From a virus, in IMG/VR virus record IMGVR_UViG_3300027733_000039, positions 1-64,000 of that record: 64,000 nt of DNA; one strand, given 5' to 3'. The position numbers and the translations under genes are program-made. Positions 1-64,000 of the stretch are shown here, in pieces. The first letter of the stretch is position 1; each line of letters opens with the position of its first letter. The notes beneath the pieces were generated by a model. It was not told the origin of the DNA. It worked only from the letters and a program-made list of their open reading frames with translations, and searched no databases.

Positions 1-810
1 ACTCCGAACGGTCTTCGTGGCATTCCAACGGGGTTCTTTGGTCTTGATCGGATCACTGCTGGTCTTCGGCCTCAGCAACTTGTCACTTTTGTGGGTGAAG
101 CGAAAAAAGGAAAATCGCTAATCACTCTTATCATGGCACAAGCCGCACACAACCACGGCATTGTTCCCATGTACGTTTCCTTTGAAATGAGTATTGAAGA
201 GCAAGCGGCTCGTTATGACGCCATCATCTCAGGTATTCCGCACACACGCATTATCCGTGGTGACTTAACAGCCCAAGACATGGACAAGTTAAATAAGGTA
301 CTGGGACTTCGTAAAAACATGCAACCGTTTATCATGACGGAAGATACACACTCCCTCACTACAGTGAGCGCTCTTGCTGGCAAAGTGCAACAGCACAGAC
401 CACGACTCCTCATTGTTGACGGTGTTTATTTGATGGACGATGAGAACGGCGAGCCAAAAGGCTCACCCCAGGCTCTTACCAACATCACTCGTTCACTTAA
501 GCGTCTTGCCCAGCGCTTTGACATTCCAATCATTGGAACCACACAGGTGCTGTCTTGGAAACTTGGTAACAAGAAGTCAAGGCAAATCACCGCAGAGGCG
601 ATAGGTTACACCTCTTCATTCGCACAAGACTCCGATCTTGTGTTGGGTGTTGAGTCAGATCCAGATATAGACAATCAAGCAATTATCAGAGTAGTGCTTT
701 CCCGATCTTCACCTAAAGGAGAAGTTCGTATTAAGTGGGATTGGGACACGATGAACTTTACGGAGGTAGACGAAAATGCTGACGGCGACAGTGACAACTG
801 GTACTACTAA
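1..810 (+). CDS. DnaB-type replicative helicase ATPase domain, 5' truncated
   Basis: The reading frame is open from the first base, so the N-terminal part lies outside the window. The visible part is a RecA-fold ATPase like the C-terminal domain of DnaB. It has a Walker A motif GEAKKGKS (fragment residues 32-39), a Walker B strand LLIVDGVYLM, and the late DnaB-like segments SSFAQDSDLVL and VVLSRSSPKG, the latter in the position of the arginine-finger loop. It would unwind DNA ahead of the phage polymerase, together with the primase encoded just downstream, whose start overlaps its 3' end by 35 bases. A RadA/KaiC-type ATPase is the alternative, but the following primase favours DnaB. Confidence 0.8.
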   Translation, partial: TPNGLRGIPTGFFGLDRITAGLRPQQLVTFVGEAKKGKSLITLIMAQAAHNHGIVPMYVSFEMSIEEQAARYDAIISGIPHTRIIRGDLTAQDMDKLNKVLGLRKNMQPFIMTEDTHSLTTVSALAGKVQQHRPRLLIVDGVYLMDDENGEPKGSPQALTNITRSLKRLAQRFDIPIIGTTQVLSWKLGNKKSRQITAEAIGYTSSFAQDSDLVLGVESDPDIDNQAIIRVVLSRSSPKGEVRIKWDWDTMNFTEVDENADGDSDNWYY

Positions 811-1699
811 TATCGCAGACGTCCTAATGGAACTTGGCGTGGATGTACGCCGCACAAGTGGTCGTGAGATTTCGGGGTGTTGCCCTGTACACGAGAAGCG
901 CACAGGGCGTGCCGATGGTTCCCCATCATGGTCAATGAACTCAGAGAGTGGTCTTTGGATTTGTCACTCGTGCGGTGCCAAAGGCACGCTTGCTTCACTT
1001 GTTTCTGAGTTGACAGGAAATCCTGACAGTGTTGCTGCTGTTAATCAGTTGCTCATTGAGACAGGTATGAATCGTCTTACTGCACCTGAGCGAGTGGAGT
1101 ACCAACCTGAAGTTGACTGGATTTCCTACAGTCGCTTTGAGCAAGTCCCTTCTTCAGTTTTACGCTCTCGCCATTTAGACGCTGATGTTGTTTTGGCACA
1201 CGGAGTTAAATGGAACATGCTTAAGAAGGCATGGGTCATTCCAATTGTGTCACCACTTGGTGAACTTCTAGGGTGGCAGGAAAAAGGTCCAGACTGGTTT
1301 AAGAACAATCCAGTGGGTATTAAGAAGAGTAGTACCTTGTTTGGCATTGAGCGCTTTCAAGCACGCACTGCCATCCTTGTTGAGTCTCCTCTAGATGTAG
1401 TTCGCTTTGCATCTACCTTTGAAGGTATCCAGGCTCTTGCAACTTTTGGAGCGCACGTTAGCAAAGAACAGATGACGATTGCCTCTAATGTTGCAGAGCG
1501 CATCATCATTGCTATGGATCATGACAAAGCAGGCACCGAGTCCGCCAAGACACTTCTGAAGTCTTTACCTCGTTTTCGTAACGGTATTTACTTCTTGCAC
1601 TACGCACACACTGATGCTAAAGACATAGGTGACATGACAGACGATGAGATTGACATTGCAGTTACCAAATCCTCAGTAGTTCCTTGGTGGCTTGCATGA
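776..1699 (+). CDS. DnaG-type DNA primase
   Basis: 307 residues. A CHC2-type zinc finger is visible (C36, H39, C63, C66), followed by a Toprim domain from about residue 197 with the glutamate motif in AILVESPLDVV and the DxD motif in IIIAMDHDKAG. It would make RNA primers for phage replication. The ATG at 776 has GGAGG about 9 nt upstream, which fixes the start inside the helicase gene. The protein is shorter than bacterial DnaG and lacks an obvious helicase-binding C-terminal domain, as is usual for phage primases. Confidence 0.87.
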   Translation: MLTATVTTGTTNIADVLMELGVDVRRTSGREISGCCPVHEKRTGRADGSPSWSMNSESGLWICHSCGAKGTLASLVSELTGNPDSVAAVNQLLIETGMNRLTAPERVEYQPEVDWISYSRFEQVPSSVLRSRHLDADVVLAHGVKWNMLKKAWVIPIVSPLGELLGWQEKGPDWFKNNPVGIKKSSTLFGIERFQARTAILVESPLDVVRFASTFEGIQALATFGAHVSKEQMTIASNVAERIIIAMDHDKAGTESAKTLLKSLPRFRNGIYFLHYAHTDAKDIGDMTDDEIDIAVTKSSVVPWWLA

Positions 1700-3243
1700 C
1701 CTTTAATGGCACCCTTTATCCTTTTCAACAGGAAGCGATGGAAAGAATGGCTGACCGTGGTCAGATGCTTCTTGCCATGGTCATGGGTGCTGGTAAGACT
1801 CCAACAACTTTGTCAGCATTAGAGAAACTCATGGCGGATGGAGAAGTCAAACTTACAGCCATTGTTGTTCCATCTTCATTGAAATACCAGTGGCTTCATG
1901 AGATTAAAAAGTTCACAGACTCTAAAGCCATTGTCATTGATGGTTCTAAAGCCGCCCGTGCTCCCCTCTGGCGTATGGCAAAGATGTGTAAGTACGTCAT
2001 TGTTAACTCAGAGTTACTTGTCAAAGACGAAGCAGAGTTCAAAGCACTCTCTTGTGATGCAATGGTGATTGACGAAGCAACTATTATTAAATCACCCCGT
2101 GCAAAACGTTCTCGCTTACTTAAGCGCCTAGGTGCTCGTTGTCATTACCGCTTTGCTTTAACAGGACAACCTATTGAGAACAAACCAGAAGAGTTGTTTT
2201 CTATTATGGAATTTGTTGACAAAACAGTGCTTGGTCGTTTTGACATCTTTGACCGCACTTTTATTGCTAGAGATCATTACGGCAAACCTGTTCGGTACCG
2301 CAACTTAAAGCAACTGCAAGACAGTCTTACGGAGTCCATGGTTCGCAAGACCCGTGCAGATATTGCAGACCAATTGCCTCGTGTCATCCACCAAGTTGTT
2401 CCTGTTTCTTTTGATACCGCAGGCTCCATTGCTTACCAATCCATTGCTCGTGACCTGCTTAACGAGATTCAAAAAGCCATCACATCACATGGTCGTGGTT
2501 TTGACTTGTGGTCTCATTACAACGGCAGCGACAAAGGTGGAGAAGCCCAAGGTCAGATTATGGCTCGCCTCACTATCCTTCGTATGCTTTGTGATAACCC
2601 TTCGTTGGTATTTGAGTCCGCACGCCAGTTTAGAGAAACCAGGGGTAGCGCAGGAAGCATGTATGCCAACAAGGTAACTACAAACGGTTGGCTCTCTGAA
2701 AGTACAAAAGCCCCCAAACTAAATGCAGTAATTGAATACATGACGGACATCTTGTCAGGAGAACCTGACAGTAAGATTGTGTTGTTCTCCTTCTTTAAAC
2801 GTAACTTGAGGCTCATTCAGGAGGCTATGAACTCCACTACCAATAGCGTTCTTTTCATGGGCGGTATGAATGCTGAGGAACGAGATGCCGCTAAACAGCA
2901 GTTTGCCAAAGACCCCAATACCCGTCTATTCCTCTCTTCAGACGCTGGTGGTTATGGCGTGGACTTGCCTAACGCCAATTACCTAATCTCCTATGACCTG
3001 CCATGGAGCGCTGGAAAACTGGATCAGCGAGAAGCCCGAATCATCCGTCTATCTTCGGTACACCCCCACGTTACAATTGCATCCTTCGTTATGAAAGGAT
3101 CCATTGAAGAGCGCCAATACGAAATGCTTCAACAGAAGCGTGGGATTAATGAGGCTTTCATTGATGGAAACTACGACAGTCAAGGTAAGTTTGAATTAAC
3201 TATCGGGACTCTTTCAGACTTTTTATCAACATCACAAATATAA
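1696..3243 (+). CDS. SNF2-family DEAD-like helicase/translocase
   Basis: 515 residues from the ATG at 1696, which overlaps the primase stop as ATGA; an in-frame TTG at 1684 is less likely. Helicase motifs are clear: GAGKT (31-35, motif I), DEAT (motif II), ALTGQPIENKPEE (motif III region, typical of SNF2), FLSSDAGGYGVDLPNA and DQREARIIRLSS (motifs V and VI). SNF2 proteins in phages move along double-stranded DNA and are thought to help replication, recombination or displacement of bound proteins. A second, unrelated-looking SNF2 protein is encoded on the other strand at 28.6 kb. Confidence 0.83.
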   Translation: MTFNGTLYPFQQEAMERMADRGQMLLAMVMGAGKTPTTLSALEKLMADGEVKLTAIVVPSSLKYQWLHEIKKFTDSKAIVIDGSKAARAPLWRMAKMCKYVIVNSELLVKDEAEFKALSCDAMVIDEATIIKSPRAKRSRLLKRLGARCHYRFALTGQPIENKPEELFSIMEFVDKTVLGRFDIFDRTFIARDHYGKPVRYRNLKQLQDSLTESMVRKTRADIADQLPRVIHQVVPVSFDTAGSIAYQSIARDLLNEIQKAITSHGRGFDLWSHYNGSDKGGEAQGQIMARLTILRMLCDNPSLVFESARQFRETRGSAGSMYANKVTTNGWLSESTKAPKLNAVIEYMTDILSGEPDSKIVLFSFFKRNLRLIQEAMNSTTNSVLFMGGMNAEERDAAKQQFAKDPNTRLFLSSDAGGYGVDLPNANYLISYDLPWSAGKLDQREARIIRLSSVHPHVTIASFVMKGSIEERQYEMLQQKRGINEAFIDGNYDSQGKFELTIGTLSDFLSTSQI

Positions 3244-3252
3244 AGGAACAAC

Positions 3253-3684
3253 ATGGCAACTGTAAAACGAGAAAAACCTGAGACATCTATCATCGCAGAC
3301 TTTGATGAAATGCATTTAGAGCGTCTTGCTGAAGAGTTCAAGAAGTCCAAGGAGACTCTTGAAATCTTAGAGAAGCGCCACAATGAAATGAAGAAGCAAC
3401 TTAGTGAAGCCGTAGACACCTTTGGGTACTCTGACGATAAAGGACATAAGTGGCTAAAAGTTGGTAGCGCAGAACTTAAACGTGAGCGCCGTGTTTCTCG
3501 TTCCTTGGATGTCACCGCCGTAGAGCAATGGGCACGAGAAGGTGAGTACTGGGATGACATCAAAAAAGTGATTGAAGTTGTAGACGAAGATAATCTTGTT
3601 AAGTTTGCATGGGAGCACAAAGATCAATCCGATGTTGTAACTGCTTTCTATGTAGAGAAAGAGACATGGGCATTTAAAGCATGA
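3253..3684 (+). CDS. Hypothetical coiled-coil protein
   Basis: 143 residues, highly charged, not recognised. Residues about 20-60 form a probable coiled coil rich in Glu and Lys (ERLAEEFKKSKETLEILEK). The C-terminal half contains several aromatic residues. Preceded by AAGGAACAAC, a usable ribosome site, and overlapping the next gene by 4 bases (ATGA). Its place between helicase and polymerase suggests a replication accessory role. This is inference from position only. Confidence 0.6.
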   Translation: MATVKREKPETSIIADFDEMHLERLAEEFKKSKETLEILEKRHNEMKKQLSEAVDTFGYSDDKGHKWLKVGSAELKRERRVSRSLDVTAVEQWAREGEYWDDIKKVIEVVDEDNLVKFAWEHKDQSDVVTAFYVEKETWAFKA

Positions 3685-4118
3685 AAGATAAAGCCCTAGA
3701 AATGTTTGGTGAGTTGCCTGACTTTCCAGGTAATCGTGCGCCCAAGAATAGACCCGATTCTAAGAAGCCCACAGATTCAAACATCACTGACCGCCTTCAA
3801 GGCGCCAAATCAAAGTCTTATCGTATCAATGGTGAACAAATAGAAATGTTTACTATTGGTCAGTTAAGTAATGCATTAAACCGTAAACCTGTAACCATTC
3901 GTATGTGGGAATCTCGTGGCTGGATACCAAAAGCCACGTACCGTACGCCTAAACCAAGGGCTGCACAAATTCCTGATAAAAACATAAAAGGTCGTAGGCT
4001 TTACAGCAGAGTGCAGGTAGAGTTCCTAATCCAAGCAATACACGATTTCGCTCTAGACACTGCTACCGCAGACTGGATCGGATTCGCAAAACATACAGCA
4101 AACAACTATCCAAAATAA
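3681..4118 (+). CDS. MerR-like winged-helix DNA-binding protein
   Basis: 145 residues. The core matches the MerR/excisionase type of helix-turn-helix: FTIGQLSNALNRKPVTIRMW followed by ESRGWIP and a wing ending in GRRLYSRVQVEFLIQ. The N-terminal 45 residues are basic and probably disordered. A short QIEMF segment just before the helix-turn-helix resembles a sliding-clamp-binding peptide. It may regulate the operon or bind the origin. No metal-binding cysteines of true MerR sensors are present. Confidence 0.65.
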   Translation: MKDKALEMFGELPDFPGNRAPKNRPDSKKPTDSNITDRLQGAKSKSYRINGEQIEMFTIGQLSNALNRKPVTIRMWESRGWIPKATYRTPKPRAAQIPDKNIKGRRLYSRVQVEFLIQAIHDFALDTATADWIGFAKHTANNYPK

Positions 4119-4144
4119 ACACACAGAACAAAGGAAAAACAGAC

Positions 4145-4873
4145 ATGCCATTCAATGAATTTGAAGACGACGAGCAAGAATTCCAACCAGTAGTACGCAA
4201 GAAACCTTCCCAAGCAACTGGGAATACAGAAGTTACACGCAAACCACGTCCAACAATCGTTCTTGAAGAAGACGGTGAGACTGCACCAAAAGCCCGCAAG
4301 GTAGTTCGCAGCGGGTGGAGCGGTGTTGACTCCGTTAAGACTGGTGGCACCGACTACGCTGTTCGCCTTAAGTTGAGCGAAGAGACTCAGATCATCAAGT
4401 TCATTGGTGATGCACCCTACGCTTCCTACGGTCAACACTGGTTGGAGCGCTCAGGACAGAAGTCATTCGTTTGCATTGGCGAAGATTGCCCACTATGCAA
4501 AGCAGGCAATCGTCCATCCAAGCGCCACGCTTTCAACGTTGCCCTCCTTACCGAAGGCGAAGACACTGTGCTTCGTTCCTTGGAAGTTGGTCCTCGTGTC
4601 ATTGACCAGTTGAAGAACTTCCACAACTCGGAGCGCACGGGTCCTTTGGACAAGCACTACTGGGCGATCTCTCGCACAGGTAAGGGCGCCACTTCATCCA
4701 CACTTCTTCAGATGGTGAAAGCCGCTGACCTTGAAGAATGGAACTTGTCCGCTATCACTGAGGCAGAAGCCATTGAGTTCAATGAGACTGCTTACAACGA
4801 GGACATTATCCAAGTGCCAACTAAGCGTGACTTGATGCAAATTGCATCAGAAGAACTCGGCTACGACAACTAA
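4145..4873 (+). CDS. Putative phage single-stranded DNA-binding protein
   Basis: 242 residues. The N-terminus is acidic and then basic, and the core carries a zinc-knuckle-like segment CIGEDCPLCKAGNRPSKRHAF, which I associate with phage ssDNA-binding proteins that precede polymerase genes in actinophages. It would coat single-stranded DNA at the fork. The ATG follows an AAGGAAAAACAG ribosome site. The assignment rests on the cysteine motif, the length and the position directly before the polymerase; an OB fold has not been shown. Confidence 0.55.
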   Translation: MPFNEFEDDEQEFQPVVRKKPSQATGNTEVTRKPRPTIVLEEDGETAPKARKVVRSGWSGVDSVKTGGTDYAVRLKLSEETQIIKFIGDAPYASYGQHWLERSGQKSFVCIGEDCPLCKAGNRPSKRHAFNVALLTEGEDTVLRSLEVGPRVIDQLKNFHNSERTGPLDKHYWAISRTGKGATSSTLLQMVKAADLEEWNLSAITEAEAIEFNETAYNEDIIQVPTKRDLMQIASEELGYDN

Positions 4874-4876
4874 GCC

Positions 4877-6958
4877 GTGACTTTCCTTACTGAAACACTC
4901 ACGGGGCGCCCAGCGCCCCGTGTTGTGTCTACCCTTGATGAGATACAAACCATCATTACAACTTGCCAAGAGGCAGGTGCTTTTGCCTTTGACATTGAGT
5001 CTCGTGGCATCCTTTCTCGCCATCCCGATGTGCTTGAGCATATTGAGAAGGATTGGAAACAGCACATCGCCAAATTGAAGAACCCTAGTCCTGACATCTC
5101 ACGCAAAGCACGAGAAAAGGTAGAAAGCGATTACCTTAAGATGCTTGCCTTAGATCCTTTGCGTAACGAAGTCTTTTGGATTGGCATTGCTACCACAGGT
5201 ATTTCTTGGGCTATCCCTATGGGGCATAGCCAAGGTTTCTTAGTTAGCCCCGAGGAAGTTGGTGATGGTACAACTACACCACCCGAGGGCTACCGCAAGA
5301 TACTAAAGAACGGGCAAGAGTCCACAGCAAAGGCTCGTTACTTCATTCCTGCTGTATATGAAGAACCACCAACTCAATTATCTCGTTCTGTTGTGTTTGA
5401 GGCTTTGAAGCCTCTCTTCTTTAGTGACCTTACCAAGATTGGTCACAACGTAAAGTTTGATGCCCGTTCTATCAGCAAGTACTACGGTGAAGTACCCCCA
5501 GGCCCATATCGGGACACAATGTTGCTTCAGCATGCCATCAACGAGAACCTGATGTCTTACTCGTTAGAGAACTTGATTAAGCACAATTATGACAACCTAA
5601 ACCCATACGCCAGCGAAGGCAAGTTGGGTAAGATTATTGATACTGTTCCCTTTGATATGGCTGCACGCTACGTGCACTTAGATGCACGCTGGACATGGAT
5701 GCTCTACGAGCGCTTGGCTGGGTACGTCAAAAGTCAAGATGATCTGACCCGAGTAGTAGAGCAAGATTCCAAAGTACTTCGTGTGTTGATGCAGATGGAA
5801 AACGAAGGCATCCCAGTTGACTCTCAACGCCTTAAGCACCTTGGAACAGAGTTGGACGGCAAGATGCGAGACACCTTGCTTGCTTTGTCCAAGTATGCAC
5901 CCATTGGCTTTAACCCTGACTCCACAAAACATAAGCAGGCTTTTTTGTTTAACAAGAAGCGTGAAGGTGGGCTTGGCTTAAAGCCCTTTAAAGAAACCAA
6001 AGGTGGCGCTCCTTCAGTAGATGAAGAGTCATTGCATCGGCTGGAGTCAAAGCATCCTGCAATTACCTTACTCCTGGATTGGTCTGAAACGCAGAAACTT
6101 AAAACAACATATGTAGATGGTCTACTACCTAAGTTGACCAACGGACGCTTGCACCCTTCCTTCCACTTGCATCGCACCGCTACTGGTCGCTTGTCTGCGT
6201 CCAACCCAAACCTTCAGAACATTCCACGAGAGTCCAGTATCCGAAGTCTTTTTACTGCCCCCGACGGATACACCTTGATGGTTGCTGACTATGACCAAAT
6301 TGAACTCCGTGTTATGGCTATGTTTTCTAAAGACCCTGAACTTATTCACATCTTTAACAACGATATTGACATTCATGCTGGTGCTGCTGCACTTCTCTTT
6401 GGAAAGCCCGTAGAAGATGTAACCAGTGAGGAACGTCAGATCGGTAAGGGCGTTAACTTCCTTACTGCCTACGGCGGTGGTTATCAGAAGTTATCCCGTA
6501 CCACGGGTATTACCGAAGAACGGGCTAAGTACATGATTAACCGCTATTACGAGCAGTTCTCGGGACTTACGCAATGGAAGCGCCATGTCATATCCCAAGC
6601 CCGTGGTAAAGGCTACGTAAAGACCCTGACAGGGCGCAGGCGCCGTTTACCCGACATTAAGTCCTTAGACGATGAGAAGCGCTCCAGAGCCGAGAGACAG
6701 GCTATTAATGCTGTGGTGCAGGGGAGTGCCGCAGACATTTGCAAAGTAGCCATGATTGACATTGAAAAAGCCTTAGAAGGAACTGGTACTAAGATGTTGC
6801 TTCAGGTACACGACGAAATCGTGACCGCAGTACCAGAAGATTCTTGGGAGATAATTATGCCGCAATTTATAACAGCCATGGGAGACGGGGTAGTCCTGCG
6901 TGGGGTGCCCTTACGAGTGTCTTGCAATGTTGCCCACAACTGGGCAGACGCTAAGTGA
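4877..6958 (+). CDS. polA: Family A DNA polymerase with 3'-5' exonuclease
   Basis: 693 residues, GTG start at 4877. An N-terminal DnaQ-like exonuclease has FAFDIESRG (ExoI), KIGHNVKFDARS (ExoII) and YVHLDARWTWMLY (ExoIII). The polymerase domain has motif A (VADYDQIELRVMA), an O-helix (RQIGKGVNFLTAYGGG) and motif C (QVHDEIV). The 5' nuclease domain of bacterial Pol I is absent, as in most phage polymerases. The O-helix keeps Phe at the position that discriminates against dideoxynucleotides. This is probably the main replicative polymerase of the phage. Confidence 0.95.
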   Translation: MTFLTETLTGRPAPRVVSTLDEIQTIITTCQEAGAFAFDIESRGILSRHPDVLEHIEKDWKQHIAKLKNPSPDISRKAREKVESDYLKMLALDPLRNEVFWIGIATTGISWAIPMGHSQGFLVSPEEVGDGTTTPPEGYRKILKNGQESTAKARYFIPAVYEEPPTQLSRSVVFEALKPLFFSDLTKIGHNVKFDARSISKYYGEVPPGPYRDTMLLQHAINENLMSYSLENLIKHNYDNLNPYASEGKLGKIIDTVPFDMAARYVHLDARWTWMLYERLAGYVKSQDDLTRVVEQDSKVLRVLMQMENEGIPVDSQRLKHLGTELDGKMRDTLLALSKYAPIGFNPDSTKHKQAFLFNKKREGGLGLKPFKETKGGAPSVDEESLHRLESKHPAITLLLDWSETQKLKTTYVDGLLPKLTNGRLHPSFHLHRTATGRLSASNPNLQNIPRESSIRSLFTAPDGYTLMVADYDQIELRVMAMFSKDPELIHIFNNDIDIHAGAAALLFGKPVEDVTSEERQIGKGVNFLTAYGGGYQKLSRTTGITEERAKYMINRYYEQFSGLTQWKRHVISQARGKGYVKTLTGRRRRLPDIKSLDDEKRSRAERQAINAVVQGSAADICKVAMIDIEKALEGTGTKMLLQVHDEIVTAVPEDSWEIIMPQFITAMGDGVVLRGVPLRVSCNVAHNWADAK

Positions 6959-7314
6959 TGACCGATATTGATAAGCGTAATTTCTATTTGATGCTTTCAG
7001 TTTCTGAAGGACAGACTTACGCCCACCAAATGGGGTTTTCACCACCATCAGTAGATGTTGAAGACGTAGAACTCGCAGACGTAATGTCACGTTGGGGAGT
7101 GCTAATGGCTACAGATGTCTACAGTGAAATTACCGAAGGTTCCCTTTGGTTTGCTGATTTTCTAGAAAAGTCCGATAAACTAATATCTCCCAAAGAAGAG
7201 ATCATTTCGGTGTTCACTGTCTTTGGAATGGCTTTGCTAAATAAATTAATAGAGTCAGAAAAGATCCTACTCATGCTGGATCAGTTTGAATTAGAAGGAG
7301 AAGAATATGAGTGA
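6955..7314 (+). CDS. Hypothetical protein
   Basis: 119 residues, acidic, mostly helical by eye, no family recognised. The start ATGATG overlaps the polymerase stop, so it is translationally coupled. The stop overlaps the next gene by 8 bases. Confidence 0.55.
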   Translation: MMTDIDKRNFYLMLSVSEGQTYAHQMGFSPPSVDVEDVELADVMSRWGVLMATDVYSEITEGSLWFADFLEKSDKLISPKEEIISVFTVFGMALLNKLIESEKILLMLDQFELEGEEYE

Positions 7315-7705
7315 TTGGTGGGCAAAAAAGATTGCAGGAGAAAAACCAACTCCTGAACGCACTTACGCAACACCACCTACTACTCCAGCCTTGCGCTTTA
7401 CAACGCCCGAGGCACCACCACACAGACCTTTACAAGAGGGTGAGCGTCAAGCACTACTTGACCCACAACGACAACCTACAGAACAAATTGGAATGGGCGA
7501 TGCCATCAGACTTTGGAAAGGCGGAGAAGCCGCACGAAAAGAAGGAAACATGTCGTGTCCTGAATGCGGAAGTAAAAACGTTTTTAGTCGTGTGGGACGT
7601 GGTTCAAACAGTATGATCAACGGGGCACAGCCAGCACCACGTTGTTTTGAATGTGGCTGGAATGGTAAGTACGGACAAGCCGATCAATCAAGTTGGAGCG
7701 TTTAA
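7307..7705 (+). CDS. Zinc-ribbon protein of the replication operon
   Basis: 132 residues. The N-terminal 70 residues are rich in Pro and Thr and probably disordered. The C-terminal part has two CxxC pairs (CPECGSKN and CFECGWNGKY) that should form a zinc ribbon. Preceded by AGAAGGAGAAGAAT, a good ribosome site. It lies directly before recA with no gap, so a nucleic-acid-related role is likely but unproven. Confidence 0.6.
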   Translation: MSDWWAKKIAGEKPTPERTYATPPTTPALRFTTPEAPPHRPLQEGERQALLDPQRQPTEQIGMGDAIRLWKGGEAARKEGNMSCPECGSKNVFSRVGRGSNSMINGAQPAPRCFECGWNGKYGQADQSSWSV

Positions 7706-8722
7706 ATGTCAGACTACGAGAGCCTCAGATCAATCATCAATGCCATGAACAAGAAGTATGGCGAAGGACATATCGTAAAAGGAAGTGATGTTCGCCAAGA
7801 AATGCCACGCATTACATCGGGTATTCTTGCTTTTGACTTGATGCTTGGTGGTGGTTGGCCTGCTAACCAGTGGAGTGAAATCATTGGAGAAGAATCGTCA
7901 GGTAAGACCGCTCTTGCGTACAAGACCATTGCGGCTAACCAAGCACTCAACCCTGACTTCTGCGCTCTTTGGGTTGCTGCTGAAGAGTACGTCCCTGACT
8001 ACGCCAAATCTCTTGGTGTAGACCTTGATCGCTTGTGGGTTGTTGAGTCCAACATCATGGAACACGTTTACGATCTCGTTATCAAGACGCTAGACAATCG
8101 TGCTGTAGACCTCATTGTTATTGACTCCCTTCCAGCGCTAGTTCCTGGTGATGAGTCAGAGAAAATGATGGAAGAGTTCACTGTTGGTTTAGGTGCACGA
8201 CTCACAGGTAAGTTCTTCCGTAAGTCTTCTAAAGCACAAAAGCGTTCGTTGATCCATGATGAACGAGAGTGCACAGGCTTGATGATTAACCAGTGGCGTG
8301 AAAAGATTGGCGTGATGTACGGAGATAATCGTACGACCCCAGGTGGCAAGGCTAAGAACTTCCATTACTTCACTCGTGTAGAAGTAAAGCGTGACGAGTG
8401 GATTAAAACCAAAGATGAGACCGTAGGTCAAACCATCAAGGCTCGTACCATTAAGAACAAGACTTACCGACCACAACAAGTGGCTGTCGTGGATTACTAC
8501 TTTGCGCCAACGCAAGGATTTGATCGTGGTGACTTTGACACTACAAAAGACGTTGTGAATATTGCCATTGCATACGATTTGATTACTCGTGCAGGCGCTT
8601 ACTACTCTTATGGCGAACAGCGTTGGCAAGGTAAAGACGCAGTCCTACAGTCCGTGCGAGAAGACACAACCCTTCGTGAAGGGATCACCAAAGCCGTCTT
8701 TGAGAAGTTTGGATTGGCGTGA
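7706..8722 (+). CDS. recA: RecA-type recombinase
   Basis: 338 residues. Walker A is GEESSGKT (61-68) and Walker B is DLIVIDSLPALVP, followed by the L1/L2 region that includes NQWREKIGVMYG and TTPGGKAKNF. The order and spacing match RecA/UvsX. It would catalyse strand exchange for replication restart, repair and packaging-linked recombination. It is shorter than host RecA at the C-terminus. Two resolvase-like nucleases follow in the same operon. Confidence 0.92.
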   Translation: MSDYESLRSIINAMNKKYGEGHIVKGSDVRQEMPRITSGILAFDLMLGGGWPANQWSEIIGEESSGKTALAYKTIAANQALNPDFCALWVAAEEYVPDYAKSLGVDLDRLWVVESNIMEHVYDLVIKTLDNRAVDLIVIDSLPALVPGDESEKMMEEFTVGLGARLTGKFFRKSSKAQKRSLIHDERECTGLMINQWREKIGVMYGDNRTTPGGKAKNFHYFTRVEVKRDEWIKTKDETVGQTIKARTIKNKTYRPQQVAVVDYYFAPTQGFDRGDFDTTKDVVNIAIAYDLITRAGAYYSYGEQRWQGKDAVLQSVREDTTLREGITKAVFEKFGLA

Positions 8723-9060
8723 TCTTTGGTGGGGACAGCACAGACCGCAAAGCGATCAACAAGAAGTCCAAGCGCCAAGAGCAACGCTCTGCCAAGTCCT
8801 ACAAGGGATCACGCAACGCTGGCTCAGGATCAGGTTGGCTTCGTAAGAATGACGTTCGCACTGCTGACATCCTCATTGAAAACAAGTTTACGACTAATGA
8901 AACTCAGATAACTCTTAAGCACAAAGATCTTGCAGAACTCATTGAGCGTGCCATTCTGGAAGATAGGCTCCCTGTATTACAGTTTGACCTACATAACCGA
9001 CGTTATGTTGTTCTTACTGAAGATGACTTCCTAGAAATGAGTGGTTTAAATAATGACTGA
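8719..9060 (+). CDS. Hjc-like PD-(D/E)XK nuclease, putative Holliday junction resolvase
   Basis: 113 residues, GTG start overlapping the recA stop. The N-terminus is very basic. The segment GSGSGWLRKNDVRTADILIENK keeps the layout of archaeal-type resolvases: small-residue loop, Asp, then E-x-K as the catalytic D...ExK set. It would cut branched recombination intermediates. Coupling to recA fits this. A related but distinct nuclease lies at 11.4 kb. Confidence 0.62.
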   Translation: MIFGGDSTDRKAINKKSKRQEQRSAKSYKGSRNAGSGSGWLRKNDVRTADILIENKFTTNETQITLKHKDLAELIERAILEDRLPVLQFDLHNRRYVVLTEDDFLEMSGLNND

Positions 9061-10093
9061 AACACCATGGCACCTTCAAGAGTACAAGAAGGCGCTTACT
9101 GCTAAAGGTAAGGTTGTGCCTCTCGTACAAGGTTTGCTTATTCAGCAACGCCTTGATTCCAACCGTGATACTCTGCATCTGCACCCTAGTGAAATCTCTA
9201 AAAAAGATTGGTGCCCACGCTCATCTTGGTACACCATCAAAGGCTACAAAGGCATTGAAGACAAGTTTGGCTTTCAGCGTTTAAACGTATTTGCTGAAGG
9301 TCATTCCATCCACTCCAAGTGGCAGAACTGGATTAAAGACTTAGGTTTTCTTAAAGGTATGTGGCAGTGCTCAAGTACTGTGTGTAACCACAAGTGGGAA
9401 GACACCTCCCCTAAAGCCTGCCCAAGTTGCGGTATCCCTTATCCGCTATATCGGGAAGTGCCCGTCACTAATGAATACCATCGGATCCTTGGACATGCTG
9501 ACGGTATTGTGGACACAGGTAAAGAGCCACCATTCTTGATTGAACTAAAGAGTGTGGGCGCTGGCACCGTGCGTTACGAAAGTTATGACATCTTTAAAGA
9601 TGCTGACGGCAACCCCGATGAGATGTGGAAGCGCATTAGGCAACCCTTCCCGTCACATGTCCGACAAGCCATGCTCTACATGTACTGCACGGGCATACAC
9701 ACCATGGTTTTTATCTATGAATGGAAAGCCACCCAGGACGTAAAAGAGTTTGTAGTGCATTTCCAGCAAGAGTTAGTAGATCCTATTTTGACCGCTTGCG
9801 AAACGGTTACCAAGGCGCTAGATTCATCTATCCCACCTATGCGTCCTGCATGGGTGAACGATTCAGACCACAAAACATGCAAGACATGCCCACACAAAAA
9901 GACATGCTGGAAGGAAGACAATGACAACACGAACTATTACACGACCAGAGCCACTGACACAGACAACACCGACACAATCACAATCACAAACGACAGCGCA
10001 AGCGCAGTTCAGCAAGAAGTTCACACTGCCACCACGCCCGACATCGGAGATTCCACAGTTACCCGAATACCTGGACGAGTTATCCGACGCTGA
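9053..10093 (+). CDS. Cas4/RecB-like PD-(D/E)XK exonuclease with Fe-S cysteines
   Basis: 346 residues. Catalytic-type motifs are HADGIVD and FLIELKSV. A cysteine near residue 54 (DWCPRSS) and the late group CKTCPHKKTC match the four-cysteine iron-sulfur site of Cas4/AddB-type nucleases. An extra zinc ribbon (CSSTVCNHK...CPSCG) is inserted in the first half. It would resect DNA ends for RecA. The last 57 residues, after the Fe-S motif, are low-complexity (Thr, Asp, Asn) and lie entirely over the start of the next gene in another frame. Confidence 0.72.
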   Translation: MTETPWHLQEYKKALTAKGKVVPLVQGLLIQQRLDSNRDTLHLHPSEISKKDWCPRSSWYTIKGYKGIEDKFGFQRLNVFAEGHSIHSKWQNWIKDLGFLKGMWQCSSTVCNHKWEDTSPKACPSCGIPYPLYREVPVTNEYHRILGHADGIVDTGKEPPFLIELKSVGAGTVRYESYDIFKDADGNPDEMWKRIRQPFPSHVRQAMLYMYCTGIHTMVFIYEWKATQDVKEFVVHFQQELVDPILTACETVTKALDSSIPPMRPAWVNDSDHKTCKTCPHKKTCWKEDNDNTNYYTTRATDTDNTDTITITNDSASAVQQEVHTATTPDIGDSTVTRIPGRVIRR

Positions 10094-10457
10094 ACTTATG
10101 TCCCTTTACGGGGAACTCATGGCGTGGGTTTCTTACGCTAAAGCCGAGTTAGTTACAGCAGAGATTGACGAAGAGCGCCAAGCCAACAACTGCCGCATCA
10201 TTGAAGCACAGATACTGATCGGTCAATGGGGAGATAACGCTAAAGGTGACACCGTCACACTTGCTAAAGCACGCCGTGATGTTGACCCCCGTGTGATTGA
10301 GCAACAAGAAGCGCACCTCACTACTCGTGCTTACCGCAAGATGGTGGATTCAGTATTTGAAAGATGTGAGCGAAGCGCCCAAGTGCTCTCCCGAGAACTT
10401 AGTAGACGTATCAGTGTGGCTCCACAAGAGCGCCGTCAAGCCCGTTACCTCCCATGA
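9921..10457 (+). CDS. Hypothetical protein overprinting the Cas4-like gene
   Basis: 178 residues. GGAAG lies just before the ATG at 9921. The first 57 residues (Thr/Gln/Pro rich) are read in a different frame from the C-terminal tail of the preceding nuclease, an overlap of 173 bases. Residues 60-178 are helical and charged and look like the structured part. No family recognised. It ends 4 bases into the next gene. Confidence 0.6.
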   Translation: MTTRTITRPEPLTQTTPTQSQSQTTAQAQFSKKFTLPPRPTSEIPQLPEYLDELSDAELMSLYGELMAWVSYAKAELVTAEIDEERQANNCRIIEAQILIGQWGDNAKGDTVTLAKARRDVDPRVIEQQEAHLTTRAYRKMVDSVFERCERSAQVLSRELSRRISVAPQERRQARYLP

Positions 10458-11239
10458 CCATTGCCCTTCTTCAACATCAATACCTTGGGCACATCCCCCC
10501 AACGCCTTTGGTGCCTGTGTTATCGGATTCGGTTACACCTACAGCACATGAACTTTTGTTCAATATTGCTCATGTCCTTGGGCACCCCGTTGGGTACCTG
10601 CAAGAACAGCAAGGAAGTATTGTTCAAAACATTCTTCCAAATCAAAAAACCGAGTATTCACAGATTTCTACATCTTCTAAAATCAATTTAGATTTGCATA
10701 CTGAAACATGCTTTCATCCATATCTTCCAGACTACGTTTTACTCTTGTGTTTACGAGGTGACCCTGCTGCTGCAACCACTTACGCTGATATTGAAGACAT
10801 ACTTCCTGATCTAAGCGCCGACTGCATACACCTACTTAAACAACCTTGGTTCCGCACATCTGTTGATGAAAGTTTTAGAACTAACGGAGAACCAGACCAA
10901 CCAAAAGATATTGCCATTTTGTACGAACGTCCAGATGGTACTCACCAACTAAAATACGATAAATCTGTCATGGTAGGACTTTGGAAAGATGCTGTTGGTG
11001 CACTAGAAGAACTAAACAAAGCCATTGAGAAGCACACCAAAGAAGTTATCCTTCAAACAGGAGACTTACTTATCATTGACAACGCTACAACTGTGCATGG
11101 ACGCAAACCTTTTCAAGCCCGTTATGACGGGACAGACCGCTGGCTACAACGTGTTCTCGTGCGTAAAAGTGTTAAGAATATGCCTCACAAACATTGCACA
11201 AAAACAGGTTACCTAATCATTACTAAATACACGGAGTAG
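10454..11239 (+). CDS. Clavaminate synthase/AsnO-like Fe(II)/2-oxoglutarate oxygenase
   Basis: 261 residues. The TauD/clavaminate-synthase fold is indicated by H82-T-E84 in LDLHTETCFHP, the distal His H215 in ATTVHGRKPF, and the 2-oxoglutarate arginine in DGTDRWLQRVLV (R229). The block VLLLCLRGDP after HxE and the GRxPFxARYDGxDRW block are what I associate with free-amino-acid hydroxylases such as AsnO and VioC. It would hydroxylate a small substrate, possibly Arg or Asn; the substrate is inference. Coupled to the preceding gene by ATGA. Confidence 0.78.
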   Translation: MTIALLQHQYLGHIPPTPLVPVLSDSVTPTAHELLFNIAHVLGHPVGYLQEQQGSIVQNILPNQKTEYSQISTSSKINLDLHTETCFHPYLPDYVLLLCLRGDPAAATTYADIEDILPDLSADCIHLLKQPWFRTSVDESFRTNGEPDQPKDIAILYERPDGTHQLKYDKSVMVGLWKDAVGALEELNKAIEKHTKEVILQTGDLLIIDNATTVHGRKPFQARYDGTDRWLQRVLVRKSVKNMPHKHCTKTGYLIITKYTE

Positions 11240-11241
11240 AT

Positions 11242-11418
11242 ATGTCCGAACACGAAATGCCACTAAGTGAAACTGTCCGCCTTATGGCTGATGTTATAAG
11301 AGAAGGAAAAGGCAGAGTGCAAGTTAATTTTGAGCCATCCTTCCTCTACGAAATTGCTAATGTCTTGTCACATTACGAAGATTGGGAATGGGAGTTTGGT
11401 AATGGGAAACAAGAATAA
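11242..11418 (+). CDS. Small hypothetical protein, 58 residues
   Basis: Starts MSEHEMPLSETVRLMADVIR, 2 nt after the oxygenase stop, with GGAG 6 nt upstream. It ends inside the next gene, overlapping it by 17 bases. Acidic with a Trp-rich C-terminus (EDWEWEFG). No family recognised. The two-sided packing and good ribosome site support a real gene. Confidence 0.55.
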   Translation: MSEHEMPLSETVRLMADVIREGKGRVQVNFEPSFLYEIANVLSHYEDWEWEFGNGKQE

Positions 11419-11767
11419 AGCCAAAGGTACTTCCTATGAGGTCCTGGTTCGTGATCACTTCATCACTAACGGTTTTCCCAATACTCACAGGACAGCCCTT
11501 GCAGGTGGTCTAGATGCTGGAGACTTGCATGGAATACAGCGACCAGACACTCAAAGGAAAGTTTGCGTTCAGTGCAAGAATGACAAGTCCTTCAATATCA
11601 GTGGGTGGCTCAACGATACTGTAGAACAAGCAAAGCGCTTAAATGACGCTGTTCCTGCGCTGGTTGTGAAGAGGAAAGGTAAAGGGGAAAAAGCACTGGG
11701 TGATTCGTACGTTGTGATGCGTTTAGATGACCTGATTGAACTCTTAAAGGAAGCAAACTACTCCTAA
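11402..11767 (+). CDS. PD-(D/E)XK endonuclease, resolvase-like
   Basis: 121 residues from the ATG at 11402; the in-frame codons before it belong to the previous gene's territory. GTSYEVLVRDHF, LAGGLDAGDLHG and VCVQCKN give the E...D...(Q/E)xK arrangement of small phage and archaeal Holliday-junction resolvases and restriction-like nucleases. It would cut branched or double-stranded DNA. It is the last gene of the replication operon and is followed by a 45-base gap. Confidence 0.62.
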   Translation: MGNKNKAKGTSYEVLVRDHFITNGFPNTHRTALAGGLDAGDLHGIQRPDTQRKVCVQCKNDKSFNISGWLNDTVEQAKRLNDAVPALVVKRKGKGEKALGDSYVVMRLDDLIELLKEANYS

Positions 11768-11812
11768 ACTTTGTGAACAATATAAATACCTTGTTCTATT
11801 AGGAGTCCTACA

Positions 11813-12103
11813 ATGTCACAAGAATTACATACACCTATTGACGATATCTTAAAAGTCTCAGGAAGTAGTAACCCACAAAGTGTTGGTTCTATTCTTGCTC
11901 GTGCGGTAAACGCAGGACAAGCACCTAAGATGCGTGCTATCGGCGCCAGCGCTGTTAATCAAGCAGCCAAAGCAGCAGCAATCGCCCGAGGCTTTGTTGC
12001 TCCACGTGGTGTTGATCTTACTTATATTATTGGCTTTGATGATATTATTGGAGACAACGGAGAAGCCATTTCGGCTATCTCATTTAAACCAATCGTGAGG
12101 TAG
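11813..12103 (+). CDS. SpoVS-like protein
   Basis: 96 residues. The core KVSGSSNPQSVGSILARAV, then AIGASAVNQAAKAAAIARGF and VAPRGVDLTYI matches the stage V sporulation protein S family over almost its whole length. SpoVS has an Alba-like fold and affects sporulation and septation in Bacillus; its biochemical role is not settled. The N-terminal 15 residues are additional. TAGGAG precedes the ATG by about 8 nt. It starts a new gene block after the replication operon. Possible roles are nucleic-acid binding or changing host septation, both inferred. Confidence 0.82.
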   Translation: MSQELHTPIDDILKVSGSSNPQSVGSILARAVNAGQAPKMRAIGASAVNQAAKAAAIARGFVAPRGVDLTYIIGFDDIIGDNGEAISAISFKPIVR

Positions 12104-12105
12104 TG

Positions 12106-12720
12106 ATGGCTCGTAAAGACCACTTTAATGCTGGCACCTCAGCAGCACCCTCTTTCAAAATTTGGGACATGCCAAACATGTCACGAGGCAGTGAAGAACC
12201 TACAGAGAAAATAGTTCCTGAAGTACATACTCCTGCACGAGCACCTGGAACTAACGGTCCAGATGACAAAGGTTACGAAGCAAAACTCACCAGCAGTGTA
12301 AAGATAGAGAGCAGTAAACCTATGACTGTCCGCCGTCTTGGCGAAGTAGGCAGTGTTCGTATTGCTCTCCGACAACCAAACTCAAACGCAGTTGAGGAAC
12401 TTGCAGGGGAAGGGATAACTGACCGTAACCCTGAAAAAACGCACCCATACGCCATTGGATCTGGTACACAACTTAGCCCCGAAGATGGGCAAGCCCGCCT
12501 AGATGCTTACTTCACAGAACGTGACGTTTCACTTGCAGCAGAGAAGAGCAAGAAGGCAAAAGCACGAACACAAGCCCGTGCTGCACGAAAACAAGAACTA
12601 TTACCTAATGCAAAGCCTTCCAAGCGAACAAAGCGGATTGCTAACCCTATGGTGGCAACAGGTGAATACCCTAAACCTACTATTCCTAATCCTAAAGCGC
12701 CAAAACGCAAAGAGAAGTAA
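12106..12720 (+). CDS. Hypothetical basic protein
   Basis: 204 residues from the ATG at 12106, 2 nt after the SpoVS-like stop. The middle contains TVRRLGEVGSVRIALRQPNS; the C-terminal 60 residues are strongly basic (Lys/Arg/Pro) and likely disordered or nucleic-acid binding. No family recognised. Confidence 0.55.
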   Translation: MARKDHFNAGTSAAPSFKIWDMPNMSRGSEEPTEKIVPEVHTPARAPGTNGPDDKGYEAKLTSSVKIESSKPMTVRRLGEVGSVRIALRQPNSNAVEELAGEGITDRNPEKTHPYAIGSGTQLSPEDGQARLDAYFTERDVSLAAEKSKKAKARTQARAARKQELLPNAKPSKRTKRIANPMVATGEYPKPTIPNPKAPKRKEK

Positions 12721-12722
12721 CT

Positions 12723-12890
12723 ATGGCTTCCAAGAAGAAGCCTCGTAAGCCCTCAGTAGGGCGTACTCCTGCACAACACACTGGCGAGCGTAATGGTGCT
12801 CGTTACCACCTTCATCCAATTGAACCAACTGGAGGAGGTACAATGGGGGGTCTACTTAGTCCAAGTGGACAAGGTCAGGTGGGCGTGTGA
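12723..12890 (+). CDS. Small basic hypothetical protein, 55 residues
   Basis: Begins MASKKKPRKPSVGRTP, 2 nt after the previous stop, and its TGA overlaps the GTG of the next gene. Rich in Lys, Arg, Pro and Gly with no hydrophobic core, so probably unstructured. The tight packing supports it as a gene. Confidence 0.5.
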   Translation: MASKKKPRKPSVGRTPAQHTGERNGARYHLHPIEPTGGGTMGGLLSPSGQGQVGV

Positions 12891-13378
12891 GTAAGAATAC
12901 TTTTACATCATGGATGAGTCCTTCGGCACCCCCAGGCGGAAACACGCAAGGTGAGTTTGGTCCATCACCTGTATTTCGCAATCAAAAAGACTGGCAACTC
13001 TCGGGGTACCAGACAGGCGCTGACACACAGTATCCAGACGGATACCTAGGAACGATGTCGGCTAACCGCCGACAAGACAAGATCCTTGGCTCATTGAGCC
13101 GTATGAATGCTCGTCAGTACTCCCGTGGTGTGCACAAAGGTGAACGGATTAATGCGGGCGATTACATCTGGCCCGATGAGTTTAACTTGTACACTGGACT
13201 TCAATTACAAGCACAAGGTAAGAAGTTTGCCCCACCTGGAGCCGAGCCTATTCGGCTTACCAATGACGGCAAAGTCGGACCTCGTGGCATTTCCCGTGAC
13301 CAAAAGCGTGATGAGGCAACAGAGTTAAGCCTTCAGCGCCAGTCACAACTTAAATCACTAGCACCACCTTGGAGATAA
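12887..13378 (+). CDS. Hypothetical protein
   Basis: 163 residues, GTG start overlapping the previous stop. GGAGG lies near 12833, too far to be its own ribosome site, so translation is probably coupled. Rich in Gln, Gly, Pro and Arg; includes SANRRQDKILGSLSRMNARQ. No family recognised. Confidence 0.5.
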   Translation: MSKNTFTSWMSPSAPPGGNTQGEFGPSPVFRNQKDWQLSGYQTGADTQYPDGYLGTMSANRRQDKILGSLSRMNARQYSRGVHKGERINAGDYIWPDEFNLYTGLQLQAQGKKFAPPGAEPIRLTNDGKVGPRGISRDQKRDEATELSLQRQSQLKSLAPPWR

Positions 13379-13381
13379 CTC

Positions 13382-13612
13382 ATGGCTGACGGACTTAAAA
13401 ACTACCGAACCTACACGGGCGAAGGCGAAGAGCCTTCAGAGAATACCTACGAAGTACAGTCACGTAAAAATAAAGGTGGCAAGTACCAAACACACTTGAC
13501 TACTAACAAAGAAAACCAAGCCATGATGCATTACCAAGGTCGCAACGTAGGCGCTGGTTACACCAAGCGCATGATGGTTAACGGAAAACTATTCAAAAGG
13601 ACGTTTGGCTGA
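13382..13612 (+). CDS. Hypothetical protein, 76 residues
   Basis: Starts 3 nt after the previous stop. Basic and polar, with a possible short beta region (KRMMVNGKLFKRTFG) at the C-terminus. Part of the run of small basic genes from 12.1 to 16.3 kb. No function can be proposed. Confidence 0.5.
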   Translation: MADGLKNYRTYTGEGEEPSENTYEVQSRKNKGGKYQTHLTTNKENQAMMHYQGRNVGAGYTKRMMVNGKLFKRTFG

Positions 13613-13614
13613 TC

Positions 13615-13986
13615 ATGGCACGAGGTAATGAATCAGGCAGAGACCCACGCCGTAAAGTTGGTCGTGGCGATATGCGTAACTTTGGTTGGATGAGTAGTGC
13701 ACCAGCACCAACAGGTGGCATGACAATGACAGAGATGTCAGACAACCCTGCTAATCGTAGAGTAGACATTGGTTCTAAACCAGACGCAGAACGAGGCAAA
13801 GGACACGCCCCAGTAGTGGAGTTTCCAGCAGGTAATGAGCATGGTGTAAAACGCATCACGGGTCTTACAAACCATAAAACAAAGATGGGTGCGAGGCGTG
13901 CCGCTAAAGACATGGTGCGAGGTAACTCAGATCTTTTGCATAAAGATGAGTGGGGCAAAAGCCCTGAAGAGTGGGAAGTAAAGTAA
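13615..13986 (+). CDS. Hypothetical protein with MARGNESGRDPRR N-terminus
   Basis: 123 residues. The first 13 residues are identical to those of the protein at 15970, while the rest differs. The central KGHAPVVEFPAGNEHGVKRI looks folded and is followed by a basic helix (KTKMGARRAAKDMVRG). No family recognised. Starts 2 nt after the previous stop. Confidence 0.5.
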   Translation: MARGNESGRDPRRKVGRGDMRNFGWMSSAPAPTGGMTMTEMSDNPANRRVDIGSKPDAERGKGHAPVVEFPAGNEHGVKRITGLTNHKTKMGARRAAKDMVRGNSDLLHKDEWGKSPEEWEVK

Positions 13987-14255
13987 TGGCACGGGGGGTA
14001 GATTCAGGCGGTGACGGCGCACGTGTCGTAGACATGCAGGCGTGGAAGAACCGTAAGCGAGCAGAGATGATGCAAGGTCATCCATCCACAATGACTGGTG
14101 GCGGTGGTAAGAAGCCACCTAAAAAGCCAAGAACTCGTACAGGCGATGACGGTCATTATGAGAGTGCCGACGGTGGAATGTACTACAACACCAAGAATGA
14201 TGACGCTAACCCATACGGCATGAAGCGCCCTAACTCAGATTGGTACAAAGATTAA
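13986..14255 (+). CDS. Hypothetical basic protein, 89 residues
   Basis: The ATG at 13986 shares its A with the previous TAA stop. Begins MARGVDSGGDGARVVDMQAW, again the MARG start seen in neighbours. Gly- and Lys-rich centre (TGGGGKKPPKKPRTRTG) and an Asp/Asn/Tyr-rich end. Probably disordered. Confidence 0.5.
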   Translation: MARGVDSGGDGARVVDMQAWKNRKRAEMMQGHPSTMTGGGGKKPPKKPRTRTGDDGHYESADGGMYYNTKNDDANPYGMKRPNSDWYKD

Positions 14256-14257
14256 TT

Positions 14258-14662
14258 ATGGCTAGTGAATACGACGACGATCCACTTGCAAGCAGCCCAA
14301 GTCCGTCTACAAGGTCTAGTAGGCGTGGTTCATTATTTAGTGGCATGAAAGATCATGTGTCTAACGCAGTGTCACAGCACCTTCAACCACTTGCTCAAAA
14401 CACTATGGATGCGGCTAAACCTCTTGCAGAGAATGCGTGGGCTAATGCTTCAGAGTATGCAAGCAATAACCCTGACAAGGTAGAAAATATGGCAGGGAAG
14501 GCTGGTGGGTTACTTGGTGCCTCCATGGGAGGACCACTCACCGCTAAGTTAGGTAGTAAAGCAGGAAGAAAACTAGGGCGTGCGCTTTCTAAGAAGGCTC
14601 AAGAAACACAACAGACTCAGAGTGGTTCATCTGAGACCGATAACTGGGATCCGTTCTCTTAA
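14258..14662 (+). CDS. Hypothetical protein
   Basis: 134 residues from the ATG at 14258, 2 nt after the previous stop. An acidic/serine-rich N-terminus is followed by a helical Ala-rich region and a Gly-rich segment (KAGGLLGASMGGPLTAKLG) that could be a weak membrane or glycine-zipper segment. No family recognised. Confidence 0.5.
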   Translation: MASEYDDDPLASSPSPSTRSSRRGSLFSGMKDHVSNAVSQHLQPLAQNTMDAAKPLAENAWANASEYASNNPDKVENMAGKAGGLLGASMGGPLTAKLGSKAGRKLGRALSKKAQETQQTQSGSSETDNWDPFS

Positions 14663-14664
14663 AT

Positions 14665-14979
14665 ATGTCACAAAGTATTCCTAACGCCAAGCCATGGCAG
14701 TCACACACAGAGACTCTGGTTGATAACGCCTTGAGGTCGGCTATCTCTGATCCAGAGAGCATTCGCCAAATTCGCCCTAACCATCCTCACCAGTTATTTG
14801 CTCCACGAGAAGGATACGCAAAGCAAACAATGGGTATAATGGATGTGTTAAACATTGACCGCTACACAGCCTCTAACCGTTCTTGGGTTTCAGGGGCACC
14901 TGTAATGTTCCGTGATGGCACGTTTATGGAAGAGAATTTCTCTAGTTCCAGCCGATATTCAATGCAGAGTTTGGGGTAA
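14665..14979 (+). CDS. Hypothetical protein, 104 residues
   Basis: Starts 2 nt after the previous stop with ATGTCACAAAG. Mixed composition with no low-complexity tract, so probably folded. Contains REGYAKQTMGIMDVLNIDRY. No family recognised. Confidence 0.5.
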   Translation: MSQSIPNAKPWQSHTETLVDNALRSAISDPESIRQIRPNHPHQLFAPREGYAKQTMGIMDVLNIDRYTASNRSWVSGAPVMFRDGTFMEENFSSSSRYSMQSLG

Positions 14980-14981
14980 GT

Positions 14982-15731
14982 ATGGCAGACAACGATTACA
15001 TTGGCAACATCCAAGCCAACCGTTGGAACTCAATGAACCAAGGGTTCCTATCACGTACCCCTTCGTGGATGAGTAGTGATTTCAAACAAGGTTCTTCTGT
15101 CCAACAAAACCGTTACCAACCAGCAAACGCTGGTACTCGCCAATCGTGGAGTGGTGGCGAAATTAGAGACACTCGCACAGCGTCTGTTATGCCTTCGCTT
15201 TTAAAGGCTACTCGTAATATTGCTGATGCACGACGCACCAACGCAATTGACAAGGAACAGCAGGCACAAGCAGGTCAGCAATTTGCTACAAACTGGCAGA
15301 ATATGTATACACAAGGTGTGAACCAAGCAAAGATTGCACCTTTGCAACAAGCCTACCAAAACGCTTTTAAACCAGCCGCTCCTGGTCCTTCATCATCCTT
15401 GACTACAGGTGCTGGAGCAATCAATCAAAATCTTGCTCGTTGGCAAACGCCTACCCCTAAACCCAATCTCAATCCTGTGTTAACGGGGTACCAGAATGCC
15501 ATGGGTCAAGCCGCTGTTGCGCCACTAAAAAAGCAATATACAAATCCAGGCACTCCCCCACGTACTTTTAACCCAACTCCACTACAGCAACAAGCGATTA
15601 CTGGCGTACAACAAATGAAAGCAGCACGCCAACCTGCACCATCAACTAAACCAGCAAAAACCCGTGCACAAAAACGTGGAATTGCTGAAGCGGCTTTTGC
15701 TAACATTCGTCAATCTTTAGGTAACCAATAA
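14982..15731 (+). CDS. Hypothetical Gln/Ala/Pro-rich protein with internal repeat
   Basis: 249 residues. Two related segments are visible: NQAKIAPLQQAYQNAFKP near residue 120 and YQNAMGQAAVAPLKKQYTNP near residue 175. The C-terminus is basic (TRAQKRGIAEAAF). An elongated, low-complexity scaffold or virion-associated protein is possible, but nothing shows the function. Confidence 0.5.
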   Translation: MADNDYIGNIQANRWNSMNQGFLSRTPSWMSSDFKQGSSVQQNRYQPANAGTRQSWSGGEIRDTRTASVMPSLLKATRNIADARRTNAIDKEQQAQAGQQFATNWQNMYTQGVNQAKIAPLQQAYQNAFKPAAPGPSSSLTTGAGAINQNLARWQTPTPKPNLNPVLTGYQNAMGQAAVAPLKKQYTNPGTPPRTFNPTPLQQQAITGVQQMKAARQPAPSTKPAKTRAQKRGIAEAAFANIRQSLGNQ

Positions 15732-15744
15732 CTCTCATAAATGA

Positions 15745-15750
15745 TAGGAT
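15745..15750 (+). promoter_or_regulatory. Leaderless -10 promoter (TAGGAT) for the gene at 15757
   Basis: TAGGAT starts exactly 12 nt before the ATG, so transcription should begin at the start codon itself. No Shine-Dalgarno sequence lies between. One of a set of promoters with the same fixed spacing. Confidence 0.45.
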
Positions 15751-15756
15751 TGTATT

Positions 15757-15960
15757 ATGGCTGTAAATGACACTCGCTCAATGAACAATGATCTCCGCCT
15801 TGGCGCCAAGGACGGTAAGTTTAAGAGCACTACACCTAACCGTGGCGGTGACCTTGACCCAACTGACGCCAGTGTTCGTGCTATGGAACTCCAAGCACAA
15901 TACGGCGTTGTAGAGCGCACACCCTTGGCTAACGCCCCCGAAGCACATCTACACCGATAA
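15757..15960 (+). CDS. Small hypothetical protein, 67 residues
   Basis: Polar, charged protein beginning MAVNDTRSMNNDLRLGAKDG. It follows a 25-base gap with a leaderless-type -10 hexamer, so it may have its own promoter. No family recognised. Confidence 0.5.
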   Translation: MAVNDTRSMNNDLRLGAKDGKFKSTTPNRGGDLDPTDASVRAMELQAQYGVVERTPLANAPEAHLHR

Positions 15961-15969
15961 GGACTAACC

Positions 15970-16290
15970 ATGGCACGAGGTAACGAATCAGGCAGAGATC
16001 CACGCCGTCAAGTTGACCGAGCAAGTCGTGGTCTATCGGGAACAGGACAATCAGATCTTCCTAGACTTTCCCGACTAATTGCTTCCAATTTGGAAGACAA
16101 AGCCCTCAACGAAACAGTTTTCGTACCCGATTATTCGGGAGCCGTACAGTCTCGCTTGCACAATTACCGTCAAGATCGCAATGGCAGTATGCAAGATGGC
16201 GAACCTATGGATGACCTGACCAGTGACACTGCACGGGAAGTAAATGCTCGTTTTAAGAACCGTCGTAGAGGTGGAGACGGATCCTACTAA
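15970..16290 (+). CDS. Hypothetical protein with MARGNESGRDPRR N-terminus
   Basis: 106 residues. The N-terminal 13 residues repeat those of the protein at 13615. The rest includes DLPRLSRLIASNLEDKAL, a likely helix, and a basic C-terminus (NARFKNRRRGGDG). AAGGAC precedes the ATG. The repeated N-terminal peptide may be a shared targeting or assembly tag (inference). Confidence 0.5.
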   Translation: MARGNESGRDPRRQVDRASRGLSGTGQSDLPRLSRLIASNLEDKALNETVFVPDYSGAVQSRLHNYRQDRNGSMQDGEPMDDLTSDTAREVNARFKNRRRGGDGSY

Positions 16291-16301
16291 ATATGTAGTA
16301 G

Positions 16302-16320
16302 GCTTCGGCTAGACCGAAGT
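16302..16320 (+). other. Stem-loop in the leader of the gene at 16333
   Basis: CTTCGG (16303-16308) pairs with CCGAAG (16314-16319) around a CTAGA loop, with one extra G-T pair. No T-run follows, so it is not a classical terminator. It ends just before the TAGGAG ribosome site of the next gene and could affect translation or RNA stability. Confidence 0.45.
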
Positions 16321-16332
16321 TAGGAGTACAAC

Positions 16333-16794
16333 ATGGCAGCAGACGACCACCGTCTTTTAGTATGCAAGACCCACGCCGTTATGTGGAAAATGAAACCATA
16401 TGATGGACCCGCCGAGTACGACCAAGAGTTGCGTGAACTCTGTGATCGCCACAACGCACAAGTACCTGACCCGCAGAACTGTAACGCTGTCATTTATCGC
16501 ACAGACGCAGAGACCGCTAAGAAGTTGGACTCAGAGACCGCCATCAAGAGTGACTTGGCAAAGAATGATGTGTTCATTCGTGACACCCGAGACGAACTTA
16601 AAGTAGACGCTCTCAAATGCTTCAGCCGACATAACCGACCTAAAGATGGTTGCATTGACTGGTGCATTGACTCCAAAACTATTGGACGCAAGACAGGCAT
16701 CGCCAAAGACAAGAGACAGTACCTTTGCATGTATTGCCCAGCCGCCGAACACTATGCCCACCGTGAGCGCATTGAGATGGGTCTCTACGACTGA
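16333..16794 (+). CDS. Cysteine-rich hypothetical protein
   Basis: 153 residues. The C-terminal half has five cysteines in CFSRHNRPKDGCIDWCID and YLCMYCPAAEHY with nearby histidines, which suggests a bound zinc ion or Fe-S cluster. The N-terminus has another C/H pair (VCKTHAVMW). TAGGAG lies about 9 nt before the ATG. No family recognised. It is followed directly by the next gene (TGATG). Confidence 0.58.
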   Translation: MAADDHRLLVCKTHAVMWKMKPYDGPAEYDQELRELCDRHNAQVPDPQNCNAVIYRTDAETAKKLDSETAIKSDLAKNDVFIRDTRDELKVDALKCFSRHNRPKDGCIDWCIDSKTIGRKTGIAKDKRQYLCMYCPAAEHYAHRERIEMGLYD

Positions 16795-17276
16795 TGATCA
16801 TTGTGGCACTTGACGTTCTGTCATTGCCTAGTCGTGTAAGTGATGACGTTGGCGCAAGACAACCCATCCCTGAAGGCAGGAAACTATGGAGCACACTGTT
16901 CACTGCGTACAGCGGTCGCATGTCTGTATTCGCTCCAGGTATTACCAACCAAGATGGATGCCTCAGTTGGTTAAAACGTGAAGGCTTTAAAGCGTCCACC
17001 GTTGATTTCATTTCTGAAAATACAGTTGAAGATAAAGTTGCAAGAATTCAGAACTTACACGCCGCATATGGTCGTATCAATTGGTACATTGATGTTGATC
17101 CCAAGGTCGTAGCACGGGTAGCCCATAATGGAATACCCACACTACTAATGACAGTGCCTGACACTGTTAGACCCGAATGGTCTGAGTCTCGTTTCAAAAG
17201 GGAATGGGGCGCAATCGTAGAAGAATCAGATGCACAGGCTCTAGCAAGAGCGGAAAGGAACTGGACAGATGTCTAA
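16794..17276 (+). CDS. Hypothetical phage protein, possible HAD-like fold
   Basis: 160 residues; the start overlaps the previous stop by one base. The segment NWYIDVDPKVVARVAHNGIP with TLLMTVPDTVRPEW recalls a family of uncharacterised actinophage proteins that look like inactive HAD domains. The N-terminal MIIVALDVLSLPSR could be a first beta strand. I cannot assign a reaction. Confidence 0.5.
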   Translation: MIIVALDVLSLPSRVSDDVGARQPIPEGRKLWSTLFTAYSGRMSVFAPGITNQDGCLSWLKREGFKASTVDFISENTVEDKVARIQNLHAAYGRINWYIDVDPKVVARVAHNGIPTLLMTVPDTVRPEWSESRFKREWGAIVEESDAQALARAERNWTDV

Positions 17277-17535
17277 AGATAATGTGGAGATGGATTTTGA
17301 TGAATGGCTTTCTTTTGGTATGGATCATAAGTTTGTAGGACCTCCAGTGTGTTCCACACACGATGGGATACCGACCACTGAGGACGAAGACGGAGTATGG
17401 GACGAAGGCGGAGACCCTTGTATCCATATTCTTCGCTTGTATGTAGACAAATTGGAAGCCCTCCTCGTAGAGCAAAACCACAGCCCGTCAGTATGGCGCA
17501 AGGCTGGCTGGGAAGAACTACCAACCCAAGAATGA
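17269..17535 (+). CDS. Small acidic hypothetical protein
   Basis: 88 residues, acidic, with two cysteines (PPVCSTHDG and GGDPCIHILRLYVDKLE). GAAAGGAACTGGACAG precedes the ATG. It overlaps both neighbours by a few bases, as is typical of this operon. No family recognised. Confidence 0.5.
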   Translation: MSKDNVEMDFDEWLSFGMDHKFVGPPVCSTHDGIPTTEDEDGVWDEGGDPCIHILRLYVDKLEALLVEQNHSPSVWRKAGWEELPTQE

Positions 17536-18968
17536 AGATCTTCTTTGGCGGAGCGGAGAAGGGGTCATACCGAAAGATGCTCGTGAATGCGGGCGTGCAA
17601 CGCTATGCCCTCAATTTGACTCACTTCCCCATCCCCAAGAAGAAAGAACTAGATCTATCTGCACTCTTTAATGGTGGGGACATCCTTGTCTACACCTCTG
17701 AGAATGACGAAGACATGAATCGTTTTGATACCTTTGTCAGGGACTTCGCAGACTCGCTGTACATGGTCATCGGGCGCCCTGATTATGATGGCGCATGGCT
17801 GGGTGAGAAGTACTACCCATTATGGAATGACGAGAATGATTTAGAGCGCTTGGCTTGGCTCTGTCAGAAGTATGGGCGAGCGGCAGTCAGCGACAAGGCA
17901 GTCACAGGAAAGAATGTGGCTCGTATCGCTTCTATTGCTACTCGCTGGAGCGCCAAGTTAGTGGGCATTACGTCTAAGCCCGACCTCATTGAACGTATCC
18001 AATGGGATACCGTCATCGTAGGCTCTTGGACGAGCGCCATACGCTATGGAGAGACACAGGTATGGGATGGACACGGGTTGCGCAGGTATCCAGCACAACA
18101 AAAGGAATCCGCTCGCAGAAAACATCGTGCTGACATCACCAGACTTGGGATTGATTTTGATGCTGTAATGGATGACAATGTATCCGCCGTTGGAACCCTT
18201 GCGATTGCCTCATGGCAACAATGGGAGACACATACTTTTGGGGGCTATGACCCGATGAATACCGATGATGAGCAAGAATTCAACTCACCTGAAACAGATC
18301 AAACAATTGCTATTCACCCTGATACGCATACCCCCACTTTTCTGGCTTCTGGGGGGTCAACTATTGCTATCAACACCCCAAACAAGCGGCACGAGAATGA
18401 CCGTGTATTGCTACCCGTAATGGGCATAGAAGCGGTCACATCCTTTGGCTCGCAAACCGTTGATACTGAAGGGGAATCAATAGAAATTGACCCTGAAAGA
18501 GTGAACGTAATTCGTTACAATGCTGACCCTTTACGACAGTGCGACAATTGCTATTTGAGTAACAGATGTCCTCAATTCAAGGAACATTCAGAATGCGCAT
18601 TTAGATTGCCGATTGAGATCCGCACAAAGGATCAATTACAGTCCGCTATGAGAGCGCTTATTGAGATGCAAGTAGGACGTGTTATGTTCGCACGCTTTGC
18701 TGAAGAACTAGAAGGACAGGGTCTTGATCAATCCCTATCCCATGAGATGGACAGGTTCTTTAATCTCGTAGATCGCTTTAAAGACATCAATGACACCCGA
18801 GACACCATCCGCCTAGAGATGGAAGCCCGAGGCTCTAGTGGTGTGCTGTCTCGCTTGTTTGGTGCCAAGGCTGGAGAGACTAACCGCATGCTGGATGGTG
18901 GCGGTATGGGCAGTAGCGCAACCAACGCTCTATATTCTGAGATACTGGATTTGTCCGAAGATAATTGA
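17532..18968 (+). CDS. Large conserved-looking actinophage protein of unknown function
   Basis: 478 residues from the ATG at 17532, which overlaps the previous stop as ATGA. The N-terminal half (MKIFFGGAEKGSYRKMLVNA, later WTSAIRYGETQVWDGHGLRR) resembles an uncharacterised actinophage family that I cannot name. A cysteine cluster follows near residue 330 (CDNCYLSNRCPQFKEHSEC), possibly for a metal or Fe-S cluster. The C-terminal 130 residues are helical. Function unknown. Confidence 0.5.
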   Translation: MKIFFGGAEKGSYRKMLVNAGVQRYALNLTHFPIPKKKELDLSALFNGGDILVYTSENDEDMNRFDTFVRDFADSLYMVIGRPDYDGAWLGEKYYPLWNDENDLERLAWLCQKYGRAAVSDKAVTGKNVARIASIATRWSAKLVGITSKPDLIERIQWDTVIVGSWTSAIRYGETQVWDGHGLRRYPAQQKESARRKHRADITRLGIDFDAVMDDNVSAVGTLAIASWQQWETHTFGGYDPMNTDDEQEFNSPETDQTIAIHPDTHTPTFLASGGSTIAINTPNKRHENDRVLLPVMGIEAVTSFGSQTVDTEGESIEIDPERVNVIRYNADPLRQCDNCYLSNRCPQFKEHSECAFRLPIEIRTKDQLQSAMRALIEMQVGRVMFARFAEELEGQGLDQSLSHEMDRFFNLVDRFKDINDTRDTIRLEMEARGSSGVLSRLFGAKAGETNRMLDGGGMGSSATNALYSEILDLSEDN

Positions 18969-18993
18969 CAAGACCAAGAATTGAAGGTATTTT

Positions 18994-19170
18994 ATGTTGA
19001 AACGTCGCATGGTGTGGGCGTACCAGTACGAGACAGAAACAATGGACGAAAGAGGGCGAGCGGTCAAGGGCACAACGCTTGAATTAGAACCCAACGATAC
19101 AAAGCCAATCCGTACCGCTTGGTACTTTGCGAAGGAAATTAATGGACAAGATTACGGATGTAGCAATTGA
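18994..19170 (+). CDS. Small hypothetical protein, 58 residues
   Basis: Begins MLKRRMVWAYQYETETM, with GAAGG about 8 nt upstream. It overlaps the next gene by 29 bases in another frame. Mixed composition with a plausible beta-rich fold. No family recognised. Confidence 0.45.
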   Translation: MLKRRMVWAYQYETETMDERGRAVKGTTLELEPNDTKPIRTAWYFAKEINGQDYGCSN

Positions 19171-19732
19171 TCTAGACGGGGTTCTTTATCCGTTTGCAGA
19201 CGCTTTCCGTAAATATTGTATAGATGTTGTAGGTCTATCTTCTTCTAAGTTACCTTCCCCAACCACTTGGGAGTTCTACAAAGAGTGGGGAATGCACAAA
19301 GAAGAGTTTGAAGAACATCTGCGTGTTGGTTCTCGTGACCACAACCTCTTCAATAGCATGCCCGCAGCATACAACGCCGACTATGCATGGAAGCGCTTTC
19401 GTGAAATGGGACTCACCATTCATGTGATGACATACCGACCTGTGGAAGCCCACGAGCAAACACGTCAATGGTTAGACACTCACGGACTTACACCCGATCA
19501 CTTGTGGTTCCCTACAAATAAAGGTGACGCCATCCGAGAACACGGTGGCAAGTTCATGGCAATTGATGACCATGTTAACAATTACCTAGACATGAAGAAC
19601 GCTGGCGCTGTATCAGTTCTCCACACGCAACCATGGAATACCCATCACCTAGATGCACTTCGTGTTTCTAACATGCGCAACTTCGTTATCCTTTTAGACA
19701 TCTACAACACAGACACAGAGGTATACCTATGA
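19142..19732 (+). CDS. HAD-family hydrolase, 5'(3')-deoxyribonucleotidase-like
   Basis: 196 residues from the ATG at 19142 (GAAGGAA upstream). HAD motif I is AIDLDGVLYPF (D10, D12), motif II is in VMTYRP, and the late FMAIDDHVNNYL supplies the acidic motif IV. The small helical cap matches NT5C-type deoxynucleotidases, which dephosphorylate dNMPs. In a phage this could adjust nucleotide pools. The substrate is inference; a phosphosugar phosphatase is possible. Confidence 0.68.
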   Translation: MDKITDVAIDLDGVLYPFADAFRKYCIDVVGLSSSKLPSPTTWEFYKEWGMHKEEFEEHLRVGSRDHNLFNSMPAAYNADYAWKRFREMGLTIHVMTYRPVEAHEQTRQWLDTHGLTPDHLWFPTNKGDAIREHGGKFMAIDDHVNNYLDMKNAGAVSVLHTQPWNTHHLDALRVSNMRNFVILLDIYNTDTEVYL

Positions 19733-20067
19733 TGAAGCCACCCGTATTCAACAACCGCACTGACGTGCTCACTGAAGCAGACATGCTTATTAATGGTGAA
19801 CGTAATGACAGTTACGGTGACCCCATTGATGACTTCTCTACAACAGCAGACTTCTGGACAACTTACTTGCGCCGTGTCATTGACCGCCGTCAAGAGTTCA
19901 GTCTAAAACCACATGACGTTGCCATCATGATGATGCTCCTAAAGACATCACGTCTTTCATGGAGTCCTGAGAAGCGAGACCATTGGACAGACAGCATTGG
20001 CTACAGCGCTTGTGGTTGGGACTGTGTCGTTCGTGAGGAGGGCTTGCCTGATGCAACACAACTATAA
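19729..20067 (+). CDS. DUF6378-like phage protein
   Basis: 112 residues. The pattern VLTEADMLINGERNDSYGDP, DFWTTYL and KPHDVAIMMMLLKTSRL, ending in GYSACGWDCV, matches a common actinophage family that I recall as DUF6378. Function unknown; these genes often sit among nucleotide-metabolism genes, as here after the HAD nucleotidase. Confidence 0.6.
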   Translation: MMKPPVFNNRTDVLTEADMLINGERNDSYGDPIDDFSTTADFWTTYLRRVIDRRQEFSLKPHDVAIMMMLLKTSRLSWSPEKRDHWTDSIGYSACGWDCVVREEGLPDATQL

Positions 20068-20455
20068 CGCTTACACCGAATGGCTTGAAGAGAAGAAAGC
20101 AGAAGACTCACGTCACGCCCGCCGTATGGGCATGATGGACATAGAACTGGAGCGAGAGCGCCAGCGCCTTAGCAACGCTTTGAGTGCTATTCCGCAGATG
20201 CTGGTGCAAGATAGAGCACCCACCATTGCTGAGTTTGCAGACAAGGCAGAATTGTCCATGGCTGAGGTGCTCCTAGACAATTGGGATCAAGTGCTTCAAC
20301 TTGTTGTAGTCAACGAGAAACTTAAAGGTGAAGTTAGTAAGTTGTTGCATCAAATAGAACAGATGAGTACAACTATTTATAAAGCAGTTGAGTCCGCTAT
20401 CCGTCCGATGCGAGATAACCGCATCAATGACGCCTCACCGTCAGCCGATTTCTAA
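20051..20455 (+). CDS. Hypothetical coiled-coil protein
   Basis: 134 residues from the ATG at 20051, inside the end of the previous gene. Two helical regions are visible: an Arg/Glu-rich one near residues 12-40 and one near residues 85-120 (LKGEVSKLLHQIEQM). No family recognised. Confidence 0.5.
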   Translation: MQHNYNAYTEWLEEKKAEDSRHARRMGMMDIELERERQRLSNALSAIPQMLVQDRAPTIAEFADKAELSMAEVLLDNWDQVLQLVVVNEKLKGEVSKLLHQIEQMSTTIYKAVESAIRPMRDNRINDASPSADF

Positions 20456-20872
20456 TTGCCTCAGTTTGAAGATGATTGGAGAGAGCAAGCGCTCTGCAAA
20501 GATCGTCACATTGACTTATGGTACCCACCACTAGACACAGATGTCCCCGAGAACTATTATCTTGTATCTCGTGTTGTGTGTAGACAGTGCCCCGTCTGGA
20601 AAGAATGCTTAGACGATGGTCTTGAAGAGAAGTGGGGCATGTGGGGAGGACTCACACCACAAGAGCGCACCGCATTAGTAGTTGAACACCCGAAGGCAAG
20701 CGTCTTGCGTCCGCATGGAACATGGATGCGGTACAGACAGAGTTGCAGGTGTACAGAATGTGTGGATGCTGAGTCAAAAGAGATTAATAAAATAAATATT
20801 GAGGAGATCCCTAAAATGGGGACAACCCCGATTGACTTGGAGATGCTTAAGTTTAGGTTGATTCCCTCTTAA
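20456..20872 (+). CDS. WhiB-family Fe-S transcription regulator 1
   Basis: 138 residues, TTG start directly after the previous TAA. The four WhiB cysteines are present (C14, C42, C45, C51), followed by the GMWGG turn at 61-65. WhiB proteins bind a 4Fe-4S cluster and the host sigma factor. The C-terminal 50 residues add a CRCTEC motif and a basic patch not found in minimal WhiB. A phage WhiB probably redirects host transcription. A second WhiB lies at 22.9 kb. Confidence 0.87.
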   Translation: MPQFEDDWREQALCKDRHIDLWYPPLDTDVPENYYLVSRVVCRQCPVWKECLDDGLEEKWGMWGGLTPQERTALVVEHPKASVLRPHGTWMRYRQSCRCTECVDAESKEINKINIEEIPKMGTTPIDLEMLKFRLIPS

Positions 20873-20892
20873 CGCAGGTAAACTAGAAGGGT

Positions 20893-20932
20893 AACGCCCA
20901 TAGAGTTCTTCACAGAATACTGTGGGCGTTTT
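20893..20932 (+). terminator. Strong intrinsic terminator
   Basis: AACGCCCATAG (20893-20903) pairs with CTGTGGGCGTT (20920-20930) with one G-U, and an inner TTCT/AGAA stem lies around TCAC. The stem ends in TTTT. It should end the plus-strand transcript after WhiB 1. Confidence 0.75.
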
Positions 20933-20960
20933 GCTTTATCCGCCTATCAAGGAGAGACTA

Positions 20961-21458
20961 TTGTTAGATCGCACGCTAGTTATTATTGGACTTACCTTTA
21001 CCTCCATCATCACAATGCTGTTGGGGTTAGCACCAAAAGAACCAACGCCCGAAGTAGCAAAGATTACCTTTATTGACGTAACACCATTCCTCATACTGCC
21101 ACCGAGCACTACGAGTACCACCTCTACATTGCCTGAGGTAGTTCCAGCAGGAATATCAACCGATCACACACAACGGTGCCCCAAGTGGGAAGCCAAGTTT
21201 CGTGAATACGGACTACCCGTGCAGGCTTTCTCATACATCGCCTTTAGGGAAAGTCGTTGTAATCCCGAAGCATGGAATCGTTATAAGAACAGCAACGGCT
21301 CACAAGACCTCGGACTCGTACAGATCAACTCCAGTTGGAAGACGATCACTCGCAAAATCTGCGGTACCGACATTAAAGGACTCTTTGATGTTGATTGCAA
21401 CCTGTCGGTTGCCAAGTACCTTTATGACAATGGTGGACTCGGTCACTGGAGCCTTTAA
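20961..21458 (+). CDS. Membrane-anchored lysozyme/lytic transglycosylase-like protein
   Basis: 165 residues from a TTG at 20961 that has AAGGAGAG about 7 nt upstream; the in-frame GTG at 20922 lies inside the terminator and is unlikely. Residues 5-23 form a membrane segment (TLVIIGLTFTSIITMLLGL), followed by a Thr/Ser/Pro linker. The C-terminal domain has FSYIAFRESRCNPEAWN (likely catalytic E97) and SQDLGLVQIN, typical of SLT/lysozyme-like folds. It could act as a second lysis enzyme or remodel the wall. Catalysis is inferred from the motif. Confidence 0.72.
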   Translation: MLDRTLVIIGLTFTSIITMLLGLAPKEPTPEVAKITFIDVTPFLILPPSTTSTTSTLPEVVPAGISTDHTQRCPKWEAKFREYGLPVQAFSYIAFRESRCNPEAWNRYKNSNGSQDLGLVQINSSWKTITRKICGTDIKGLFDVDCNLSVAKYLYDNGGLGHWSL

Positions 21459-21488
21459 AGGGTAGTAGACACATCGTACACAAACCTG

Positions 21489-21494
21489 TAGGAT
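21489..21494 (+). promoter_or_regulatory. Leaderless -10 promoter (TAGGAT) for the gene at 21501
   Basis: TAGGAT starts 12 nt before the ATG with only GTACCC between. There is no ribosome-binding site. It should restart transcription after the lysozyme-like gene. Confidence 0.5.
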
Positions 21495-21500
21495 GTACCC

Positions 21501-21707
21501 ATGACAACAAACCTACAACCTGAGCACCTCTTGGGCACCAGCGAACTCGCTGTTGTTCTCGGTGTTAGCAAACAGCGTATTCACGCCCTACGCAAGAACA
21601 AGAAGTTCCCACAGCCCATTGCTAACCTTGCCTCCTCACCTATTTGGGATAAACGAGAAGTCATAGTATTTCTAAAGGAATGGCGTCCATGGAAGGTCAC
21701 ACAATGA
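21501..21707 (+). CDS. Small helix-turn-helix DNA-binding protein
   Basis: 68 residues. GTSELAVVLGVSKQRIHALR is a helix-turn-helix of the AlpA/excisionase type, followed by a short wing (PIANLASSPIWDKREVIVFL). It has a leaderless promoter and overlaps the next gene by 4 bases. It may be a regulator of the neighbouring genes; an excisionase role is possible, but no integrase is present in the window. Confidence 0.7.
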   Translation: MTTNLQPEHLLGTSELAVVLGVSKQRIHALRKNKKFPQPIANLASSPIWDKREVIVFLKEWRPWKVTQ

Positions 21708-21850
21708 GTACGGACAAGAAGATCAAACGAAACTATAAGTGTGACACCTGCGGTGATGAACTCACCCTCTTTGTAAACCCTTCAGTACCCCCTGTTCATG
21801 TCTGCAAGAAGCAGGCGAACCGCTCAGTTGAGTTTACGGAAGTCCAATGA
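21704..21850 (+). CDS. Small zinc-binding protein, 48 residues
   Basis: MSTDKKIKRNYKCDTCGDEL carries a CxxC pair and a later HVC, so three or four metal ligands are available. Overlaps the genes on both sides by ATGA. No family recognised. Confidence 0.52.
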   Translation: MSTDKKIKRNYKCDTCGDELTLFVNPSVPPVHVCKKQANRSVEFTEVQ

Positions 21851-22911
21851 GGATCGGGGTTGCCAGTGGTGACTTCCTGTCCGCTCAGAAGTCCGCAGAT
21901 GGTGAACACCATTGGGGAGGTTCGGGCTGGGCACGGTATGGTCAGTACATCGGGCGCATTGACTACGAAGTAGTTGTCGGTGTACTCACATGGAAGACCG
22001 ATCACTTCTTTATCAGAGACGAACACGACAACTTGGTAGATGTTGATTGGGTCTTTATGCAACGCTTAATGCATGAGAATCTTCCCGAGCACATTCTTAA
22101 GGCACGTCAATATGGGCAGGTCATTGTGAATGATCTAGACGATTGGTACTGGGGTCTTGACCCATCCAATGACGCATTTATCTCTTCTCACCCAAAGTCC
22201 AACCCCAAAGAGAATCGTAATCATTATAAAGCCGTGCTTGCTTCTAGTACAGCCGTGACCGTGTCTACTCCCTACCTTGCTGATCGCATCAAGTCATGGG
22301 TTCGTTGTCCAATAGTTATATTGGAGAATACGGTGGAAGTCAATCGCTTTACTCCACATATTCACACGGATAGTTCTGTACCTGTAGTCGGGTGGGTTGG
22401 TGCCACGAGCCATCGCTCAGGAGACCTAGAGATCCTAAAAGGTGTTGTGAACCCGCTCATTGTTTCAGGTGACATCAAGTTTCAACATAGCGGTCACTAC
22501 GCTCACGCAAATACTGTTGCCAGCAAGTTGGGGTTACATGATGATCAGGTGAGTGTCCTGCCAGCCGTTGATGCTGTTCAGTACCCATTACTGCTCAACA
22601 TGGATGTCGGTGTTGCACCATTGCGGGACACGCCATTTAACCACGCTAAGAGCGACATCAAACTTCTTGAGTACTCTGCCTCGGGCATTCCATGGATTGC
22701 TTCCTCGTTGTCGGCGTACGAGGGGTTGCGTAAAAAGTGGGGGATTGGTAGGACTGCGAGTAAACCTCAGCAGTGGCTCAAGCATCTAGCGGATCTTCGT
22801 GACCCTGCTAGGCGAGCGTATGAAGGTGAAGCCTTAAGAGAAGCGGTGTGGGCACGAGACATTGAACTCGGCACACACCGCCTCAACTCATTTATTGAAA
22901 GTATCCTTTAG
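21847..22911 (+). CDS. GT-B-type glycosyltransferase (GT1/GT4-like)
   Basis: 354 residues. The first domain has the NDLDDWYWGLD and ASSTAVTVSTPYLADRI segments; the second has VVGWVGATSHRSGDLEIL and the donor-site block VGVAPLRDTPFNHAKSDIKLLEY. This is the usual layout of retaining GT4 enzymes. It could glycosylate phage DNA, a virion protein or the host surface; nothing here fixes the acceptor. Its 3' end overlaps the convergent WhiB 2 gene by 24 bases. Confidence 0.75.
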   Translation: MRIGVASGDFLSAQKSADGEHHWGGSGWARYGQYIGRIDYEVVVGVLTWKTDHFFIRDEHDNLVDVDWVFMQRLMHENLPEHILKARQYGQVIVNDLDDWYWGLDPSNDAFISSHPKSNPKENRNHYKAVLASSTAVTVSTPYLADRIKSWVRCPIVILENTVEVNRFTPHIHTDSSVPVVGWVGATSHRSGDLEILKGVVNPLIVSGDIKFQHSGHYAHANTVASKLGLHDDQVSVLPAVDAVQYPLLLNMDVGVAPLRDTPFNHAKSDIKLLEYSASGIPWIASSLSAYEGLRKKWGIGRTASKPQQWLKHLADLRDPARRAYEGEALREAVWARDIELGTHRLNSFIESIL

Positions 22912-23241
22912 TTTCGTTCGTTGCTCAGTGGTCATGGATGTCATGCTCTTGCCACCCCATATTCCATACTGGATGTCGTTCTTGATGGCAAAACGAAGGC
23001 ACTGGATCTGCACAGGACAGCCTTTGCATATCTCTTTGGCTTGCTTCTGTGCTTCTATGACAGTCTTAGTCCTGCGTTCGTAAAGCCCAGCAAACCATTT
23101 GTCGGTGCCTTCTTTACGACAGAGAGCGAACTCTCTCCAGTCACCTACTTCAGGGAACTTCAACCCAAGAGTGTCTGAACGCCACCAAGAGTCAGGCAAG
23201 GTGTTAGTGGGGGATTGCTCCCCCACTGCTACCTCGGACAT
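22888..23241 (-). CDS. WhiB-family Fe-S transcription regulator 2
   Basis: 117 residues. WhiB cysteines are at C41, C72, C75 and C81, followed by the GIWGG turn at 93-97 and a basic C-terminus (KSMTSMTTEQR). A 34-residue N-terminal extension is additional. It shares its start A with the stop of the upstream DUF932 gene, so the two are coupled. It is the last gene of the minus-strand operon. Confidence 0.86.
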   Translation of the reverse strand: MSEVAVGEQSPTNTLPDSWWRSDTLGLKFPEVGDWREFALCRKEGTDKWFAGLYERRTKTVIEAQKQAKEICKGCPVQIQCLRFAIKNDIQYGIWGGKSMTSMTTEQRTKLKDTFNK

Positions 23242-24281
23242 TATGCCATCACCACATCGTGGAGCGTACGGATGACTTGGCGATCAAACTCATCGCCCTT
23301 GCCATTGAGTGCATTGAGTGCATTGCGCTCAACACGGCTCTCCATCTTGCCTACATAGTGTTGCTGGTAGGTGTTGAATGCCTGCAACACACCGAGACCC
23401 GTTCCGATCCATGGTGCCACCCGTGGATCGTATTTGTACAGGTGTCGTACGGCTTCTTGCTTGTTCTGAGCACGGCTGACCGACTGTGGTCGTGCATCGG
23501 TGCCCACAACAGTTGGCATGAGGCGCTCTACAATGGCGTCCCACTCTGATGCAGTAACAACCATGCTGGACAGACGCTCAATCTCGGCGCTGAAGTCCTC
23601 TGCCATGGTGTGAATGATGCCGAGGGCGTCACGGATGCTCTGCACACGACCGTTGCTGTTCTTGCTGTGGCGTGTCTTGAACTGGCTACCGTCCTCGGAG
23701 AGCGCTCCAGCAAGCGTGTTATCACAAACTACCGCAGTGATGCACCGTTTGAAGGTGGTGGCAAGAGTGCCGTTGTGGCTCGTTGTTGCCAACAAGTGTG
23801 GACGGAAGTCAAAGCCAGCCGAAGTGCTGATGCTCTCAGGCATCTCAATGCTGACCCAAGCGACTCCACCATTGCGGAGCAAGCCCGCAGAACCGATCTG
23901 CAAGTTGCTGTCATCAATGACGTTGGACACGGTGTCCAGCAACCATTCATCGTATTGGTGGATGGCGTAGGTGTCCTTGAAGAGACCGAGAGTCTCGTAG
24001 GTGTCGTTGCGCACGATTGCCTTGCGATCATCTTGTGGGATGAACTTCATGGCACCTTCAGTGTCACTCTTCAAGTCAGGGACTTGCACGAACACTGGTG
24101 CTTCAATTGCCTTCCAATGGAAGAGACGGCGCCGTACATCGGACACAGGAATCGCTCCCGTGTAATGGTTCGGCTCGCCATGCTGGAGTTCCTTCTTTGA
24201 CCACCATGCCTCGCCACGCTTCTCTGTGAACCCCACGAGGATGTTCCCCGAGTTGAGGTATTCGTATGTTTCTTTGCTCAT
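23241..24281 (-). CDS. DUF932 phage/plasmid-like protein
   Basis: 346 residues. The overall layout matches DUF932 (TIGR03299), a family found on phages and plasmids with no known function: FKDTYAIHQYDEWLLDTVSN, LLRNGGVAWVSIEMPE and TTFKRCITAVVCDNTL. AAGGAG precedes the ATG. It has a plausible sigma-70-type promoter of its own at 24333-24361. Confidence 0.8.
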   Translation of the reverse strand: MSKETYEYLNSGNILVGFTEKRGEAWWSKKELQHGEPNHYTGAIPVSDVRRRLFHWKAIEAPVFVQVPDLKSDTEGAMKFIPQDDRKAIVRNDTYETLGLFKDTYAIHQYDEWLLDTVSNVIDDSNLQIGSAGLLRNGGVAWVSIEMPESISTSAGFDFRPHLLATTSHNGTLATTFKRCITAVVCDNTLAGALSEDGSQFKTRHSKNSNGRVQSIRDALGIIHTMAEDFSAEIERLSSMVVTASEWDAIVERLMPTVVGTDARPQSVSRAQNKQEAVRHLYKYDPRVAPWIGTGLGVLQAFNTYQQHYVGKMESRVERNALNALNGKGDEFDRQVIRTLHDVVMA

Positions 24282-24332
24282 TTCATGCTCCTTGTTAGTT
24301 TGATTTGTTTGGATATTCGTACCACGAGGATA

Positions 24333-24361
24333 AATCTACCTTCGTGTATTGCTATTCACAA
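24333..24361 (-). promoter_or_regulatory. Predicted promoter for the DUF932 and WhiB 2 genes
   Basis: On the minus strand TTGTGA and TAGATT are separated by 17 nt, in the 96-base AT-rich gap between the LysM and DUF932 genes. The leader would be about 45 nt long and carries AAGGAG. Confidence 0.45.
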
Positions 24362-24377
24362 CTTTTATTTAATTTAT

Positions 24378-24668
24378 TTATGGTTTACTTTTGAGGTTGA
24401 TGACCTGCCCAATTTGTAAGAGCGTCCCGTACTCATCTACGAGGTCATCCACGGCTGTGGAGATATTGCCCCAGCAATGCTGGACGGCAATCTGCCACAG
24501 GGTGTCACCCTGATAGACGATTACTGGCTCCGTGTCACACGAGTAGGTGTTCATCCTTTTGTCGTAGTCACGGTAAGCCCACACGGCGAAGCATGCCCCT
24601 GCTACTACGAGCAGAGTAATGAATCCTCGTGTGACTCTTTGATTAAGGGCTTCATAGTTGTTTCTCAT
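24378..24668 (-). CDS. Single-pass membrane protein with LysM domain
   Basis: 96 residues from the ATG at 24668, which has GGAGAACACGAT upstream and overlaps the previous stop. A membrane helix at about 15-30 (GFITLLVVAGACFAVWAY) is followed by a C-terminal LysM domain (VIVYQGDTLWQIAVQHCWGN, then LLQIGQVINL). LysM binds peptidoglycan. The small TM plus LysM layout is that of YneA, the SOS cell-division inhibitor of Gram-positive bacteria. A role in blocking host division is inference. Confidence 0.72.
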   Translation of the reverse strand: MRNNYEALNQRVTRGFITLLVVAGACFAVWAYRDYDKRMNTYSCDTEPVIVYQGDTLWQIAVQHCWGNISTAVDDLVDEYGTLLQIGQVINLKSKP

Positions 24669-24919
24669 ATCGTGTTCTCCATCTCTCGGTGTCTGAGTGC
24701 TTCTTTGGCTTCTTCTTGTTGCCACAGGTAGTCGGCGTAGTCGGTACCCGATGCCACCAAGGCTCCACAAGTACATGTGGCTTCACCTTCGGTGTCATCG
24801 GGGTACATGGTTACGGTTTCATTCCATAAGCGACCGCATCCAGTTTCACAAAAGAATGCGAGTTCTTGATCTATCTCATCCCACGGTGTCCACCCACCTA
24901 ACGGTCTACGCCGACTCAT
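24665..24919 (-). CDS. Small cysteine-containing protein
   Basis: 84 residues. Cysteines in FCETGCGRLW and EATCTCGALV suggest a zinc ribbon. ATGA overlaps couple it to both neighbours. No family recognised. Confidence 0.55.
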   Translation of the reverse strand: MSRRRPLGGWTPWDEIDQELAFFCETGCGRLWNETVTMYPDDTEGEATCTCGALVASGTDYADYLWQQEEAKEALRHREMENTI

Positions 24920-25467
24920 GACAGAGCCTCGTAGAGTTCGTCAAACTCGGTGTCCAGCCATTCTTTGAATGCTTTTGGCTCAGGTGTGAGCACCGAGATG
25001 CCCATGCTGAACACATTGCTCGTGGGATCAGCCACGATGGCTACAGCCACTGGTGGTATGACATCACCAACAAGGACTGATTCAGCCCACTGGTTGAATG
25101 TTGCTTTACGATCAGCGATGGGATCACCCCAAGACCCAGTTGTCCAGCCGTTCATGACGTCTGTCCAACCTTCAATGGTGGTCTCATAGTGCCCACGCCA
25201 CGCATCACTGTGGATGTACTCACGATTGATTGTGATTTTAGATCGGTACATGTCATCGCCGTATTCATCCATGCGAATATGATCTCCGATGTAGTACTTG
25301 CGTACTACGCCGTCATCCACAAGTTGCACAGTTGAAGAATGATTCTGATCTGACTCGTAGCAACCCCAGCAGAGGTAATCCTCTTTGACGGTGCTCCATC
25401 CGAAGTCACCTTCGGCGTCCACGATCTCCTCGCATTCACAGCACTTATTCTCTGTGTCTTCGCTCAT
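24916..25467 (-). CDS. Hypothetical protein with N-terminal zinc ribbon
   Basis: 183 residues. The N-terminus has CCECEEIVDAEG and YLCWGCYESDQ, a likely zinc ribbon, followed by an acidic, aromatic-rich body. AAGGAG precedes the ATG. It lies directly after the gene at 25467-25811 with a one-base overlap. Function unknown. Confidence 0.58.
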   Translation of the reverse strand: MSEDTENKCCECEEIVDAEGDFGWSTVKEDYLCWGCYESDQNHSSTVQLVDDGVVRKYYIGDHIRMDEYGDDMYRSKITINREYIHSDAWRGHYETTIEGWTDVMNGWTTGSWGDPIADRKATFNQWAESVLVGDVIPPVAVAIVADPTSNVFSMGISVLTPEPKAFKEWLDTEFDELYEALS

Positions 25468-25811
25468 TATTCTGCTCCTTCTCCATAGGTGTCTACTTTG
25501 ATTGTGATGTCTTCATCAAACTCACATGGAATTGCTGTAATGAAGTAACCGATGCGGTTGACCATGTGCCAACCATCAACGATGTATGAGCCATCATTAC
25601 CATCTACCCATGTCCACACCTTGTGTGGCTGGACGCTGGCAACCTTCATGACGTAGTCGTACTCGGCTCCGTAGGTCTCGTACATGACTCCACCTTCATA
25701 TCCACTTTCATCTGATGTCCCCCACGATGCATCTTTGTCAAGATGATTCATGACGGGCTTGTACTTCTCTTCCCATTGCTCTACTGACATTGTTATTGCT
25801 GTCTTATTCAT
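25467..25811 (-). CDS. Small acidic hypothetical protein
   Basis: 114 residues, rich in Asp, Glu, Tyr and Trp. Contains GGVMYETYGAEYDYVMKVAS. It is preceded by the structured leader at 25812-25956. No family recognised; many proteins of this operon share the acidic, aromatic character. Confidence 0.55.
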   Translation of the reverse strand: MNKTAITMSVEQWEEKYKPVMNHLDKDASWGTSDESGYEGGVMYETYGAEYDYVMKVASVQPHKVWTWVDGNDGSYIVDGWHMVNRIGYFITAIPCEFDEDITIKVDTYGEGAE

Positions 25812-25956
25812 TTGAACCTCCTCAGATTCTTTAACTCAGGGGTGTGACACAGTGTCTTCACCCCGTGGATGCTCTACCCCGATCAGTGAGCAGAGCATCC
25901 ACGGGATGACACCAGCCGAGGCTGATGGCACCCTATTACTGGCTCGTACAAGCCTC
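25812..25956 (-). promoter_or_regulatory. Structured leader 1: GAGG-loop SD hairpin and three stem-loops
   Basis: On the minus strand GAATCT-GAGG-AGGTTC forms a 6-bp hairpin (one U-G) at 25814-25829, holding the Shine-Dalgarno sequence 5 nt from the ATG. Upstream are a GGGGTG/CACCCC hairpin (25839-25864), a perfect 14-bp inverted repeat (25862-25875 with 25892-25905) and a short CAGC/GCTG hairpin (25913-25924). The first two share three bases and may compete. Confidence 0.65.
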
Positions 25957-26223
25957 TCAGGACTCGTTTAACGACTCTTTAATCCAATCTAAGTCAATGC
26001 TGTAGAGAAACACAAAGTGTCCCTCGGGTGCACGAAACTTAATGTAACCACCCGAGAAGTCATCTTCAAACTGCTCGTTGACATTGCCGATGTGCTTGAG
26101 TTTGGCTACTTCTTCAACCCCGTAGTACTCGTTGGTATTGACGGAGGGGATCAAGAGACCCGACTCCACCAAGTCCTTACGAACGGTGTAGTACCCGCTC
26201 CCTATTTGAACGAATCGGATCAT
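25957..26223 (-). CDS. Hypothetical protein, 88 residues
   Basis: Begins MIRFVQIGSGYYTVRKDLVE. Mixed beta-rich composition, no family recognised. ATGA overlap with the upstream gene. Confidence 0.52.
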   Translation of the reverse strand: MIRFVQIGSGYYTVRKDLVESGLLIPSVNTNEYYGVEEVAKLKHIGNVNEQFEDDFSGGYIKFRAPEGHFVFLYSIDLDWIKESLNES

Positions 26224-26420
26224 TGCTCACCTCCGCATCGGCAGTTGCCATTGCATGGAGCGAACTGTGTTTGCCGAGAGTCCCAGCCATTCTCAGTGCA
26301 CTTGACACACCTCCACTCATCTGAAGGTAGGTCAGGTGCTGGTCTGAAGTCATGATTACACATGATCACCACTGTCGGCACCGATCCCTCGGTTTTGAAG
26401 TGTTCCATGACGCTCTTCAT
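26220..26420 (-). CDS. Small zinc-ribbon-like protein
   Basis: 66 residues. Cysteines and histidines in IMCNHDFRPAP, WRCVKCTENG and the C-terminal CNGNCRCGGEQ suggest one or two zinc sites. Overlaps both neighbours by 4 bases. Confidence 0.57.
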   Translation of the reverse strand: MKSVMEHFKTEGSVPTVVIMCNHDFRPAPDLPSDEWRCVKCTENGWDSRQTQFAPCNGNCRCGGEQ

Positions 26421-26629
26421 ACGAACACCTCTGCTTTAATGATCTTGGCGAAAGGCACTTCAATTTCACGGAACTCACCTTCGCCATGGTGCGGGCTGTC
26501 CTCGGTGAAGATCACCACTGATGTGTCAGTGATGTCCATGACATCTCCGATGTACACCCACTGCTCTTGTGGGTATATCTGCACAAGGAGTTCAACCTGA
26601 TCACCGATGTTGAGACTCAGTGTGTCCAT
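26417..26629 (-). CDS. Hypothetical small beta protein
   Basis: 70 residues. Alternating hydrophobic and charged residues (LNIGDQVELLVQIYPQEQWV) suggest a small beta barrel. Starts on the last base of the upstream gene. No family recognised. Confidence 0.52.
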   Translation of the reverse strand: MDTLSLNIGDQVELLVQIYPQEQWVYIGDVMDITDTSVVIFTEDSPHHGEGEFREIEVPFAKIIKAEVFV

Positions 26630-26916
26630 CAGTAGTCCTCCCCATCGTCAATGAATGACTCAAGATGATGCGAGTCCACGATTGCCCACGCTGGAGCCAG
26701 TGGTTGCCCACGCCACAACACACCTTCAGGGAGTGTGATGTTGACATCGGTATTTCCTGCACTCACATTCTCAATCGCCAGTACGCACACATCAAGCATG
26801 CTCAATGGTACGGGTGGGTAGTGATTGGATGTTAGGTGCCACGAGAGCGCCTGTCGTAGTTCAATGAGACCGTCCACGACAGCATCATTCATTCCTATTG
26901 CATTCATGCTTCCCAT
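26629..26916 (-). CDS. Hypothetical protein, 95 residues
   Basis: The ATG at 26916 is chosen because GAGGAGG lies 7 nt upstream and it shares its A with the preceding TAA; in-frame starts further up lie inside the upstream gene. Contains VDGLIELRQALSWHL and a hydrophobic SMLDVCVLAIENV segment. No family recognised. Confidence 0.52.
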   Translation of the reverse strand: MGSMNAIGMNDAVVDGLIELRQALSWHLTSNHYPPVPLSMLDVCVLAIENVSAGNTDVNITLPEGVLWRGQPLAPAWAIVDSHHLESFIDDGEDY

Positions 26917-27098
26917 TACTTTGCCTCCTCGGCTGTCCATGGTGCCTCAAAGCCCACGCTCTCTTTCCATTTGAGCGCAACTTCTAGTTCGTCCTCATCA
27001 AGGTGATAGAACTTGTCAAAGGCTTCTGCCTCGGATCTCGCTTCCACCTCGTATCCATAGTCAATGGTTTCATTGACTCTTACTATCCACTTGCTCAT
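26916..27098 (-). CDS. Small hypothetical protein, 60 residues
   Basis: Begins MSKWIVRVNETIDYGYEVEA, an amphipathic beta start followed by an acidic helix. The layout recalls small phage proteins that begin with a beta hairpin and contain a SEAEA helix. Preceded by structured leader 2. Confidence 0.53.
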   Translation of the reverse strand: MSKWIVRVNETIDYGYEVEARSEAEAFDKFYHLDEDELEVALKWKESVGFEAPWTAEEAK

Positions 27099-27217
27099 AA
27101 CTGACCTCCTCAGGTCTTAGGGATTAATTAATGTATCGGGCATTGAGTGCCCTCACAACCCACAAACAATGTCTGTGGGCTGTGAGCGCACCATGGCGTG
27201 AGCCATGATGCACCCGA
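27099..27217 (-). promoter_or_regulatory. Structured leader 2: GAGG-loop SD hairpin and three stem-loops
   Basis: The minus strand has GACCT-GAGG-AGGTC (27103-27116), 5 perfect pairs. Upstream are GGGCA/TGCCC (27138-27152), a long stem at 27152-27186 (6 + 6 pairs with one A/C on the plus strand that is U-G in the RNA) and CATGGC/GCCATG with a 4-base loop (27192-27207). Confidence 0.68.
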
Positions 27218-27469
27218 TCAGGATGCGTCCTCCAGTTGGTATGAGACAACGATAAAGTCTTCACCGTTGTTGCCCATGAGTCCCTTCAGTTGCTCCTCGC
27301 CATCCTCGCAGTAGAAGAAGATCCGATCATCTCGCTGTCCGAGAGAATCAAAGTCCTCACTGATCTCGTTGTCGTATGAGCCGAACGAGAAGTACCGTTC
27401 GTCCTCCACGCCTGAGTCAAACCACTTGATGACTGCCCATGCACCCATAGGTGCTCCGATGTTGCTCAT
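27218..27469 (-). CDS. Small acidic hypothetical protein
   Basis: 83 residues, acidic and aromatic-rich (AWAVIKWFDSGVEDERYFSF). GGAGGAATAGCA precedes the ATG. No family recognised. Confidence 0.53.
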   Translation of the reverse strand: MSNIGAPMGAWAVIKWFDSGVEDERYFSFGSYDNEISEDFDSLGQRDDRIFFYCEDGEEQLKGLMGNNGEDFIVVSYQLEDAS

Positions 27470-27471
27470 TG

Positions 27472-27669
27472 CTATTCCTCCGTTTCTTTGTCAATTTCAA
27501 TCATTTCGTACAACACTTGCTCTAGCACTTCGTTGCCGAGTTCCACGATTCTCTCGTGTACATACCCTTCAACTTCTTCCATTGCTTCAATGGCTTCTTC
27601 TTTTGTCCAGTGTGGGTACATTGCTTTTGCATCTTCCCACGACCACTTCACGACAACTTCAGTTGCCAT
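27472..27669 (-). CDS. Small acidic helical protein
   Basis: 65 residues. EEAIEAMEEVEGYVHERIVE and its surroundings form one long acidic helix; the start (MATEVVVKWSWEDAKAMY) is more mixed. The start overlaps the previous stop by one base. Confidence 0.52.
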   Translation of the reverse strand: MATEVVVKWSWEDAKAMYPHWTKEEAIEAMEEVEGYVHERIVELGNEVLEQVLYEMIEIDKETEE

Positions 27670-27911
27670 TAGAAGCCTCCTTCTTCTTCATTAATTGATT
27701 GGTACAGGTTATTCCAAACCTCTTCGTTCACTGAGTCATACCCGCCTTCGGCGTCAAACTCTTGAATGGCTTTGAGCCATTCGTCTGAGTCTGCCGACAA
27801 TGGTTCTTCAGGTGTACCTGTAGAGAATAAGTCTGATTCCCACCAAGAGATAGCGATCTCTTCGTCAGGATTGATCTCACTCAACAGTTCAATTGCTTTG
27901 CTTACCTTCAT
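27669..27911 (-). CDS. Small acidic protein, paralogue of the protein at 28087
   Basis: 80 residues. MKVSKAIELLSEINPDEEIA, WWESDLFS, the PLSADSDEWLKAI segment and the late NNLYQSI align by eye with the protein at 28087-28446, so the two arose by duplication. AAAGGAG lies before the ATG, and the start overlaps the upstream small gene. Function unknown. Confidence 0.57.
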   Translation of the reverse strand: MKVSKAIELLSEINPDEEIAISWWESDLFSTGTPEEPLSADSDEWLKAIQEFDAEGGYDSVNEEVWNNLYQSINEEEGGF

Positions 27912-28087
27912 TGCTGTTCTCCTTTGTAGGTTGCTTCTAATGTTCTTTCATCCCATCCAATGATGGATGCTTCGCTTGCTGTTGTGATGTAATCCATTGC
28001 ACACACCATGTCATTGTTATCGCTGTATGTTTCTATTGCTAGGACGAGTGTGACCTCAACCAGTTTGGTTGTTGCTAATGCTTTCAT
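27908..28087 (-). CDS. Small hypothetical protein, 59 residues
   Basis: Begins MKALATTKLVEVTLVLAIET. AAAGGAGGG precedes the ATG. It overlaps the downstream gene as ATGA and shares one base with the upstream stop, which supports it as real. It lies between the two paralogues and shares the MK(A/V) start. Function unknown. Confidence 0.55.
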   Translation of the reverse strand: MKALATTKLVEVTLVLAIETYSDNNDMVCAMDYITTASEASIIGWDERTLEATYKGEQQ

Positions 28088-28446
28088 TACTTGCCCTCCT
28101 TTGGGCTTTTGATCTCTGACACGATGTCAGACATCCACTTGATGTTGTATGCGTTGATCTTCTCAATGGTGCTGAGAACATCGGGCACGACTTCGCTTAC
28201 TGGCTCACTGTGTTCCTTCAAGCATTCAAGGATGTCATAGAGCGTCTCGTTGGCGTATTCATCCAACAGTTGAAGCCAAGACATCTGATTGATTGCTTCG
28301 CTCCAGTGGTCTGCCGATGGGGCTTCTTGATACCCAGTCTCTTCGTCAGGAACAGTGAAGTCATTGCGATCAAGCCACCTGATGAGCAATTCATCATCGG
28401 GCTGGTACACAGCATTCAACACATTGATTATTGCACTTACTTTCAT
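28087..28446 (-). CDS. Small acidic protein, paralogue of the protein at 27669
   Basis: 119 residues. MKVSAIINVLNAVYQPDDEL, IRWLDRNDF, APSADHWSEAINQ and ANETLYDIL correspond to segments of the shorter paralogue. A C-terminal 40-residue extension is unique. Preceded by structured leader 3. Function unknown. Confidence 0.57.
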   Translation of the reverse strand: MKVSAIINVLNAVYQPDDELLIRWLDRNDFTVPDEETGYQEAPSADHWSEAINQMSWLQLLDEYANETLYDILECLKEHSEPVSEVVPDVLSTIEKINAYNIKWMSDIVSEIKSPKEGK

Positions 28447-28635
28447 GGCGCCTCCTCAGGCATTACTTAATTGAACATCGGATGATGTTCTGACAATACA
28501 TTATCGGTGTGACAATGTACTGTCAGAACACCACGGACTTGCGCCCGTGATGCACTGATGGTGTACCTCCATGAGGACAGAGGCACCCCGATAGTCGCTA
28601 CTGGCGCCGACCATGATGGCGCCGAGCGCCAATGA
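28447..28635 (-). promoter_or_regulatory. Structured leader 3 with two mutually exclusive stems
   Basis: SD hairpin TGCCT-GAGG-AGGCG on the minus strand (28449-28462; one U-G). Upstream, GAACATC/GATGTTC (28473-28490) and a 10 + 6 bp stem (28486-28502 with 28514-28530) share bases 28486-28490, so only one can form. Further upstream are CACGG/CCGTG (28533-28549) and repeated GGCGCC elements near 28600-28620. The extra 70 bases make this the longest leader. No gene is seen. Confidence 0.65.
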
Positions 28636-30165
28636 TCAACCGCCGTTACCGACAATCCCATCAATGAGTGACTGGGTGATGCTTCCACCCTCGGCACCCA
28701 TGTCCTCACCGTATCCCGTTAGTACTGCGGATACCGCTTCGTGCTTTGCATTCAACAATGCCCACATACGATCATCAATCGTAGGTGTCGCATCGCTGTT
28801 GCTGTCTACAGCCAAGAGCCACCACGCCACGACAGAGTTGACCTGTCCAATGCGGTGTGCTCTATCTTCCGCCTGTGTGGCGGACGATGGTGTCCACGGC
28901 ACCTCAGCCATCACGACATGGGACGCACTCGTAAGAGTGAGACCCACACCAGCGCTGTCGTAGTTGCCGATGAACACCTTGGCGTCACCTGTCATGAAGT
29001 CATCTACTGACTTCTGCTTCTCAGCATCACTCATGCCACCGACTACCTTGACCACTCCGTGCTGTTGTAATGCATCGGAGAGACCACTGATGACATCCCT
29101 GTGATGACCGAACACGATGACCTTCTCGCCTTGAGCGACAAGTTCTTCTACATGCTCAACCACATAGGGGATCTTTGCGATACCGAGTTGGTGACGTAGT
29201 GCATTGAGCCGTGTGATGACCTCTGCTTTGGATGCCTTCTGCCATGCTTCAACACCGCCATTGGCGATGACAAAGTCACGGAAGTCATTCTCAGCATGTC
29301 GGTATGCCTTGAGGTCAGTCTCGCTGATCTCTACAGCAACCTGCGCACGGCGCTTGGCTGGGAGTTCCGTCAACACATCTGTTTTGTTACGCCTCACATA
29401 GCAGGTGCCACGCAATTTGTCATTCAATTCAGTTGTGTTAGTCGCTCCGTTGTACACATAACCCCAACCATTGTGGATGGGTTCGCAGTAACGAAAGAGG
29501 AACGCTGACTTGCCACCGAACACTCGGTCAAGTCTGCCAATCAATGACAGAGGTGACACCAGTTCGTTGGGTCTGTTCACGATGATCGTGCCCGAGAGCA
29601 ACAGCACATACCCTTCAGTCGGAATTGACTTTGCGATGTATGCCACGCCCTTGGTGCGTCCACTCTTAGCGCTCTTCAAGCGATGTGCTTCATCAACGAT
29701 GAGGCAACCAAACTTACCCGTGAACTTCATTGCCCATGCATTGATGATTGAGTCACCAACGATCACGACATCAGTTTGAGGTAGAGCGCCAACCTTGTTG
29801 CCCTTCACGATGGCTACAGTGAGCCATGGTGCGAACATCTTCAGCGAGCGCTCCCAGTTTGTGCGAAGAGATGCAGGTACAACGATGAGGACTTTGTGCC
29901 CTTCGTTGTGCGCATTCACTGCGACTGCGATTGCTTGTGGAGTCTTACCGAGACCCATCTCGTCACCCAAAATACAACGCTTCTGCTTGATCGCATAAGC
30001 GACACCAGCACGCTGGAATGGATAGAGAGGCTCGGCGAGGTCTACAAGGGTCTCGCTGTCATGTGCACTGCTCAGAGCATGTAATGAAGCGTCAGGCAAA
30101 ATTGCTGGCGCCACACGATCAAGCCCCGAGAGTAACGCACTCAGTTCTTCTAATTGTGTATTCAT
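28636..30165 (-). CDS. SNF2-family helicase 2, SMARCAL1-like
   Basis: 509 residues. Motif I is GDEMGLGKT, motif II DEAH in CLIVDEAHRLKSA, motif III LLLSGTIIVNRPNEL, motif V AGVGLTLTSASHVVMAEV and motif VI TQAEDRAHRIGQ, all canonical for SNF2 proteins and closer to that family than the first helicase. It may anneal or remodel DNA, or push host proteins off phage DNA. Preceded by structured leader 4. Confidence 0.88.
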   Translation of the reverse strand: MNTQLEELSALLSGLDRVAPAILPDASLHALSSAHDSETLVDLAEPLYPFQRAGVAYAIKQKRCILGDEMGLGKTPQAIAVAVNAHNEGHKVLIVVPASLRTNWERSLKMFAPWLTVAIVKGNKVGALPQTDVVIVGDSIINAWAMKFTGKFGCLIVDEAHRLKSAKSGRTKGVAYIAKSIPTEGYVLLLSGTIIVNRPNELVSPLSLIGRLDRVFGGKSAFLFRYCEPIHNGWGYVYNGATNTTELNDKLRGTCYVRRNKTDVLTELPAKRRAQVAVEISETDLKAYRHAENDFRDFVIANGGVEAWQKASKAEVITRLNALRHQLGIAKIPYVVEHVEELVAQGEKVIVFGHHRDVISGLSDALQQHGVVKVVGGMSDAEKQKSVDDFMTGDAKVFIGNYDSAGVGLTLTSASHVVMAEVPWTPSSATQAEDRAHRIGQVNSVVAWWLLAVDSNSDATPTIDDRMWALLNAKHEAVSAVLTGYGEDMGAEGGSITQSLIDGIVGNGG

Positions 30166-30269
30166 GGTTATACCTCCTCAGGTAATTGTTATGGACTTGC
30201 GTCCTCACAGCACACGAGCATACCCGTGTACTGTGAGCACGCCACACCGTGAGGTGTGACGCCCTCGGG
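30166..30269 (-). promoter_or_regulatory. Structured leader 4: GAGG-loop SD hairpin and three stem-loops
   Basis: TACCT-GAGG-AGGTA on the minus strand (30171-30184), then GGAC/GTCC (30193-30204), a long stem 30204-30216 with 30225-30237 (one G-U in the RNA) and CACACC/GGTGTG with a GTGA loop on the plus strand (30243-30258). Confidence 0.68.
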
Positions 30270-30995
30270 CTAGAAGCCCAACCTGCTTGCGCAGTCATTG
30301 CCGATGCCACGCTTGCGTGTCACCTCATCAGTGAGATGCCGACCGCACGCACCACACTGTCCAATCTCTTGACCGAACAGCGCCTGTGCTTGCTTACGAC
30401 CCTCGTCCGTGAGACCTGCAATGCGCTTGATCGCATGCAGAGCACGCTCACCCGACAACTTTGCATCCTTGTGACCACCAACGACCATGTAAATGCTTCG
30501 CTGACCCTTCATGGAAGGATTATGGAAGCCCTTGTTGGTCTTGATGGCGTAGAACACGAGGTCATTGGTGCCCGATGATGTCATCGCATAGAAGCCATCA
30601 GCAATGGTGCCGAAGGATTCATTGGTCAACTTGTCGGGGACGATAGCGCTCTCCGCAGAGCAGTCACCTTGCTTGTGGTAGGTAGCCCACTTGCCTGCAT
30701 TGAGCAATGCGTGACCAGTACCTGTCCGCACTGGATGCCCACAGAGGGCACACGGGTTGGCGTACTTGTTTACGATGATGCGCTCTGCTTTGGGCAAGTG
30801 ATCTGTGCCCACACGCTTGACTTCAATCTTGCGAATGGCGTCAATGGCGAATGATGCTGACTTGGCAGTGAGTTCATTGAGTGTGTTATCGGTGATGTAC
30901 TGATCCACTTGCTCTTCGTTGAGACCAAGTGTTGAAGCACGCTCCAATAACAGCGTCTTAATGAACGCCTGTTGCTTTGGTGTTATTGCACCCAT
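30270..30995 (-). CDS. DUF6011-type protein with two zinc ribbons
   Basis: 241 residues. The C-terminal QCGACGRHLTDEVTRKRGIG followed by NDCA is the DUF6011 signature. A second cysteine pair lies in the middle (PCALCGHPVRTGTG...GDC). The N-terminus (ITPKQQAFIKTLLLERAS) is a helical motif often seen before such domains. Probably nucleic-acid binding; function unknown. Preceded by structured leader 5. Confidence 0.7.
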   Translation of the reverse strand: MGAITPKQQAFIKTLLLERASTLGLNEEQVDQYITDNTLNELTAKSASFAIDAIRKIEVKRVGTDHLPKAERIIVNKYANPCALCGHPVRTGTGHALLNAGKWATYHKQGDCSAESAIVPDKLTNESFGTIADGFYAMTSSGTNDLVFYAIKTNKGFHNPSMKGQRSIYMVVGGHKDAKLSGERALHAIKRIAGLTDEGRKQAQALFGQEIGQCGACGRHLTDEVTRKRGIGNDCASRLGF

Positions 30996-31124
30996 GGTGA
31001 GAACCTCCTCAGATTCTGTTTTGTATGTGTAGGTGGACTTGCGTCCTCGTGATGCATCAGTTGGGGGAACCGATGTACCACGAGCACGCCACGACTCACG
31101 CCGTGACTGCCCATTGCTGATTAC
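30996..31124 (-). promoter_or_regulatory. Structured leader 5: GAGG-loop SD hairpin and three stem-loops
   Basis: AGAATCT-GAGG-AGGTTCT on the minus strand (31000-31017), 7 pairs including one U-G, the longest of the set. Upstream are GGAC/GTCC (31035-31046), a long stem 31046-31058 with 31072-31084, and CACG/CGTG (31090-31104). The long stem has one position that reads as G-U only on the plus strand, the only exception to the strand rule. Confidence 0.62.
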
Positions 31125-31379
31125 TCACGCATTGGCGAGTTGGGAAGTGATGTTTGCAATTGCTTGCCACAGCACTGTCTCCATGTCAACGGTGTCACTG
31201 ACGAACAGCGTGATCGTTGACTCCAACTTTGCGTAACCGAATGACTCTTTGTCCTGCTCCCACTGGGGACGGCTGAACGCCAAATCTTCGTACTCAATCA
31301 CGAGATCAATCGTCTTGAGACATGGGTTATCGGACTTCTCAATCCGTAACCCAGTTACTTTGTGAATACTTGCATCCAT
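31125..31379 (-). CDS. Small hypothetical protein, 84 residues
   Basis: Begins MDASIHKVTGLRIEKSDNPC, with alternating beta strands and an acidic middle. No family recognised. Preceded by structured leader 6. Confidence 0.53.
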   Translation of the reverse strand: MDASIHKVTGLRIEKSDNPCLKTIDLVIEYEDLAFSRPQWEQDKESFGYAKLESTITLFVSDTVDMETVLWQAIANITSQLANA

Positions 31380-31468
31380 GGTGCCTCCTCAGGCTTTGTT
31401 AGTTGGGCACATTGTATGCCCTCACAATGCACGAGCCAACGCCCATGCACTGTGAGGACACCACGAGT
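31380..31468 (-). promoter_or_regulatory. Structured leader 6: GAGG-loop SD hairpin and three stem-loops
   Basis: GCCT-GAGG-AGGC (31383-31394, 4 bp), GGGCA/TGCCC (31405-31421), a long stem 31420-31431 with 31446-31457 (one G-U in the RNA), and a perfect 7-bp hairpin 31462-31479 whose upstream arm covers the stop codon of the preceding gene. Confidence 0.67.
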
Positions 31469-31945
31469 TCACACTCGTGATGCATCGGTCAGCCTCCACT
31501 GACCTGATTGAAGTTGGAAACGCTCGTACAAGGTGTGCAGTAGTGATGCATGCTGTATTGAGATGTGATCTCGCACGATGTTCACGAACGCATGACGCCA
31601 GCACTCATTGTGCCCACGCTCGCCACATACAATGTGAGCAAGTTCGTGAGCCAGTGTGAGCACTGTCGTACTGGAGCCACTGATGCCGATGATACTTCGC
31701 TTCTCATCAGCGACACCTGCCCACTTGGTGGAGCGTATGCGATCAACCACGGGCGTATTCCAGCCCTCGGTCTCACACACACGATCCAGCCAAGCGTATG
31801 CATCCTTGGTGGCGATCACTTGCGATGGCAAGTAACGAGACACCACATGCTCTATTGCGTACACCGTGGCTTGATGCTCGGGCATCTTGGGAGAGCGCTT
31901 CTCAACGCTCCCCCGTACCTCGTCAATGTAGGCGTGAATGCTCAT
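31469..31945 (-). CDS. HExxH zinc metallopeptidase-like protein
   Basis: 158 residues. The zinc motif is LAHELAHIVCG (H100, E101, H104), followed by GHNECWRH (H112, H118), close to SprT-like and other small phage metallopeptidases. It would be soluble; the substrate is unknown. The neighbouring DUF2786 gene is a common partner of such peptidases in actinophage genomes, and the two overlap by 4 bases. Confidence 0.72.
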   Translation of the reverse strand: MSIHAYIDEVRGSVEKRSPKMPEHQATVYAIEHVVSRYLPSQVIATKDAYAWLDRVCETEGWNTPVVDRIRSTKWAGVADEKRSIIGISGSSTTVLTLAHELAHIVCGERGHNECWRHAFVNIVRDHISIQHASLLHTLYERFQLQSGQWRLTDASRV

Positions 31946-32631
31946 CGTCCGAGCGCTCCAGCGACACCGTTACCGATGCCACCACTGGAGAACGAAAGAC
32001 CAGCACTACGACCAGCCGAGTACCCACTGCCCGATGAATATCGGGAGTAGCCAGCAGACTTGAGCGATACTTTCGCACGCATCTCAGTGTCTGCACGCTT
32101 GAACTTGTCAGCGAGTACCAAACCAGTGCCAACACCTTGCTCTGCGATCACTTCGTTCTTGGACTTGGTCAACACTTCACGCACACCCGCCGAGAATCCC
32201 AGCCACCACGCACTGCGGAATGACCGATCACCCTTGGGGATCACACGAGAAGCGAGCAAGTCTGCCGATGCGAACAGCGTCCTGACAGCGAAGATGTCAC
32301 CTGCGGTGCCATACACCACCAGCGACAACACCTTCTTACCATCTTTCCACGATGTGGAGCGATAGCAAGCGACTGAGTTGGCTTTGGCGATCGCTCCAGC
32401 GAGTGCTAGACGGCGAAGTTGCCATTTGCCACCAACTTCAATGATGTTGGTCACGATGTTCTCATTGCGATCTTGAGCCTTGGCGAATGCGGACTCTTCA
32501 AGACCGTGCTTCATCATCAACTTCTGTGCCATGGCGAGAGCCGTTTCGGCTTCCGCTTGTGGCGTGTTGGGATGATTGGCACGATCAAGGATTGCCTGCA
32601 CCTTGTCATAGATTGCTTCTGATTTATTCAT
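31942..32631 (-). CDS. DUF2786-containing protein
   Basis: 229 residues. IYDKVQAILDRANHPNTPQA followed by ETALAMAQKLMMKHGLEE is the DUF2786 helical domain. The middle has a basic, beta-rich region, and the C-terminal 40 residues are rich in Gly, Ser and Tyr. Function unknown. Preceded by structured leader 7. Confidence 0.75.
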   Translation of the reverse strand: MNKSEAIYDKVQAILDRANHPNTPQAEAETALAMAQKLMMKHGLEESAFAKAQDRNENIVTNIIEVGGKWQLRRLALAGAIAKANSVACYRSTSWKDGKKVLSLVVYGTAGDIFAVRTLFASADLLASRVIPKGDRSFRSAWWLGFSAGVREVLTKSKNEVIAEQGVGTGLVLADKFKRADTEMRAKVSLKSAGYSRYSSGSGYSAGRSAGLSFSSGGIGNGVAGALGR

Positions 32632-32752
32632 GGTTATACCTCCTCAGGTATCTAGATTGGGCAAATGCCCACACTGATCACCGACTCACGCCGATGAACA
32701 CTGTGGGCACCACGAGATCGCTCCCGTGATGCTCCCGACTACCAGTCGCTGT
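32632..32752 (-). promoter_or_regulatory. Structured leader 7: GAGG-loop SD hairpin and three stem-loops
   Basis: ATACCT-GAGG-AGGTAT (32636-32651) has 6 perfect pairs. Then GGGCA/TGCCC (32659-32670), a long imperfect stem based on CCCACA/TGTGGG (32668-32707, with two internal mismatches) and CACG/CGTG (32711-32728). Confidence 0.63.
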
Positions 32753-33070
32753 TTACTCGCTGTCCTCCTCGTCCTCTTCCGAGTATCCCTCGGGCATTGA
32801 GATCGTAGGGAAGTACACGATGACCGAGTCACGACCCATGCTGTCCGAGCGCACACATCGGAGCAAGATCGTCCCGAGAGTTTGTGCGTTCGCATCAGCC
32901 AATTCAAGACCGAGAATCAAGAATGTTGAAGCCTCGTCCTCGGTCACAATGCCGAAGCACTGGTCTCCGTACATCGCACGACCCGAGTACTGCATGACAG
33001 TGCCCGCTTCGTGTTGATCCAGTATCTCGGTGATCAATTCAAGATCATCTACTGTTAGTTGATATGCCAT
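32753..33070 (-). CDS. Acidic hypothetical protein
   Basis: 105 residues. Begins MAYQLTVDDLELITEILDQH and ends in a strongly acidic tail (SEEDEEDSE). The centre looks beta-rich. No family recognised. Preceded by structured leader 8. Confidence 0.54.
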   Translation of the reverse strand: MAYQLTVDDLELITEILDQHEAGTVMQYSGRAMYGDQCFGIVTEDEASTFLILGLELADANAQTLGTILLRCVRSDSMGRDSVIVYFPTISMPEGYSEEDEEDSE

Positions 33071-33182
33071 GGTGACCTCCTCAGGTCTGTTACTTGATTG
33101 GGCGAAATGCCCTCACGATGCACCGATCACTTGACCGATGCACCGTGAGGACATCACGAGGTTGCCCCCGTGATGCTCCCGA
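33071..33182 (-). promoter_or_regulatory. Structured leader 8: GAGG-loop SD hairpin and three stem-loops
   Basis: GACCT-GAGG-AGGTC (33074-33087), GGGC/GCCC (33100-33112) and a long stem 33111-33125 with 33136-33150. In the RNA this stem is 15 continuous pairs including two G-U; on the plus strand both are A/C mismatches. A CACG/CGTG hairpin follows (33155-33172). This is the clearest example of the family. Confidence 0.72.
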
Positions 33183-33401
33183 TCACGCACTGTGATCAAC
33201 TGAATGGTCGTACCCCTCGGGGTACCACGCATCACCGCAGGTCGCACAGGTGTAGCCATCGGGGTATCCGATGTCCCACGCTTCAGCGAACTCCAGTGCC
33301 TTACCTTCTCGTAAGGCTTCTGCTTGGTAGTAGTCGGCGCACACAAGGCACACCAATTCTCTATCGTCCATCACTTGACCAATTACGACTATGTCCCTCA
33401 T
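33183..33401 (-). CDS. Small zinc-ribbon protein
   Basis: 72 residues. LVCLVCADYYQAE and YTCATCGDAWYPEG give two CxxC pairs, a likely zinc ribbon. Acidic. Overlaps the upstream gene by 4 bases. Confidence 0.6.
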   Translation of the reverse strand: MRDIVVIGQVMDDRELVCLVCADYYQAEALREGKALEFAEAWDIGYPDGYTCATCGDAWYPEGYDHSVDHSA

Positions 33402-33913
33402 GATGCACTCACCTTGAACTTGGCAACGATCGCCTCAAGTAGAGGCTCACCCTGTCGGGCAGTTGCCATGTCCACACCGAGCAGTGCCGAGACTTGCTCT
33501 ACGAGCGAGTCGTAGTGCGCATCTCGGTCACGCTCTTCGGTGAACGATTCCATCATGCGAATCTGCTCCTCTTCAAGGAACTCATTGAGCGACATCGTGG
33601 TGTAAACACCAGCGATGTCCTGCGGACGCAGTCGGTAGTTGAGACCACTGTTCACCTTCATTGATGGAAGGCGCTCAGGAATGATGTCACCGTTGTACTG
33701 CAATCCTTGTTGACGCCCACGATCTCTTGTGATCGTGCGACCTTTCAACTTGGTGACTTTGCGGGTCTTCGTAGATGAAGTCCTCCACGAGGTGCCCACC
33801 TCCACTTGCTCTTCAAGCACTTCGTCAATGATGAAGTACCCATTGAACTTGGCGCTCATGAAGACCGCTTCGGGACTGACACTCAGAATTGCTCTGATTT
33901 CATTTGCTTTCAT
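33398..33913 (-). CDS. Hypothetical protein, 171 residues
   Basis: Begins MKANEIRAILSVSPEAVFM. A basic middle (TKTRKVTKLKGRTITRDRGR) could contact nucleic acid; the C-terminus is helical and acidic. No family recognised. Preceded by structured leader 9. Confidence 0.55.
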   Translation of the reverse strand: MKANEIRAILSVSPEAVFMSAKFNGYFIIDEVLEEQVEVGTSWRTSSTKTRKVTKLKGRTITRDRGRQQGLQYNGDIIPERLPSMKVNSGLNYRLRPQDIAGVYTTMSLNEFLEEEQIRMMESFTEERDRDAHYDSLVEQVSALLGVDMATARQGEPLLEAIVAKFKVSAS

Positions 33914-34008
33914 GGTTGACCTCCTCAGGTCTTATCGTCACGACACGGGATGTGTCGCTAGTCCCCAGTGCTCATTGAAGAGCCACGCCCTAGGCGCTGG
34001 GGGAATGA
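33914..34008 (-). promoter_or_regulatory. Structured leader 9, branched type
   Basis: GACCT-GAGG-AGGTC (33918-33931), CGACAC/GTGTCG (33941-33957), then an outer CCCCAG/CTGGGG stem (33963-34002) enclosing GCTC-ATTGAA-GAGC (33970-33983) and a short GCC/GGC hairpin. It is closely related to leader 10, where the inner stem is changed on both sides. Confidence 0.68.
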
Positions 34009-34527
34009 TCAGCCGTATGTGACCTCACCGAGCAGGATGAACTGCACGATGGCATCAGCCACGATGGCGTCACAATCGCACTCAAACTCGTCAATGGCAT
34101 TCTCACCGAACAGGTAGCACCCTGCTAGAGCGCTCACTCGCTTGACTGGTAGTTGACCGTAGTCAGGCACGCTGTCCTGATTGAACTCACCCGTGCCGAT
34201 CTTCTCAATGAAGTCAGCAATGATGGACTCACTGATCACGAGTGGCGTGCCGAAGCGGTAGAACCCGCCCCAACCGTTGAAGCCATCGTCATCGGTCAAC
34301 TTCGCCAATTCGGCTTCGTCTTCCACCAATTCACACGCTTCCATGTCGTACAGAGTGACCGATGCGAAGTGTTCGTTGCCGTCCAATTCGCTTTCGCCCA
34401 GTTCCGTGCCCCATGTGTAGGTGCTGTTGGCAACCGCCCACGATGCGATCCCGTAGGAACCGCCCTCGTACGCAGTGCTCAGGATGCTTGCCCCGAGATT
34501 GAGTAGTTGTTGTCTTGTTGCTTTCAT
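34009..34527 (-). CDS. Acidic hypothetical protein
   Basis: 172 residues, rich in Glu, Asp, Gly and aromatic residues (TDDDGFNGWGGFYRFGTPLV). Two cysteines in EFECDCDA. No family recognised. Preceded by structured leader 10. Confidence 0.55.
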   Translation of the reverse strand: MKATRQQLLNLGASILSTAYEGGSYGIASWAVANSTYTWGTELGESELDGNEHFASVTLYDMEACELVEDEAELAKLTDDDGFNGWGGFYRFGTPLVISESIIADFIEKIGTGEFNQDSVPDYGQLPVKRVSALAGCYLFGENAIDEFECDCDAIVADAIVQFILLGEVTYG

Positions 34528-34626
34528 GGTGTGCCTCCTCAGGCATATTCACGACACTTGCGTGTCGCTAGTCCCCAGTACCGATTGAACGGTCACGCCT
34601 GAAGCGCTGGGGGATTGATCACGCAC
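34528..34626 (-). promoter_or_regulatory. Structured leader 10, branched type
   Basis: TGCCT-GAGG-AGGCA (34532-34545), CGACAC/GTGTCG (34552-34567), then CCCCAG/CTGGGG (34573-34612) enclosing ACCG-ATTGAA-CGGT (34580-34593). Compared with leader 9 the inner stem differs at several positions on both arms while the loop is identical. Confidence 0.68.
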
Positions 34627-34863
34627 TCAGCCGATCGTGAGCAACGCTGACAGGTACGGCAACTTGACGCCCCTGTTGGCAAGTTCGCTTGCGCAGATCT
34701 CTGCGATTGCATCCTTGATGATCTCTGAGCGGGTGTTGAGACCGTCCGATTTCTTCAGAATGTGCAGGAGTTCTGCATCGCTAAGTGCCCGTACATCGGC
34801 GCTGTAGTGAGCGATGTATTGCTCTCGCTTGCGAATGTTTGCGGGTGTGTTCTTGTATGTCAT
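34627..34863 (-). CDS. Small helical hypothetical protein
   Basis: 78 residues, basic N-terminus (TYKNTPANIRKREQYIAHYS) and helical body (DALAELLHILKK-like pattern). It is the first gene of the minus-strand operon after the probable origin. Preceded by structured leader 11. No family recognised. Confidence 0.53.
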   Translation of the reverse strand: MTYKNTPANIRKREQYIAHYSADVRALSDAELLHILKKSDGLNTRSEIIKDAIAEICASELANRGVKLPYLSALLTIG

Positions 34864-34989
34864 GGTGTGTCCTCCTCAGGACTGCACTGGCAGTGAGCCA
34901 GTGGAGCGTGGTGCGCTCAATCAGGACTGGAGCGGGGGAGAACCTCCAGCCCTCATTGAGCGCCACGAGCAAGCCGAAGCAAGCCCGTG
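34864..34989 (-). promoter_or_regulatory. Structured leader 11: GAGG-loop SD hairpin and three stem-loops
   Basis: GTCCT-GAGG-AGGAC (34869-34882), a perfect 7-bp CACTGGC/GCCAGTG hairpin (34885-34903), a long stem with 9 perfect outer pairs (34913-34921 with 34955-34963) and 6 inner pairs (34927-34932 with 34944-34949), and CACG/CGTG (34964-34989). It is the first leader of the operon. Confidence 0.67.
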
Positions 34990-35600
34990 ACGCTGAGGAA
35001 TTTATTGAACCATGTTTTGATTCTTCAGTTGTCAGGAGCGCATGAGCGCCAAGCCAAGCAATCGGCAGAACGACAAAGAGCGACCCGAAGGTCGCTTTCC
35101 GTGTGAGCCGATTGTCAAGGAACCTGCGAAGGAAGCGGTACCGCCTTCACAAATAGTCTTCCACATGGAGGGTACATCTGTCAATAGGCAATTGAATAAT
35201 TCTTGAGAATCTTTTGAGCCATGCCCCATGGGCTGGAGCGGGCTGGGGGCTGGAATATGGCGCCCCAAGCGACAGCCATCCATCGGATGGAGGAGGAGAT
35301 AGAGGCATTGGAGGGTAGATCAGGAGATGCCCTGAGAAGCGTCAGGATGCGCTGTGGTGCGATGTACAGCGATATGGAGCGATGGTGCAGTGGATAGCAA
35401 TACAGGCGATTGTGGGGTACGTTGTACACCTACCTATACCCCGCATCCCCTTACCCAGCAAGGGTTATAGCCCTATTCCTAAGCCACTTAGATGCCTCAG
35501 GATGCGTTTAAACGCTGAGAACGCCTCATTGTGCCAAAACGCCTCTGCGCCTCTTAGAACGGCTTAGGAAGCGAGGGCACATGGGTGGGCACCTTGTCAA
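34990..35600. other. Gene-free region between the minus-strand operon and the probable origin
   Basis: About 600 bases with no convincing coding sequence. It holds the nested stem-loop at 35059-35114, the palindrome GCGGTACCGC (35135-35144) and the perfect 12-base palindrome GCGTTTAAACGC (35504-35515). A minus-strand promoter for the long operon should lie here; TTGACA on the minus strand near 35190 is a candidate -35, but I see no well-spaced -10. Confidence 0.5.
35059..35114 (-). other. Nested stem-loop with UUCG tetraloop on the minus strand
   Basis: Outer arms CAATCGGC (35059-35066) and GCCGATTG (35107-35114) are perfect. Inside, AGCGACC (35079-35085) pairs with GGTCGCT (35090-35096). 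On the minus strand the loop is C-TTCG-G, a very stable tetraloop. It could be a terminator, a processing site or the head of the operon transcript. Confidence 0.5.
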
Positions 35601-35604
35601 CTAT

Positions 35605-35620
35605 TGTGACGAATGTCACA
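35605..35620. promoter_or_regulatory. CRP-type palindrome TGTGA-N6-TCACA
   Basis: TGTGACGAATGTCACA has perfect TGTGA and TCACA half-sites with 6 bases between, the consensus for CRP/GlxR-type regulators. Its left half is also the start of the iteron sequence that follows, so it may instead be part of that repeat set. Confidence 0.45.
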
Positions 35621-35636
35621 CGATTGTTACACATGG

Positions 35637-35670
35637 TGTGACGAACGACACATGTGACGAACGACACATG
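35637..35670 (+). repeat. Iteron-like direct repeats
   Basis: TGTGACGAACGACACATG occurs at 35637-35654 and again at 35653-35670, an exact 16-base period. A diverged copy is at 35605-35620. Such repeats at an origin usually bind a replication initiator. Confidence 0.6.
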
Positions 35671-35915
35671 GGGATAAGGCGCCCCTAACTATGTTCCACA
35701 GGATGTTCCACAGATATCCACAGGCATATACACAGGCACCTGTGGATAACCCAGCAAAGCCTTATGGGTGATGGCGAGGGCTGTGGATAACCCCCCATGG
35801 TTAAGTGAGGGCGAACGGGTGTTCGGGGGGTAGGCTCCACCTGGCACCCGAACGGCTCCACCCAAATAGCCCCATTCCAAAATCCGACCGACCACCCAAC
35901 TCGCCCAAATAGCCC

Positions 35916-35921
35916 TATACT
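35916..35921 (+). promoter_or_regulatory. Leaderless -10 promoter (TATACT) for the gene at 35928
   Basis: TATACT starts 12 nt before the ATG with TGATTC between. No ribosome-binding site. This is the first plus-strand promoter after the probable origin. Confidence 0.55.
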
Positions 35922-35927
35922 TGATTC

Positions 35928-36185
35928 ATGCAAGACAAGGTAAGTATTGACCAGTTCAGGAGTGTTCTCTATCGTCCTACTCCACGTCTCAATGCCAAGA
36001 TTGTTGACTACGAATTGTCTATCCGTACCCCCCAGAACTCCACTCATCACTCCATCCCACGGGAAGAACTATCGGAAATGGCACAGAACGCCGTCAATCG
36101 CTACCGTTCAGAACGTGACGCTGGTCCCGAGGGTATTGCGGATAAAAAAGCGGGAATCATTAAGTCTGCTCTGCGTCGTAACTAA
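35928..36185 (+). CDS. Small hypothetical protein, 85 residues
   Basis: Begins MQDKVSIDQFRSVLYRPTPR, helical and basic at the C-terminus. No family recognised. It is the first gene of the accessory cassette and has a leaderless promoter. Confidence 0.52.
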   Translation: MQDKVSIDQFRSVLYRPTPRLNAKIVDYELSIRTPQNSTHHSIPREELSEMAQNAVNRYRSERDAGPEGIADKKAGIIKSALRRN

Positions 36186-36190
36186 CCATC

Positions 36191-36196
36191 TATACT
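36191..36196 (+). promoter_or_regulatory. Leaderless -10 promoter (TATACT) for the gene at 36203
   Basis: TATACT starts 12 nt before the ATG with AGATTC between, nearly identical to the promoter at 35916. No ribosome-binding site. Confidence 0.55.
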
Positions 36197-36202
36197 AGAT
36201 TC

Positions 36203-36919
36203 ATGGCACGATACTACCGAGGTAGCAACTTCAACAGACTCAAAGAAGACGGTGACAGGGTTAACTATGTCGCTATGAGTGACAAGTACCAGAATGGTAA
36301 AGAGTCAGAAAACGGAAGCATTAAAGACGATTATGAGGGTGGCTACCCCGTTGCTCGTGTTAAATTAAGTTATGAGCAAGGCAAAGGAACCACCCCTAAC
36401 TTTGACAATAGTGAATTTACTGAAAGAGTATATGGTGGACATTCTGAAGAGCACTACTACCGTACTCGTGGTTCTGGTAAAGCCCCAACGGAACTGTTCC
36501 ATTCTGATCCTGATCGGGTAGTAGTTGACAGCGCTTACTCACACCCAGAGATGCGTAGGCATGTTCCACATTTACTAGCCATTGCCCAAATGGATAACCC
36601 AAGTATGAAACTGACAGCATCCGATGATCTATCAGGGTACTCCAGTAGACTATCAAAAAATGCCGCTAAGAAGGGTTTAGTCCTCCCACACCCTAATAAC
36701 CCAAAAATGCATGGGGATAAAGCGGATATAAGCGCTGATTCAGATGAATACCAGCGCAGAACAATGGTGTCCGACCGTGTCATGGATGAATCAACCCGTA
36801 TCCCAGAGCATGCCATCTTGAACGGTAAACAGTTTCTACGTGAAGCACTCGGTCGTAAGCCGAGAACAGAGCAGATGAAAGCACCCAAATCCGAACAATT
36901 GACACTTCCAGGGATCTAA
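36203..36919 (+). CDS. Accessory protein with SEQLTLPGI C-terminus, paralogue of the protein at 37715
   Basis: 238 residues. The middle and end align by eye with the protein at 37715: TELFHSDPDRVVVDSAYS, RRHVPHLLAIAQMDNPSMKL and DLSGYSSRLSKNAAKKGLV. The last nine residues SEQLTLPGI differ from SEQLKLPGI in the paralogue by one residue. The terminal QLTLPGI resembles a sliding-clamp-binding peptide. A very diverged acetyltransferase-like fold is possible for the YSHPEMRR region, but I would not assert it. Confidence 0.55.
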   Translation: MARYYRGSNFNRLKEDGDRVNYVAMSDKYQNGKESENGSIKDDYEGGYPVARVKLSYEQGKGTTPNFDNSEFTERVYGGHSEEHYYRTRGSGKAPTELFHSDPDRVVVDSAYSHPEMRRHVPHLLAIAQMDNPSMKLTASDDLSGYSSRLSKNAAKKGLVLPHPNNPKMHGDKADISADSDEYQRRTMVSDRVMDESTRIPEHAILNGKQFLREALGRKPRTEQMKAPKSEQLTLPGI

Positions 36920-36952
36920 GTGGCAGAAGACCACAAGGAATAACTAAGTCTT

Positions 36953-37291
36953 TTAACCTAGTTCTTTCATAGTTTTACGCCCAAATTGGGTAATTAGACA
37001 CGTTCTTGCTGGTTTACCCCTACTAGAAGTCCGTTTTCCTACTTCTTGCACGTACCCACTCTTGACTAAAGTGGTGATGTACCGCCATGGACTAGACAGA
37101 TCCAGTTCGGGGAACAATTCTTGGGCGATTGTATAAACTTCTTCGTCCAACTTTGGTTTATCTATGTCAAAGCGATACGTTTCTAACAGTTTCCAGTGTG
37201 GGGTGTCACGCTCAATAACCAAAAAGGCTTCTTGATCCATATGTTCTTTGGCATTGAAGTGATGTTGGCAGTGCGGGCAAGTGGTGAGCAT
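36953..37291 (-). CDS. Winged-helix protein with N-terminal zinc motif
   Basis: 112 residues from the ATG at 37291; starts further upstream would encode an unlikely Cys/His-rich extension. CPHCQHHFNAKEH is a probable zinc site. DLSSPWRYITTLVKSGYVQE and the following basic wing (GKRTSSRGKPARTCLIT) look like a winged helix. TACACT lies 14 nt before the ATG as a possible near-leaderless promoter. It sits opposite the cassette and may regulate it (inference). Confidence 0.58.
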   Translation of the reverse strand: MLTTCPHCQHHFNAKEHMDQEAFLVIERDTPHWKLLETYRFDIDKPKLDEEVYTIAQELFPELDLSSPWRYITTLVKSGYVQEVGKRTSSRGKPARTCLITQFGRKTMKELG

Positions 37292-37342
37292 ATGTACGAA
37301 GTGTAATAGCATATTTTTTCGGTGACAACCTGAAGAACAGTC

Positions 37343-37348
37343 TATAAT
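37343..37348 (+). promoter_or_regulatory. Leaderless -10 promoter (TATAAT) for the gene at 37355
   Basis: A consensus TATAAT starts 12 nt before the ATG with TGACCG between. It lies in the divergent gap with the minus-strand winged-helix gene. Confidence 0.58.
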
Positions 37349-37354
37349 TGACCG

Positions 37355-37711
37355 ATGGCTGCACACGAGAACTTAAGCGGGCAATTGTCCATGTTCATCC
37401 CTGCACGGGAACTAATGAACTACACCGCAGGGCATACCGAGGGGATCAACAAGGACTACCTTCCATTGTCTAAGTCTCCTGGAGTCATTAGAAAGAAGTT
37501 GCAAGAATCTAAGGAAAAGTCAGCGGCAGGTCAATACTTTGTAAAAAAAGGAAAAGATAGCCTTCATGACAGTATTAGAAAAGAAGGCGTTAAAAGCCCT
37601 GTAAATTTACGTATCCGTACAAATGACGTACAAATCAACGACGGACACCACCGACTCGTGTCAGCACACGACATTGATCCAAATATGGAAGTACCAGTAA
37701 GGTATTCTTGA
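37355..37711 (+). CDS. ParB-like protein 1
   Basis: 118 residues. The C-terminal half has the ParB/Srx pattern: DSLHDSIRKEGVKSPVNLRI, then QINDGHHRLVSA (DGHHR 96-100) and EVPVRY. Near the N-terminus, GQLSMFIPARELM contains QLSMF (10-14), a close match to the bacterial sliding-clamp-binding consensus QL(S/D)LF. The protein at 39313 has both features in the same order. ParB-like folds can bind or cut DNA or use CTP; which applies is unknown. Confidence 0.68.
   Translation: MAAHENLSGQLSMFIPARELMNYTAGHTEGINKDYLPLSKSPGVIRKKLQESKEKSAAGQYFVKKGKDSLHDSIRKEGVKSPVNLRIRTNDVQINDGHHRLVSAHDIDPNMEVPVRYS
37703..37708 (+). promoter_or_regulatory. Leaderless -10 promoter (TATTCT) for the gene at 37715
   Basis: TATTCT starts 12 nt before the ATG and overlaps the last codons of ParB-like protein 1. 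No ribosome-binding site is present. Confidence 0.45.
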
Positions 37712-37714
37712 GAC

Positions 37715-38368
37715 ATGGCACGCTACTTTAAAGACTTGGGTAAAGGATACGCTCATGGAGGCAGTTTCCCTGGCTACAGCGTTCTAGCCGACACCCCAGA
37801 TTCAGAAGGGTATGGCGGTACAACAGTACATGCTATGGGTTATGTAAACATGCATCACGTACCAGCCAGCGAAACCCCTAACCGCTTTGAGCCAAAGTCA
37901 GAAGGTTCATTTGACGGCAATAAAACGGAGTTGTTTACTCACACCCCTGCGGAGTTAACTGTTAACACCATGTATGCAGACAAGCGTGTCCGCCCGCATA
38001 TGATGACTTTGATGGCACTTGCCAAAATGGATCATCCTGACGCTGAGATTGTGGCGAGCGATACACTCTCTCATTTTAGTAGCAAACTTTCACAAAATGC
38101 CCACAAACGGGGGTTAGTAAAAGCAAACTATGATAATCCTGACATGCTTTCGTCAGGTGGTTCTCGTGATTCTCACAGTGTATACACAGGGACAGTAGCA
38201 GACGCTCGTAGAGCCACAGGGGCAGACACATGGCAAGGCATTAAAGAAATACCACATTCTGAGGTCATGGCAGGTAAACAATTCCTCAAACAGATGTTGC
38301 GACCTGGCACTACGAGAAAACAAACTCCAAGAGTTGAGTCAGAGCAACTAAAACTTCCAGGAATTTAA
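37715..38368 (+). CDS. Accessory protein with SEQLKLPGI C-terminus, paralogue of the protein at 36203
   Basis: 217 residues. Shares TELF, then VNTMYADKRVRPHMMTLMAL-type and ASDTLSHFSSKLSQNAHKRG segments and the nine-residue C-terminus with the protein at 36203. The N-terminal 80 residues differ. It lies directly after ParB-like protein 1. Conservation of the terminal QLKLPGI suggests it is a binding peptide rather than a passive tail. Confidence 0.55.
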   Translation: MARYFKDLGKGYAHGGSFPGYSVLADTPDSEGYGGTTVHAMGYVNMHHVPASETPNRFEPKSEGSFDGNKTELFTHTPAELTVNTMYADKRVRPHMMTLMALAKMDHPDAEIVASDTLSHFSSKLSQNAHKRGLVKANYDNPDMLSSGGSRDSHSVYTGTVADARRATGADTWQGIKEIPHSEVMAGKQFLKQMLRPGTTRKQTPRVESEQLKLPGI

Positions 38369-38434
38369 AGATTCTTTAGTCAAACTCTTGACAAGCAGCA
38401 CACCTATGTGCCAAACTGGTATTAGGGGATACTG

Positions 38435-38440
38435 TACAAT
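38435..38440 (+). promoter_or_regulatory. Leaderless -10 promoter (TACAAT) for the gene at 38447
   Basis: TACAAT starts 12 nt before the ATG with AAATGC between. A TTGACA at 38388 lies too far upstream (41 nt) to be its -35. Confidence 0.5.
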
Positions 38441-38446
38441 AAATGC

Positions 38447-38680
38447 ATGGGCATGCAGACACCTAGAAAAGAACCAGCGAAGCCGCTGACTCAGACCGCT
38501 AAAGAGCGCATTCATAACCAAGGGTACATCTCTACAACTGTAGATAATGCTCCATCGGGTCGCCTACCTCATATCGCAGCCTTCTTTCGGGCAGTTCACC
38601 CTGATCCAAACCATTGTGAAGATTGCAAGAATCGCAATGAACTTGCGAACATGCTGGACAACCCAGGTTCCGAATACTAA
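38447..38680 (+). CDS. Small hypothetical protein with CxxC motif
   Basis: 77 residues. A basic N-terminus and a C-terminal HCEDCKNRNELANML segment, possibly a half zinc site. No family recognised. It precedes the ADP-ribosyltransferase-like gene by 12 bases and could be its partner or antitoxin (position only). Confidence 0.5.
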   Translation: MGMQTPRKEPAKPLTQTAKERIHNQGYISTTVDNAPSGRLPHIAAFFRAVHPDPNHCEDCKNRNELANMLDNPGSEY

Positions 38681-38692
38681 TTTAAGCCCTGT

Positions 38693-39313
38693 ATGGCTGC
38701 GCCACTTAACCAATATTTATTTGGGGACCACTTCAAAGCCGTTCATGGCATGACTGTTGATGAAGCCCTCTCAGGCAAGGTTGCCAAAATAAATAGCACC
38801 TTGATGTCCGCAGAAGAGTACGACGATAATTGGAAAGGCACACGTATTGGTAAAGGAATGCGCCCTTTTGCGGAAAGTCATGCTGACTTGATACAACCAA
38901 CTAACGTGGGTGAGACAGTACGTTCTTGGCAAAGAAGTCCAGGTAATATACTTGTTGGTGACTCCCATCGTGTTGCTGCTGTCTTACGAGACCTTACGCA
39001 GGCTGTGCGTACTACTAGTCGTGCAAATGATGCCCCCCTATATCGGGGAGCAACTCGTGCCCCATCAGAGGATGTTGGTGCTTCTAGAGACACCGCCCTC
39101 TCTTTTACCTCAGATAGGCATGCTGCTCGCTCTTTTACCGCTTCACAGGGGCGTGGTCGTGGAGCAATCTTTAAAGCCGCCCCAGGTTTAGTTCGTGGAG
39201 TTCCTTTAGAGGAACTTGGTGGACGACCAATGACAGTCGGTAAAAACAGACGACCTGAAGCAGAGTGGCTCATTGATCCACAATCTGTACCAACTGAATG
39301 GCCTAAGAAGTAA
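38693..39313 (+). CDS. Putative mono-ADP-ribosyltransferase (R-S-E type)
   Basis: 206 residues. The three ART motifs occur in order: an Arg in APLYRGATRAP (R118), SFTS in ALSFTSDRHAARSFTA (137-140) and ExE in RRPEAEWLIDP (E189, E191). This is the NAD-binding and catalytic pattern of arginine-specific mono-ADP-ribosyltransferases. The N-terminal 110 residues are helical and may be a targeting or pro-domain. In phages such enzymes modify host proteins (for example Alt and ModA of T4). Target unknown. It overlaps the start of ParB-like protein 2. Confidence 0.68.
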   Translation: MAAPLNQYLFGDHFKAVHGMTVDEALSGKVAKINSTLMSAEEYDDNWKGTRIGKGMRPFAESHADLIQPTNVGETVRSWQRSPGNILVGDSHRVAAVLRDLTQAVRTTSRANDAPLYRGATRAPSEDVGASRDTALSFTSDRHAARSFTASQGRGRGAIFKAAPGLVRGVPLEELGGRPMTVGKNRRPEAEWLIDPQSVPTEWPKK

Positions 39314-39708
39314 TGGCTAAAAAGAAGCACGTCCTTAACGAAGATCAACTGGCTATGTTCATCCCTGCAAAAGACCTGATGGATGCCATCCCACTAGACC
39401 AACCCGCTTCAAGAAGGCCCCTTACATTACGGAATCTTCCTGATGTTACTTCTCGTAAAGTAAAAGAAGCAAAACGAGATGGTTTGTATAATGAAATTAA
39501 AAGTGAGGGCGTACAAACGCCTATCACCATAGGACAACATCCTCTGCGTGCTAGGTCTGGTCGTGTTTACGATTACTTCCCAGGAGCAAACTACAAAGGG
39601 CCTGTTATTGAGGACGGTCATCATCGCATCTCTGTAGCAAACAGTATTGACCCAAAAATGGAGATTCCAGTAAAGTACGCCGCACCCAACGATGATCTTT
39701 CTGATTAG
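39313..39708 (+). CDS. ParB-like protein 2
   Basis: 131 residues. It keeps the features of ParB-like protein 1: DQLAMFIPAKDLM with QLAMF at 12-16, a helical segment ending in EIKSEGVQTPITI, then PVIEDGHHRISVA (DGHHR 101-105) and EIPVKY. An insertion near residue 80 is unique. It shares one base with the ART gene, so the two proteins are probably made together. Confidence 0.68.
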   Translation: MAKKKHVLNEDQLAMFIPAKDLMDAIPLDQPASRRPLTLRNLPDVTSRKVKEAKRDGLYNEIKSEGVQTPITIGQHPLRARSGRVYDYFPGANYKGPVIEDGHHRISVANSIDPKMEIPVKYAAPNDDLSD

Positions 39709-39711
39709 AAT
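39706..39711 (+). promoter_or_regulatory. Leaderless -10 promoter (TAGAAT) for the gene at 39718
   Basis: TAGAAT starts 12 nt before the ATG and overlaps the stop codon of ParB-like protein 2. Confidence 0.48.
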
Positions 39712-39717
39712 GGCACA

Positions 39718-39891
39718 ATGCCTACGTATCAATACAAGTGCCCCAATGGACACATACATGAAGAAGAGCGCAGTATCCGAGAAGCACAGAGCGTAGAGCA
39801 CTGTCTAGAGTGTCACGAGCCTCTCAAGCCCGTGTACTACGCCCCAGCCGTCAATCTCGTCGGTCGTGGTTTTTATTCCAACGGAGGGTGA
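39718..39891 (+). CDS. FmdB-like zinc-ribbon protein
   Basis: 57 residues. MPTYQYKCPNGHIHEEERS, then CLECHEPLKP and a C-terminal GRGFYSNGG match the FmdB family of small zinc ribbons; one ligand pair is CPNGH rather than CxxC. FmdB-like proteins are common in phages and actinobacteria and are thought to be regulatory. It has a leaderless promoter. Confidence 0.75.
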   Translation: MPTYQYKCPNGHIHEEERSIREAQSVEHCLECHEPLKPVYYAPAVNLVGRGFYSNGG

Positions 39892-39894
39892 TTC

Positions 39895-40089
39895 ATGACT
39901 AAATCGGTTATACTTAAAAGTTCTATGGTCTACCTACTTATCACCGCCATCATCATTGCTGTACGTTACTTTCATAAGGCTCTTATGAACGCCGTTGAAG
40001 AGCATGGTCATGCGCCTGTAGAGAAGACGTACCGAGGGTACATGTTTGACGTTCATCATGACTTTAAACGTCGTGAGCATATTAAATAA
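39895..40089 (+). CDS. Single-pass membrane protein
   Basis: 64 residues. A hydrophobic helix at about 10-24 (MVYLLITAIIIAVRYF) is followed by a His-rich polar tail. GGAGG lies about 8 nt before the ATG. It is adjacent to the two-helix membrane protein at 40107, so a lysis accessory role is possible. Confidence 0.57.
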   Translation: MTKSVILKSSMVYLLITAIIIAVRYFHKALMNAVEEHGHAPVEKTYRGYMFDVHHDFKRREHIK

Positions 40090-40094
40090 TCATC

Positions 40095-40100
40095 TATAAT
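40095..40100 (+). promoter_or_regulatory. Leaderless -10 promoter (TATAAT) for the gene at 40107
   Basis: A consensus TATAAT starts 12 nt before the GTG with CTGTAG between. No ribosome-binding site. Confidence 0.58.
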
Positions 40101-40106
40101 CTGTAG

Positions 40107-40379
40107 GTGCAAAAACTAAATCAAATCCTACTTCGTATCCTTGCAGCCTTTGCAGCGTCAGGTCTTGGCGTTATTGGAGCAGGCACCCTCGCAGGCGTGC
40201 AACTTTGGAAAGCCATGCTTATGGCAGGTGTTGCTGCGGTAGCCACCGTTGTAGAACGGCTTGCTCGTCTATACCTAGAAGATGGCAATCTTTCTGCTAA
40301 AGACATTGATGTTGCTTTTGGAGTAGCGGCTAAAGAAGAAACTCCAGCAAAGTTACCTGTTTCTGCAAAGAAACGCTAA
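40107..40379 (+). CDS. Putative holin, two membrane helices
   Basis: 90 residues, GTG start. Two hydrophobic helices are visible (LRILAAFAASGLGVIGAGTL and LWKAMLMAGVAAVATVVERL), followed by a charged C-terminus ending KLPVSAKKR. Size and layout fit class II holins, which release endolysin. The endolysin candidate lies elsewhere (61.6 kb), which weakens the call. It overlaps the convergent methyltransferase gene by 27 bases. Confidence 0.5.
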   Translation: MQKLNQILLRILAAFAASGLGVIGAGTLAGVQLWKAMLMAGVAAVATVVERLARLYLEDGNLSAKDIDVAFGVAAKEETPAKLPVSAKKR

Positions 40380-40931
40380 CTGCCAGTAATACTTGCCTAC
40401 AACAGGCCATTCAATCTGGTTCTTTTCGTCAAACCATGATTTACCTTCTGGATCATTAGGTATTGCATCAAACACATTAGTAAGGTTCTTGAAGTCCAAA
40501 GAGTTCAGTAACTTCTCAACTCTTGTTTCATGGCAGTTCCAATGATGATGTGCACCATCCCACCATTCCAAACCAGGAACATGGGTGCTAGGAACATCTA
40601 GGTGTTCCATAACTGACTCCACCATCCACCATGGCTCTTGTCCTTCTTTCCATCGCTTAATAGTTTTATGAACGTCTGGTCCAACAACAAGCATTGGTGC
40701 ATTTGGTTTAGCAATACGTTGCATGTCTTTAAGGAATGTAGATACTTCTAGCCATGGAATGTGCTCCAAGACATGACCCATGTATATGGCATCAAATGTA
40801 TTGTCTTCAAAAGGGTACGGTTGACCAGGAGTTACCTTGACATCTGGTTTAGTGTCATCTGTTTCCCACGTGTCTGCGTTTACCCAACCTTGTGCGTAGT
40901 GTGTTCCACAACCAACATTTAAAAGTTTCAT
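40353..40931 (-). CDS. SAM-dependent methyltransferase (class I)
   Basis: 192 residues. MKLLNVGCGTHYAQGWVNAD is the SAM-binding motif I with the acidic ribose-binding residue, and DNTFDAIYMGHVLEHIP is the motif II region typical of methyltransferase type 11. It shares its start base with the stop of the upstream PhyH-type oxygenase, so the two form a pair and may modify the same small molecule or sugar (inference). Confidence 0.75.
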   Translation of the reverse strand: MKLLNVGCGTHYAQGWVNADTWETDDTKPDVKVTPGQPYPFEDNTFDAIYMGHVLEHIPWLEVSTFLKDMQRIAKPNAPMLVVGPDVHKTIKRWKEGQEPWWMVESVMEHLDVPSTHVPGLEWWDGAHHHWNCHETRVEKLLNSLDFKNLTNVFDAIPNDPEGKSWFDEKNQIEWPVVGKYYWQLAFLCRNR

Positions 40932-41692
40932 TAGACAGTGCCTCCATCAATTGGGAAATACCAGCCACCACCATGTTGTAACGCTGTTGGCATATCATGT
41001 CGGTGATTAACTCCTGAGTAATGTGCGATTAAAGACTTACGCACCATTCCTTCAATCTTTGGTTCGGAACCACGGTGCAACAAACGACCATGCCAAAAAA
41101 GAACATCACCTCGTTTTGGAAGATATGTAACAACTTCTGCATTGCGCTTTTCAATCTCTGCTTCAAACAATGGAGTTAATATGCGCTCACTATATTTAGG
41201 CCAGCGATGGTCTTGTTCTTCTGGTGAAAGCGCTGCAAGGATCTTTTCTCGTGTAACCACGGGCCAACGGTGTGATCCAGGGATGAATTGAAAAGGACCA
41301 GAATCAGGATGTATATCTTCTAAAGCAATCCAAATAGCGGCGTAGTAGTCACCCACGTGCTCAGGATTAAGGTAGGTGTCTTGATGCCAATTACGACGAG
41401 TTGTTACCCAACCCGTTAGGTTTAAATGGACAGCCGCTGGTTCACCAATCAAACGCTCTAGCGTGTCATTAATGTTGTGATGCGTCAGGATGCTCATTAC
41501 TTCTGGGTGACGGCGATATGGGGTGCAATCAGGCCAGCCACCAGGTCGGTCTTCATTATGCTCAATCCAGCACTGCTCATAAGCAACTAATAGATCTTCT
41601 GGAAGAAAGCCTTTCTTAATAACAAACCCATCGTCATTCCAATCGGCTGGTCCTGGTGTTGGTGCTGGGATAGTTAATTCGGCTAGTTCCAT
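40931..41692 (-). CDS. PhyH-type Fe(II)/2-oxoglutarate oxygenase
   Basis: 253 residues from the ATG at 41692. The iron-binding set is H103-Q-D105 in NWHQDTYLNP and H206 in FWHGRLLHRGS; the Arg in MVRKSLIAHYS would bind 2-oxoglutarate. The PSGSHRWP-like block (FIPGSHRWPVV) is typical of phytanoyl-CoA dioxygenase-like enzymes, which hydroxylate small molecules. A TATAGT hexamer lies 13 nt before the ATG, so the transcript may be leaderless. The substrate is unknown. Confidence 0.78.
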   Translation of the reverse strand: MELAELTIPAPTPGPADWNDDGFVIKKGFLPEDLLVAYEQCWIEHNEDRPGGWPDCTPYRRHPEVMSILTHHNINDTLERLIGEPAAVHLNLTGWVTTRRNWHQDTYLNPEHVGDYYAAIWIALEDIHPDSGPFQFIPGSHRWPVVTREKILAALSPEEQDHRWPKYSERILTPLFEAEIEKRNAEVVTYLPKRGDVLFWHGRLLHRGSEPKIEGMVRKSLIAHYSGVNHRHDMPTALQHGGGWYFPIDGGTV

Positions 41693-41696
41693 GATG

Positions 41697-41705
41697 TAAA
41701 CTATA
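41697..41705. promoter_or_regulatory. Overlapping divergent promoters
   Basis: Plus strand: TAAACT (41697-41702) starts 12 nt before the GTG at 41709. Minus strand: TATAGT (41705-41700) starts 13 nt before the ATG at 41692. The two -10 elements share bases, so polymerase can use only one direction at a time. Confidence 0.52.
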
Positions 41706-41708
41706 GCC

Positions 41709-41867
41709 GTGATTGTCACTTACCCAATACATACCCCGTCTATGCAGGACGCTATTGATCAAGCAATGCGCCTTGCCAAAGCCCATGGCTACAAAACATC
41801 TATTTTACTTAATATTAAGTCTGTAGGTTCTGGTGCATGGGAAGTCAAACTCCAAGTCCTCAAGTAG
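41709..41867 (+). CDS. Small hypothetical protein, 52 residues
   Basis: GTG start directly at the predicted transcription start. Contains MQDAIDQAMRLAKAHGYKTS. It overlaps the next small gene by 31 bases in another frame. No family recognised; short basic proteins of this kind are common in phages. Confidence 0.48.
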   Translation: MIVTYPIHTPSMQDAIDQAMRLAKAHGYKTSILLNIKSVGSGAWEVKLQVLK

Positions 41868-41980
41868 CCGACTGTAGTGAACAGTGTGTTCACTGCGGCG
41901 CTCGCATGCGTCCTGAGCATGCCCACTATCGCTGCCCTCAATGTGGAAGCCGTGATGCTTGCTGCGAAGGGGTATATTAA
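41837..41980 (+). CDS. Small zinc-ribbon protein, 47 residues
   Basis: QCVHCGARMRPEHAHYRCPQ followed by CGSRDACCEG gives two CxxC pairs of a zinc ribbon. The ATG at 41837 is the first possible start; a later ATG at 41907 would remove the first pair. No clear ribosome site. Confidence 0.5.
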   Translation: MGSQTPSPQVADCSEQCVHCGARMRPEHAHYRCPQCGSRDACCEGVY

Positions 41981-41999
41981 ATGGTTTATATACTAAGTA

Positions 42000-42029
42000 T
42001 TGAGTACGATGTTCAAAATCGTGTATAAT
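42000..42029 (+). promoter_or_regulatory. Sigma-70-type promoter for the surface protein gene
   Basis: TTGAGT (42000-42005) and TATAAT (42024-42029) are separated by 18 bases. Unlike most promoters in the window this one has a leader of about 60 nt and a ribosome site. Confidence 0.65.
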
Positions 42030-42048
42030 GTAATACCGAGACTCAACG

Positions 42049-42078
42049 AAGACGGGTTGCTTGCGAGCGATCCGTCTT
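42049..42078 (+). other. Stem-loop in the leader of the surface protein gene
   Basis: AAGACGG (42049-42055) pairs with CCGTCTT (42072-42078), with a small inner GCT/AGC stem. It lies between the promoter and the GGAGG ribosome site and may control stability or translation. Confidence 0.45.
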
Positions 42079-42096
42079 TCGTATCTACGGAGGCAT

Positions 42097-44097
42097 ATGA
42101 AACTGCGTAAAGGTTTCTGGATCTATCTCCCTGTAGCGATCTTTGCTTGGATCACTCCTTTTACTACTTCTGTTAAGGCAGACACACTTGGTGAGTGGAC
42201 ATACAGCCAATCACAAGCATGCGGTGGATCTGTTGAGTTAATCGGTGATGCGATCACTTTACACGGTCCTGACTATAACGGATGTAGCGGTGCTGCTCAT
42301 TGGGTAAAAATAGAAGCAACCATTCCTCAAGGTGTAAGCACAGTGGACTTTACTTGGGCCTACCAAACCCTTGATGGTGCTTACTACGATCCCCCTCAGT
42401 ACGCAGTAAATGGTGTCTATGTTCAGTTGACTTATGCAAATACTGCAACAGGAACTAAATCAATACCCGTTCAAGTGGGTGACATCTTTACATTCCGACA
42501 ATATTCAATAGATACTTGCTGTCAACCTGGTCATTTAACAATCAGTAATTTGTCGCTTTGGAATGGCTTTGTTGAAGCAACGACGACTACTTCTACCACT
42601 TCCACTTCTACAACTACCACTTCTACCACTTCTACCACTTCCACAACCACCACTACAACAACAACAACAACAACAAGTACTACGACTACAACAACTGTTC
42701 CAACTACCACAACAACCACGACTACTATTTCTCCCGATACTACAGTATCGGTTACGACCACAATAGATATTCCAATATCTACAACTACTTCTTTCGTACC
42801 CCAAACAACATTGCCCCAATCAACAACGACCACGTCAACAACACCAGAAATTCCGACATCTACTGTTCCCGTCTATATTTCTCCAATAATAGAAGTACCA
42901 ACGGGGACGACATCCACAACCATGCCAGAAGTAACCATCCCAGCGACGCTTCCTGAAGAAATACCAGTAATAATCCCAGAAGAGATCCCAACTGAGATAA
43001 CAGACCCAACAACATATGAAACATACCCAGACACTACCGTTGACACAGACCAAACACTACCTTTCACACCTATTCCGACTTCGGAAGACTTGTGTAATGG
43101 GTCAAACGCTACTGTTTGTCCAGACCAAACGCTACCGTCTGTCGGTGAGGTTATATCGGATGCGGTATTAACGAACATCCTTGAGAACACCTTTACCCCT
43201 GATGCTTCAACAGAAGAGATAACGGCTGCACTTGATGAGGTTCTAAGCGCCGACCTTTCTACAGAACAATTTACTGCCGTAATGAATGCCGTACTTGCCG
43301 ATACATCTGATACCGAGCAAGTGTCTGAAGTCTTAGTTTCTTTGCTGAGTTCTAATCTTTCAGCCCAAGAACTTACAATTGTGATGGATACCGTCTTTAG
43401 CGCAGAAGCAAGCGTGGAAGAGATGGGGGCAATTGTTGAGAACTTGCTGGATTCCAATCTTTCCTCGGCAGAACTAGAGGCGGTCTTTACGGCTGCTTTT
43501 GACGGTGACTTGTCTGACGCAGAAACAGTTGCCCTTGCCACCCAGATTCTTGACAGCCCTCTTGATGACAAAGAGTTTGGCACGGTTATTAACGCCATCT
43601 TTGACGAAAAGGTATCTGACGAAGTCTTGACACAGACCTTTGCTGCTATTTTGACTCCTGAACTTTCTGACAACAAGTTTGCTGAAGTGGTGAATGTTCT
43701 TGAAAATGCCACCATTACAAACGATCAGGTTGCTCAAGTAGTGGATTTGGTCATTTCCCAAGAAGGTGGTGTAAGTGAAGGGCAAGCCACCGAACTGGCA
43801 ATGAGCGCTAAAGTTCTGGAAAGCGTTTCAGGGGAGCAAGCGGCTGAGGTGTTTGATGCGATTGTGGCTTCAGCGGTAACCCCAGAGGATGGTCTTGCCA
43901 TTGTCAATGCGGTACAGGATGCCCCTAAAGCCGTTAAGAAATCCTTTGAAAAGAAATTAAATATCTACGAGGGTGTCTTTGACACCTATACCGCAATTGG
44001 ATCAGTGATACCTGTCAGTGGACGCAGAGTTATCATCGCCATAACTACGGTATCATTTATATTGCCCGCACCAGTCGTTTCTAGACGTAGACAATAA
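42097..44097 (+). CDS. Large exported, C-terminally anchored surface protein
   Basis: 666 residues from the ATG at 42097 (GGAGG about 7 nt upstream). A signal peptide (about 1-28, ending TTSVKA) is followed by a beta-sandwich-like domain with paired cysteines (to about 165), a Thr/Ser-only linker, an acidic Pro/Thr region and at least eight helical repeats of about 25 residues (for example SADLSTEQFTAVMNAVLADT). The C-terminus has a hydrophobic segment (RRVIIAITTVSFILPAPVV) and SRRRQ, like a membrane anchor. It should end up on the host surface. Possible superinfection exclusion or adhesion role; unproven. Confidence 0.72.
   Translation: MKLRKGFWIYLPVAIFAWITPFTTSVKADTLGEWTYSQSQACGGSVELIGDAITLHGPDYNGCSGAAHWVKIEATIPQGVSTVDFTWAYQTLDGAYYDPPQYAVNGVYVQLTYANTATGTKSIPVQVGDIFTFRQYSIDTCCQPGHLTISNLSLWNGFVEATTTTSTTSTSTTTTSTTSTTSTTTTTTTTTTTSTTTTTTVPTTTTTTTTISPDTTVSVTTTIDIPISTTTSFVPQTTLPQSTTTTSTTPEIPTSTVPVYISPIIEVPTGTTSTTMPEVTIPATLPEEIPVIIPEEIPTEITDPTTYETYPDTTVDTDQTLPFTPIPTSEDLCNGSNATVCPDQTLPSVGEVISDAVLTNILENTFTPDASTEEITAALDEVLSADLSTEQFTAVMNAVLADTSDTEQVSEVLVSLLSSNLSAQELTIVMDTVFSAEASVEEMGAIVENLLDSNLSSAELEAVFTAAFDGDLSDAETVALATQILDSPLDDKEFGTVINAIFDEKVSDEVLTQTFAAILTPELSDNKFAEVVNVLENATITNDQVAQVVDLVISQEGGVSEGQATELAMSAKVLESVSGEQAAEVFDAIVASAVTPEDGLAIVNAVQDAPKAVKKSFEKKLNIYEGVFDTYTAIGSVIPVSGRRVIIAITTVSFILPAPVVSRRRQ
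42581..42735 (+). repeat. Thr/Ser-coding trinucleotide repeat tract
   Basis: Imperfect ACN/TCN codon repeats encode a linker of Thr and Ser only. The tract includes a pure run of ACA codons near 42655-42675 and is prone to slippage, so its length may vary between relatives. Confidence 0.7.
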
Positions 44098-44124
44098 GTT
44101 GAAACGTGACGACTTAGGAGCCTT

Positions 44125-44292
44125 GTGAAGAAACTTATTAATGAACTGCATAGCCTTGCTTGGACACTCAGCGGAACGGGCATGGTTTTAATTACCCTTA
44201 GTGGACAAACCCTTAAATGGGGTATTTGGATTTCTATTGCTTCTTTGGCAGTACATCTTGCTGGAGCACTCTTAAAGGGTGACGAATCATAG
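44125..44292 (+). CDS. Small membrane protein, 55 residues
   Basis: GTG start with TAGGAG 5 nt upstream. Two short hydrophobic stretches (LAWTLSGTGMVLITLSG and GIWISIASLAVHLAGALL) could cross the membrane. It could be a second holin-like protein or an accessory to the surface protein upstream. Confidence 0.53.
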   Translation: MKKLINELHSLAWTLSGTGMVLITLSGQTLKWGIWISIASLAVHLAGALLKGDES

Positions 44293-44294
44293 AG

Positions 44295-44300
44295 TAAACT
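44295..44300 (+). promoter_or_regulatory. Leaderless -10 promoter (TAAACT) for the tail gene block
   Basis: TAAACT starts 12 nt before the ATG at 44307 with AAGTGT between. GTAAACTA also occurs at 20878, 41696 and 60324, which suggests a phage-specific version of the -10 element. Confidence 0.52.
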
Positions 44301-44306
44301 AAGTGT

Positions 44307-45014
44307 ATGGCCCATACCGTTAACTACAACATCACTCGTGGGCTTCCATGGGAACGACTCATTATCCTCAAGGATAGGCGCACTCACAGACAAATTAAAC
44401 CCACTGAGGCTCGTTCTTTTATCCAGACTACTGGCTTGTCTAAAAAAGAATTAACTGTTGATTTAACAAGCGAAAATGGCATTATGTTGTCGCTAAGTGC
44501 CGAAGAAACCCAGGATCTACCGTTGGGAGAACTTTCCTATGATGTTCTTGCAACTATCAATGAAGTTCAGAGACCAGTAGCAAAGGGTACAATCGTTGTA
44601 TCGGCTCTTGACAATATTACTCCGTGGGAGGATTCACAAGCAATGGAAATCCGCTTTAAGCAACGTGTGGACTTCCGCCGCACTTTCACATGGAAAGATG
44701 CTGATGGAGACATACTCACCGTACAGAACGCCTACATGCAGGCAAAGAACACCGCAGGTGTTACTGTCCTAGACCTTCGTTGGTATGCGTCCACCCCTTC
44801 AGAAGCCACCGTTATTGCTCTTCCAGTAGAGCGACGTGGTTATCTTGCCCCGATTGCTGGTGGAACACTAGAAATGCACATCTCAGATAAAAACACAGTG
44901 TCTGCGGGTGCTTACAACTTTGACTTGTTTGTTCAGGACTCCGCTGGAGACTGGGACTGCTTGGCGAGTGGGACGGTCGTTGTAGAGGCTGCTATCTCTG
45001 CACCGCCTGCATGA
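44307..45014 (+). CDS. Structural protein with two repeated beta domains
   Basis: 235 residues. The two halves follow the same plan: an N-terminal FTWKDADG-like start, a hydrophobic core, a T-x-LxxGxYxxDL segment and a final G-T-(I/V)-V-V strand (GELSYDVLATINEVQRPVAK and AGAYNFDLFVQDSAGDWDCL). This resembles appendage or upper-baseplate proteins of tailed phages. It is the first gene of the tail-fibre block and has a leaderless promoter. Confidence 0.6.
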   Translation: MAHTVNYNITRGLPWERLIILKDRRTHRQIKPTEARSFIQTTGLSKKELTVDLTSENGIMLSLSAEETQDLPLGELSYDVLATINEVQRPVAKGTIVVSALDNITPWEDSQAMEIRFKQRVDFRRTFTWKDADGDILTVQNAYMQAKNTAGVTVLDLRWYASTPSEATVIALPVERRGYLAPIAGGTLEMHISDKNTVSAGAYNFDLFVQDSAGDWDCLASGTVVVEAAISAPPA

Positions 45015-45439
45015 GCACAAAAACCGTTGAGGTAACTAAGCAACCGAACAAGTACGTTACGGTTACACAGAAAAAGACAGTCTCTGTCGTAACTGAACCT
45101 GCTGATCAAGTACTTGAAGTCCATGATCCAGGTGTTGCGGGTCCTCCTAATGTTCTCAGCATTGGCACAGTCACCACAGGTACGGCAAGTGCAAACATTA
45201 CGGGTATTGCCCCAAACCAAGTCCTTAATCTTGTTTACCCCGTAGCGGCTAGGCACATTCATACACAGGGTGCTGCTGCTACAACTTGGACAATCACACA
45301 TGCTTTGGGTGGTTACCCGTCTATTACAGTCGTTGATAGTGGTAAAACTGTTGTATTTGGGGAAGTAAATTATGTTTCTACCGCACAAGTTGTAGTAAAC
45401 TTTACATCAGCGTTCTCTGGTTTCGCATACCTCACGTAA
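45011..45439 (+). CDS. Tail-fibre-associated protein
   Basis: 142 residues. The C-terminal pattern THALGGYPSITVVDSG, then VFGEVNYVSTAQVVVNFTSA and GFAYLT is common at the ends of phage tail-fibre or receptor-binding proteins. The N-terminus is Thr/Val-rich. Overlaps the previous gene by 4 bases. Confidence 0.62.
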   Translation: MSTKTVEVTKQPNKYVTVTQKKTVSVVTEPADQVLEVHDPGVAGPPNVLSIGTVTTGTASANITGIAPNQVLNLVYPVAARHIHTQGAAATTWTITHALGGYPSITVVDSGKTVVFGEVNYVSTAQVVVNFTSAFSGFAYLT

Positions 45440-45448
45440 GGAAGTTCA

Positions 45449-46741
45449 ATGGCTCAAAAGTTTCTAACTAATATTGACCTCAACCAGAATCAACTGGTTA
45501 ACGCCAAATTTGAGGTTCTGGGCACTGACCCGTCAAGTAGCAACTTTGAAGGCCGCCTCATCTATAACAGTACCGAAGACACCATCAAGGTGTACTCAGG
45601 TAGCGCATGGCGCAAAATGCTCCACGCCGTGCAATCCAGTGGTACATATGCCACTGCTCTTACTGTCAGTGAATCTAATGGCACAGTAAGCCTTACCTTA
45701 AACCTTGCTGACACCAGCAACGCAGGTTTGTTGTCTACCACTTTCTGGCAGATGCTTACAGATGCAACTGATGCTGCAACTGCTTCCAAGTTGGCAAAAC
45801 GTGATGGTAACGGCAACATCAGTGTTGCTGCCCCAACTGCTGATGGACATGCTGCAACTAAACTATATGTAGACGCAGCCCGTACTGGTCTTGATGTTAA
45901 AGCCTCTGTAAGAGTAGCCACCACAGTTGCTGGAACTTTGAGTTCAAGTTTTGTTAATGGTTCTGTTGTTGATGGTGTAACTCTAGTAACTGGTGACCGT
46001 ATCTTGATCAAGGATCAAGTATCAGGTTCTGAGAATGGTATCTACACTGTTAATGCTTCAGGGTCACCAACCCGTGCAACCGACTGTGATGCTTCTGTTG
46101 AAGTTACAGCAGGATTTTTTACATTTGTTGCTGAGGGTACAGCATACGCAGATAGTGGTTGGGTACTTACAACTAACGATACTATCGTTCTTGGAACTAC
46201 ATCCCTTGCTTTTGCTCAATTCTCTGGTGCTGGTCAAGTTATTGCAGGTACTGGTCTTACTAAGACTGGAAACTCTCTTGACGTTATTGGCACTACTAAC
46301 CGCATTACAGCAAATGCCGACAGCATTGACATTGCTTCTACATATGTTGGTCAGTCAAGCATTACAACACTTGGCACAATTACCACAGGTGTTTGGAACG
46401 GTACAGATGTTGCTGTTACAGACGGTGGTACTGGTGCATCTACTGAAGCGGTTGCTCGCACTAACTTGGCATCGGCTTCAGGTGAAGCATCAGGTCGCAC
46501 AACTAGCACTCCTTCCCTTGCTCGTACAGCAAAACAGGGTTGTGCCGCCAGCATTGCAGGAGTTTCAACTACCACTGTTACTCACAACTTTAGTACAACT
46601 GATGTAAACGTAGGAATTTATGAAGTATCAACTGGTGCAACCGTTATTGGTGATGTAACCCGTTCTAATAGCAACACACTCTCAGTGGTGCTTTATGGGA
46701 CTATTGCCGCTAACGACTACACCATTGTTGTAGTAGGTTAA
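45449..46741 (+). CDS. Tail-fibre protein
   Basis: 430 residues. FLTNIDLNQNQLVNAKFEVL, GRLIYNSTEDTIKVYSGSAW and an ATKLYVDAA segment are typical of the shaft region of phage tail fibres; a DGVTLVTGDRILIKDQ and GSENGIYTVNASG block is a known fibre motif. The C-terminus ends with TTTVTHNFSTTDVNVGIYE, like receptor-binding tips. AAGGAAG precedes the ATG. Confidence 0.78.
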   Translation: MAQKFLTNIDLNQNQLVNAKFEVLGTDPSSSNFEGRLIYNSTEDTIKVYSGSAWRKMLHAVQSSGTYATALTVSESNGTVSLTLNLADTSNAGLLSTTFWQMLTDATDAATASKLAKRDGNGNISVAAPTADGHAATKLYVDAARTGLDVKASVRVATTVAGTLSSSFVNGSVVDGVTLVTGDRILIKDQVSGSENGIYTVNASGSPTRATDCDASVEVTAGFFTFVAEGTAYADSGWVLTTNDTIVLGTTSLAFAQFSGAGQVIAGTGLTKTGNSLDVIGTTNRITANADSIDIASTYVGQSSITTLGTITTGVWNGTDVAVTDGGTGASTEAVARTNLASASGEASGRTTSTPSLARTAKQGCAASIAGVSTTTVTHNFSTTDVNVGIYEVSTGATVIGDVTRSNSNTLSVVLYGTIAANDYTIVVVG

Positions 46742-46789
46742 GAATTAAATAGACCTTGCGGGGTCACAACATAGGAAGCGATTGAGGTC

Positions 46790-48046
46790 GTGGCACAGAA
46801 ATTTACAGTACCTATTACTGTCAAGCAACTTGTTTCTGCTGGTTCTGATGCCGTAACCGTTTTTGTTGATGCTGATACCCAGGCTCGCTTAAAGATTGAA
46901 GCAGGTGGTCGTCTTACTTGGGGTTCAGGTGCTTCTGCTGGTGACGTAAACCTCTATCGTGATTCTGCTGACGTCTTAAAAACAGACGACACTCTCAAAG
47001 TTCCTACTCTTTTTGTAGACAACATTGAGATTGATACCACAGGTGCAGCCCTCAATGACATCTTAGTATTTAATGGTACTAAATTTGGATCTGCCTCAGC
47101 ATCTTTTGGTGGTGGAGCAAGCCTCAAAGTTGCAGCAACTGCTCCAGCATCCCCAAACTCTGGTGATCTTTGGTTTAACTCAACAACACTAGAAACATAC
47201 ATTTATTATGATGGTGGTTGGCTCCAAGCAAGTGGTGAGCCAGATCTTGTAGAAGACTTAACTGATCTTTCTGATGTTGTTCTTACAACTCCAGTTAATG
47301 GTCAATTCTTAAAGTTTGATGGAACTCGCTGGATTAACGGAACTATTCCAACCATTAATACCTTGGATGACATTGGTGACGTTTCTGTAGCATCACCATC
47401 GTCTGGGCAATTCTTAAAGTGGAACGGTAGTGCTTGGGTTGCTGAAACCATTATTGGAGGCGCAACTATCTCTGATACAGCCCCTGCATCACCTTTGGCT
47501 GGTCAACTATGGTTCCAGTCAACTAATGGTAAAACATTTGTTTACTATGACTCATCTTGGATTGAAGTCGGTGGAATTGGTACAGGCGCACGAATGGTGT
47601 CTAGTTCTTCCGCACCAGCCTCTCCACTTGAAGGAAGTATGTGGTTTAATACCAATACTGCCCAAACATTTGTTTATTACGATTCTTCGTGGATTGAAAT
47701 CGGTGCATCGGGCGTAACTGCCAGTGTGCAGGATTCCGCCCCAGCATCACCTGTTTCTGGACAAATCTGGTTTAACTCCCTCACGGGTGGTACATATGTC
47801 TATTACGGAACTACATGGGTAGAAGTTGGCGCTTCACCTTTTAGCGCTCTCGTAAACACTATTAATGCTAAAGGTGACCTTCTTGTAGGAACCGCAGATA
47901 ACACCATTGGTGGGCTTACAGCAGGTTCAGCCAATCAGGTTCTTACTGTAGATTCTTCTACAGCAACTGGTCTAAAATGGGCTACCCCAACAACATATGC
48001 AACAACAGGAAAGGCAATTGCAATGGCAATTGTATTCGGAGGATAG
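46790..48046 (+). CDS. Tail-fibre protein with tandem repeat modules
   Basis: 418 residues, GTG start with GAGG upstream. Four modules of about 40 residues share SAPASPxxGxxWFN and TFVYYDSSWIEVG-like sequences; two further modules share GQFLKFDGTRWI/GQFLKWNGSAW. Such modules form extended trimeric shafts. The number of modules is likely to vary between relatives. Confidence 0.78.
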   Translation: MAQKFTVPITVKQLVSAGSDAVTVFVDADTQARLKIEAGGRLTWGSGASAGDVNLYRDSADVLKTDDTLKVPTLFVDNIEIDTTGAALNDILVFNGTKFGSASASFGGGASLKVAATAPASPNSGDLWFNSTTLETYIYYDGGWLQASGEPDLVEDLTDLSDVVLTTPVNGQFLKFDGTRWINGTIPTINTLDDIGDVSVASPSSGQFLKWNGSAWVAETIIGGATISDTAPASPLAGQLWFQSTNGKTFVYYDSSWIEVGGIGTGARMVSSSSAPASPLEGSMWFNTNTAQTFVYYDSSWIEIGASGVTASVQDSAPASPVSGQIWFNSLTGGTYVYYGTTWVEVGASPFSALVNTINAKGDLLVGTADNTIGGLTAGSANQVLTVDSSTATGLKWATPTTYATTGKAIAMAIVFGG

Positions 48047-48049
48047 ATT

Positions 48050-48403
48050 ATGGCAGCACCAAACATTGTAGGAGTAGCAACAATCACAGGCAAGACAGCA
48101 GTTCTTGCACTTACCGCTTCGGCAGTTGCAATTGTTACAAACTCAGCAGCCAGTGGACAAGTCTACAAAGTCAACTCATTGTATGTTGCTAACGTAGATG
48201 GTGCTACTGCTTTCACGGTAACTATTGATTTGTTTCGTTCATCTACGGCTTATCGTCTTGCCTATCAAGTATCGGTACCTGCGGGCGCAACACTAGATGT
48301 TTTGTCTAAAGCAATCTATCTTGAAGAAGGTGACTCTATTAGGGCACTTGGTAGCACAACTCTTAAATTAGAGGCTATTTGTTCTTACGAGGTGATTAGT
48401 TAA
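48050..48403 (+). CDS. Fibre-associated beta protein (small)
   Basis: 117 residues. KTAVLALTASAVAIVTNSAA and YKVNSLYVANVDGATAFTVT lead to a beta-sandwich ending in ICSYEVIS. The layout matches the small proteins at 52460, 57582 and 60360, which also lie between fibre genes. Probably a fibre-bound accessory or tip chaperone; unproven. Confidence 0.6.
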   Translation: MAAPNIVGVATITGKTAVLALTASAVAIVTNSAASGQVYKVNSLYVANVDGATAFTVTIDLFRSSTAYRLAYQVSVPAGATLDVLSKAIYLEEGDSIRALGSTTLKLEAICSYEVIS

Positions 48404-49188
48404 TGGCTAGAGGTAACGGTGGATTTCTAGGAGCAAAGAAGGTTATCAGTAATTCTGCTGCGTCTGGTTTTTACACTTTTGCTGATGCTCAAAGGGAAAG
48501 AGGAGCAAGTAACTGGCCCACACCGCCTCTTCCTCTTACATATCTAGTTCTTGGTGGAGGTGGTGGTGGTTCTGGTGGAACAAGCAGCGTCAACTATGGT
48601 TCTGGTGGTGCTGGAGGAACCATTCGCACTGGTTCTGCTAATGCTCTCTTTGGAACCCAATACACGATTACTGTTGGTGGTGGGGGTGCTTCTTCTATTA
48701 CAAATGCTTCCTCTGGTGAATCTTCAAGTGCTTTTGGCATTACTGCTACAGGGGGTGGTGGTTCTGGACAAGGCATGACTGGTGGAAGTAACGCCGATTA
48801 CTCAGGTGGTAACGGCGGGTTCTATGGTGGTAGTGGTGCTGGTTCGGGCGGCAACGGAAGTGGTGGGTCTGGCGGTTCTTCTACTGATTCGTCAATTTCT
48901 GGAAGTACGGTTTCCTATGGCGGCGGTGGCGGTTCTCAGTTTGGTAGTAGCGGTGGTGGAGGCGGAGCCATCGTGACGTATGGCTCCTCTGGTGCTGCCA
49001 ACCGAGGCGGTGGCGGTAGTGGTGGTCAAGCCAACGGGTCAAATGGTTCTGGCGGTTCTGGTGTGGTGATTATTCGTTACCTAGACACATTCTCATTAGC
49101 AACATCAACTACTGGTTCACCAACGATAACAACAACAGGTGGCTACAGGATATATACTTTTACTGCATCAGGCAGCATAACCTTCTAA
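48403..49188 (+). CDS. Glycine-rich adhesin 1
   Basis: 261 residues. TYLVLGGGGGGSGG opens a domain that is mostly Gly and Ser and ends with GSGVVIIRYLDTF, followed by a short YRIYTFTASGSITF end. This is the class I layout with the beta motif at the C-terminus. Glycine-rich domains of this type form polyglycine II sandwiches in phage adhesins. Start overlaps the previous gene by one base. Confidence 0.72.
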   Translation: MARGNGGFLGAKKVISNSAASGFYTFADAQRERGASNWPTPPLPLTYLVLGGGGGGSGGTSSVNYGSGGAGGTIRTGSANALFGTQYTITVGGGGASSITNASSGESSSAFGITATGGGGSGQGMTGGSNADYSGGNGGFYGGSGAGSGGNGSGGSGGSSTDSSISGSTVSYGGGGGSQFGSSGGGGGAIVTYGSSGAANRGGGGSGGQANGSNGSGGSGVVIIRYLDTFSLATSTTGSPTITTTGGYRIYTFTASGSITF

Positions 49189-49200
49189 GGAGAAATAAAC

Positions 49201-49569
49201 ATGGCACATTTTGCTGAAATTGGCGAAGACAACATTGTATTGCGAGTCATCGTGGTATCTAATGATGATTGCAAAGATGGCGCAGGAAGCGAATCAGAGG
49301 CTGTAGGCGCTGAATTCTGTCGTAATCTGTTGGGTGGAACGTGGAAGCAGACCTCGTACAACGGCACCATTCGTGCTCGCTATGCAGGTATTGGTTACAA
49401 GTATGATTCCGCTCTAAATGCGTACATCGCCCCTAAACCTTTCCCTTCTTGGACTCTTAACGAAGACACCACTGAATGGGAAGCACCAGTTGCTCGTCCA
49501 GCAGAGGGTATGTACAGTTGGGACGAAGAAGAGCAAGAGTGGGTGGAAATCGTTATTCCTTCGGAATAA
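49201..49569 (+). CDS. Phage structural protein, PFPSWTL type
   Basis: 122 residues. MAHFAEIGEDNIVLRVIVVS, TWKQTSYNGTIRARYAGIGY, then PKPFPSWTLNEDTTEWEAP matches a family widespread in aquatic phages, often beside fibre genes. A shorter relative is at 58891. AAGGAG precedes the ATG. Exact role unknown. Confidence 0.72.
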   Translation: MAHFAEIGEDNIVLRVIVVSNDDCKDGAGSESEAVGAEFCRNLLGGTWKQTSYNGTIRARYAGIGYKYDSALNAYIAPKPFPSWTLNEDTTEWEAPVARPAEGMYSWDEEEQEWVEIVIPSE

Positions 49570-49572
49570 TAG

Positions 49573-50763
49573 ATGTCCCTTACTTTTCCCGCCTCTCCAA
49601 GCGTTGGTGATACCTACACTGTAGGTGCACGTACTTGGACATGGTCAGGAACAATTTGGGAAATCACAGGAACTGTTGCGGCGGCTGGTTCTATTGGAAC
49701 TACTGAACTAGCGGCAAGTGCGGTAACAGCCGCCAAAATTGCCGACAGTACAATAACTTCAGCCAAACTTGCTTCTACTGTCCCTGTAGTTACGGTCTGT
49801 ACTTCGTCAACAAAACCTGCATCACCTTTTACAGGTCAAACGATTTTTGAGACTGATACCAATCTCATGAAAGTCTATATAACAGGTGGTTGGAGCAACG
49901 GTACATCACATTTCCGAAGTCTTTCTGTTGACTATCTTGTTGTCGCAGGTGGCGGAGGCGGCGGTCATGGTTATCCACCTGGCAGTAGCACCGATGGATA
50001 TGGTGGCGGCGGAGGCGGTGGTGGACTACGAAGCACAGTAGCGGCGACTAGCAATAGTGGAACATTAGAAGCAGCATTAGCACTTACGCCTGCAACTTAT
50101 ACAGTTACGGTTGGTGCTGGTGGTGCTGGTGGCAATATCTCCAATGGTTCCAATGGTCAAAACTCAGTATTTTCGTCTATTACAGCAACGGGTGGCGGTG
50201 GTGGCGGTGCAGGTGGAACAGCAGCAAACTCTAGTGTCGGCTTAAACGGCGGTTCGGGTGGCGGTGGCGGTGGTCGTGGCGCAAAGGCTGGTGGAACGGG
50301 AATTAGTGGACAAGGCAATAACGGTGGCGCTTCACTTGCTGGAGATGGTTATTACGGCGGTGGCGGCGGTGGCGGTTCGTCTGCCGCTGGTACAGGTTCT
50401 GTGGCATATGTTGGTGGCGCAGGTGGTAGTGGAACAACAAATTCAATAACTGGTTCTTCTGTTGTTTACGGTGGTGGCGGTGGAGGTTCATCTTTAACTG
50501 GTGGTGCTGCGGGTTCGGGTGGTGGAACAGCAGGCACCAGTGGTATAGGGAACTCAAGTTCTGCTTCAGCAAACACTGGTGGTGGTTCGGGTGGTGGCGG
50601 TGGCGGAACTGGACCAACTGGGGCTGGTGGTTCAGGCGTAGTAATTGTTCGTTACCTAACCGCAGACGCTACTGGTTTAACAATTACAGGCGGAACCGCA
50701 ACAACCTCTGGCTCGTACACAGTTCGTACATTTACTGCATCAGGAAGCCTAGTAATATCTTAG
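49573..50763 (+). CDS. Glycine-rich adhesin 2
   Basis: 396 residues. An N-terminal FPASPSVGDTYTVGARTWTW module and a GQTIFETDTNLMKVYITGGW module are followed by SVDYLVVAGGGGGG, a long Gly-rich domain and the class I ending GVVIVRYLTAD plus SGSYTVRTFTASGSLVIS. It is the largest glycine-rich domain in the array. Confidence 0.76.
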   Translation: MSLTFPASPSVGDTYTVGARTWTWSGTIWEITGTVAAAGSIGTTELAASAVTAAKIADSTITSAKLASTVPVVTVCTSSTKPASPFTGQTIFETDTNLMKVYITGGWSNGTSHFRSLSVDYLVVAGGGGGGHGYPPGSSTDGYGGGGGGGGLRSTVAATSNSGTLEAALALTPATYTVTVGAGGAGGNISNGSNGQNSVFSSITATGGGGGGAGGTAANSSVGLNGGSGGGGGGRGAKAGGTGISGQGNNGGASLAGDGYYGGGGGGGSSAAGTGSVAYVGGAGGSGTTNSITGSSVVYGGGGGGSSLTGGAAGSGGGTAGTSGIGNSSSASANTGGGSGGGGGGTGPTGAGGSGVVIVRYLTADATGLTITGGTATTSGSYTVRTFTASGSLVIS

Positions 50764-50764
50764 T

Positions 50765-52144
50765 ATGGCTATAGATTTTCCAAACTCACCAGCCACAAAT
50801 GATTCTTTCACGTCAGGTGGAAAGAAGTGGATCTTTAACGGCACCACTTGGAACCTCATTACTGCTAACTCTTATACTATTCCTACAAGTGAAGTAACAG
50901 CGGCAAAAATTGCTTCTAATGCTGTTACTGAGGTAAAGATTAACGATGGGGCAGTAACCCAAGCCAAACTTGCTTCTGGTCTTTCAGGAATTACGGTTAC
51001 TACTACGGCTAACCGCTCGGCTGTTATCCCGTCACCTTTTGCTGGTCAATTCATTTTCCTCACTGACACAAGCCAACTACAACGATGGGACGGTAGTGCT
51101 TGGGTTGTTGCTATTACTACAGTGCCAACAGGTGCACCTACGTCTGTAGCAGTCTCAGGTTCACCTACATCTAGCACGGTCACACTTACGTTTTCTGCTG
51201 GTGGTGATGGTGGTTCAGCAATCACCAACTACCAATATGCTCTTTCCACGAATGCTGGCTCAACATACGGTTCATACACGGCACTTTCTCCCGCCGATGG
51301 AACTAGTCCGATAACAATTACGGGTCTTGCCCTAGGCACAACTTACTACGTAAAACTTAAAGCAGTAAACGCTTTGGGTGCTGGTACATCAGAATCCTCT
51401 GCTATTTCCTTTACTACGTCAAGCCTTTCTGTTGATTATATTGTCGTTGCGGGTGGAGGTGGTGCTGGCGGAAACCGTGGTGGTGGAGGCGGCGCAGGCG
51501 GAATGTTGGTATACACAAACCAAAGTGCTTCTGTTGGAACCTATGCTTTTGTTGTCGGCGGCGGAGGTGGTGGACAAACATCTGGAGTTGAGTCCGTACA
51601 AGGGCAAAGTTCTTCTGCTTTTGGAAATACCGCTACTGGTGGAGGTAGGGGCGGTGGCAACTTGGGTGGTTCTAGCAATGGCGGTTCAGGCGGTTCGGGT
51701 GGCGGTGGCGGTTCCAATAATGGCGCTACTGGTGGTGCTGGTACGGCTGGTCAGGGCAATAGTGGAGGAAGTTCTGATGGCGGTGGCGGTGGCGGCGGAG
51801 GAAAAACTGGTGCTGGTGCAAATAGCGTTGGTGGTTTAGGTGCTGGCGGTGCTGGTTTGGCTAGTTCAATAACTGGTTCATCTGTCACTTACGCTACTGG
51901 CGGAATAGGCGGTGCTTCTGGAGATAGTTCAAATCCTGCTGTCAATGGTACTGCAAACACTGGCAATGGTGGTGTAGGTGGTGCAGGAAACGTAGCAGGT
52001 GGTGTTGGCGGTTCTGGTGTAGTTATTGTCCGTTATTTAACAGCCGATGGTTCAGGTGCCACTATTACAGGTGGCACTGTTACTACATCAGGTTCCTACA
52101 CAGTCCGTACATTCACAGCATCAGGAAGTTTGGTTATCGCATAA
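50765..52144 (+). CDS. Glycine-rich adhesin 3 with fibronectin type III domain
   Basis: 459 residues. The modules are MAIDFPNSPATNDSFTSGGK, a GQFIFLTDTSQLQRW module, a fibronectin type III domain (about 120-215; TYYVKLKAVNALGAGTSESS), SVDYIVVAGGGGAGG, a Gly-rich domain and the class I ending. Fibronectin domains in virions often bind carbohydrate or protein weakly. Confidence 0.78.
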   Translation: MAIDFPNSPATNDSFTSGGKKWIFNGTTWNLITANSYTIPTSEVTAAKIASNAVTEVKINDGAVTQAKLASGLSGITVTTTANRSAVIPSPFAGQFIFLTDTSQLQRWDGSAWVVAITTVPTGAPTSVAVSGSPTSSTVTLTFSAGGDGGSAITNYQYALSTNAGSTYGSYTALSPADGTSPITITGLALGTTYYVKLKAVNALGAGTSESSAISFTTSSLSVDYIVVAGGGGAGGNRGGGGGAGGMLVYTNQSASVGTYAFVVGGGGGGQTSGVESVQGQSSSAFGNTATGGGRGGGNLGGSSNGGSGGSGGGGGSNNGATGGAGTAGQGNSGGSSDGGGGGGGGKTGAGANSVGGLGAGGAGLASSITGSSVTYATGGIGGASGDSSNPAVNGTANTGNGGVGGAGNVAGGVGGSGVVIVRYLTADGSGATITGGTVTTSGSYTVRTFTASGSLVIA

Positions 52145-52458
52145 TGGCTATAGATTTCCCTAACTCACCATCTAACAACGATCAATACACTGTTGGAGCA
52201 ACAACATGGATGTATAACGGCACAGCATGGGTTATCGTCTTAGGCGAATCCTCAATTGCTACGGGTGCAGTAACTACTGATAAAATTGCTACTAACGCTA
52301 TAACGGCGGCAAAATTGGCAACAGGTGCAACTAATGCTTATGTGTTAACGGCGGATTCCACCACCACAGCAGGCGTTAAATGGGCATTTATTCCACCATC
52401 AGGTGGTTTATCTACCAGCACAGAAGGTGCCATAATGACAATGAGTATTGGAGCGTAA
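52144..52458 (+). CDS. Short fibre module protein
   Basis: 104 residues. MAIDFPNSPSNNDQYTVGAT, then the WMYNGTAWVIV motif equals the N-terminal module of adhesin 3, but no Gly-rich domain follows. It shares one base with the previous stop. Either an independent subunit or the remnant of a longer gene. Confidence 0.62.
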   Translation: MAIDFPNSPSNNDQYTVGATTWMYNGTAWVIVLGESSIATGAVTTDKIATNAITAAKLATGATNAYVLTADSTTTAGVKWAFIPPSGGLSTSTEGAIMTMSIGA

Positions 52459-52459
52459 T

Positions 52460-52795
52460 ATGGCATCAGGCGACAGAGCAGAAGCACGTTTAGGCGGCCC
52501 AACACAGTTAGGTACATCCACCACTACCTTATGCACCGTAACAGCGGGTCATACCTATGTAGTGAAACAGATCATCATTTCTAATACAGATACTGTGGAT
52601 CGTAATGTGACTTTGGCTATTGGTTCGGCGGCTACAGGTGCAAACCAAATCATGTCAGCGCTACCTATTGGCGCAAACGATCTCATGGTATGGGATACCG
52701 CCCTCGTTCTTAACACAACGGAGACATTACAAGGTTTATCAGATACAGCATCTAAAGTTACGGTCACGGTAGTCGGCTGGGATAAGACAAACTAA
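52460..52795 (+). CDS. Fibre-associated beta protein (small)
   Basis: 111 residues from the ATG at 52460. TYVVKQIIISNTDTVDRNVT and the ending VTVTVVGWDKTN give the same small beta-sandwich plan as the proteins at 48050 and 57582. Probably part of the fibre tip or neck. Confidence 0.6.
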   Translation: MASGDRAEARLGGPTQLGTSTTTLCTVTAGHTYVVKQIIISNTDTVDRNVTLAIGSAATGANQIMSALPIGANDLMVWDTALVLNTTETLQGLSDTASKVTVTVVGWDKTN

Positions 52796-52798
52796 TCT

Positions 52799-53746
52799 AT
52801 GGGATTCTCTGAAGGTCTCGGCATTGGCTCGTTGAAGCCTGGGGTGTGCACTAGTACTACACGCCCTGCCGCACCCTATGTTGGTCAAACTATCTTTGAG
52901 ACTGATACAAATAAAATGAAAGTGTATTTATCTACTGGTTGGTCTGACGGTACAACACATAGCCGATCTCTTTTTGTTGAGTATCTAGTTATTGCTGGTG
53001 GTGGAGCGGGTGGTAGTAGTTACGGAGGTGGCGGTGGTGCTGGAGGCTACCGTACGAATGTTGTAGGTGCTACCTCTGGTGGTGGTGCTAGTGCCGAAGC
53101 GGCAATGGGGCTTGTTACTGGTACATATACGGTGACTATTGGTGCTGGTGGAGTAGGTAATGCCACAAGTGGTTCTAATTCGGTTTTTTCTACGATTACA
53201 GCACTTGGTGGTGGTTATGGAGGCCCATCCGAAAATAATGGCTTTACTGGAGGTTCTGGTGGTGGAGCGGGTGGAACAGGGAACAGCGGCACTAAAGACT
53301 CTGGATCGGGCACTGCAAATCAAGGTTTTGCTGGTGGTCAAGAATTCCCACAAGATGGGTATGGTCCTGCTGGCGGTGGAGGTGGCGCAGGCGCTGTTGG
53401 TGGAAATGCTTCTTCCCTTACTGGAGGCACTGGCGGTGTTGGTTTAGCAAGTTCAATCACAGGTACAGCAGTAACTCGTGCTGGTGGCGGCGGCGGTGCA
53501 ACTATCAGTGGAACCCAAGGAAGTGGTGGTTCGGGTGGTGGCGGAGCCGCTGTATGGGGTAGTGGTGTTGCGGGTACAGCCAACACTGGTGGTGGCGGTG
53601 GTGGTTCATTGGGGAGCGGTGGTTCAGGTGTCGTTATTGTTCGCTATTTAACGGCAGATGGTTCTGCAACAGGGGGGACCATTACCACATCAGGTTCTTA
53701 TAGAATCCATACTTTCACAGCCTCTGGTAGTTTGGTAGTTGCATGA
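52799..53746 (+). CDS. Glycine-rich adhesin 4
   Basis: 315 residues. GVCTSTTRPAAPYVGQTIFE opens the fibre module, then FVEYLVIAGGGAGGSSYGGG starts the Gly-rich domain; the class I ending is SGSYRIHTFTASGSLVVA. Overlaps the next gene by 4 bases. Confidence 0.75.
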   Translation: MGFSEGLGIGSLKPGVCTSTTRPAAPYVGQTIFETDTNKMKVYLSTGWSDGTTHSRSLFVEYLVIAGGGAGGSSYGGGGGAGGYRTNVVGATSGGGASAEAAMGLVTGTYTVTIGAGGVGNATSGSNSVFSTITALGGGYGGPSENNGFTGGSGGGAGGTGNSGTKDSGSGTANQGFAGGQEFPQDGYGPAGGGGGAGAVGGNASSLTGGTGGVGLASSITGTAVTRAGGGGGATISGTQGSGGSGGGGAAVWGSGVAGTANTGGGGGGSLGSGGSGVVIVRYLTADGSATGGTITTSGSYRIHTFTASGSLVVA

Positions 53747-54345
53747 CAATCTCAGCAACTTCTAAAGGGCTAAAGAATGGGGTTTGCACCTCATCTAATC
53801 GCCCAGCGAACCCGTTTGACGGCATGGTCATTTATGAAACGGACACCGACAAGATTGCTGTATATGACTCATCGGCTTGGGTGTATAAAACTGGCACTGC
53901 TGCGCCCGTAACTGGATATAAGTTAAATGTTACAGCCACCGCTGGAACATCCATTAGTGATTCTACAGCAACAACAATTTTAAGTGGCTCAGTAACTGTT
54001 GTCCCAGGACGTGTATACCAAGTCTATGGTTCTTGTGCGGCTCAATCTGGAAGCACAATTACATGGAGAGCGCTATGGATTGCCCAATCTAGTTCTGGTT
54101 TTGTTCGGGGACTCTATCAGTCTCCACATACAACTACCGCCAACCTTCCAATTTCTATGCAAGGAACTACAACTTTCCTTGCATCAGATGTTGGTGTAAC
54201 TACGGGTAGTGGCACTGCACTCACTTTTGATTTACGTATGCGAATGAACGGTGGTATCACTGGACTGAATACGAACCCTGATGGCATTATTGGTGCAAAC
54301 TCTTTTCCACAAGTTTTAACAATCATTGATATAGGAGCAATTTAA
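53743..54345 (+). CDS. Fibre protein without glycine-rich domain
   Basis: 200 residues. NGVCTSSNRPANPFDGMVIY begins with the same module as adhesins 4 and 5, but the C-terminal domain is a different beta fold (RVYQVYGSCAAQSGSTITWR). It shares its last base with the next gene. It shows that distinct tips are joined to one attachment module. Confidence 0.68.
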   Translation: MTISATSKGLKNGVCTSSNRPANPFDGMVIYETDTDKIAVYDSSAWVYKTGTAAPVTGYKLNVTATAGTSISDSTATTILSGSVTVVPGRVYQVYGSCAAQSGSTITWRALWIAQSSSGFVRGLYQSPHTTTANLPISMQGTTTFLASDVGVTTGSGTALTFDLRMRMNGGITGLNTNPDGIIGANSFPQVLTIIDIGAI

Positions 54346-55304
54346 TGCCCCTCTCTTCTGTTATCGGCGCACAATCGTTGATTAAACCTGGTGTCTGCAC
54401 ATCTACAACTCGCCCTGCATCACCTTACACAGGGCAAATGATTTATGAGAGTGATACAAACAAGTTACGTTTGTGGAACGGTACTGCGTGGTCAAATGTG
54501 ACGCACAGTATTGGTTTATCTATTGAGTATCTAGTTATTGCTGGTGGTGGTGGTGGTGGTTGGGACGTTGGTGGTGGCGGTGGCGCAGGCGGTTTCAGAA
54601 CTAACGTAAGTGGTGCTACTTCTGGCGGTGGAGGGCCTTCTGAAGCGGCAATGATTCTTGTTCCAAATACCTACACTGTTACCGTTGGTGCTGGTGGCGC
54701 AACAACAAGCGGACCATCGCCAAGACTTTCATTTAGCGGTAATGATTCTGTGTTTTCTACAATCACTTCGGTGGGCGGTGGAGGTGGCGGAAACTGGATT
54801 GCTTCAGGTAGCAGTGATACAAACAAAAACGGAAAATCTGGTGGCTCTGGTGGCGGAGGTGGTGGTTACCAAATGGTTTCAACTGGTGGCGCTGGTACTA
54901 CGGCACAAGGATACGCTGGTGGAGCGTCATCGGTTAATAGCACAGAAGCAACTGGCGGTGGTGGTGGAGGTGCTGGAAGCGTAGGTGCTGTTGGAATTTC
55001 TAGTGGCAGTGGTTTTGCCGCTGGCGGTACAGGTTTAGCATCAAGCATTACAGGAACCTCTGTCACTTACGCTACTGGCGGTAAAGGCGGAGGAGATAGT
55101 TGGACTGGGGGTGTTATTGGAGCCAGCAATACTGGTAACGGCGGGGATGGTCAAGGCTCTTCTGCCAACACTACGGGTGGTTCGGGAATAGTTATTATCC
55201 GCTACCTGATTGGCGCTGGGTCGGCAACAGGCGGAACTATTACAACTTCTGGTGTATATACAGTTCACACGTTTACATCCTCAGGAAATTTGGTTATCAC
55301 ATAA
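54345..55304 (+). CDS. Glycine-rich adhesin 5
   Basis: 319 residues. GVCTSTTRPASPYTGQMIYE, then SIEYLVIAGGGGGGWDVGGG and the class I ending SGVYTVHTFTSSGNLVIT. It is similar throughout to adhesin 4, so a recent duplication is likely. Confidence 0.75.
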   Translation: MPLSSVIGAQSLIKPGVCTSTTRPASPYTGQMIYESDTNKLRLWNGTAWSNVTHSIGLSIEYLVIAGGGGGGWDVGGGGGAGGFRTNVSGATSGGGGPSEAAMILVPNTYTVTVGAGGATTSGPSPRLSFSGNDSVFSTITSVGGGGGGNWIASGSSDTNKNGKSGGSGGGGGGYQMVSTGGAGTTAQGYAGGASSVNSTEATGGGGGGAGSVGAVGISSGSGFAAGGTGLASSITGTSVTYATGGKGGGDSWTGGVIGASNTGNGGDGQGSSANTTGGSGIVIIRYLIGAGSATGGTITTSGVYTVHTFTSSGNLVIT

Positions 55305-55483
55305 TGCCTGCACCAATTGATTTCCCTAACTCTCCATCTTCTGGAGATGAATACGTAGCAGGCGGTATGGTTTGGCGCTATCTTAATGGTGTTTGGAAGC
55401 GCTTCCCACAAACTGTTTCTGATAGCGGTTTTTCTGATACACCTCTCAACGCTTATTTTGTAGATGATGGTGGAGGCGCATAA
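55304..55483 (+). CDS. Short fibre module protein, 59 residues
   Basis: MPAPIDFPNSPSSGDEYVAG followed by MVWRYLNGVWKRF is the FPNSP attachment module on its own. It shares single bases with both neighbours (TAATG), which supports it as a real gene. Confidence 0.6.
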   Translation: MPAPIDFPNSPSSGDEYVAGGMVWRYLNGVWKRFPQTVSDSGFSDTPLNAYFVDDGGGA

Positions 55484-56268
55484 TGGCATATCGCCGCATT
55501 CTTATTCGCCGTGACACGGCTGCGAACTGGACAGCGAACAACCCAACGCTTGCCGCTGGTGAGTTTGGACATGAGACCGATACAGGCAAACTTAAACTTG
55601 GTACAGGCGCAATAGCGTGGAACAGTTTGGGTTACCAAAATAATGTTACTTCTGTAAACGGTTCTACGGGTGCAGTAACGGGTCTTGCCCCAACTGCTAG
55701 CCCAACCTTCACAGGCACTGTCTCTGGTGTCACTAAAGGGATGGTCGGACTTGGCAATGTGGATAACACAAGTGACGCAAATAAACCAGTATCCACTGCA
55801 CAGCAAACCGCTCTTGATCTTAAATCAAACCTTGCTTCCCCAACTTTCACGGGCACTGTAGTTTTACCTAACTCTACAGTCACGGCTACGATGATTGCAT
55901 CAGATGCTGTAACGCAAGCAAAGATCGCTGACAGGGCTGTTGGTTCTGCCGAACTTACAAACTTAACTTTAAATGCCCAAACTGGAACTACATACACCTT
56001 GGCGCTTACGGATGCACAAAAATTAGTCACATTAAATAATGCGTCTGCAATTTCTTTAACCGTGCCTACAAATGCAACTGCTGCTTTTACTATTGGTGAT
56101 CAAGTTAACTTATTGCAGTTAGGTGCTGGGCAGGTAACAGTGTCTGGCGCTGGCGTTACTTTCCGTTCTGAAGGCTCAAAACTTAAATTAAAAGCCCAAT
56201 ACGCAATAGCCACTCTTATCAAAGTTGGAACAGATGAATGGGTTGTTGTCGGAAACTTGGCGGCGTAA
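55483..56268 (+). CDS. Tail-fibre protein with RRDTAAxW head module
   Basis: 261 residues. RRILIRRDTAANWTANNPTL followed by GEFGHETDTGKLKLGTGA and WNSLGY is a common N-terminal head module of phage fibres (hyaluronate-lyase-like head). The middle has a PTASPTFTGTVSGVTKGMVG linker. The same head occurs at 57049. Confidence 0.75.
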   Translation: MAYRRILIRRDTAANWTANNPTLAAGEFGHETDTGKLKLGTGAIAWNSLGYQNNVTSVNGSTGAVTGLAPTASPTFTGTVSGVTKGMVGLGNVDNTSDANKPVSTAQQTALDLKSNLASPTFTGTVVLPNSTVTATMIASDAVTQAKIADRAVGSAELTNLTLNAQTGTTYTLALTDAQKLVTLNNASAISLTVPTNATAAFTIGDQVNLLQLGAGQVTVSGAGVTFRSEGSKLKLKAQYAIATLIKVGTDEWVVVGNLAA

Positions 56269-57029
56269 TGCAAGTATTAGCAAATGTTGCTGCAAGTGCA
56301 TTTGAATCCACAGGTGGAACAATAACCGCCTACTCAACGTACCGTGTGCATTCTTTTACGGCGTCTGGAACTTTTACAATATCTGAAACAAAGACTGTGG
56401 ACATGCTCGTAATCGGCGCAGGTGGAGGTCGTGGGGGTCAAGACGGTGGAAATAACTATGGAAGCGGTGGAGGCGGTGCGGGAGCGATGAACGAGGTAAC
56501 CTCCTACTCGTTGGCGGCAGGAACATACGCCGTAACAGTTGGCGGTGGCGGCAACGGCTCACTATCAGACGGAAGTCCCAGCAGTTTTGGTTCTTTGTAC
56601 TCAGCGCAAGGTGGTGGTGGAGGTGGTTATCCTAACGGTTTTGCATCCACAGGCGGCAGAACTGGTGGTTCGGGTGGTGGCGGAGGAAGCCGTGGCGGTG
56701 GTGGAACTGACCCTGGTGGTGGCGCTTCTGGCCCAAACACCAATGTTGGCGGTTATGGTGTCCATAGCCCAGGACAGTACCACGCAGGCGGTGGCGGAGG
56801 TGGAGCAGGTGGCGCAGGCAGTGACGCAGGACAAACAGGTGGTGCTGGTCGTGCAAACTCTATTCGCACTGGTTCTTCAGTTACTTACTGTGTTGGTGGT
56901 TATGGAAAGTACAATAATAGTGATGGTGGTCCAGATCCAGCAGCAAATAGCGGAAGTGGCGCATCTGGAACAGCAGCACCAAGCCGTGGTGCGGATGGTA
57001 TTGTAGTTATACGTTTAATCCCAACGTGA
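56268..57029 (+). CDS. Glycine-rich adhesin 6 (permuted class)
   Basis: 253 residues from the ATG at 56268. The motif YRVHSFTASGTFTISETKTV comes first, then DMLVIGAGGGRGGQDGGNNY and a Gly-rich domain that ends GIVVIRLIPT at the C-terminus. Compared with adhesins 1-5 the beta motif has moved from the end to the beginning. Confidence 0.73.
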   Translation: MQVLANVAASAFESTGGTITAYSTYRVHSFTASGTFTISETKTVDMLVIGAGGGRGGQDGGNNYGSGGGGAGAMNEVTSYSLAAGTYAVTVGGGGNGSLSDGSPSSFGSLYSAQGGGGGGYPNGFASTGGRTGGSGGGGGSRGGGGTDPGGGASGPNTNVGGYGVHSPGQYHAGGGGGGAGGAGSDAGQTGGAGRANSIRTGSSVTYCVGGYGKYNNSDGGPDPAANSGSGASGTAAPSRGADGIVVIRLIPT

Positions 57030-57048
57030 CCCTAATTGGAGATGACCA

Positions 57049-57573
57049 ATGACAACTAGACGAATACTGATTCGTAGGGACACGGCGGCGGCTTGGACTG
57101 CGGCTAACCCTACCCTTGCGTCTGGCGAACTGGGCGGAGAAACCGATACAGGAAAACTCAAACTTGGAAATGGCTCAACCGCATGGAACAGCCTCGCCTA
57201 CCAAGGTGGCGTTACCTCAGTTAACGGCAATACGGGTGTAGTGACTGGTCTTGCTCCGACTGCTAGCCCAACTTTCACTGGAACAGTTGTTTTGCCCGCA
57301 ACAACATCTATTGGAACAATCACCAATACTGAGTTGTCGTATGTAGACGGAGTCACTTCTGCTATCCAAACTCAATTAGATACCAAAGCCCCTACAAGCA
57401 ATGCTTCATTTACGGGAACTTTTAGCGCCCCAGCAGGAACCATTACTAGCACTATGCTTGCTGATGGTACTATCGTCAACGCAGACATTGATGCTTCGGC
57501 TGCTATTGCAACAACAAAAATCACTGGCTGGGAAAATGACCAAGTTGTTTTGAACAACAGAATATTTAATTAG
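57049..57573 (+). CDS. Tail-fibre protein with RRDTAAxW head module (short)
   Basis: 174 residues. RRILIRRDTAAAWTAANPTL and ETDTGKLKLGNG are nearly the same as in the protein at 55483; the rest is a shorter PTASPTFTGT linker with a different end. GGAG precedes the ATG. Confidence 0.73.
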   Translation: MTTRRILIRRDTAAAWTAANPTLASGELGGETDTGKLKLGNGSTAWNSLAYQGGVTSVNGNTGVVTGLAPTASPTFTGTVVLPATTSIGTITNTELSYVDGVTSAIQTQLDTKAPTSNASFTGTFSAPAGTITSTMLADGTIVNADIDASAAIATTKITGWENDQVVLNNRIFN

Positions 57574-57581
57574 GAGACATC

Positions 57582-57941
57582 ATGGCAACATTTAGCAAAA
57601 CAATTCTTAGCGGTTCAACAGATGGTAAAGGTGTTCTTGTAGCGGCAACTGCTACAGCAGGAACATTGGTTCATACTGGTTCTGCAACTGCGGCAACCTT
57701 GCATGAGGTTTGGCTGTATGCAGTTAACACTTCGGCTTCAGATGTTAAGTTGACAATTGAATGGGGCGAGGCTACTGCACCTAACGGTAATATTGAGTAC
57801 ACGGTTAAGGCTGAAAACGGTTTGTATCTAATCGTTCCAGGTCTACTGCTGAAAGGCAATGCGTCAGCACTTACAGTAAAGGCTTTTGCCGCAACAACAA
57901 ACGTAATCGTTGTTCACGGATACGTCAACGTAATCGCCTAG
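57582..57941 (+). CDS. Fibre-associated beta protein, paralogue of the protein at 60360
   Basis: 119 residues. TILSGSTDGKGVLVAATATA, EVWLYAVNTSASDVKLTIEW and the ending VIVVHGYVNVIA align by eye with the protein at 60360 along the full length. TAGGAG precedes the ATG. Each of the two sits directly before a permuted glycine-rich adhesin, which suggests a pairwise function. Confidence 0.68.
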   Translation: MATFSKTILSGSTDGKGVLVAATATAGTLVHTGSATAATLHEVWLYAVNTSASDVKLTIEWGEATAPNGNIEYTVKAENGLYLIVPGLLLKGNASALTVKAFAATTNVIVVHGYVNVIA

Positions 57942-57952
57942 GTCTTAAATAC

Positions 57953-58894
57953 ATGGGCCTAATTAATAACTTTATGAGCGGTGGACGCTCTATTTCTGCT
58001 GGGTCACTAAATCCACGAGCCAATCGTGGTTCCACAAATCAGGCTGATGGGTATTGGCGTGGTGGTCTTTCTGGTTTTGCCGCAGTGGGAGCAACTGGTA
58101 GTTATGCATTGTCAACACTAGGTGGTTTCAAGTATTTGACCTTCACGGCTGGTGGAACAATGAACGTCACCGATGGTGGGACTGCTGATGTCTTGGTGGT
58201 AGCGGGAGGTGCCGCTGGAGGATATGGTGGCGCAGGCGGTGGTGGTGGTGGCGGTGTGCGAGTTTCTGCTGGAACAATTTTGACAACACTTACTTTTAAT
58301 TCTGGAGTAAGCACAATAACAATTGGTAACGGTGGCAGTTCTGGGGCAGACGGTTCATCGGGTTATGGCGGCAGTGGAGGCACATCAAGCATTACACATG
58401 CTGCGGGGACTTTCTCAGCAACGGGTGGCGGTGGAGGCGGTACTGGTGGTGCTAGTTCTGGTGGTTCTGGTGGCGGTGGAATAGGTTCCTATGGATCAGG
58501 AAACGCTGGTGGATATACACCAGCGGAAGGAAAAAATGGTAGCGGAAGCGGTGCTGCTGGCGTCGGTGGTGGTGGAGGTTGGTCAGCCGCTGGTGATGGC
58601 TCAATGGGTTACGGAGGAGAAGGTCTTGCTGTGAATACAGCCGACTCAAACCTTTCAACTGTCATTGGCTACTCGGTTGTTGGTTCTGGTGGCGGTGGTG
58701 CAGGAAACTGTAACAACGGTGGTTCAGGAAACATTTATGGTGGTACTGGTGGGGGTAAAGGCTCATACGGAAATGATGCACAAAACGCAACTAGTTACGG
58801 TTCTGGTGGCGGCGGTGGCGGAAACTGTTTTGGTTCCCTATATCACGGTGGTGCTGGCAGGTCTGGAATTATTGTGATCAGGTGGGCGGCATGA
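57953..58894 (+). CDS. Glycine-rich adhesin 7 (permuted class)
   Basis: 313 residues. An N-terminal Arg/Ser-rich start, then YLTFTAGGTMNVTDGGTADV and LVVAGGAAGGYGG; the C-terminus ends SGIIVIRWAA. Same order as adhesin 6. It overlaps the next gene by 4 bases. Confidence 0.73.
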   Translation: MGLINNFMSGGRSISAGSLNPRANRGSTNQADGYWRGGLSGFAAVGATGSYALSTLGGFKYLTFTAGGTMNVTDGGTADVLVVAGGAAGGYGGAGGGGGGGVRVSAGTILTTLTFNSGVSTITIGNGGSSGADGSSGYGGSGGTSSITHAAGTFSATGGGGGGTGGASSGGSGGGGIGSYGSGNAGGYTPAEGKNGSGSGAAGVGGGGGWSAAGDGSMGYGGEGLAVNTADSNLSTVIGYSVVGSGGGGAGNCNNGGSGNIYGGTGGGKGSYGNDAQNATSYGSGGGGGGNCFGSLYHGGAGRSGIIVIRWAA

Positions 58895-59166
58895 AAAATG
58901 TTGCAATAATGGATGGAAATGTTGTTGTCAATGTTACATTGTGTGGTGATGACTATGTTTTATCTGAAAACGAAATAGAATACTTTGATGACAAACCTGC
59001 TTTCATAAATGGAGATTATGTTGACGGCTATTTTTATGGTGTTCAACCATTTCCTTCTTGGACAAGGTATGAGGGTGTTTGGATACCGCCAGTTCCCCGA
59101 CCAGAGACAAGGGACAATTGGTATTGGGATGAAGAGAAACGAGAGTTTTCTATATACAACGGATAG
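58891..59166 (+). CDS. Phage structural protein, PFPSWT type
   Basis: 91 residues from the ATG at 58891 (ATGA overlap). MKNVAIMDGNVVVNVTLCGD, then FYGVQPFPSWTRYEGVWIPP and WYWDEEKREF is a short relative of the protein at 49201. It lies just before two oxygenase genes. Confidence 0.65.
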   Translation: MKNVAIMDGNVVVNVTLCGDDYVLSENEIEYFDDKPAFINGDYVDGYFYGVQPFPSWTRYEGVWIPPVPRPETRDNWYWDEEKREFSIYNG

Positions 59167-59169
59167 GTT
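59164..59169 (+). promoter_or_regulatory. Possible leaderless -10 promoter (TAGGTT) for the gene at 59176
   Basis: TAGGTT starts 12 nt before the TTG start codon. It overlaps the preceding stop codon. It is weaker than the others; the spacing is the main support. Confidence 0.35.
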
Positions 59170-59175
59170 TGTTCG

Positions 59176-59700
59176 TTGATTTACGATAATCTTTTACCTG
59201 AAAACGATTTGGTGAAACTATTAGATTTAATTGAATCAGTGAATTTTCCCTTTTATTGGCAGGAAGACATTGATTACGGAAACAAAATCACGAACGACAT
59301 TTATAATTATGGTTTTGCTCATCTTTTCTTTGATGAGGGCAATCGGCTATACAGCCCATTTTTAGATCAGATTGAACCAGTTGTTTCAGCGATGTGTGAG
59401 CGCATAGGTAAACCTTTAAAGCAGTTGCTTCGGATCAGGGCTGTTCTGTTAACAAATGTTGGTTGTGAACATAGGAATGTGAAACATGTTGATTTGGATG
59501 AGTACCCCAATTCTCTTACTGGTATTTTTTATCCGAACAAAACTGATGGGGATCTATATGTTTATGACGGAGATATGATGAGTTCTATTGAACCAATCAG
59601 AAATAGGTGTGTGGTGTTAGGTGGAGCGGTTCCTCATCATGGTTCAAATCCTACAAAACATAAAAGGAGAGTTGTAGTAAATGTTAACTTCATTGTTTAA
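59176..59700 (+). CDS. Fe(II)/2-oxoglutarate oxygenase, prolyl-hydroxylase-like
   Basis: 174 residues, TTG start. The iron-binding set is HVD in RNVKHVDLDEYP (H104, D106) and a His in VPHHGSNPTKHKRR (H154 or H155); the following RRVVVNVNF supplies the 2-oxoglutarate Arg. GIFYPNKTDGDLYVYDG is the usual strand between them. Such enzymes in phages hydroxylate proteins or sugars. The position within the fibre block suggests virion proteins as substrates (inference). Confidence 0.68.
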   Translation: MIYDNLLPENDLVKLLDLIESVNFPFYWQEDIDYGNKITNDIYNYGFAHLFFDEGNRLYSPFLDQIEPVVSAMCERIGKPLKQLLRIRAVLLTNVGCEHRNVKHVDLDEYPNSLTGIFYPNKTDGDLYVYDGDMMSSIEPIRNRCVVLGGAVPHHGSNPTKHKRRVVVNVNFIV

Positions 59701-60286
59701 TGGAAAACCAAGAATAGAACAATGGTTCCCAAAGCCTATTTACATACATAATAACTTTTATGCCGATGGGCATTCTGAACTCCACAAATGGTTGTTGGAC
59801 TATTTTGGTCAAGGGGCAGAGGTCAAAAGGACACCAGAACTAAACGTGTCCTCAACACACATGGTTAACAACTTTAATAATGAACCAATTTTTCAGCCTT
59901 TGATTGAAGCGATCCGTGAAGAAGTCTTAAACTTTGCTACAACCTTGGGTTATGACATATCAATTTTTCATCTTCCGTTGCTGAATATTTGGGCAAACTT
60001 AAGTGAAACTGGCGACCATTTGTTTCCCCATAATCACCCTGGGAGTTTTATAAGTGGTGCTTACTACATAGAGTGTGATAGTGACCTTGATGTCATAAAG
60101 TTTTATAGTGATACAAACAACATGATTACCCCATCCCCCTTCCCCAATAAGTACTCATTTGAGGATGCTTCCTATGTTTGTGAGCCAAAACGTCTTTTGT
60201 TGTTTAAGAGCAATTTCATACACGGGTGCCCTGCTATTAAAGGAAAAAGGAAGATTGTTGTTTCCTTTAATTTCAATTTATTGTAG
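59681..60286 (+). CDS. Fe(II)/2-oxoglutarate oxygenase, TIGR02466 (2OG-FeII_Oxy_5) type
   Basis: 201 residues. LNIWANLSETGDHLFPHNHP, then GSFISGAYYIECD and LLLFKSNFIHGCPAI with KRKIVVSFNFN match this family, with HxH (H117, H119) and H181 as iron ligands and R190 for 2-oxoglutarate. The gene overlaps the preceding oxygenase by 20 bases, so the two are expressed together. The family is common in marine and freshwater phages. Substrate unknown. Confidence 0.78.
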   Translation: MLTSLFNGKPRIEQWFPKPIYIHNNFYADGHSELHKWLLDYFGQGAEVKRTPELNVSSTHMVNNFNNEPIFQPLIEAIREEVLNFATTLGYDISIFHLPLLNIWANLSETGDHLFPHNHPGSFISGAYYIECDSDLDVIKFYSDTNNMITPSPFPNKYSFEDASYVCEPKRLLLFKSNFIHGCPAIKGKRKIVVSFNFNLL

Positions 60287-60324
60287 TTGGTAGGTTATAC
60301 AGGTACCCACCCCAATAAATTAGG

Positions 60325-60330
60325 TAAACT
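60325..60330 (+). promoter_or_regulatory. -10 promoter (TAAACT) with a leader for the gene at 60360
   Basis: GTAAACTA as in the other TAAACT promoters, but here about 30 nt before the start codon, with AAGGAG as ribosome site. It shows that the same -10 can be used with a leader. Confidence 0.45.
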
Positions 60331-60359
60331 AGGGCAATACAGATTTCTAAGGAGAACTA

Positions 60360-60716
60360 ATGGCTTCATACACTAAAAACAAACTATCGGGTTCAACTAA
60401 CGGTAAAGCAGTCAGAGTTAGTGGCACCTCAACGGGTACAGCCGTTACTGTCCATCAAGCAGTTACAGGTACTGCAAACTGGGATGAGATTTGGGTATAC
60501 GCAAATAACACCAGCGCCACTGCTGCCAAACTAACTTTGGAGTGGGGAACCACTACTGCTATTGATGGCAACATTGAACTCACTGTCTCCGCTGAATCTG
60601 GACTGGTTCTAGTTATTCCTGGCATTATCTTGCAGAACTCTTTGTTAGTTAAGGCTTTTGCCGCTACTGCCGATGTCATTCTTTTGACTGGGTACGTTCA
60701 TAACATCACGGCATAA
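60360..60716 (+). CDS. Fibre-associated beta protein, paralogue of the protein at 57582
   Basis: 118 residues. NKLSGSTNGKAVRVSGTSTG, EIWVYANNTSATAAKLTLEW and the ending VILLTGYVHNITA repeat the plan of the protein at 57582. AAGGAG precedes the ATG. Confidence 0.68.
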   Translation: MASYTKNKLSGSTNGKAVRVSGTSTGTAVTVHQAVTGTANWDEIWVYANNTSATAAKLTLEWGTTTAIDGNIELTVSAESGLVLVIPGIILQNSLLVKAFAATADVILLTGYVHNITA

Positions 60717-60718
60717 CT

Positions 60719-61603
60719 ATGCCAACCTTTTGGGATAAGAGAAATAACGTAAGTCAAACCGTTGTTAGTACACCCACCTCTATAAAAACACGCCCATCAA
60801 CAACTGTTGCTTCTTGGTTTAACCCTCTAAACAATAAATTAGTTGCTACAGGTGGAAGCATCCTTGACGTTAGTGGTTACCGTGTGCACACCTTTCAAGC
60901 ATCTGGATCTTTCATCGTTACTTCTGGTTCTGCAACTATTCAAATAGGTTTGCTTTCTGGAGGAGGTGCTGGAAAAGGAGATGGCAACGGAGGTGGCGGT
61001 GGCGGTGGAGGAGGCTACAAAGAATTTACAATTACTGGTGTTGGCGTAGGTACATACAGTGTGGCTGTTGGTGGAGGTGGTCCAGCAAATACAATTGGTG
61101 GTGCTTCCTATATGCCCGAGTTTTATATAAATAGCACAGGTGGTGGACCAGGTAGTGGATTTGCCACTGTCGGTGGCGTTGGCGGCAACGGAGGTGGTGG
61201 TGGCGCTTTTGCCGCTGGTGGGTCATCCTACCCAGATGAAGGTAACGCTGGTGGTGCTGGAAACTTTTACAATGGTGGAGGTGGCGGCGGCAGAGGAAGT
61301 GCGGGTAGTGCGGGTGGAGCCAACCCAGTAGAAACTGGTGGTAATGGTGGTACTGGCGCTTTACTTCCTTGGGCAAACATCCCATCTATACAAGTAATGA
61401 GTGCGGGTGGCGGTGGAGGAGGCGGTGGCGGTGGAGGTGGTGTTTCCACTGGTGGAGCAGGCGGTGGCGGAAACGGAGCAGGTTACGCTGGCGGTGCTAA
61501 TGGTGTTGCAGGAACACAATTTATTGGAGGTGGTGGAGGTGGCGGATACTTCGCTGGAGGAAATGGTGGTAGTGGAACGGTGTGGATTAGGTATGTCCTC
61601 TAG
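60719..61603 (+). CDS. Glycine-rich adhesin 8 (permuted class)
   Basis: 294 residues. SGYRVHTFQASGSFIVTSGS, then IGLLSGGGAGKGDGNGGGGG and a Gly-rich domain ending GSGTVWIRYVL at the C-terminus. Same order as adhesins 6 and 7. Last gene of the adhesin array. Confidence 0.73.
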   Translation: MPTFWDKRNNVSQTVVSTPTSIKTRPSTTVASWFNPLNNKLVATGGSILDVSGYRVHTFQASGSFIVTSGSATIQIGLLSGGGAGKGDGNGGGGGGGGGYKEFTITGVGVGTYSVAVGGGGPANTIGGASYMPEFYINSTGGGPGSGFATVGGVGGNGGGGGAFAAGGSSYPDEGNAGGAGNFYNGGGGGGRGSAGSAGGANPVETGGNGGTGALLPWANIPSIQVMSAGGGGGGGGGGGGVSTGGAGGGGNGAGYAGGANGVAGTQFIGGGGGGGYFAGGNGGSGTVWIRYVL

Positions 61604-61608
61604 TGGTG

Positions 61609-61614
61609 TAAAAT
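61609..61614 (+). promoter_or_regulatory. Leaderless -10 promoter (TAAAAT) for the endolysin gene
   Basis: TAAAAT starts 12 nt before the ATG at 61621 with AATGCC between. No ribosome-binding site. Confidence 0.52.
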
Positions 61615-61620
61615 AATGCC

Positions 61621-62196
61621 ATGACAAAAATGACCTGGCCTGTAGTCCCAATCAAATTCTGTGAACACCTTAAAGGCAAGAAGCCTTCGGAAATCACCCC
61701 AGCAATGCTTCGCAAATTGTCGTGTGGTGGTCAACTGCACCATTGCGCCGCCCGTGCTTTTGAAGCAATGAAGGCAGCCGCAGCAGTTGATGGTGTTGTC
61801 TTGGCTCCGACTAGCGTCGGTGACACTTTTAGAAGTATTGGCGCCCAAAAGGCAGGATTCCTACAAAGATTTCAGTTAGAAGTTATTCCAGGTGCCCAGA
61901 CACGCACCTATGACGGCAAGACGTGGTACTTGAAGAAAGGCATGGCAGTGCTTGCCAGCCCAACAGATGACGCCGCTAAATGTTCAAAGCACATGCTTGG
62001 CATTGCCATTGATATTGCTAACACAGGCAACAAGAAGATCATGGATTGGCTATTGGCTAACGAACAGAAGTTTGGTTTTAGTCATGAAGTTGTAGATATG
62101 CCAGGCGCCGAGAGTTGGCACATTCGTTTCACTGAGGGTCAGGCTATGCCACAATCCGTTCTTGACTACGAGGCAACACTTCCTCCAAAGGCGTAA
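61621..62196 (+). CDS. M15-type peptidoglycan peptidase, probable endolysin
   Basis: 191 residues. SKHMLGIAIDIANTGNKK holds the SxHxxGxAxD motif (H124, D131), and GAESWHIRF the second metal and base motif (E164, H167) of VanY/D-Ala-D-Ala carboxypeptidase-type zinc enzymes. The N-terminal region may be a wall-binding domain (KKPSEITPAMLRKLSCGGQL). It would cut peptide cross-links at lysis. No signal peptide, so a holin is needed. Confidence 0.82.
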   Translation: MTKMTWPVVPIKFCEHLKGKKPSEITPAMLRKLSCGGQLHHCAARAFEAMKAAAAVDGVVLAPTSVGDTFRSIGAQKAGFLQRFQLEVIPGAQTRTYDGKTWYLKKGMAVLASPTDDAAKCSKHMLGIAIDIANTGNKKIMDWLLANEQKFGFSHEVVDMPGAESWHIRFTEGQAMPQSVLDYEATLPPKA

Positions 62197-62199
62197 CAT
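62194..62199 (+). promoter_or_regulatory. Leaderless -10 promoter (TAACAT) for the gene at 62206
   Basis: TAACAT starts 12 nt before the ATG and overlaps the stop of the peptidase gene. No ribosome-binding site. Confidence 0.48.
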
Positions 62200-62205
62200 A
62201 GCCAT

Positions 62206-62661
62206 ATGGCACCACGACCTAAACCAGGATTAAACAAGTCGGCAAGAGAACGTTTTGCTGAAGGTTTAAACTATTATTCAGGTCAAGGTCTCATCCAAGA
62301 AGAGCGTGCTCGTACTCGTGCAAACGAGAGAACATTCACACCCAGCACATTAACTCCTATTCCGTGGGACCCTAACACCACCTACTACCATCCACCTGAT
62401 GAAAGTAGTCGTGTAGAAGCCTTTCGTTATGTTGCTTTAGAAGGAACCTCTGGCGCTGTTGGTTACAACGGCACTCTCTTTGTTCGTTTTATTAAACATG
62501 GCACCCCATGGAAATACTTAAATGTTCCCGCACATATTTACCAATCATTTGCGTCGGCTCAGTCAAAAGGGCGCTATATTAACTCGGTACTCAATAACTT
62601 TCCAAACAGTAGGGCATCGGGCGATGAAGAGAGCACGTTTTTCGTACAATCTCAAATGTAA
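62206..62661 (+). CDS. KTSC-domain protein
   Basis: 151 residues. A basic, disordered N-terminus is followed by a KTSC domain: SGAVGYNGTLFVRFIKHGTP, then YLNVPAHIYQSFASAQSKGR and YINSVLNN. KTSC domains are small and often occur beside nucleases or in phage proteins, with an unknown function. Confidence 0.7.
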   Translation: MAPRPKPGLNKSARERFAEGLNYYSGQGLIQEERARTRANERTFTPSTLTPIPWDPNTTYYHPPDESSRVEAFRYVALEGTSGAVGYNGTLFVRFIKHGTPWKYLNVPAHIYQSFASAQSKGRYINSVLNNFPNSRASGDEESTFFVQSQM

Positions 62662-62663
62662 GC

Positions 62664-62930
62664 ATGAATAAGGTCCATGGCGCTGGGCGCTTGTATTGGA
62701 TCATTAGAGATTTTGTAGATCTGCGTACACCTCTGATGTGTATGGGTTTCATGAAAGAAACTGACTATCCATGGCGACACGGTAAGGGTATTCAAATTAG
62801 AACATCTAAATACACCATTCAAATAGGATTGTGTAAGCGCCTTAAGGTAGTTACTGAAACAGACGGTATATTACAAGCCATAGGAGGGCGTGACATGGAT
62901 ACGCCCGCACGAGAGATAGGGATGTGGTGA
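62664..62930 (+). CDS. Hypothetical protein, 88 residues
   Basis: Begins MNKVHGAGRLYWIIRDFVDL. Basic, with hydrophobic stretches but no clear membrane helix. No family recognised. It shares one base with the next gene. Confidence 0.53.
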   Translation: MNKVHGAGRLYWIIRDFVDLRTPLMCMGFMKETDYPWRHGKGIQIRTSKYTIQIGLCKRLKVVTETDGILQAIGGRDMDTPAREIGMW

Positions 62931-63163
62931 TGGGTTTTTTCGTTAAGAAGACAGAGCCAAAAGAGATAAAGATTCCACAGAGGATTCGTAACTTAGATCG
63001 TGTCTCCTTGCTCCAGTGGTTTGATAACAGTATTATGAGTCTTGGAGCCAGTTTTGATAAATGGCGGTATCACGATGGTCCCATCGGAGAAGTAGACGAC
63101 GCCCTTATAGCCCTCAACAATATTTGGGAAGAATTACAGGGAAGGGTTGACGCTCACAACTAA
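62930..63163 (+). CDS. Small hypothetical protein
   Basis: 77 residues from the ATG at 62930, on the last base of the preceding TGA. KTEPKEIKIPQRIRNLDRVS is followed by two helices with an acidic face. The position just before the terminase genes would fit a small packaging protein, but nothing shows it. Confidence 0.52.
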   Translation: MGFFVKKTEPKEIKIPQRIRNLDRVSLLQWFDNSIMSLGASFDKWRYHDGPIGEVDDALIALNNIWEELQGRVDAHN

Positions 63164-63169
63164 GCCTGA

Positions 63170-63175
63170 TACCCT
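63170..63175 (+). promoter_or_regulatory. Possible -10 promoter (TACCCT) for the gene at 63183
   Basis: TACCCT starts 13 nt before the ATG, one base further than the other leaderless promoters. No ribosome-binding site. Confidence 0.35.
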
Positions 63176-63182
63176 CACATCT

Positions 63183-63467
63183 ATGACAAACAACACGGAC
63201 ACCAAACCAATAATTACCAATCTAGAAAAAAGTGATAAGCGCCGCCTTACTAACGCTATTAATGACCTTTTCATGCTCACTGAATCGTATGCCTCTAAGG
63301 TATTTACAACATCTCCTGATGATGCAGAAGCCACCCTTGTGGACATCAAAAACCTCACGATGCTCCTTGAAGATGTTGCTGCTCTCATTGCAGAAGTTCG
63401 TCCAGCCAGAATTAGCCAACCAGGCCCTGACCAAGGTCAGATGAAGTTTGATAACGACTCCTATTAA
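63183..63467 (+). CDS. Small helical protein before terL
   Basis: 94 residues from the ATG at 63183; a GTG-type start at 63147 lies inside the previous gene. Helices include KRRLTNAINDLFMLTESYAS and a leucine-rich LTMLLEDVAALIAEV. A small-terminase role is possible from position and helical content but is not supported by any motif. Confidence 0.5.
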   Translation: MTNNTDTKPIITNLEKSDKRRLTNAINDLFMLTESYASKVFTTSPDDAEATLVDIKNLTMLLEDVAALIAEVRPARISQPGPDQGQMKFDNDSY

Positions 63468-63472
63468 TCGTC

Positions 63473-63478
63473 TATGCT
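63473..63478 (+). promoter_or_regulatory. Leaderless -10 promoter (TATGCT) for the terminase gene
   Basis: TATGCT starts 12 nt before the GTG at 63485 with AGGTCT between. No ribosome-binding site. Confidence 0.5.
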
Positions 63479-63484
63479 AGGTCT

Positions 63485-64000
63485 GTGCTTACAGACGACG
63501 AACTAGACGAAAACCTTTTAGCCGAAGACGTAGCCGAAGAGTTAGACGAGACTTCGGCAGAGTTTCTTGACGAACTGGTTAAACGCATTATTGTTTTTAC
63601 TGAAGAGTTTTGCGATATTGAACTCTTTCCATACCAAGTTCCTATTGCTTATCGCTTAATTGAATCTGTCATTCTTGGTGACGGCGAAGAAATAACTGTT
63701 GTAGCAACACGTCAGAGTGGTAAGTCTGAAGTGCTCTCTAATGTCATGGCTTCTATGATGGTTATCTTGCCTAAGTTGGCAAAGGTGTACCCAACATGGT
63801 TAGAGAAGTTTGAACGAGGTTTTTGGTGTGGAGTGTTTGCTCCTGTGGAAGACCAAGCCGACACTGTCTTTAGTCGTATCGTTGGCAAGTTAACAAGTGA
63901 GCATGCTCTTGACTTCCTCTTAGACCCTGAGATTGATGACAAAGCCACATCAGGTGGAGCACGAGGTAAGGGACGCATCATCACTCTGAAGCACTCAGGT
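63485..64000 (+). CDS. terL: Terminase large subunit, 3' truncated
   Basis: 172 residues are visible from a GTG at 63485; the frame stays open to the end of the window. After an acidic N-terminus, DIELFPYQVPIAYRLIES and EEITVVATRQSGKSEVLSNV are the adenine-binding and Walker A region of phage terminases. FWCGVFAPVEDQADTVFSRI fits the next ATPase segment. The nuclease domain lies beyond the window. It cuts and pumps DNA into proheads. Confidence 0.8.
   Translation, partial: MLTDDELDENLLAEDVAEELDETSAEFLDELVKRIIVFTEEFCDIELFPYQVPIAYRLIESVILGDGEEITVVATRQSGKSEVLSNVMASMMVILPKLAKVYPTWLEKFERGFWCGVFAPVEDQADTVFSRIVGKLTSEHALDFLLDPEIDDKATSGGARGKGRIITLKHSG

Follow-up and report, generated by a model that had tools for sequence, protein, structure and literature searches.

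The product of a 206-aa open reading frame (ORF) of a freshwater myophage is very likely an ADP-ribosyltransferase (ART) of the R-S-E clade, as predicted from sequence motifs and a modelled fold. This ART probably serves as a host-modifying effector within a tagged, exchangeable arsenal of small proteins, which resembles a polyvalent protein that has been taken apart and whose tag would direct its members to a common destination. Phage ARTs are already known and one more is a modest addition; a protein-level tag shared by unrelated families predicts that dozens of proteins lacking annotation share one destination, and provides a sequence handle with which further such proteins can be found. 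The array so marked suggests a changeable toolkit that the virus sends to one common place.

The window, that is, the whole 64,000-nucleotide stretch of DNA that was analysed, covers the initial 64 kb of a virus record of 97,131 bp from IMG/VR (IMGVR_UViG_3300027733_000039). Among its genes are those for a contractile tail, a UvsX/RecA-like recombinase and a WhiB-like protein, a content that points to an actinobacterial host. Judged by the identity of portal and capsid proteins, the tagged array appears to belong to one clade of whiB-encoding freshwater actinobacterial myophages. By portal protein, the annotated phages closest to this virus were Streptomyces phages, for example BRock and LuckySocke (53%). 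LuckySocke has structural and replication genes in common with the clade, and neither the array, the tag cluster nor the ART was detected in it. No clear relative of the ParB-like and Arr-like array genes tested was found in annotated phages. The array GNAT acetyltransferase matched gp74 of ScoobyDoobyDoo and gp73 of Blubba, both cultured mycobacteriophages, these being large proteins encoded shortly upstream of the portal gene. Each fuses a GNAT domain with ART-like or ParB-like regions (the latter two recognised by motif and annotation), and they look like polyvalent proteins (cf. PMC5512222). A separate observation near the portal gene was an HslV-family peptidase (PHROG 1040, E 5e-26) encoded shortly upstream of it at positions 68701-69369 of genome G000 (L008 4701-5366), which is a possible head-maturation protease.

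The original prediction had named R118, an SFTS motif at residues 137-140 and E189-A-E191 as the marks of an arginine-type ART, and all were found at those positions of the 206-aa ORF (Table 1), in the motif order of the R-S-E clade (an arginine on the first core strand, an STS-like motif and Q/E-x-E). Orthologues were retrieved from other viral contigs at 83%, 72%, about 52% and 49% identity, along with one identical copy. All seven ART relatives (49-100% identity) keep R118 and E191, and Y117-R118, F138 and E191 are invariant across the alignment. In the most distant orthologue S137 is replaced by G (LGF) and E189 by D (D-Y-E), whilst both residues are kept in all others, the full triad thus being present in six of the seven aligned sequences. 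The ExE motif would suggest arginine as the target residue, a suggestion weakened by the DxE of the most distant relative.

Table 1. Features of the array and of the predicted ART in the window.
Feature	Position	Strand	Basis or remark
TATACT, 6 nt 5' of the 35928 start codon	35916-35921	+	
85-aa array protein, N-terminal tag variant MQDKVSIDQF, first array gene	35928-36185	+	ORF, -10 site
TATACT, 6 nt 5' of the 36203 start codon	36191-36196	+	
238-aa array protein ending ...SEQLTLPGI	36203-36919	+	ORF
TATAAT, 6 nt 5' of the 37355 start codon	37343-37348	+	
ParB-like protein with full tag MAAHENLSGQLSMF	37355-37711	+	tag; weak PHROG ParB match, E=0.032
217-aa array protein ending ...SEQLKLPGI, paralogue of 36203 by eye	37715-38368	+	ORF
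TACAAT -10 element, exactly 6 nt 5' of the 38447 start codon; probable leaderless promoter of the ART unit	38435-38440	+	
77-aa first gene of the ART unit, CxxC in HCEDC	38447-38680	+	ORF
Predicted R-S-E type mono-ADP-ribosyltransferase, 206 aa	38693-39313	+	ORF (ATG 38693 to TAA 39313), alignment, AlphaFold2, fold searches, ModA/ModB profile
R118 of the R-S-E triad (CGG)	39044-39046	+	on predicted strand 116-120
S137-F138-T139-S140, STS-like motif	39101-39112	+	begins predicted strand 137-139; aligned to SFTTS of T4 ModB
E189-A190-E191 (GAA-GCA-GAG), ExE; putative catalytic glutamate E191	39257-39265	+	predicted strands 187-189 and 191-194; aligned to EQEW of T4 ModB
ParB-like protein, GHHR motif, N-terminal tag variant VLNEDQLAMFIPA	39313-39708	+	joined to the ART by TAATG

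Neither the ORF nor profile A2 drew a significant match from Pfam, PHROG or PDB sequences; the protein is very likely an ART, and one without precedent in the annotated databases that were searched. Sub-threshold matches to PHROG 832, 'RNA polymerase ADP-ribosylase', fell on the correct region of two ART family members (E 0.22 and 0.093). A match to Gordonia phage Demosthenes lay on a MazG gene (E=0.2) and was taken as chance. A profile was then constructed from T4 ModA, ModB and nine relatives, with the window protein left out. Among about 200 proteins, comprising the predicted proteome of the phage and the tagged proteins, this profile ranked the window ART and its L015 and L016 orthologues first to third, the window ART scoring 8.9 bits (E 0.009) against 3.4 bits for the best of 5000 shuffles. 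Unguided hhalign alignment of the ART with T4 ModB alone placed LYRG/LYRG, SFT/SFT and EAEW/EQEW in register, albeit at low probability (P about 0.015). The residues conserved in the orthologues and the profile score above the shuffles indicate that the motif match is more than chance.

AlphaFold2 prediction from four close sequences reached a pLDDT of 38, and a good model was obtained after the distant L075 sequence and two 52% orthologues had been added. This seven-sequence model (pLDDT 80.3, pTM 0.78) was the one good model among five, which spanned pLDDT 50 to 80, and it places the triad residues on predicted strands 116-120, 137-139 and 187-194. All 50 of the VIA matches listed for the model against the PDB were ART-domain structures (best Z 7.3 over 119 residues, 3.4 Å), and the best Foldseek matches were likewise ARTs. 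In a viral library the fold matched an ADP-ribosyltransferase of Gordonia phage Stormageddon (E 4.7e-3), gp38 of phage G and T-even (T2/ModA) ART enzymes. The VIA Z-scores remained below 8 throughout, which is weak taken alone; the ART call was therefore made on the consensus of the matches together with the motifs and the profile. Comparison of a predicted structure with ART folds had been proposed as a check on the assignment, which is upheld by that comparison, by the match to the T4 ModA/ModB profile and by the conserved motifs. From a fold and motifs read from sequence and model, we infer enzyme activity and a bacterial target.

The two closest ART orthologues outside the immediate group (L015 and L016) start with MAAHEHLNNYLF, and the window copy starts with MAAPLNQYLF, seemingly a partly lost, eroded form of the same tag; because of this erosion, the tag may matter less, or may not work, for the window ART. 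The tag, with the consensus MAAHE[H/N/S][L/I][S/N]..Q[F/L], stands at the N-terminus of 17 mutually unrelated families. A degenerate DNA pattern for MAAHE[HN][LI][SN] matched 23 IMG/VR viral stretches, and a relaxed tag pattern gave 47 matches, compared with 0 for a reversed control, in 24 records, many of which had been picked by a related pattern beforehand. The 59 distinct tagged ORFs sorted into 17 groups, between which BLAST detected no similarity past residue 16; among them were ParB-like proteins, GNAT acetyltransferases (Pfam), Arr-like proteins (Arr-ms, E 0.069), proteins ART-like by motif only, and unknowns. One tagged ParB-like member (L004:3012-3314) matched PHROG ParB families, down to 1e-6.

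A non-circular test of the tag was confined to neighbours without the strict tag, in which a relaxed motif, L-[SN]-x-x-Q-[FL], was sought within the first 22 residues. It was present in 7 of the 20 neighbour families versus 5 of the 153 other G000 proteins (p=5e-5); LuckySocke had it in 6 of 185 proteins, and the comparison with G000 and LuckySocke together gave p=1e-5. The synonymous codons of the tag vary freely, and hence selection acts on the tag peptide; a DNA-level element, either a recombination site or a ribosome-binding element, was ruled out on the same grounds. When extended with Q[F/L], the tag pattern had no match in bacterial genome contigs. Tag-like forms appear to recur at C-termini too, including SEQLTLPGI, HLSEQFGD and LSTQFTQPQLPGM.

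Two further groups of tagged or tag-like proteins were observed. Tandem array paralogues of ~240-260 aa, many ending in TEQL[R/M], were present in L016 (4902-7879) and L031 (the array of G017), and these ends may be a form of the tag placed at the C-terminus. Four tagged proteins without Pfam matches (L002 4262-4663, L005 3378-3896, L036 9454-9867 and L021 9317-9826) display HRG/YRG...HW/S...E-x-E and, judged by motif, look like further divergent ARTs.

As a leaderless site we counted any TATAAT-like hexamer separated by exactly six bases from the start codon of an ORF that encodes 35 aa or more. All five such sites in the 97-kb genome lie in the array (35.9-40.1 kb; starts at 35928, 36203, 37355, 38447 and 40107), and across five clade genomes 23 of 29 fall inside the array region, its limits having been drawn by eye. 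In bacteria, -10 elements adjoining the start codon mark leaderless genes, as shown for Deinococcus-Thermus (PMC12340547). The array proteins are separate ORFs of about 50-320 aa with TAATG overlaps as their sole joins, and most of the downstream genes begin at such junctions. The ART is no exception, as its stop codon shares one base with the start codon of the ParB-like gene (TAATG, 39311-39315). This overlap, and the small CxxC protein encoded upstream, agree with what had been described for the locus. The label of the ParB-like protein comes from its GHHR motif alone, no match of its own having been found in Pfam and PHROG profile searches. The N-terminal half of the 77-aa CxxC protein resembles, by eye, array proteins of 111-123 aa that carry HLSEQF or YLSNQQF at the C-terminus.

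Over seven orthologous loci, the ART was followed by six different genes at the same TAATG junction, namely the ParB-like gene (two loci) and, at one locus each, two kinds of Arr-like gene, an HRG-type ART-like gene, an INWDQH-type gene and an HGSS gene. Between the long tagged contigs, portal and capsid proteins show 79-93% identity, and array content thus turns over faster than the structural genes. The original view of the ART as part of an accessory cassette and host-takeover unit is supported in much extended form, the unit being a tagged, exchangeable array. The shared tag, the leaderless -10 elements and the exchange of modules are directly apparent in the genomes compared, and from these we infer a function for the tag.

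In size and motifs, the closest counterparts of the ART would be stand-alone phage enzymes, T4 ModA/ModB among them, which are also single-domain proteins of about 200 aa from a myophage with the order LYRG - SFT - E-x-E-W; however, the similarity is remote, the host belongs to another phylum and T4 lacks a tagged exchangeable array. The closest functional precedent is provided by T4 Alt and the T4 internal proteins, a phage ART and a protein set with a common N-terminal address, which are packaged in the head and injected. The array differs from these in its tag sequence, its C-terminal tag-like motifs and its leaderless promoters. Polyvalent proteins contain ART, GNAT and ParB domains and are predicted to be packaged (Iyer et al. 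2017, PMC5512222). The array encodes the same kinds of domain (ART, GNAT and ParB-like), but with one gene per domain and an own copy of the tag on each, rather than several domains in one polypeptide. DUF7211 (PF23847, HYGVKGMRWG) is likewise a short N-terminal repeat shared by phage proteins that are otherwise unrelated, a GNAT among them, although its sequence is unrelated to the array tag and its genes sit around those of the terminase and portal. An independent case of a short tag was observed in Arthrobacter phage LilHuddy (L052, 130-4860), where five proteins of the terminase/portal region carry HYGVKGMRWG, the acetyltransferase according to Pfam and the other four by eye; a literature search on this tag and DUF7211 found no paper.

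Under the explanation that we favour, the ART would be one of many small single-domain effectors arrayed in the freshwater actinobacterial myophage clade. Their genes would start at leaderless sigma70-type promoters, rare elsewhere in the clade genomes, and would be coupled translationally by TAATG, with modules being swapped such that each phage holds a different set. The tag, usually N-terminal, would send the array members to one common destination or partner, the likeliest being the phage head, for entry with the DNA as in T4 Alt, or, following synthesis in the infected cell, a protein of the host or phage common to them all. Inside the bacterium, the ART would move ADP-ribose from NAD+ onto one or more host proteins, which may aid takeover or block defence. 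We tentatively extend this to a scheme of tagged modular cargo, whereby any small enzyme given the tag could be loaded into the virion or docked to a partner, and swapped at TAATG junctions.

Packaging into the head and docking to a common partner are about equally likely meanings of the tag. Packaging via the tag is plausible, if short of probable: the tag would be a capsid-targeting sequence, and the ART would enter the head and be injected in the manner of T4 Alt and the internal proteins. The domains shared with polyvalent proteins predicted to be packaged (PMC5512222) fit such a role, as do the enrichment of phage ARTs in myoviruses and close to head genes (PMC9503650), the fused version upstream of the portal gene in cultured mycobacteriophages, the DUF7211 tag around the terminase and portal of LilHuddy with an acetyltransferase included, and the tag segment of the ART, which is of low confidence in the AlphaFold2 model and probably flexible. 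In G000, however, some 30 kb separate the array from the portal gene, and the array is served by sigma70-type leaderless promoters of its own, which are not evidently late; the occurrence of tag-like motifs at C-termini as well sets it apart from the T4 sequence. Were the tag a packaging address, it would constitute a short code for loading proteins into an actinobacterial phage head, and which proteins these phages inject would become directly testable.

It is possible, though we would not call it probable, that the array instead encodes early takeover proteins that are made after infection and that the tag attaches to a single partner of host or phage origin, such as a replication or transcription complex. 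The concentration of leaderless sigma70-type -10 elements in the array would allow transcription by unmodified host polymerase, and promoters of this host type speak for synthesis within the infected cell no less than for late packaging. Q-L-x-[LM]-[FP], a pattern present in several tags, resembles the binding motifs of the bacterial sliding clamp (QLSLF, QLSLPL); most tags (QFFHGT, QFRYRP, YLFAEQF) misfit this motif, and clamp binding was not adopted as their general meaning.

Other readings of the ART are less probable than either of these. A toxin-antitoxin pair, with the ART as toxin and the overlapping ParB-like or CxxC protein as antidote, had been considered on account of the TAATG overlap and the small neighbours, and now appears very improbable. 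The downstream neighbour of the ART changes among orthologues, a gene other than the ParB-like one following in five of the seven loci across the same one-base overlap; the identical overlap joins most array genes, no conserved cognate partner gene lies next to the ART, and no ART-neutralising domain was recognised among its neighbours. Action as a Trojan-horse toxin against eukaryotic grazers is most unlikely too; this role has been put forward for VIP2-like ARTs carried by freshwater phages, of which some were predicted to have Actinobacteria as hosts (PMC6802176). Those phages share a freshwater origin and, in some cases, whiB with the clade described here, and the two kinds of ART have the R-S-E fold clade in common, but that role is itself a proposal, and the window ART has no Pfam match and sits in a tagged array whose other members (ParB-like, GNAT, Arr-like) are of kinds typical of anti-bacterial action or host takeover. 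No VIP2/binary toxin delivery component, binding part or secretion signal was seen within its 206 aa. We also consider it unlikely that the protein is a degenerate ART devoid of catalysis and retained for binding or structure; the G and D substitutions of the distant orthologue would fit this, but the invariance of R118 and E191 in every relative and the near-universal triad argue for a functional enzyme.

Several genes around the array merit mention. Divergent from the tagged gene at 37355, a 137-aa protein with a zinc-ribbon-like N-terminus and weak matches to transcriptional regulators is encoded at 36953-37366 (minus strand), and is possibly the array regulator; L026 has a comparable regulator-like ORF ahead of its array (1055-1438, minus strand). 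A 57-aa FmdB-like zinc-ribbon protein (39718-39891) adjoins the array in several clade genomes and is a handy anchor for it. Between the array and the tail-fibre region, ORFs resembling, by eye, a methyltransferase (40353-40931) and a PhyH-like dioxygenase (40931-41719), both on the minus strand, overlap by one base, and this pair recurs in L002.
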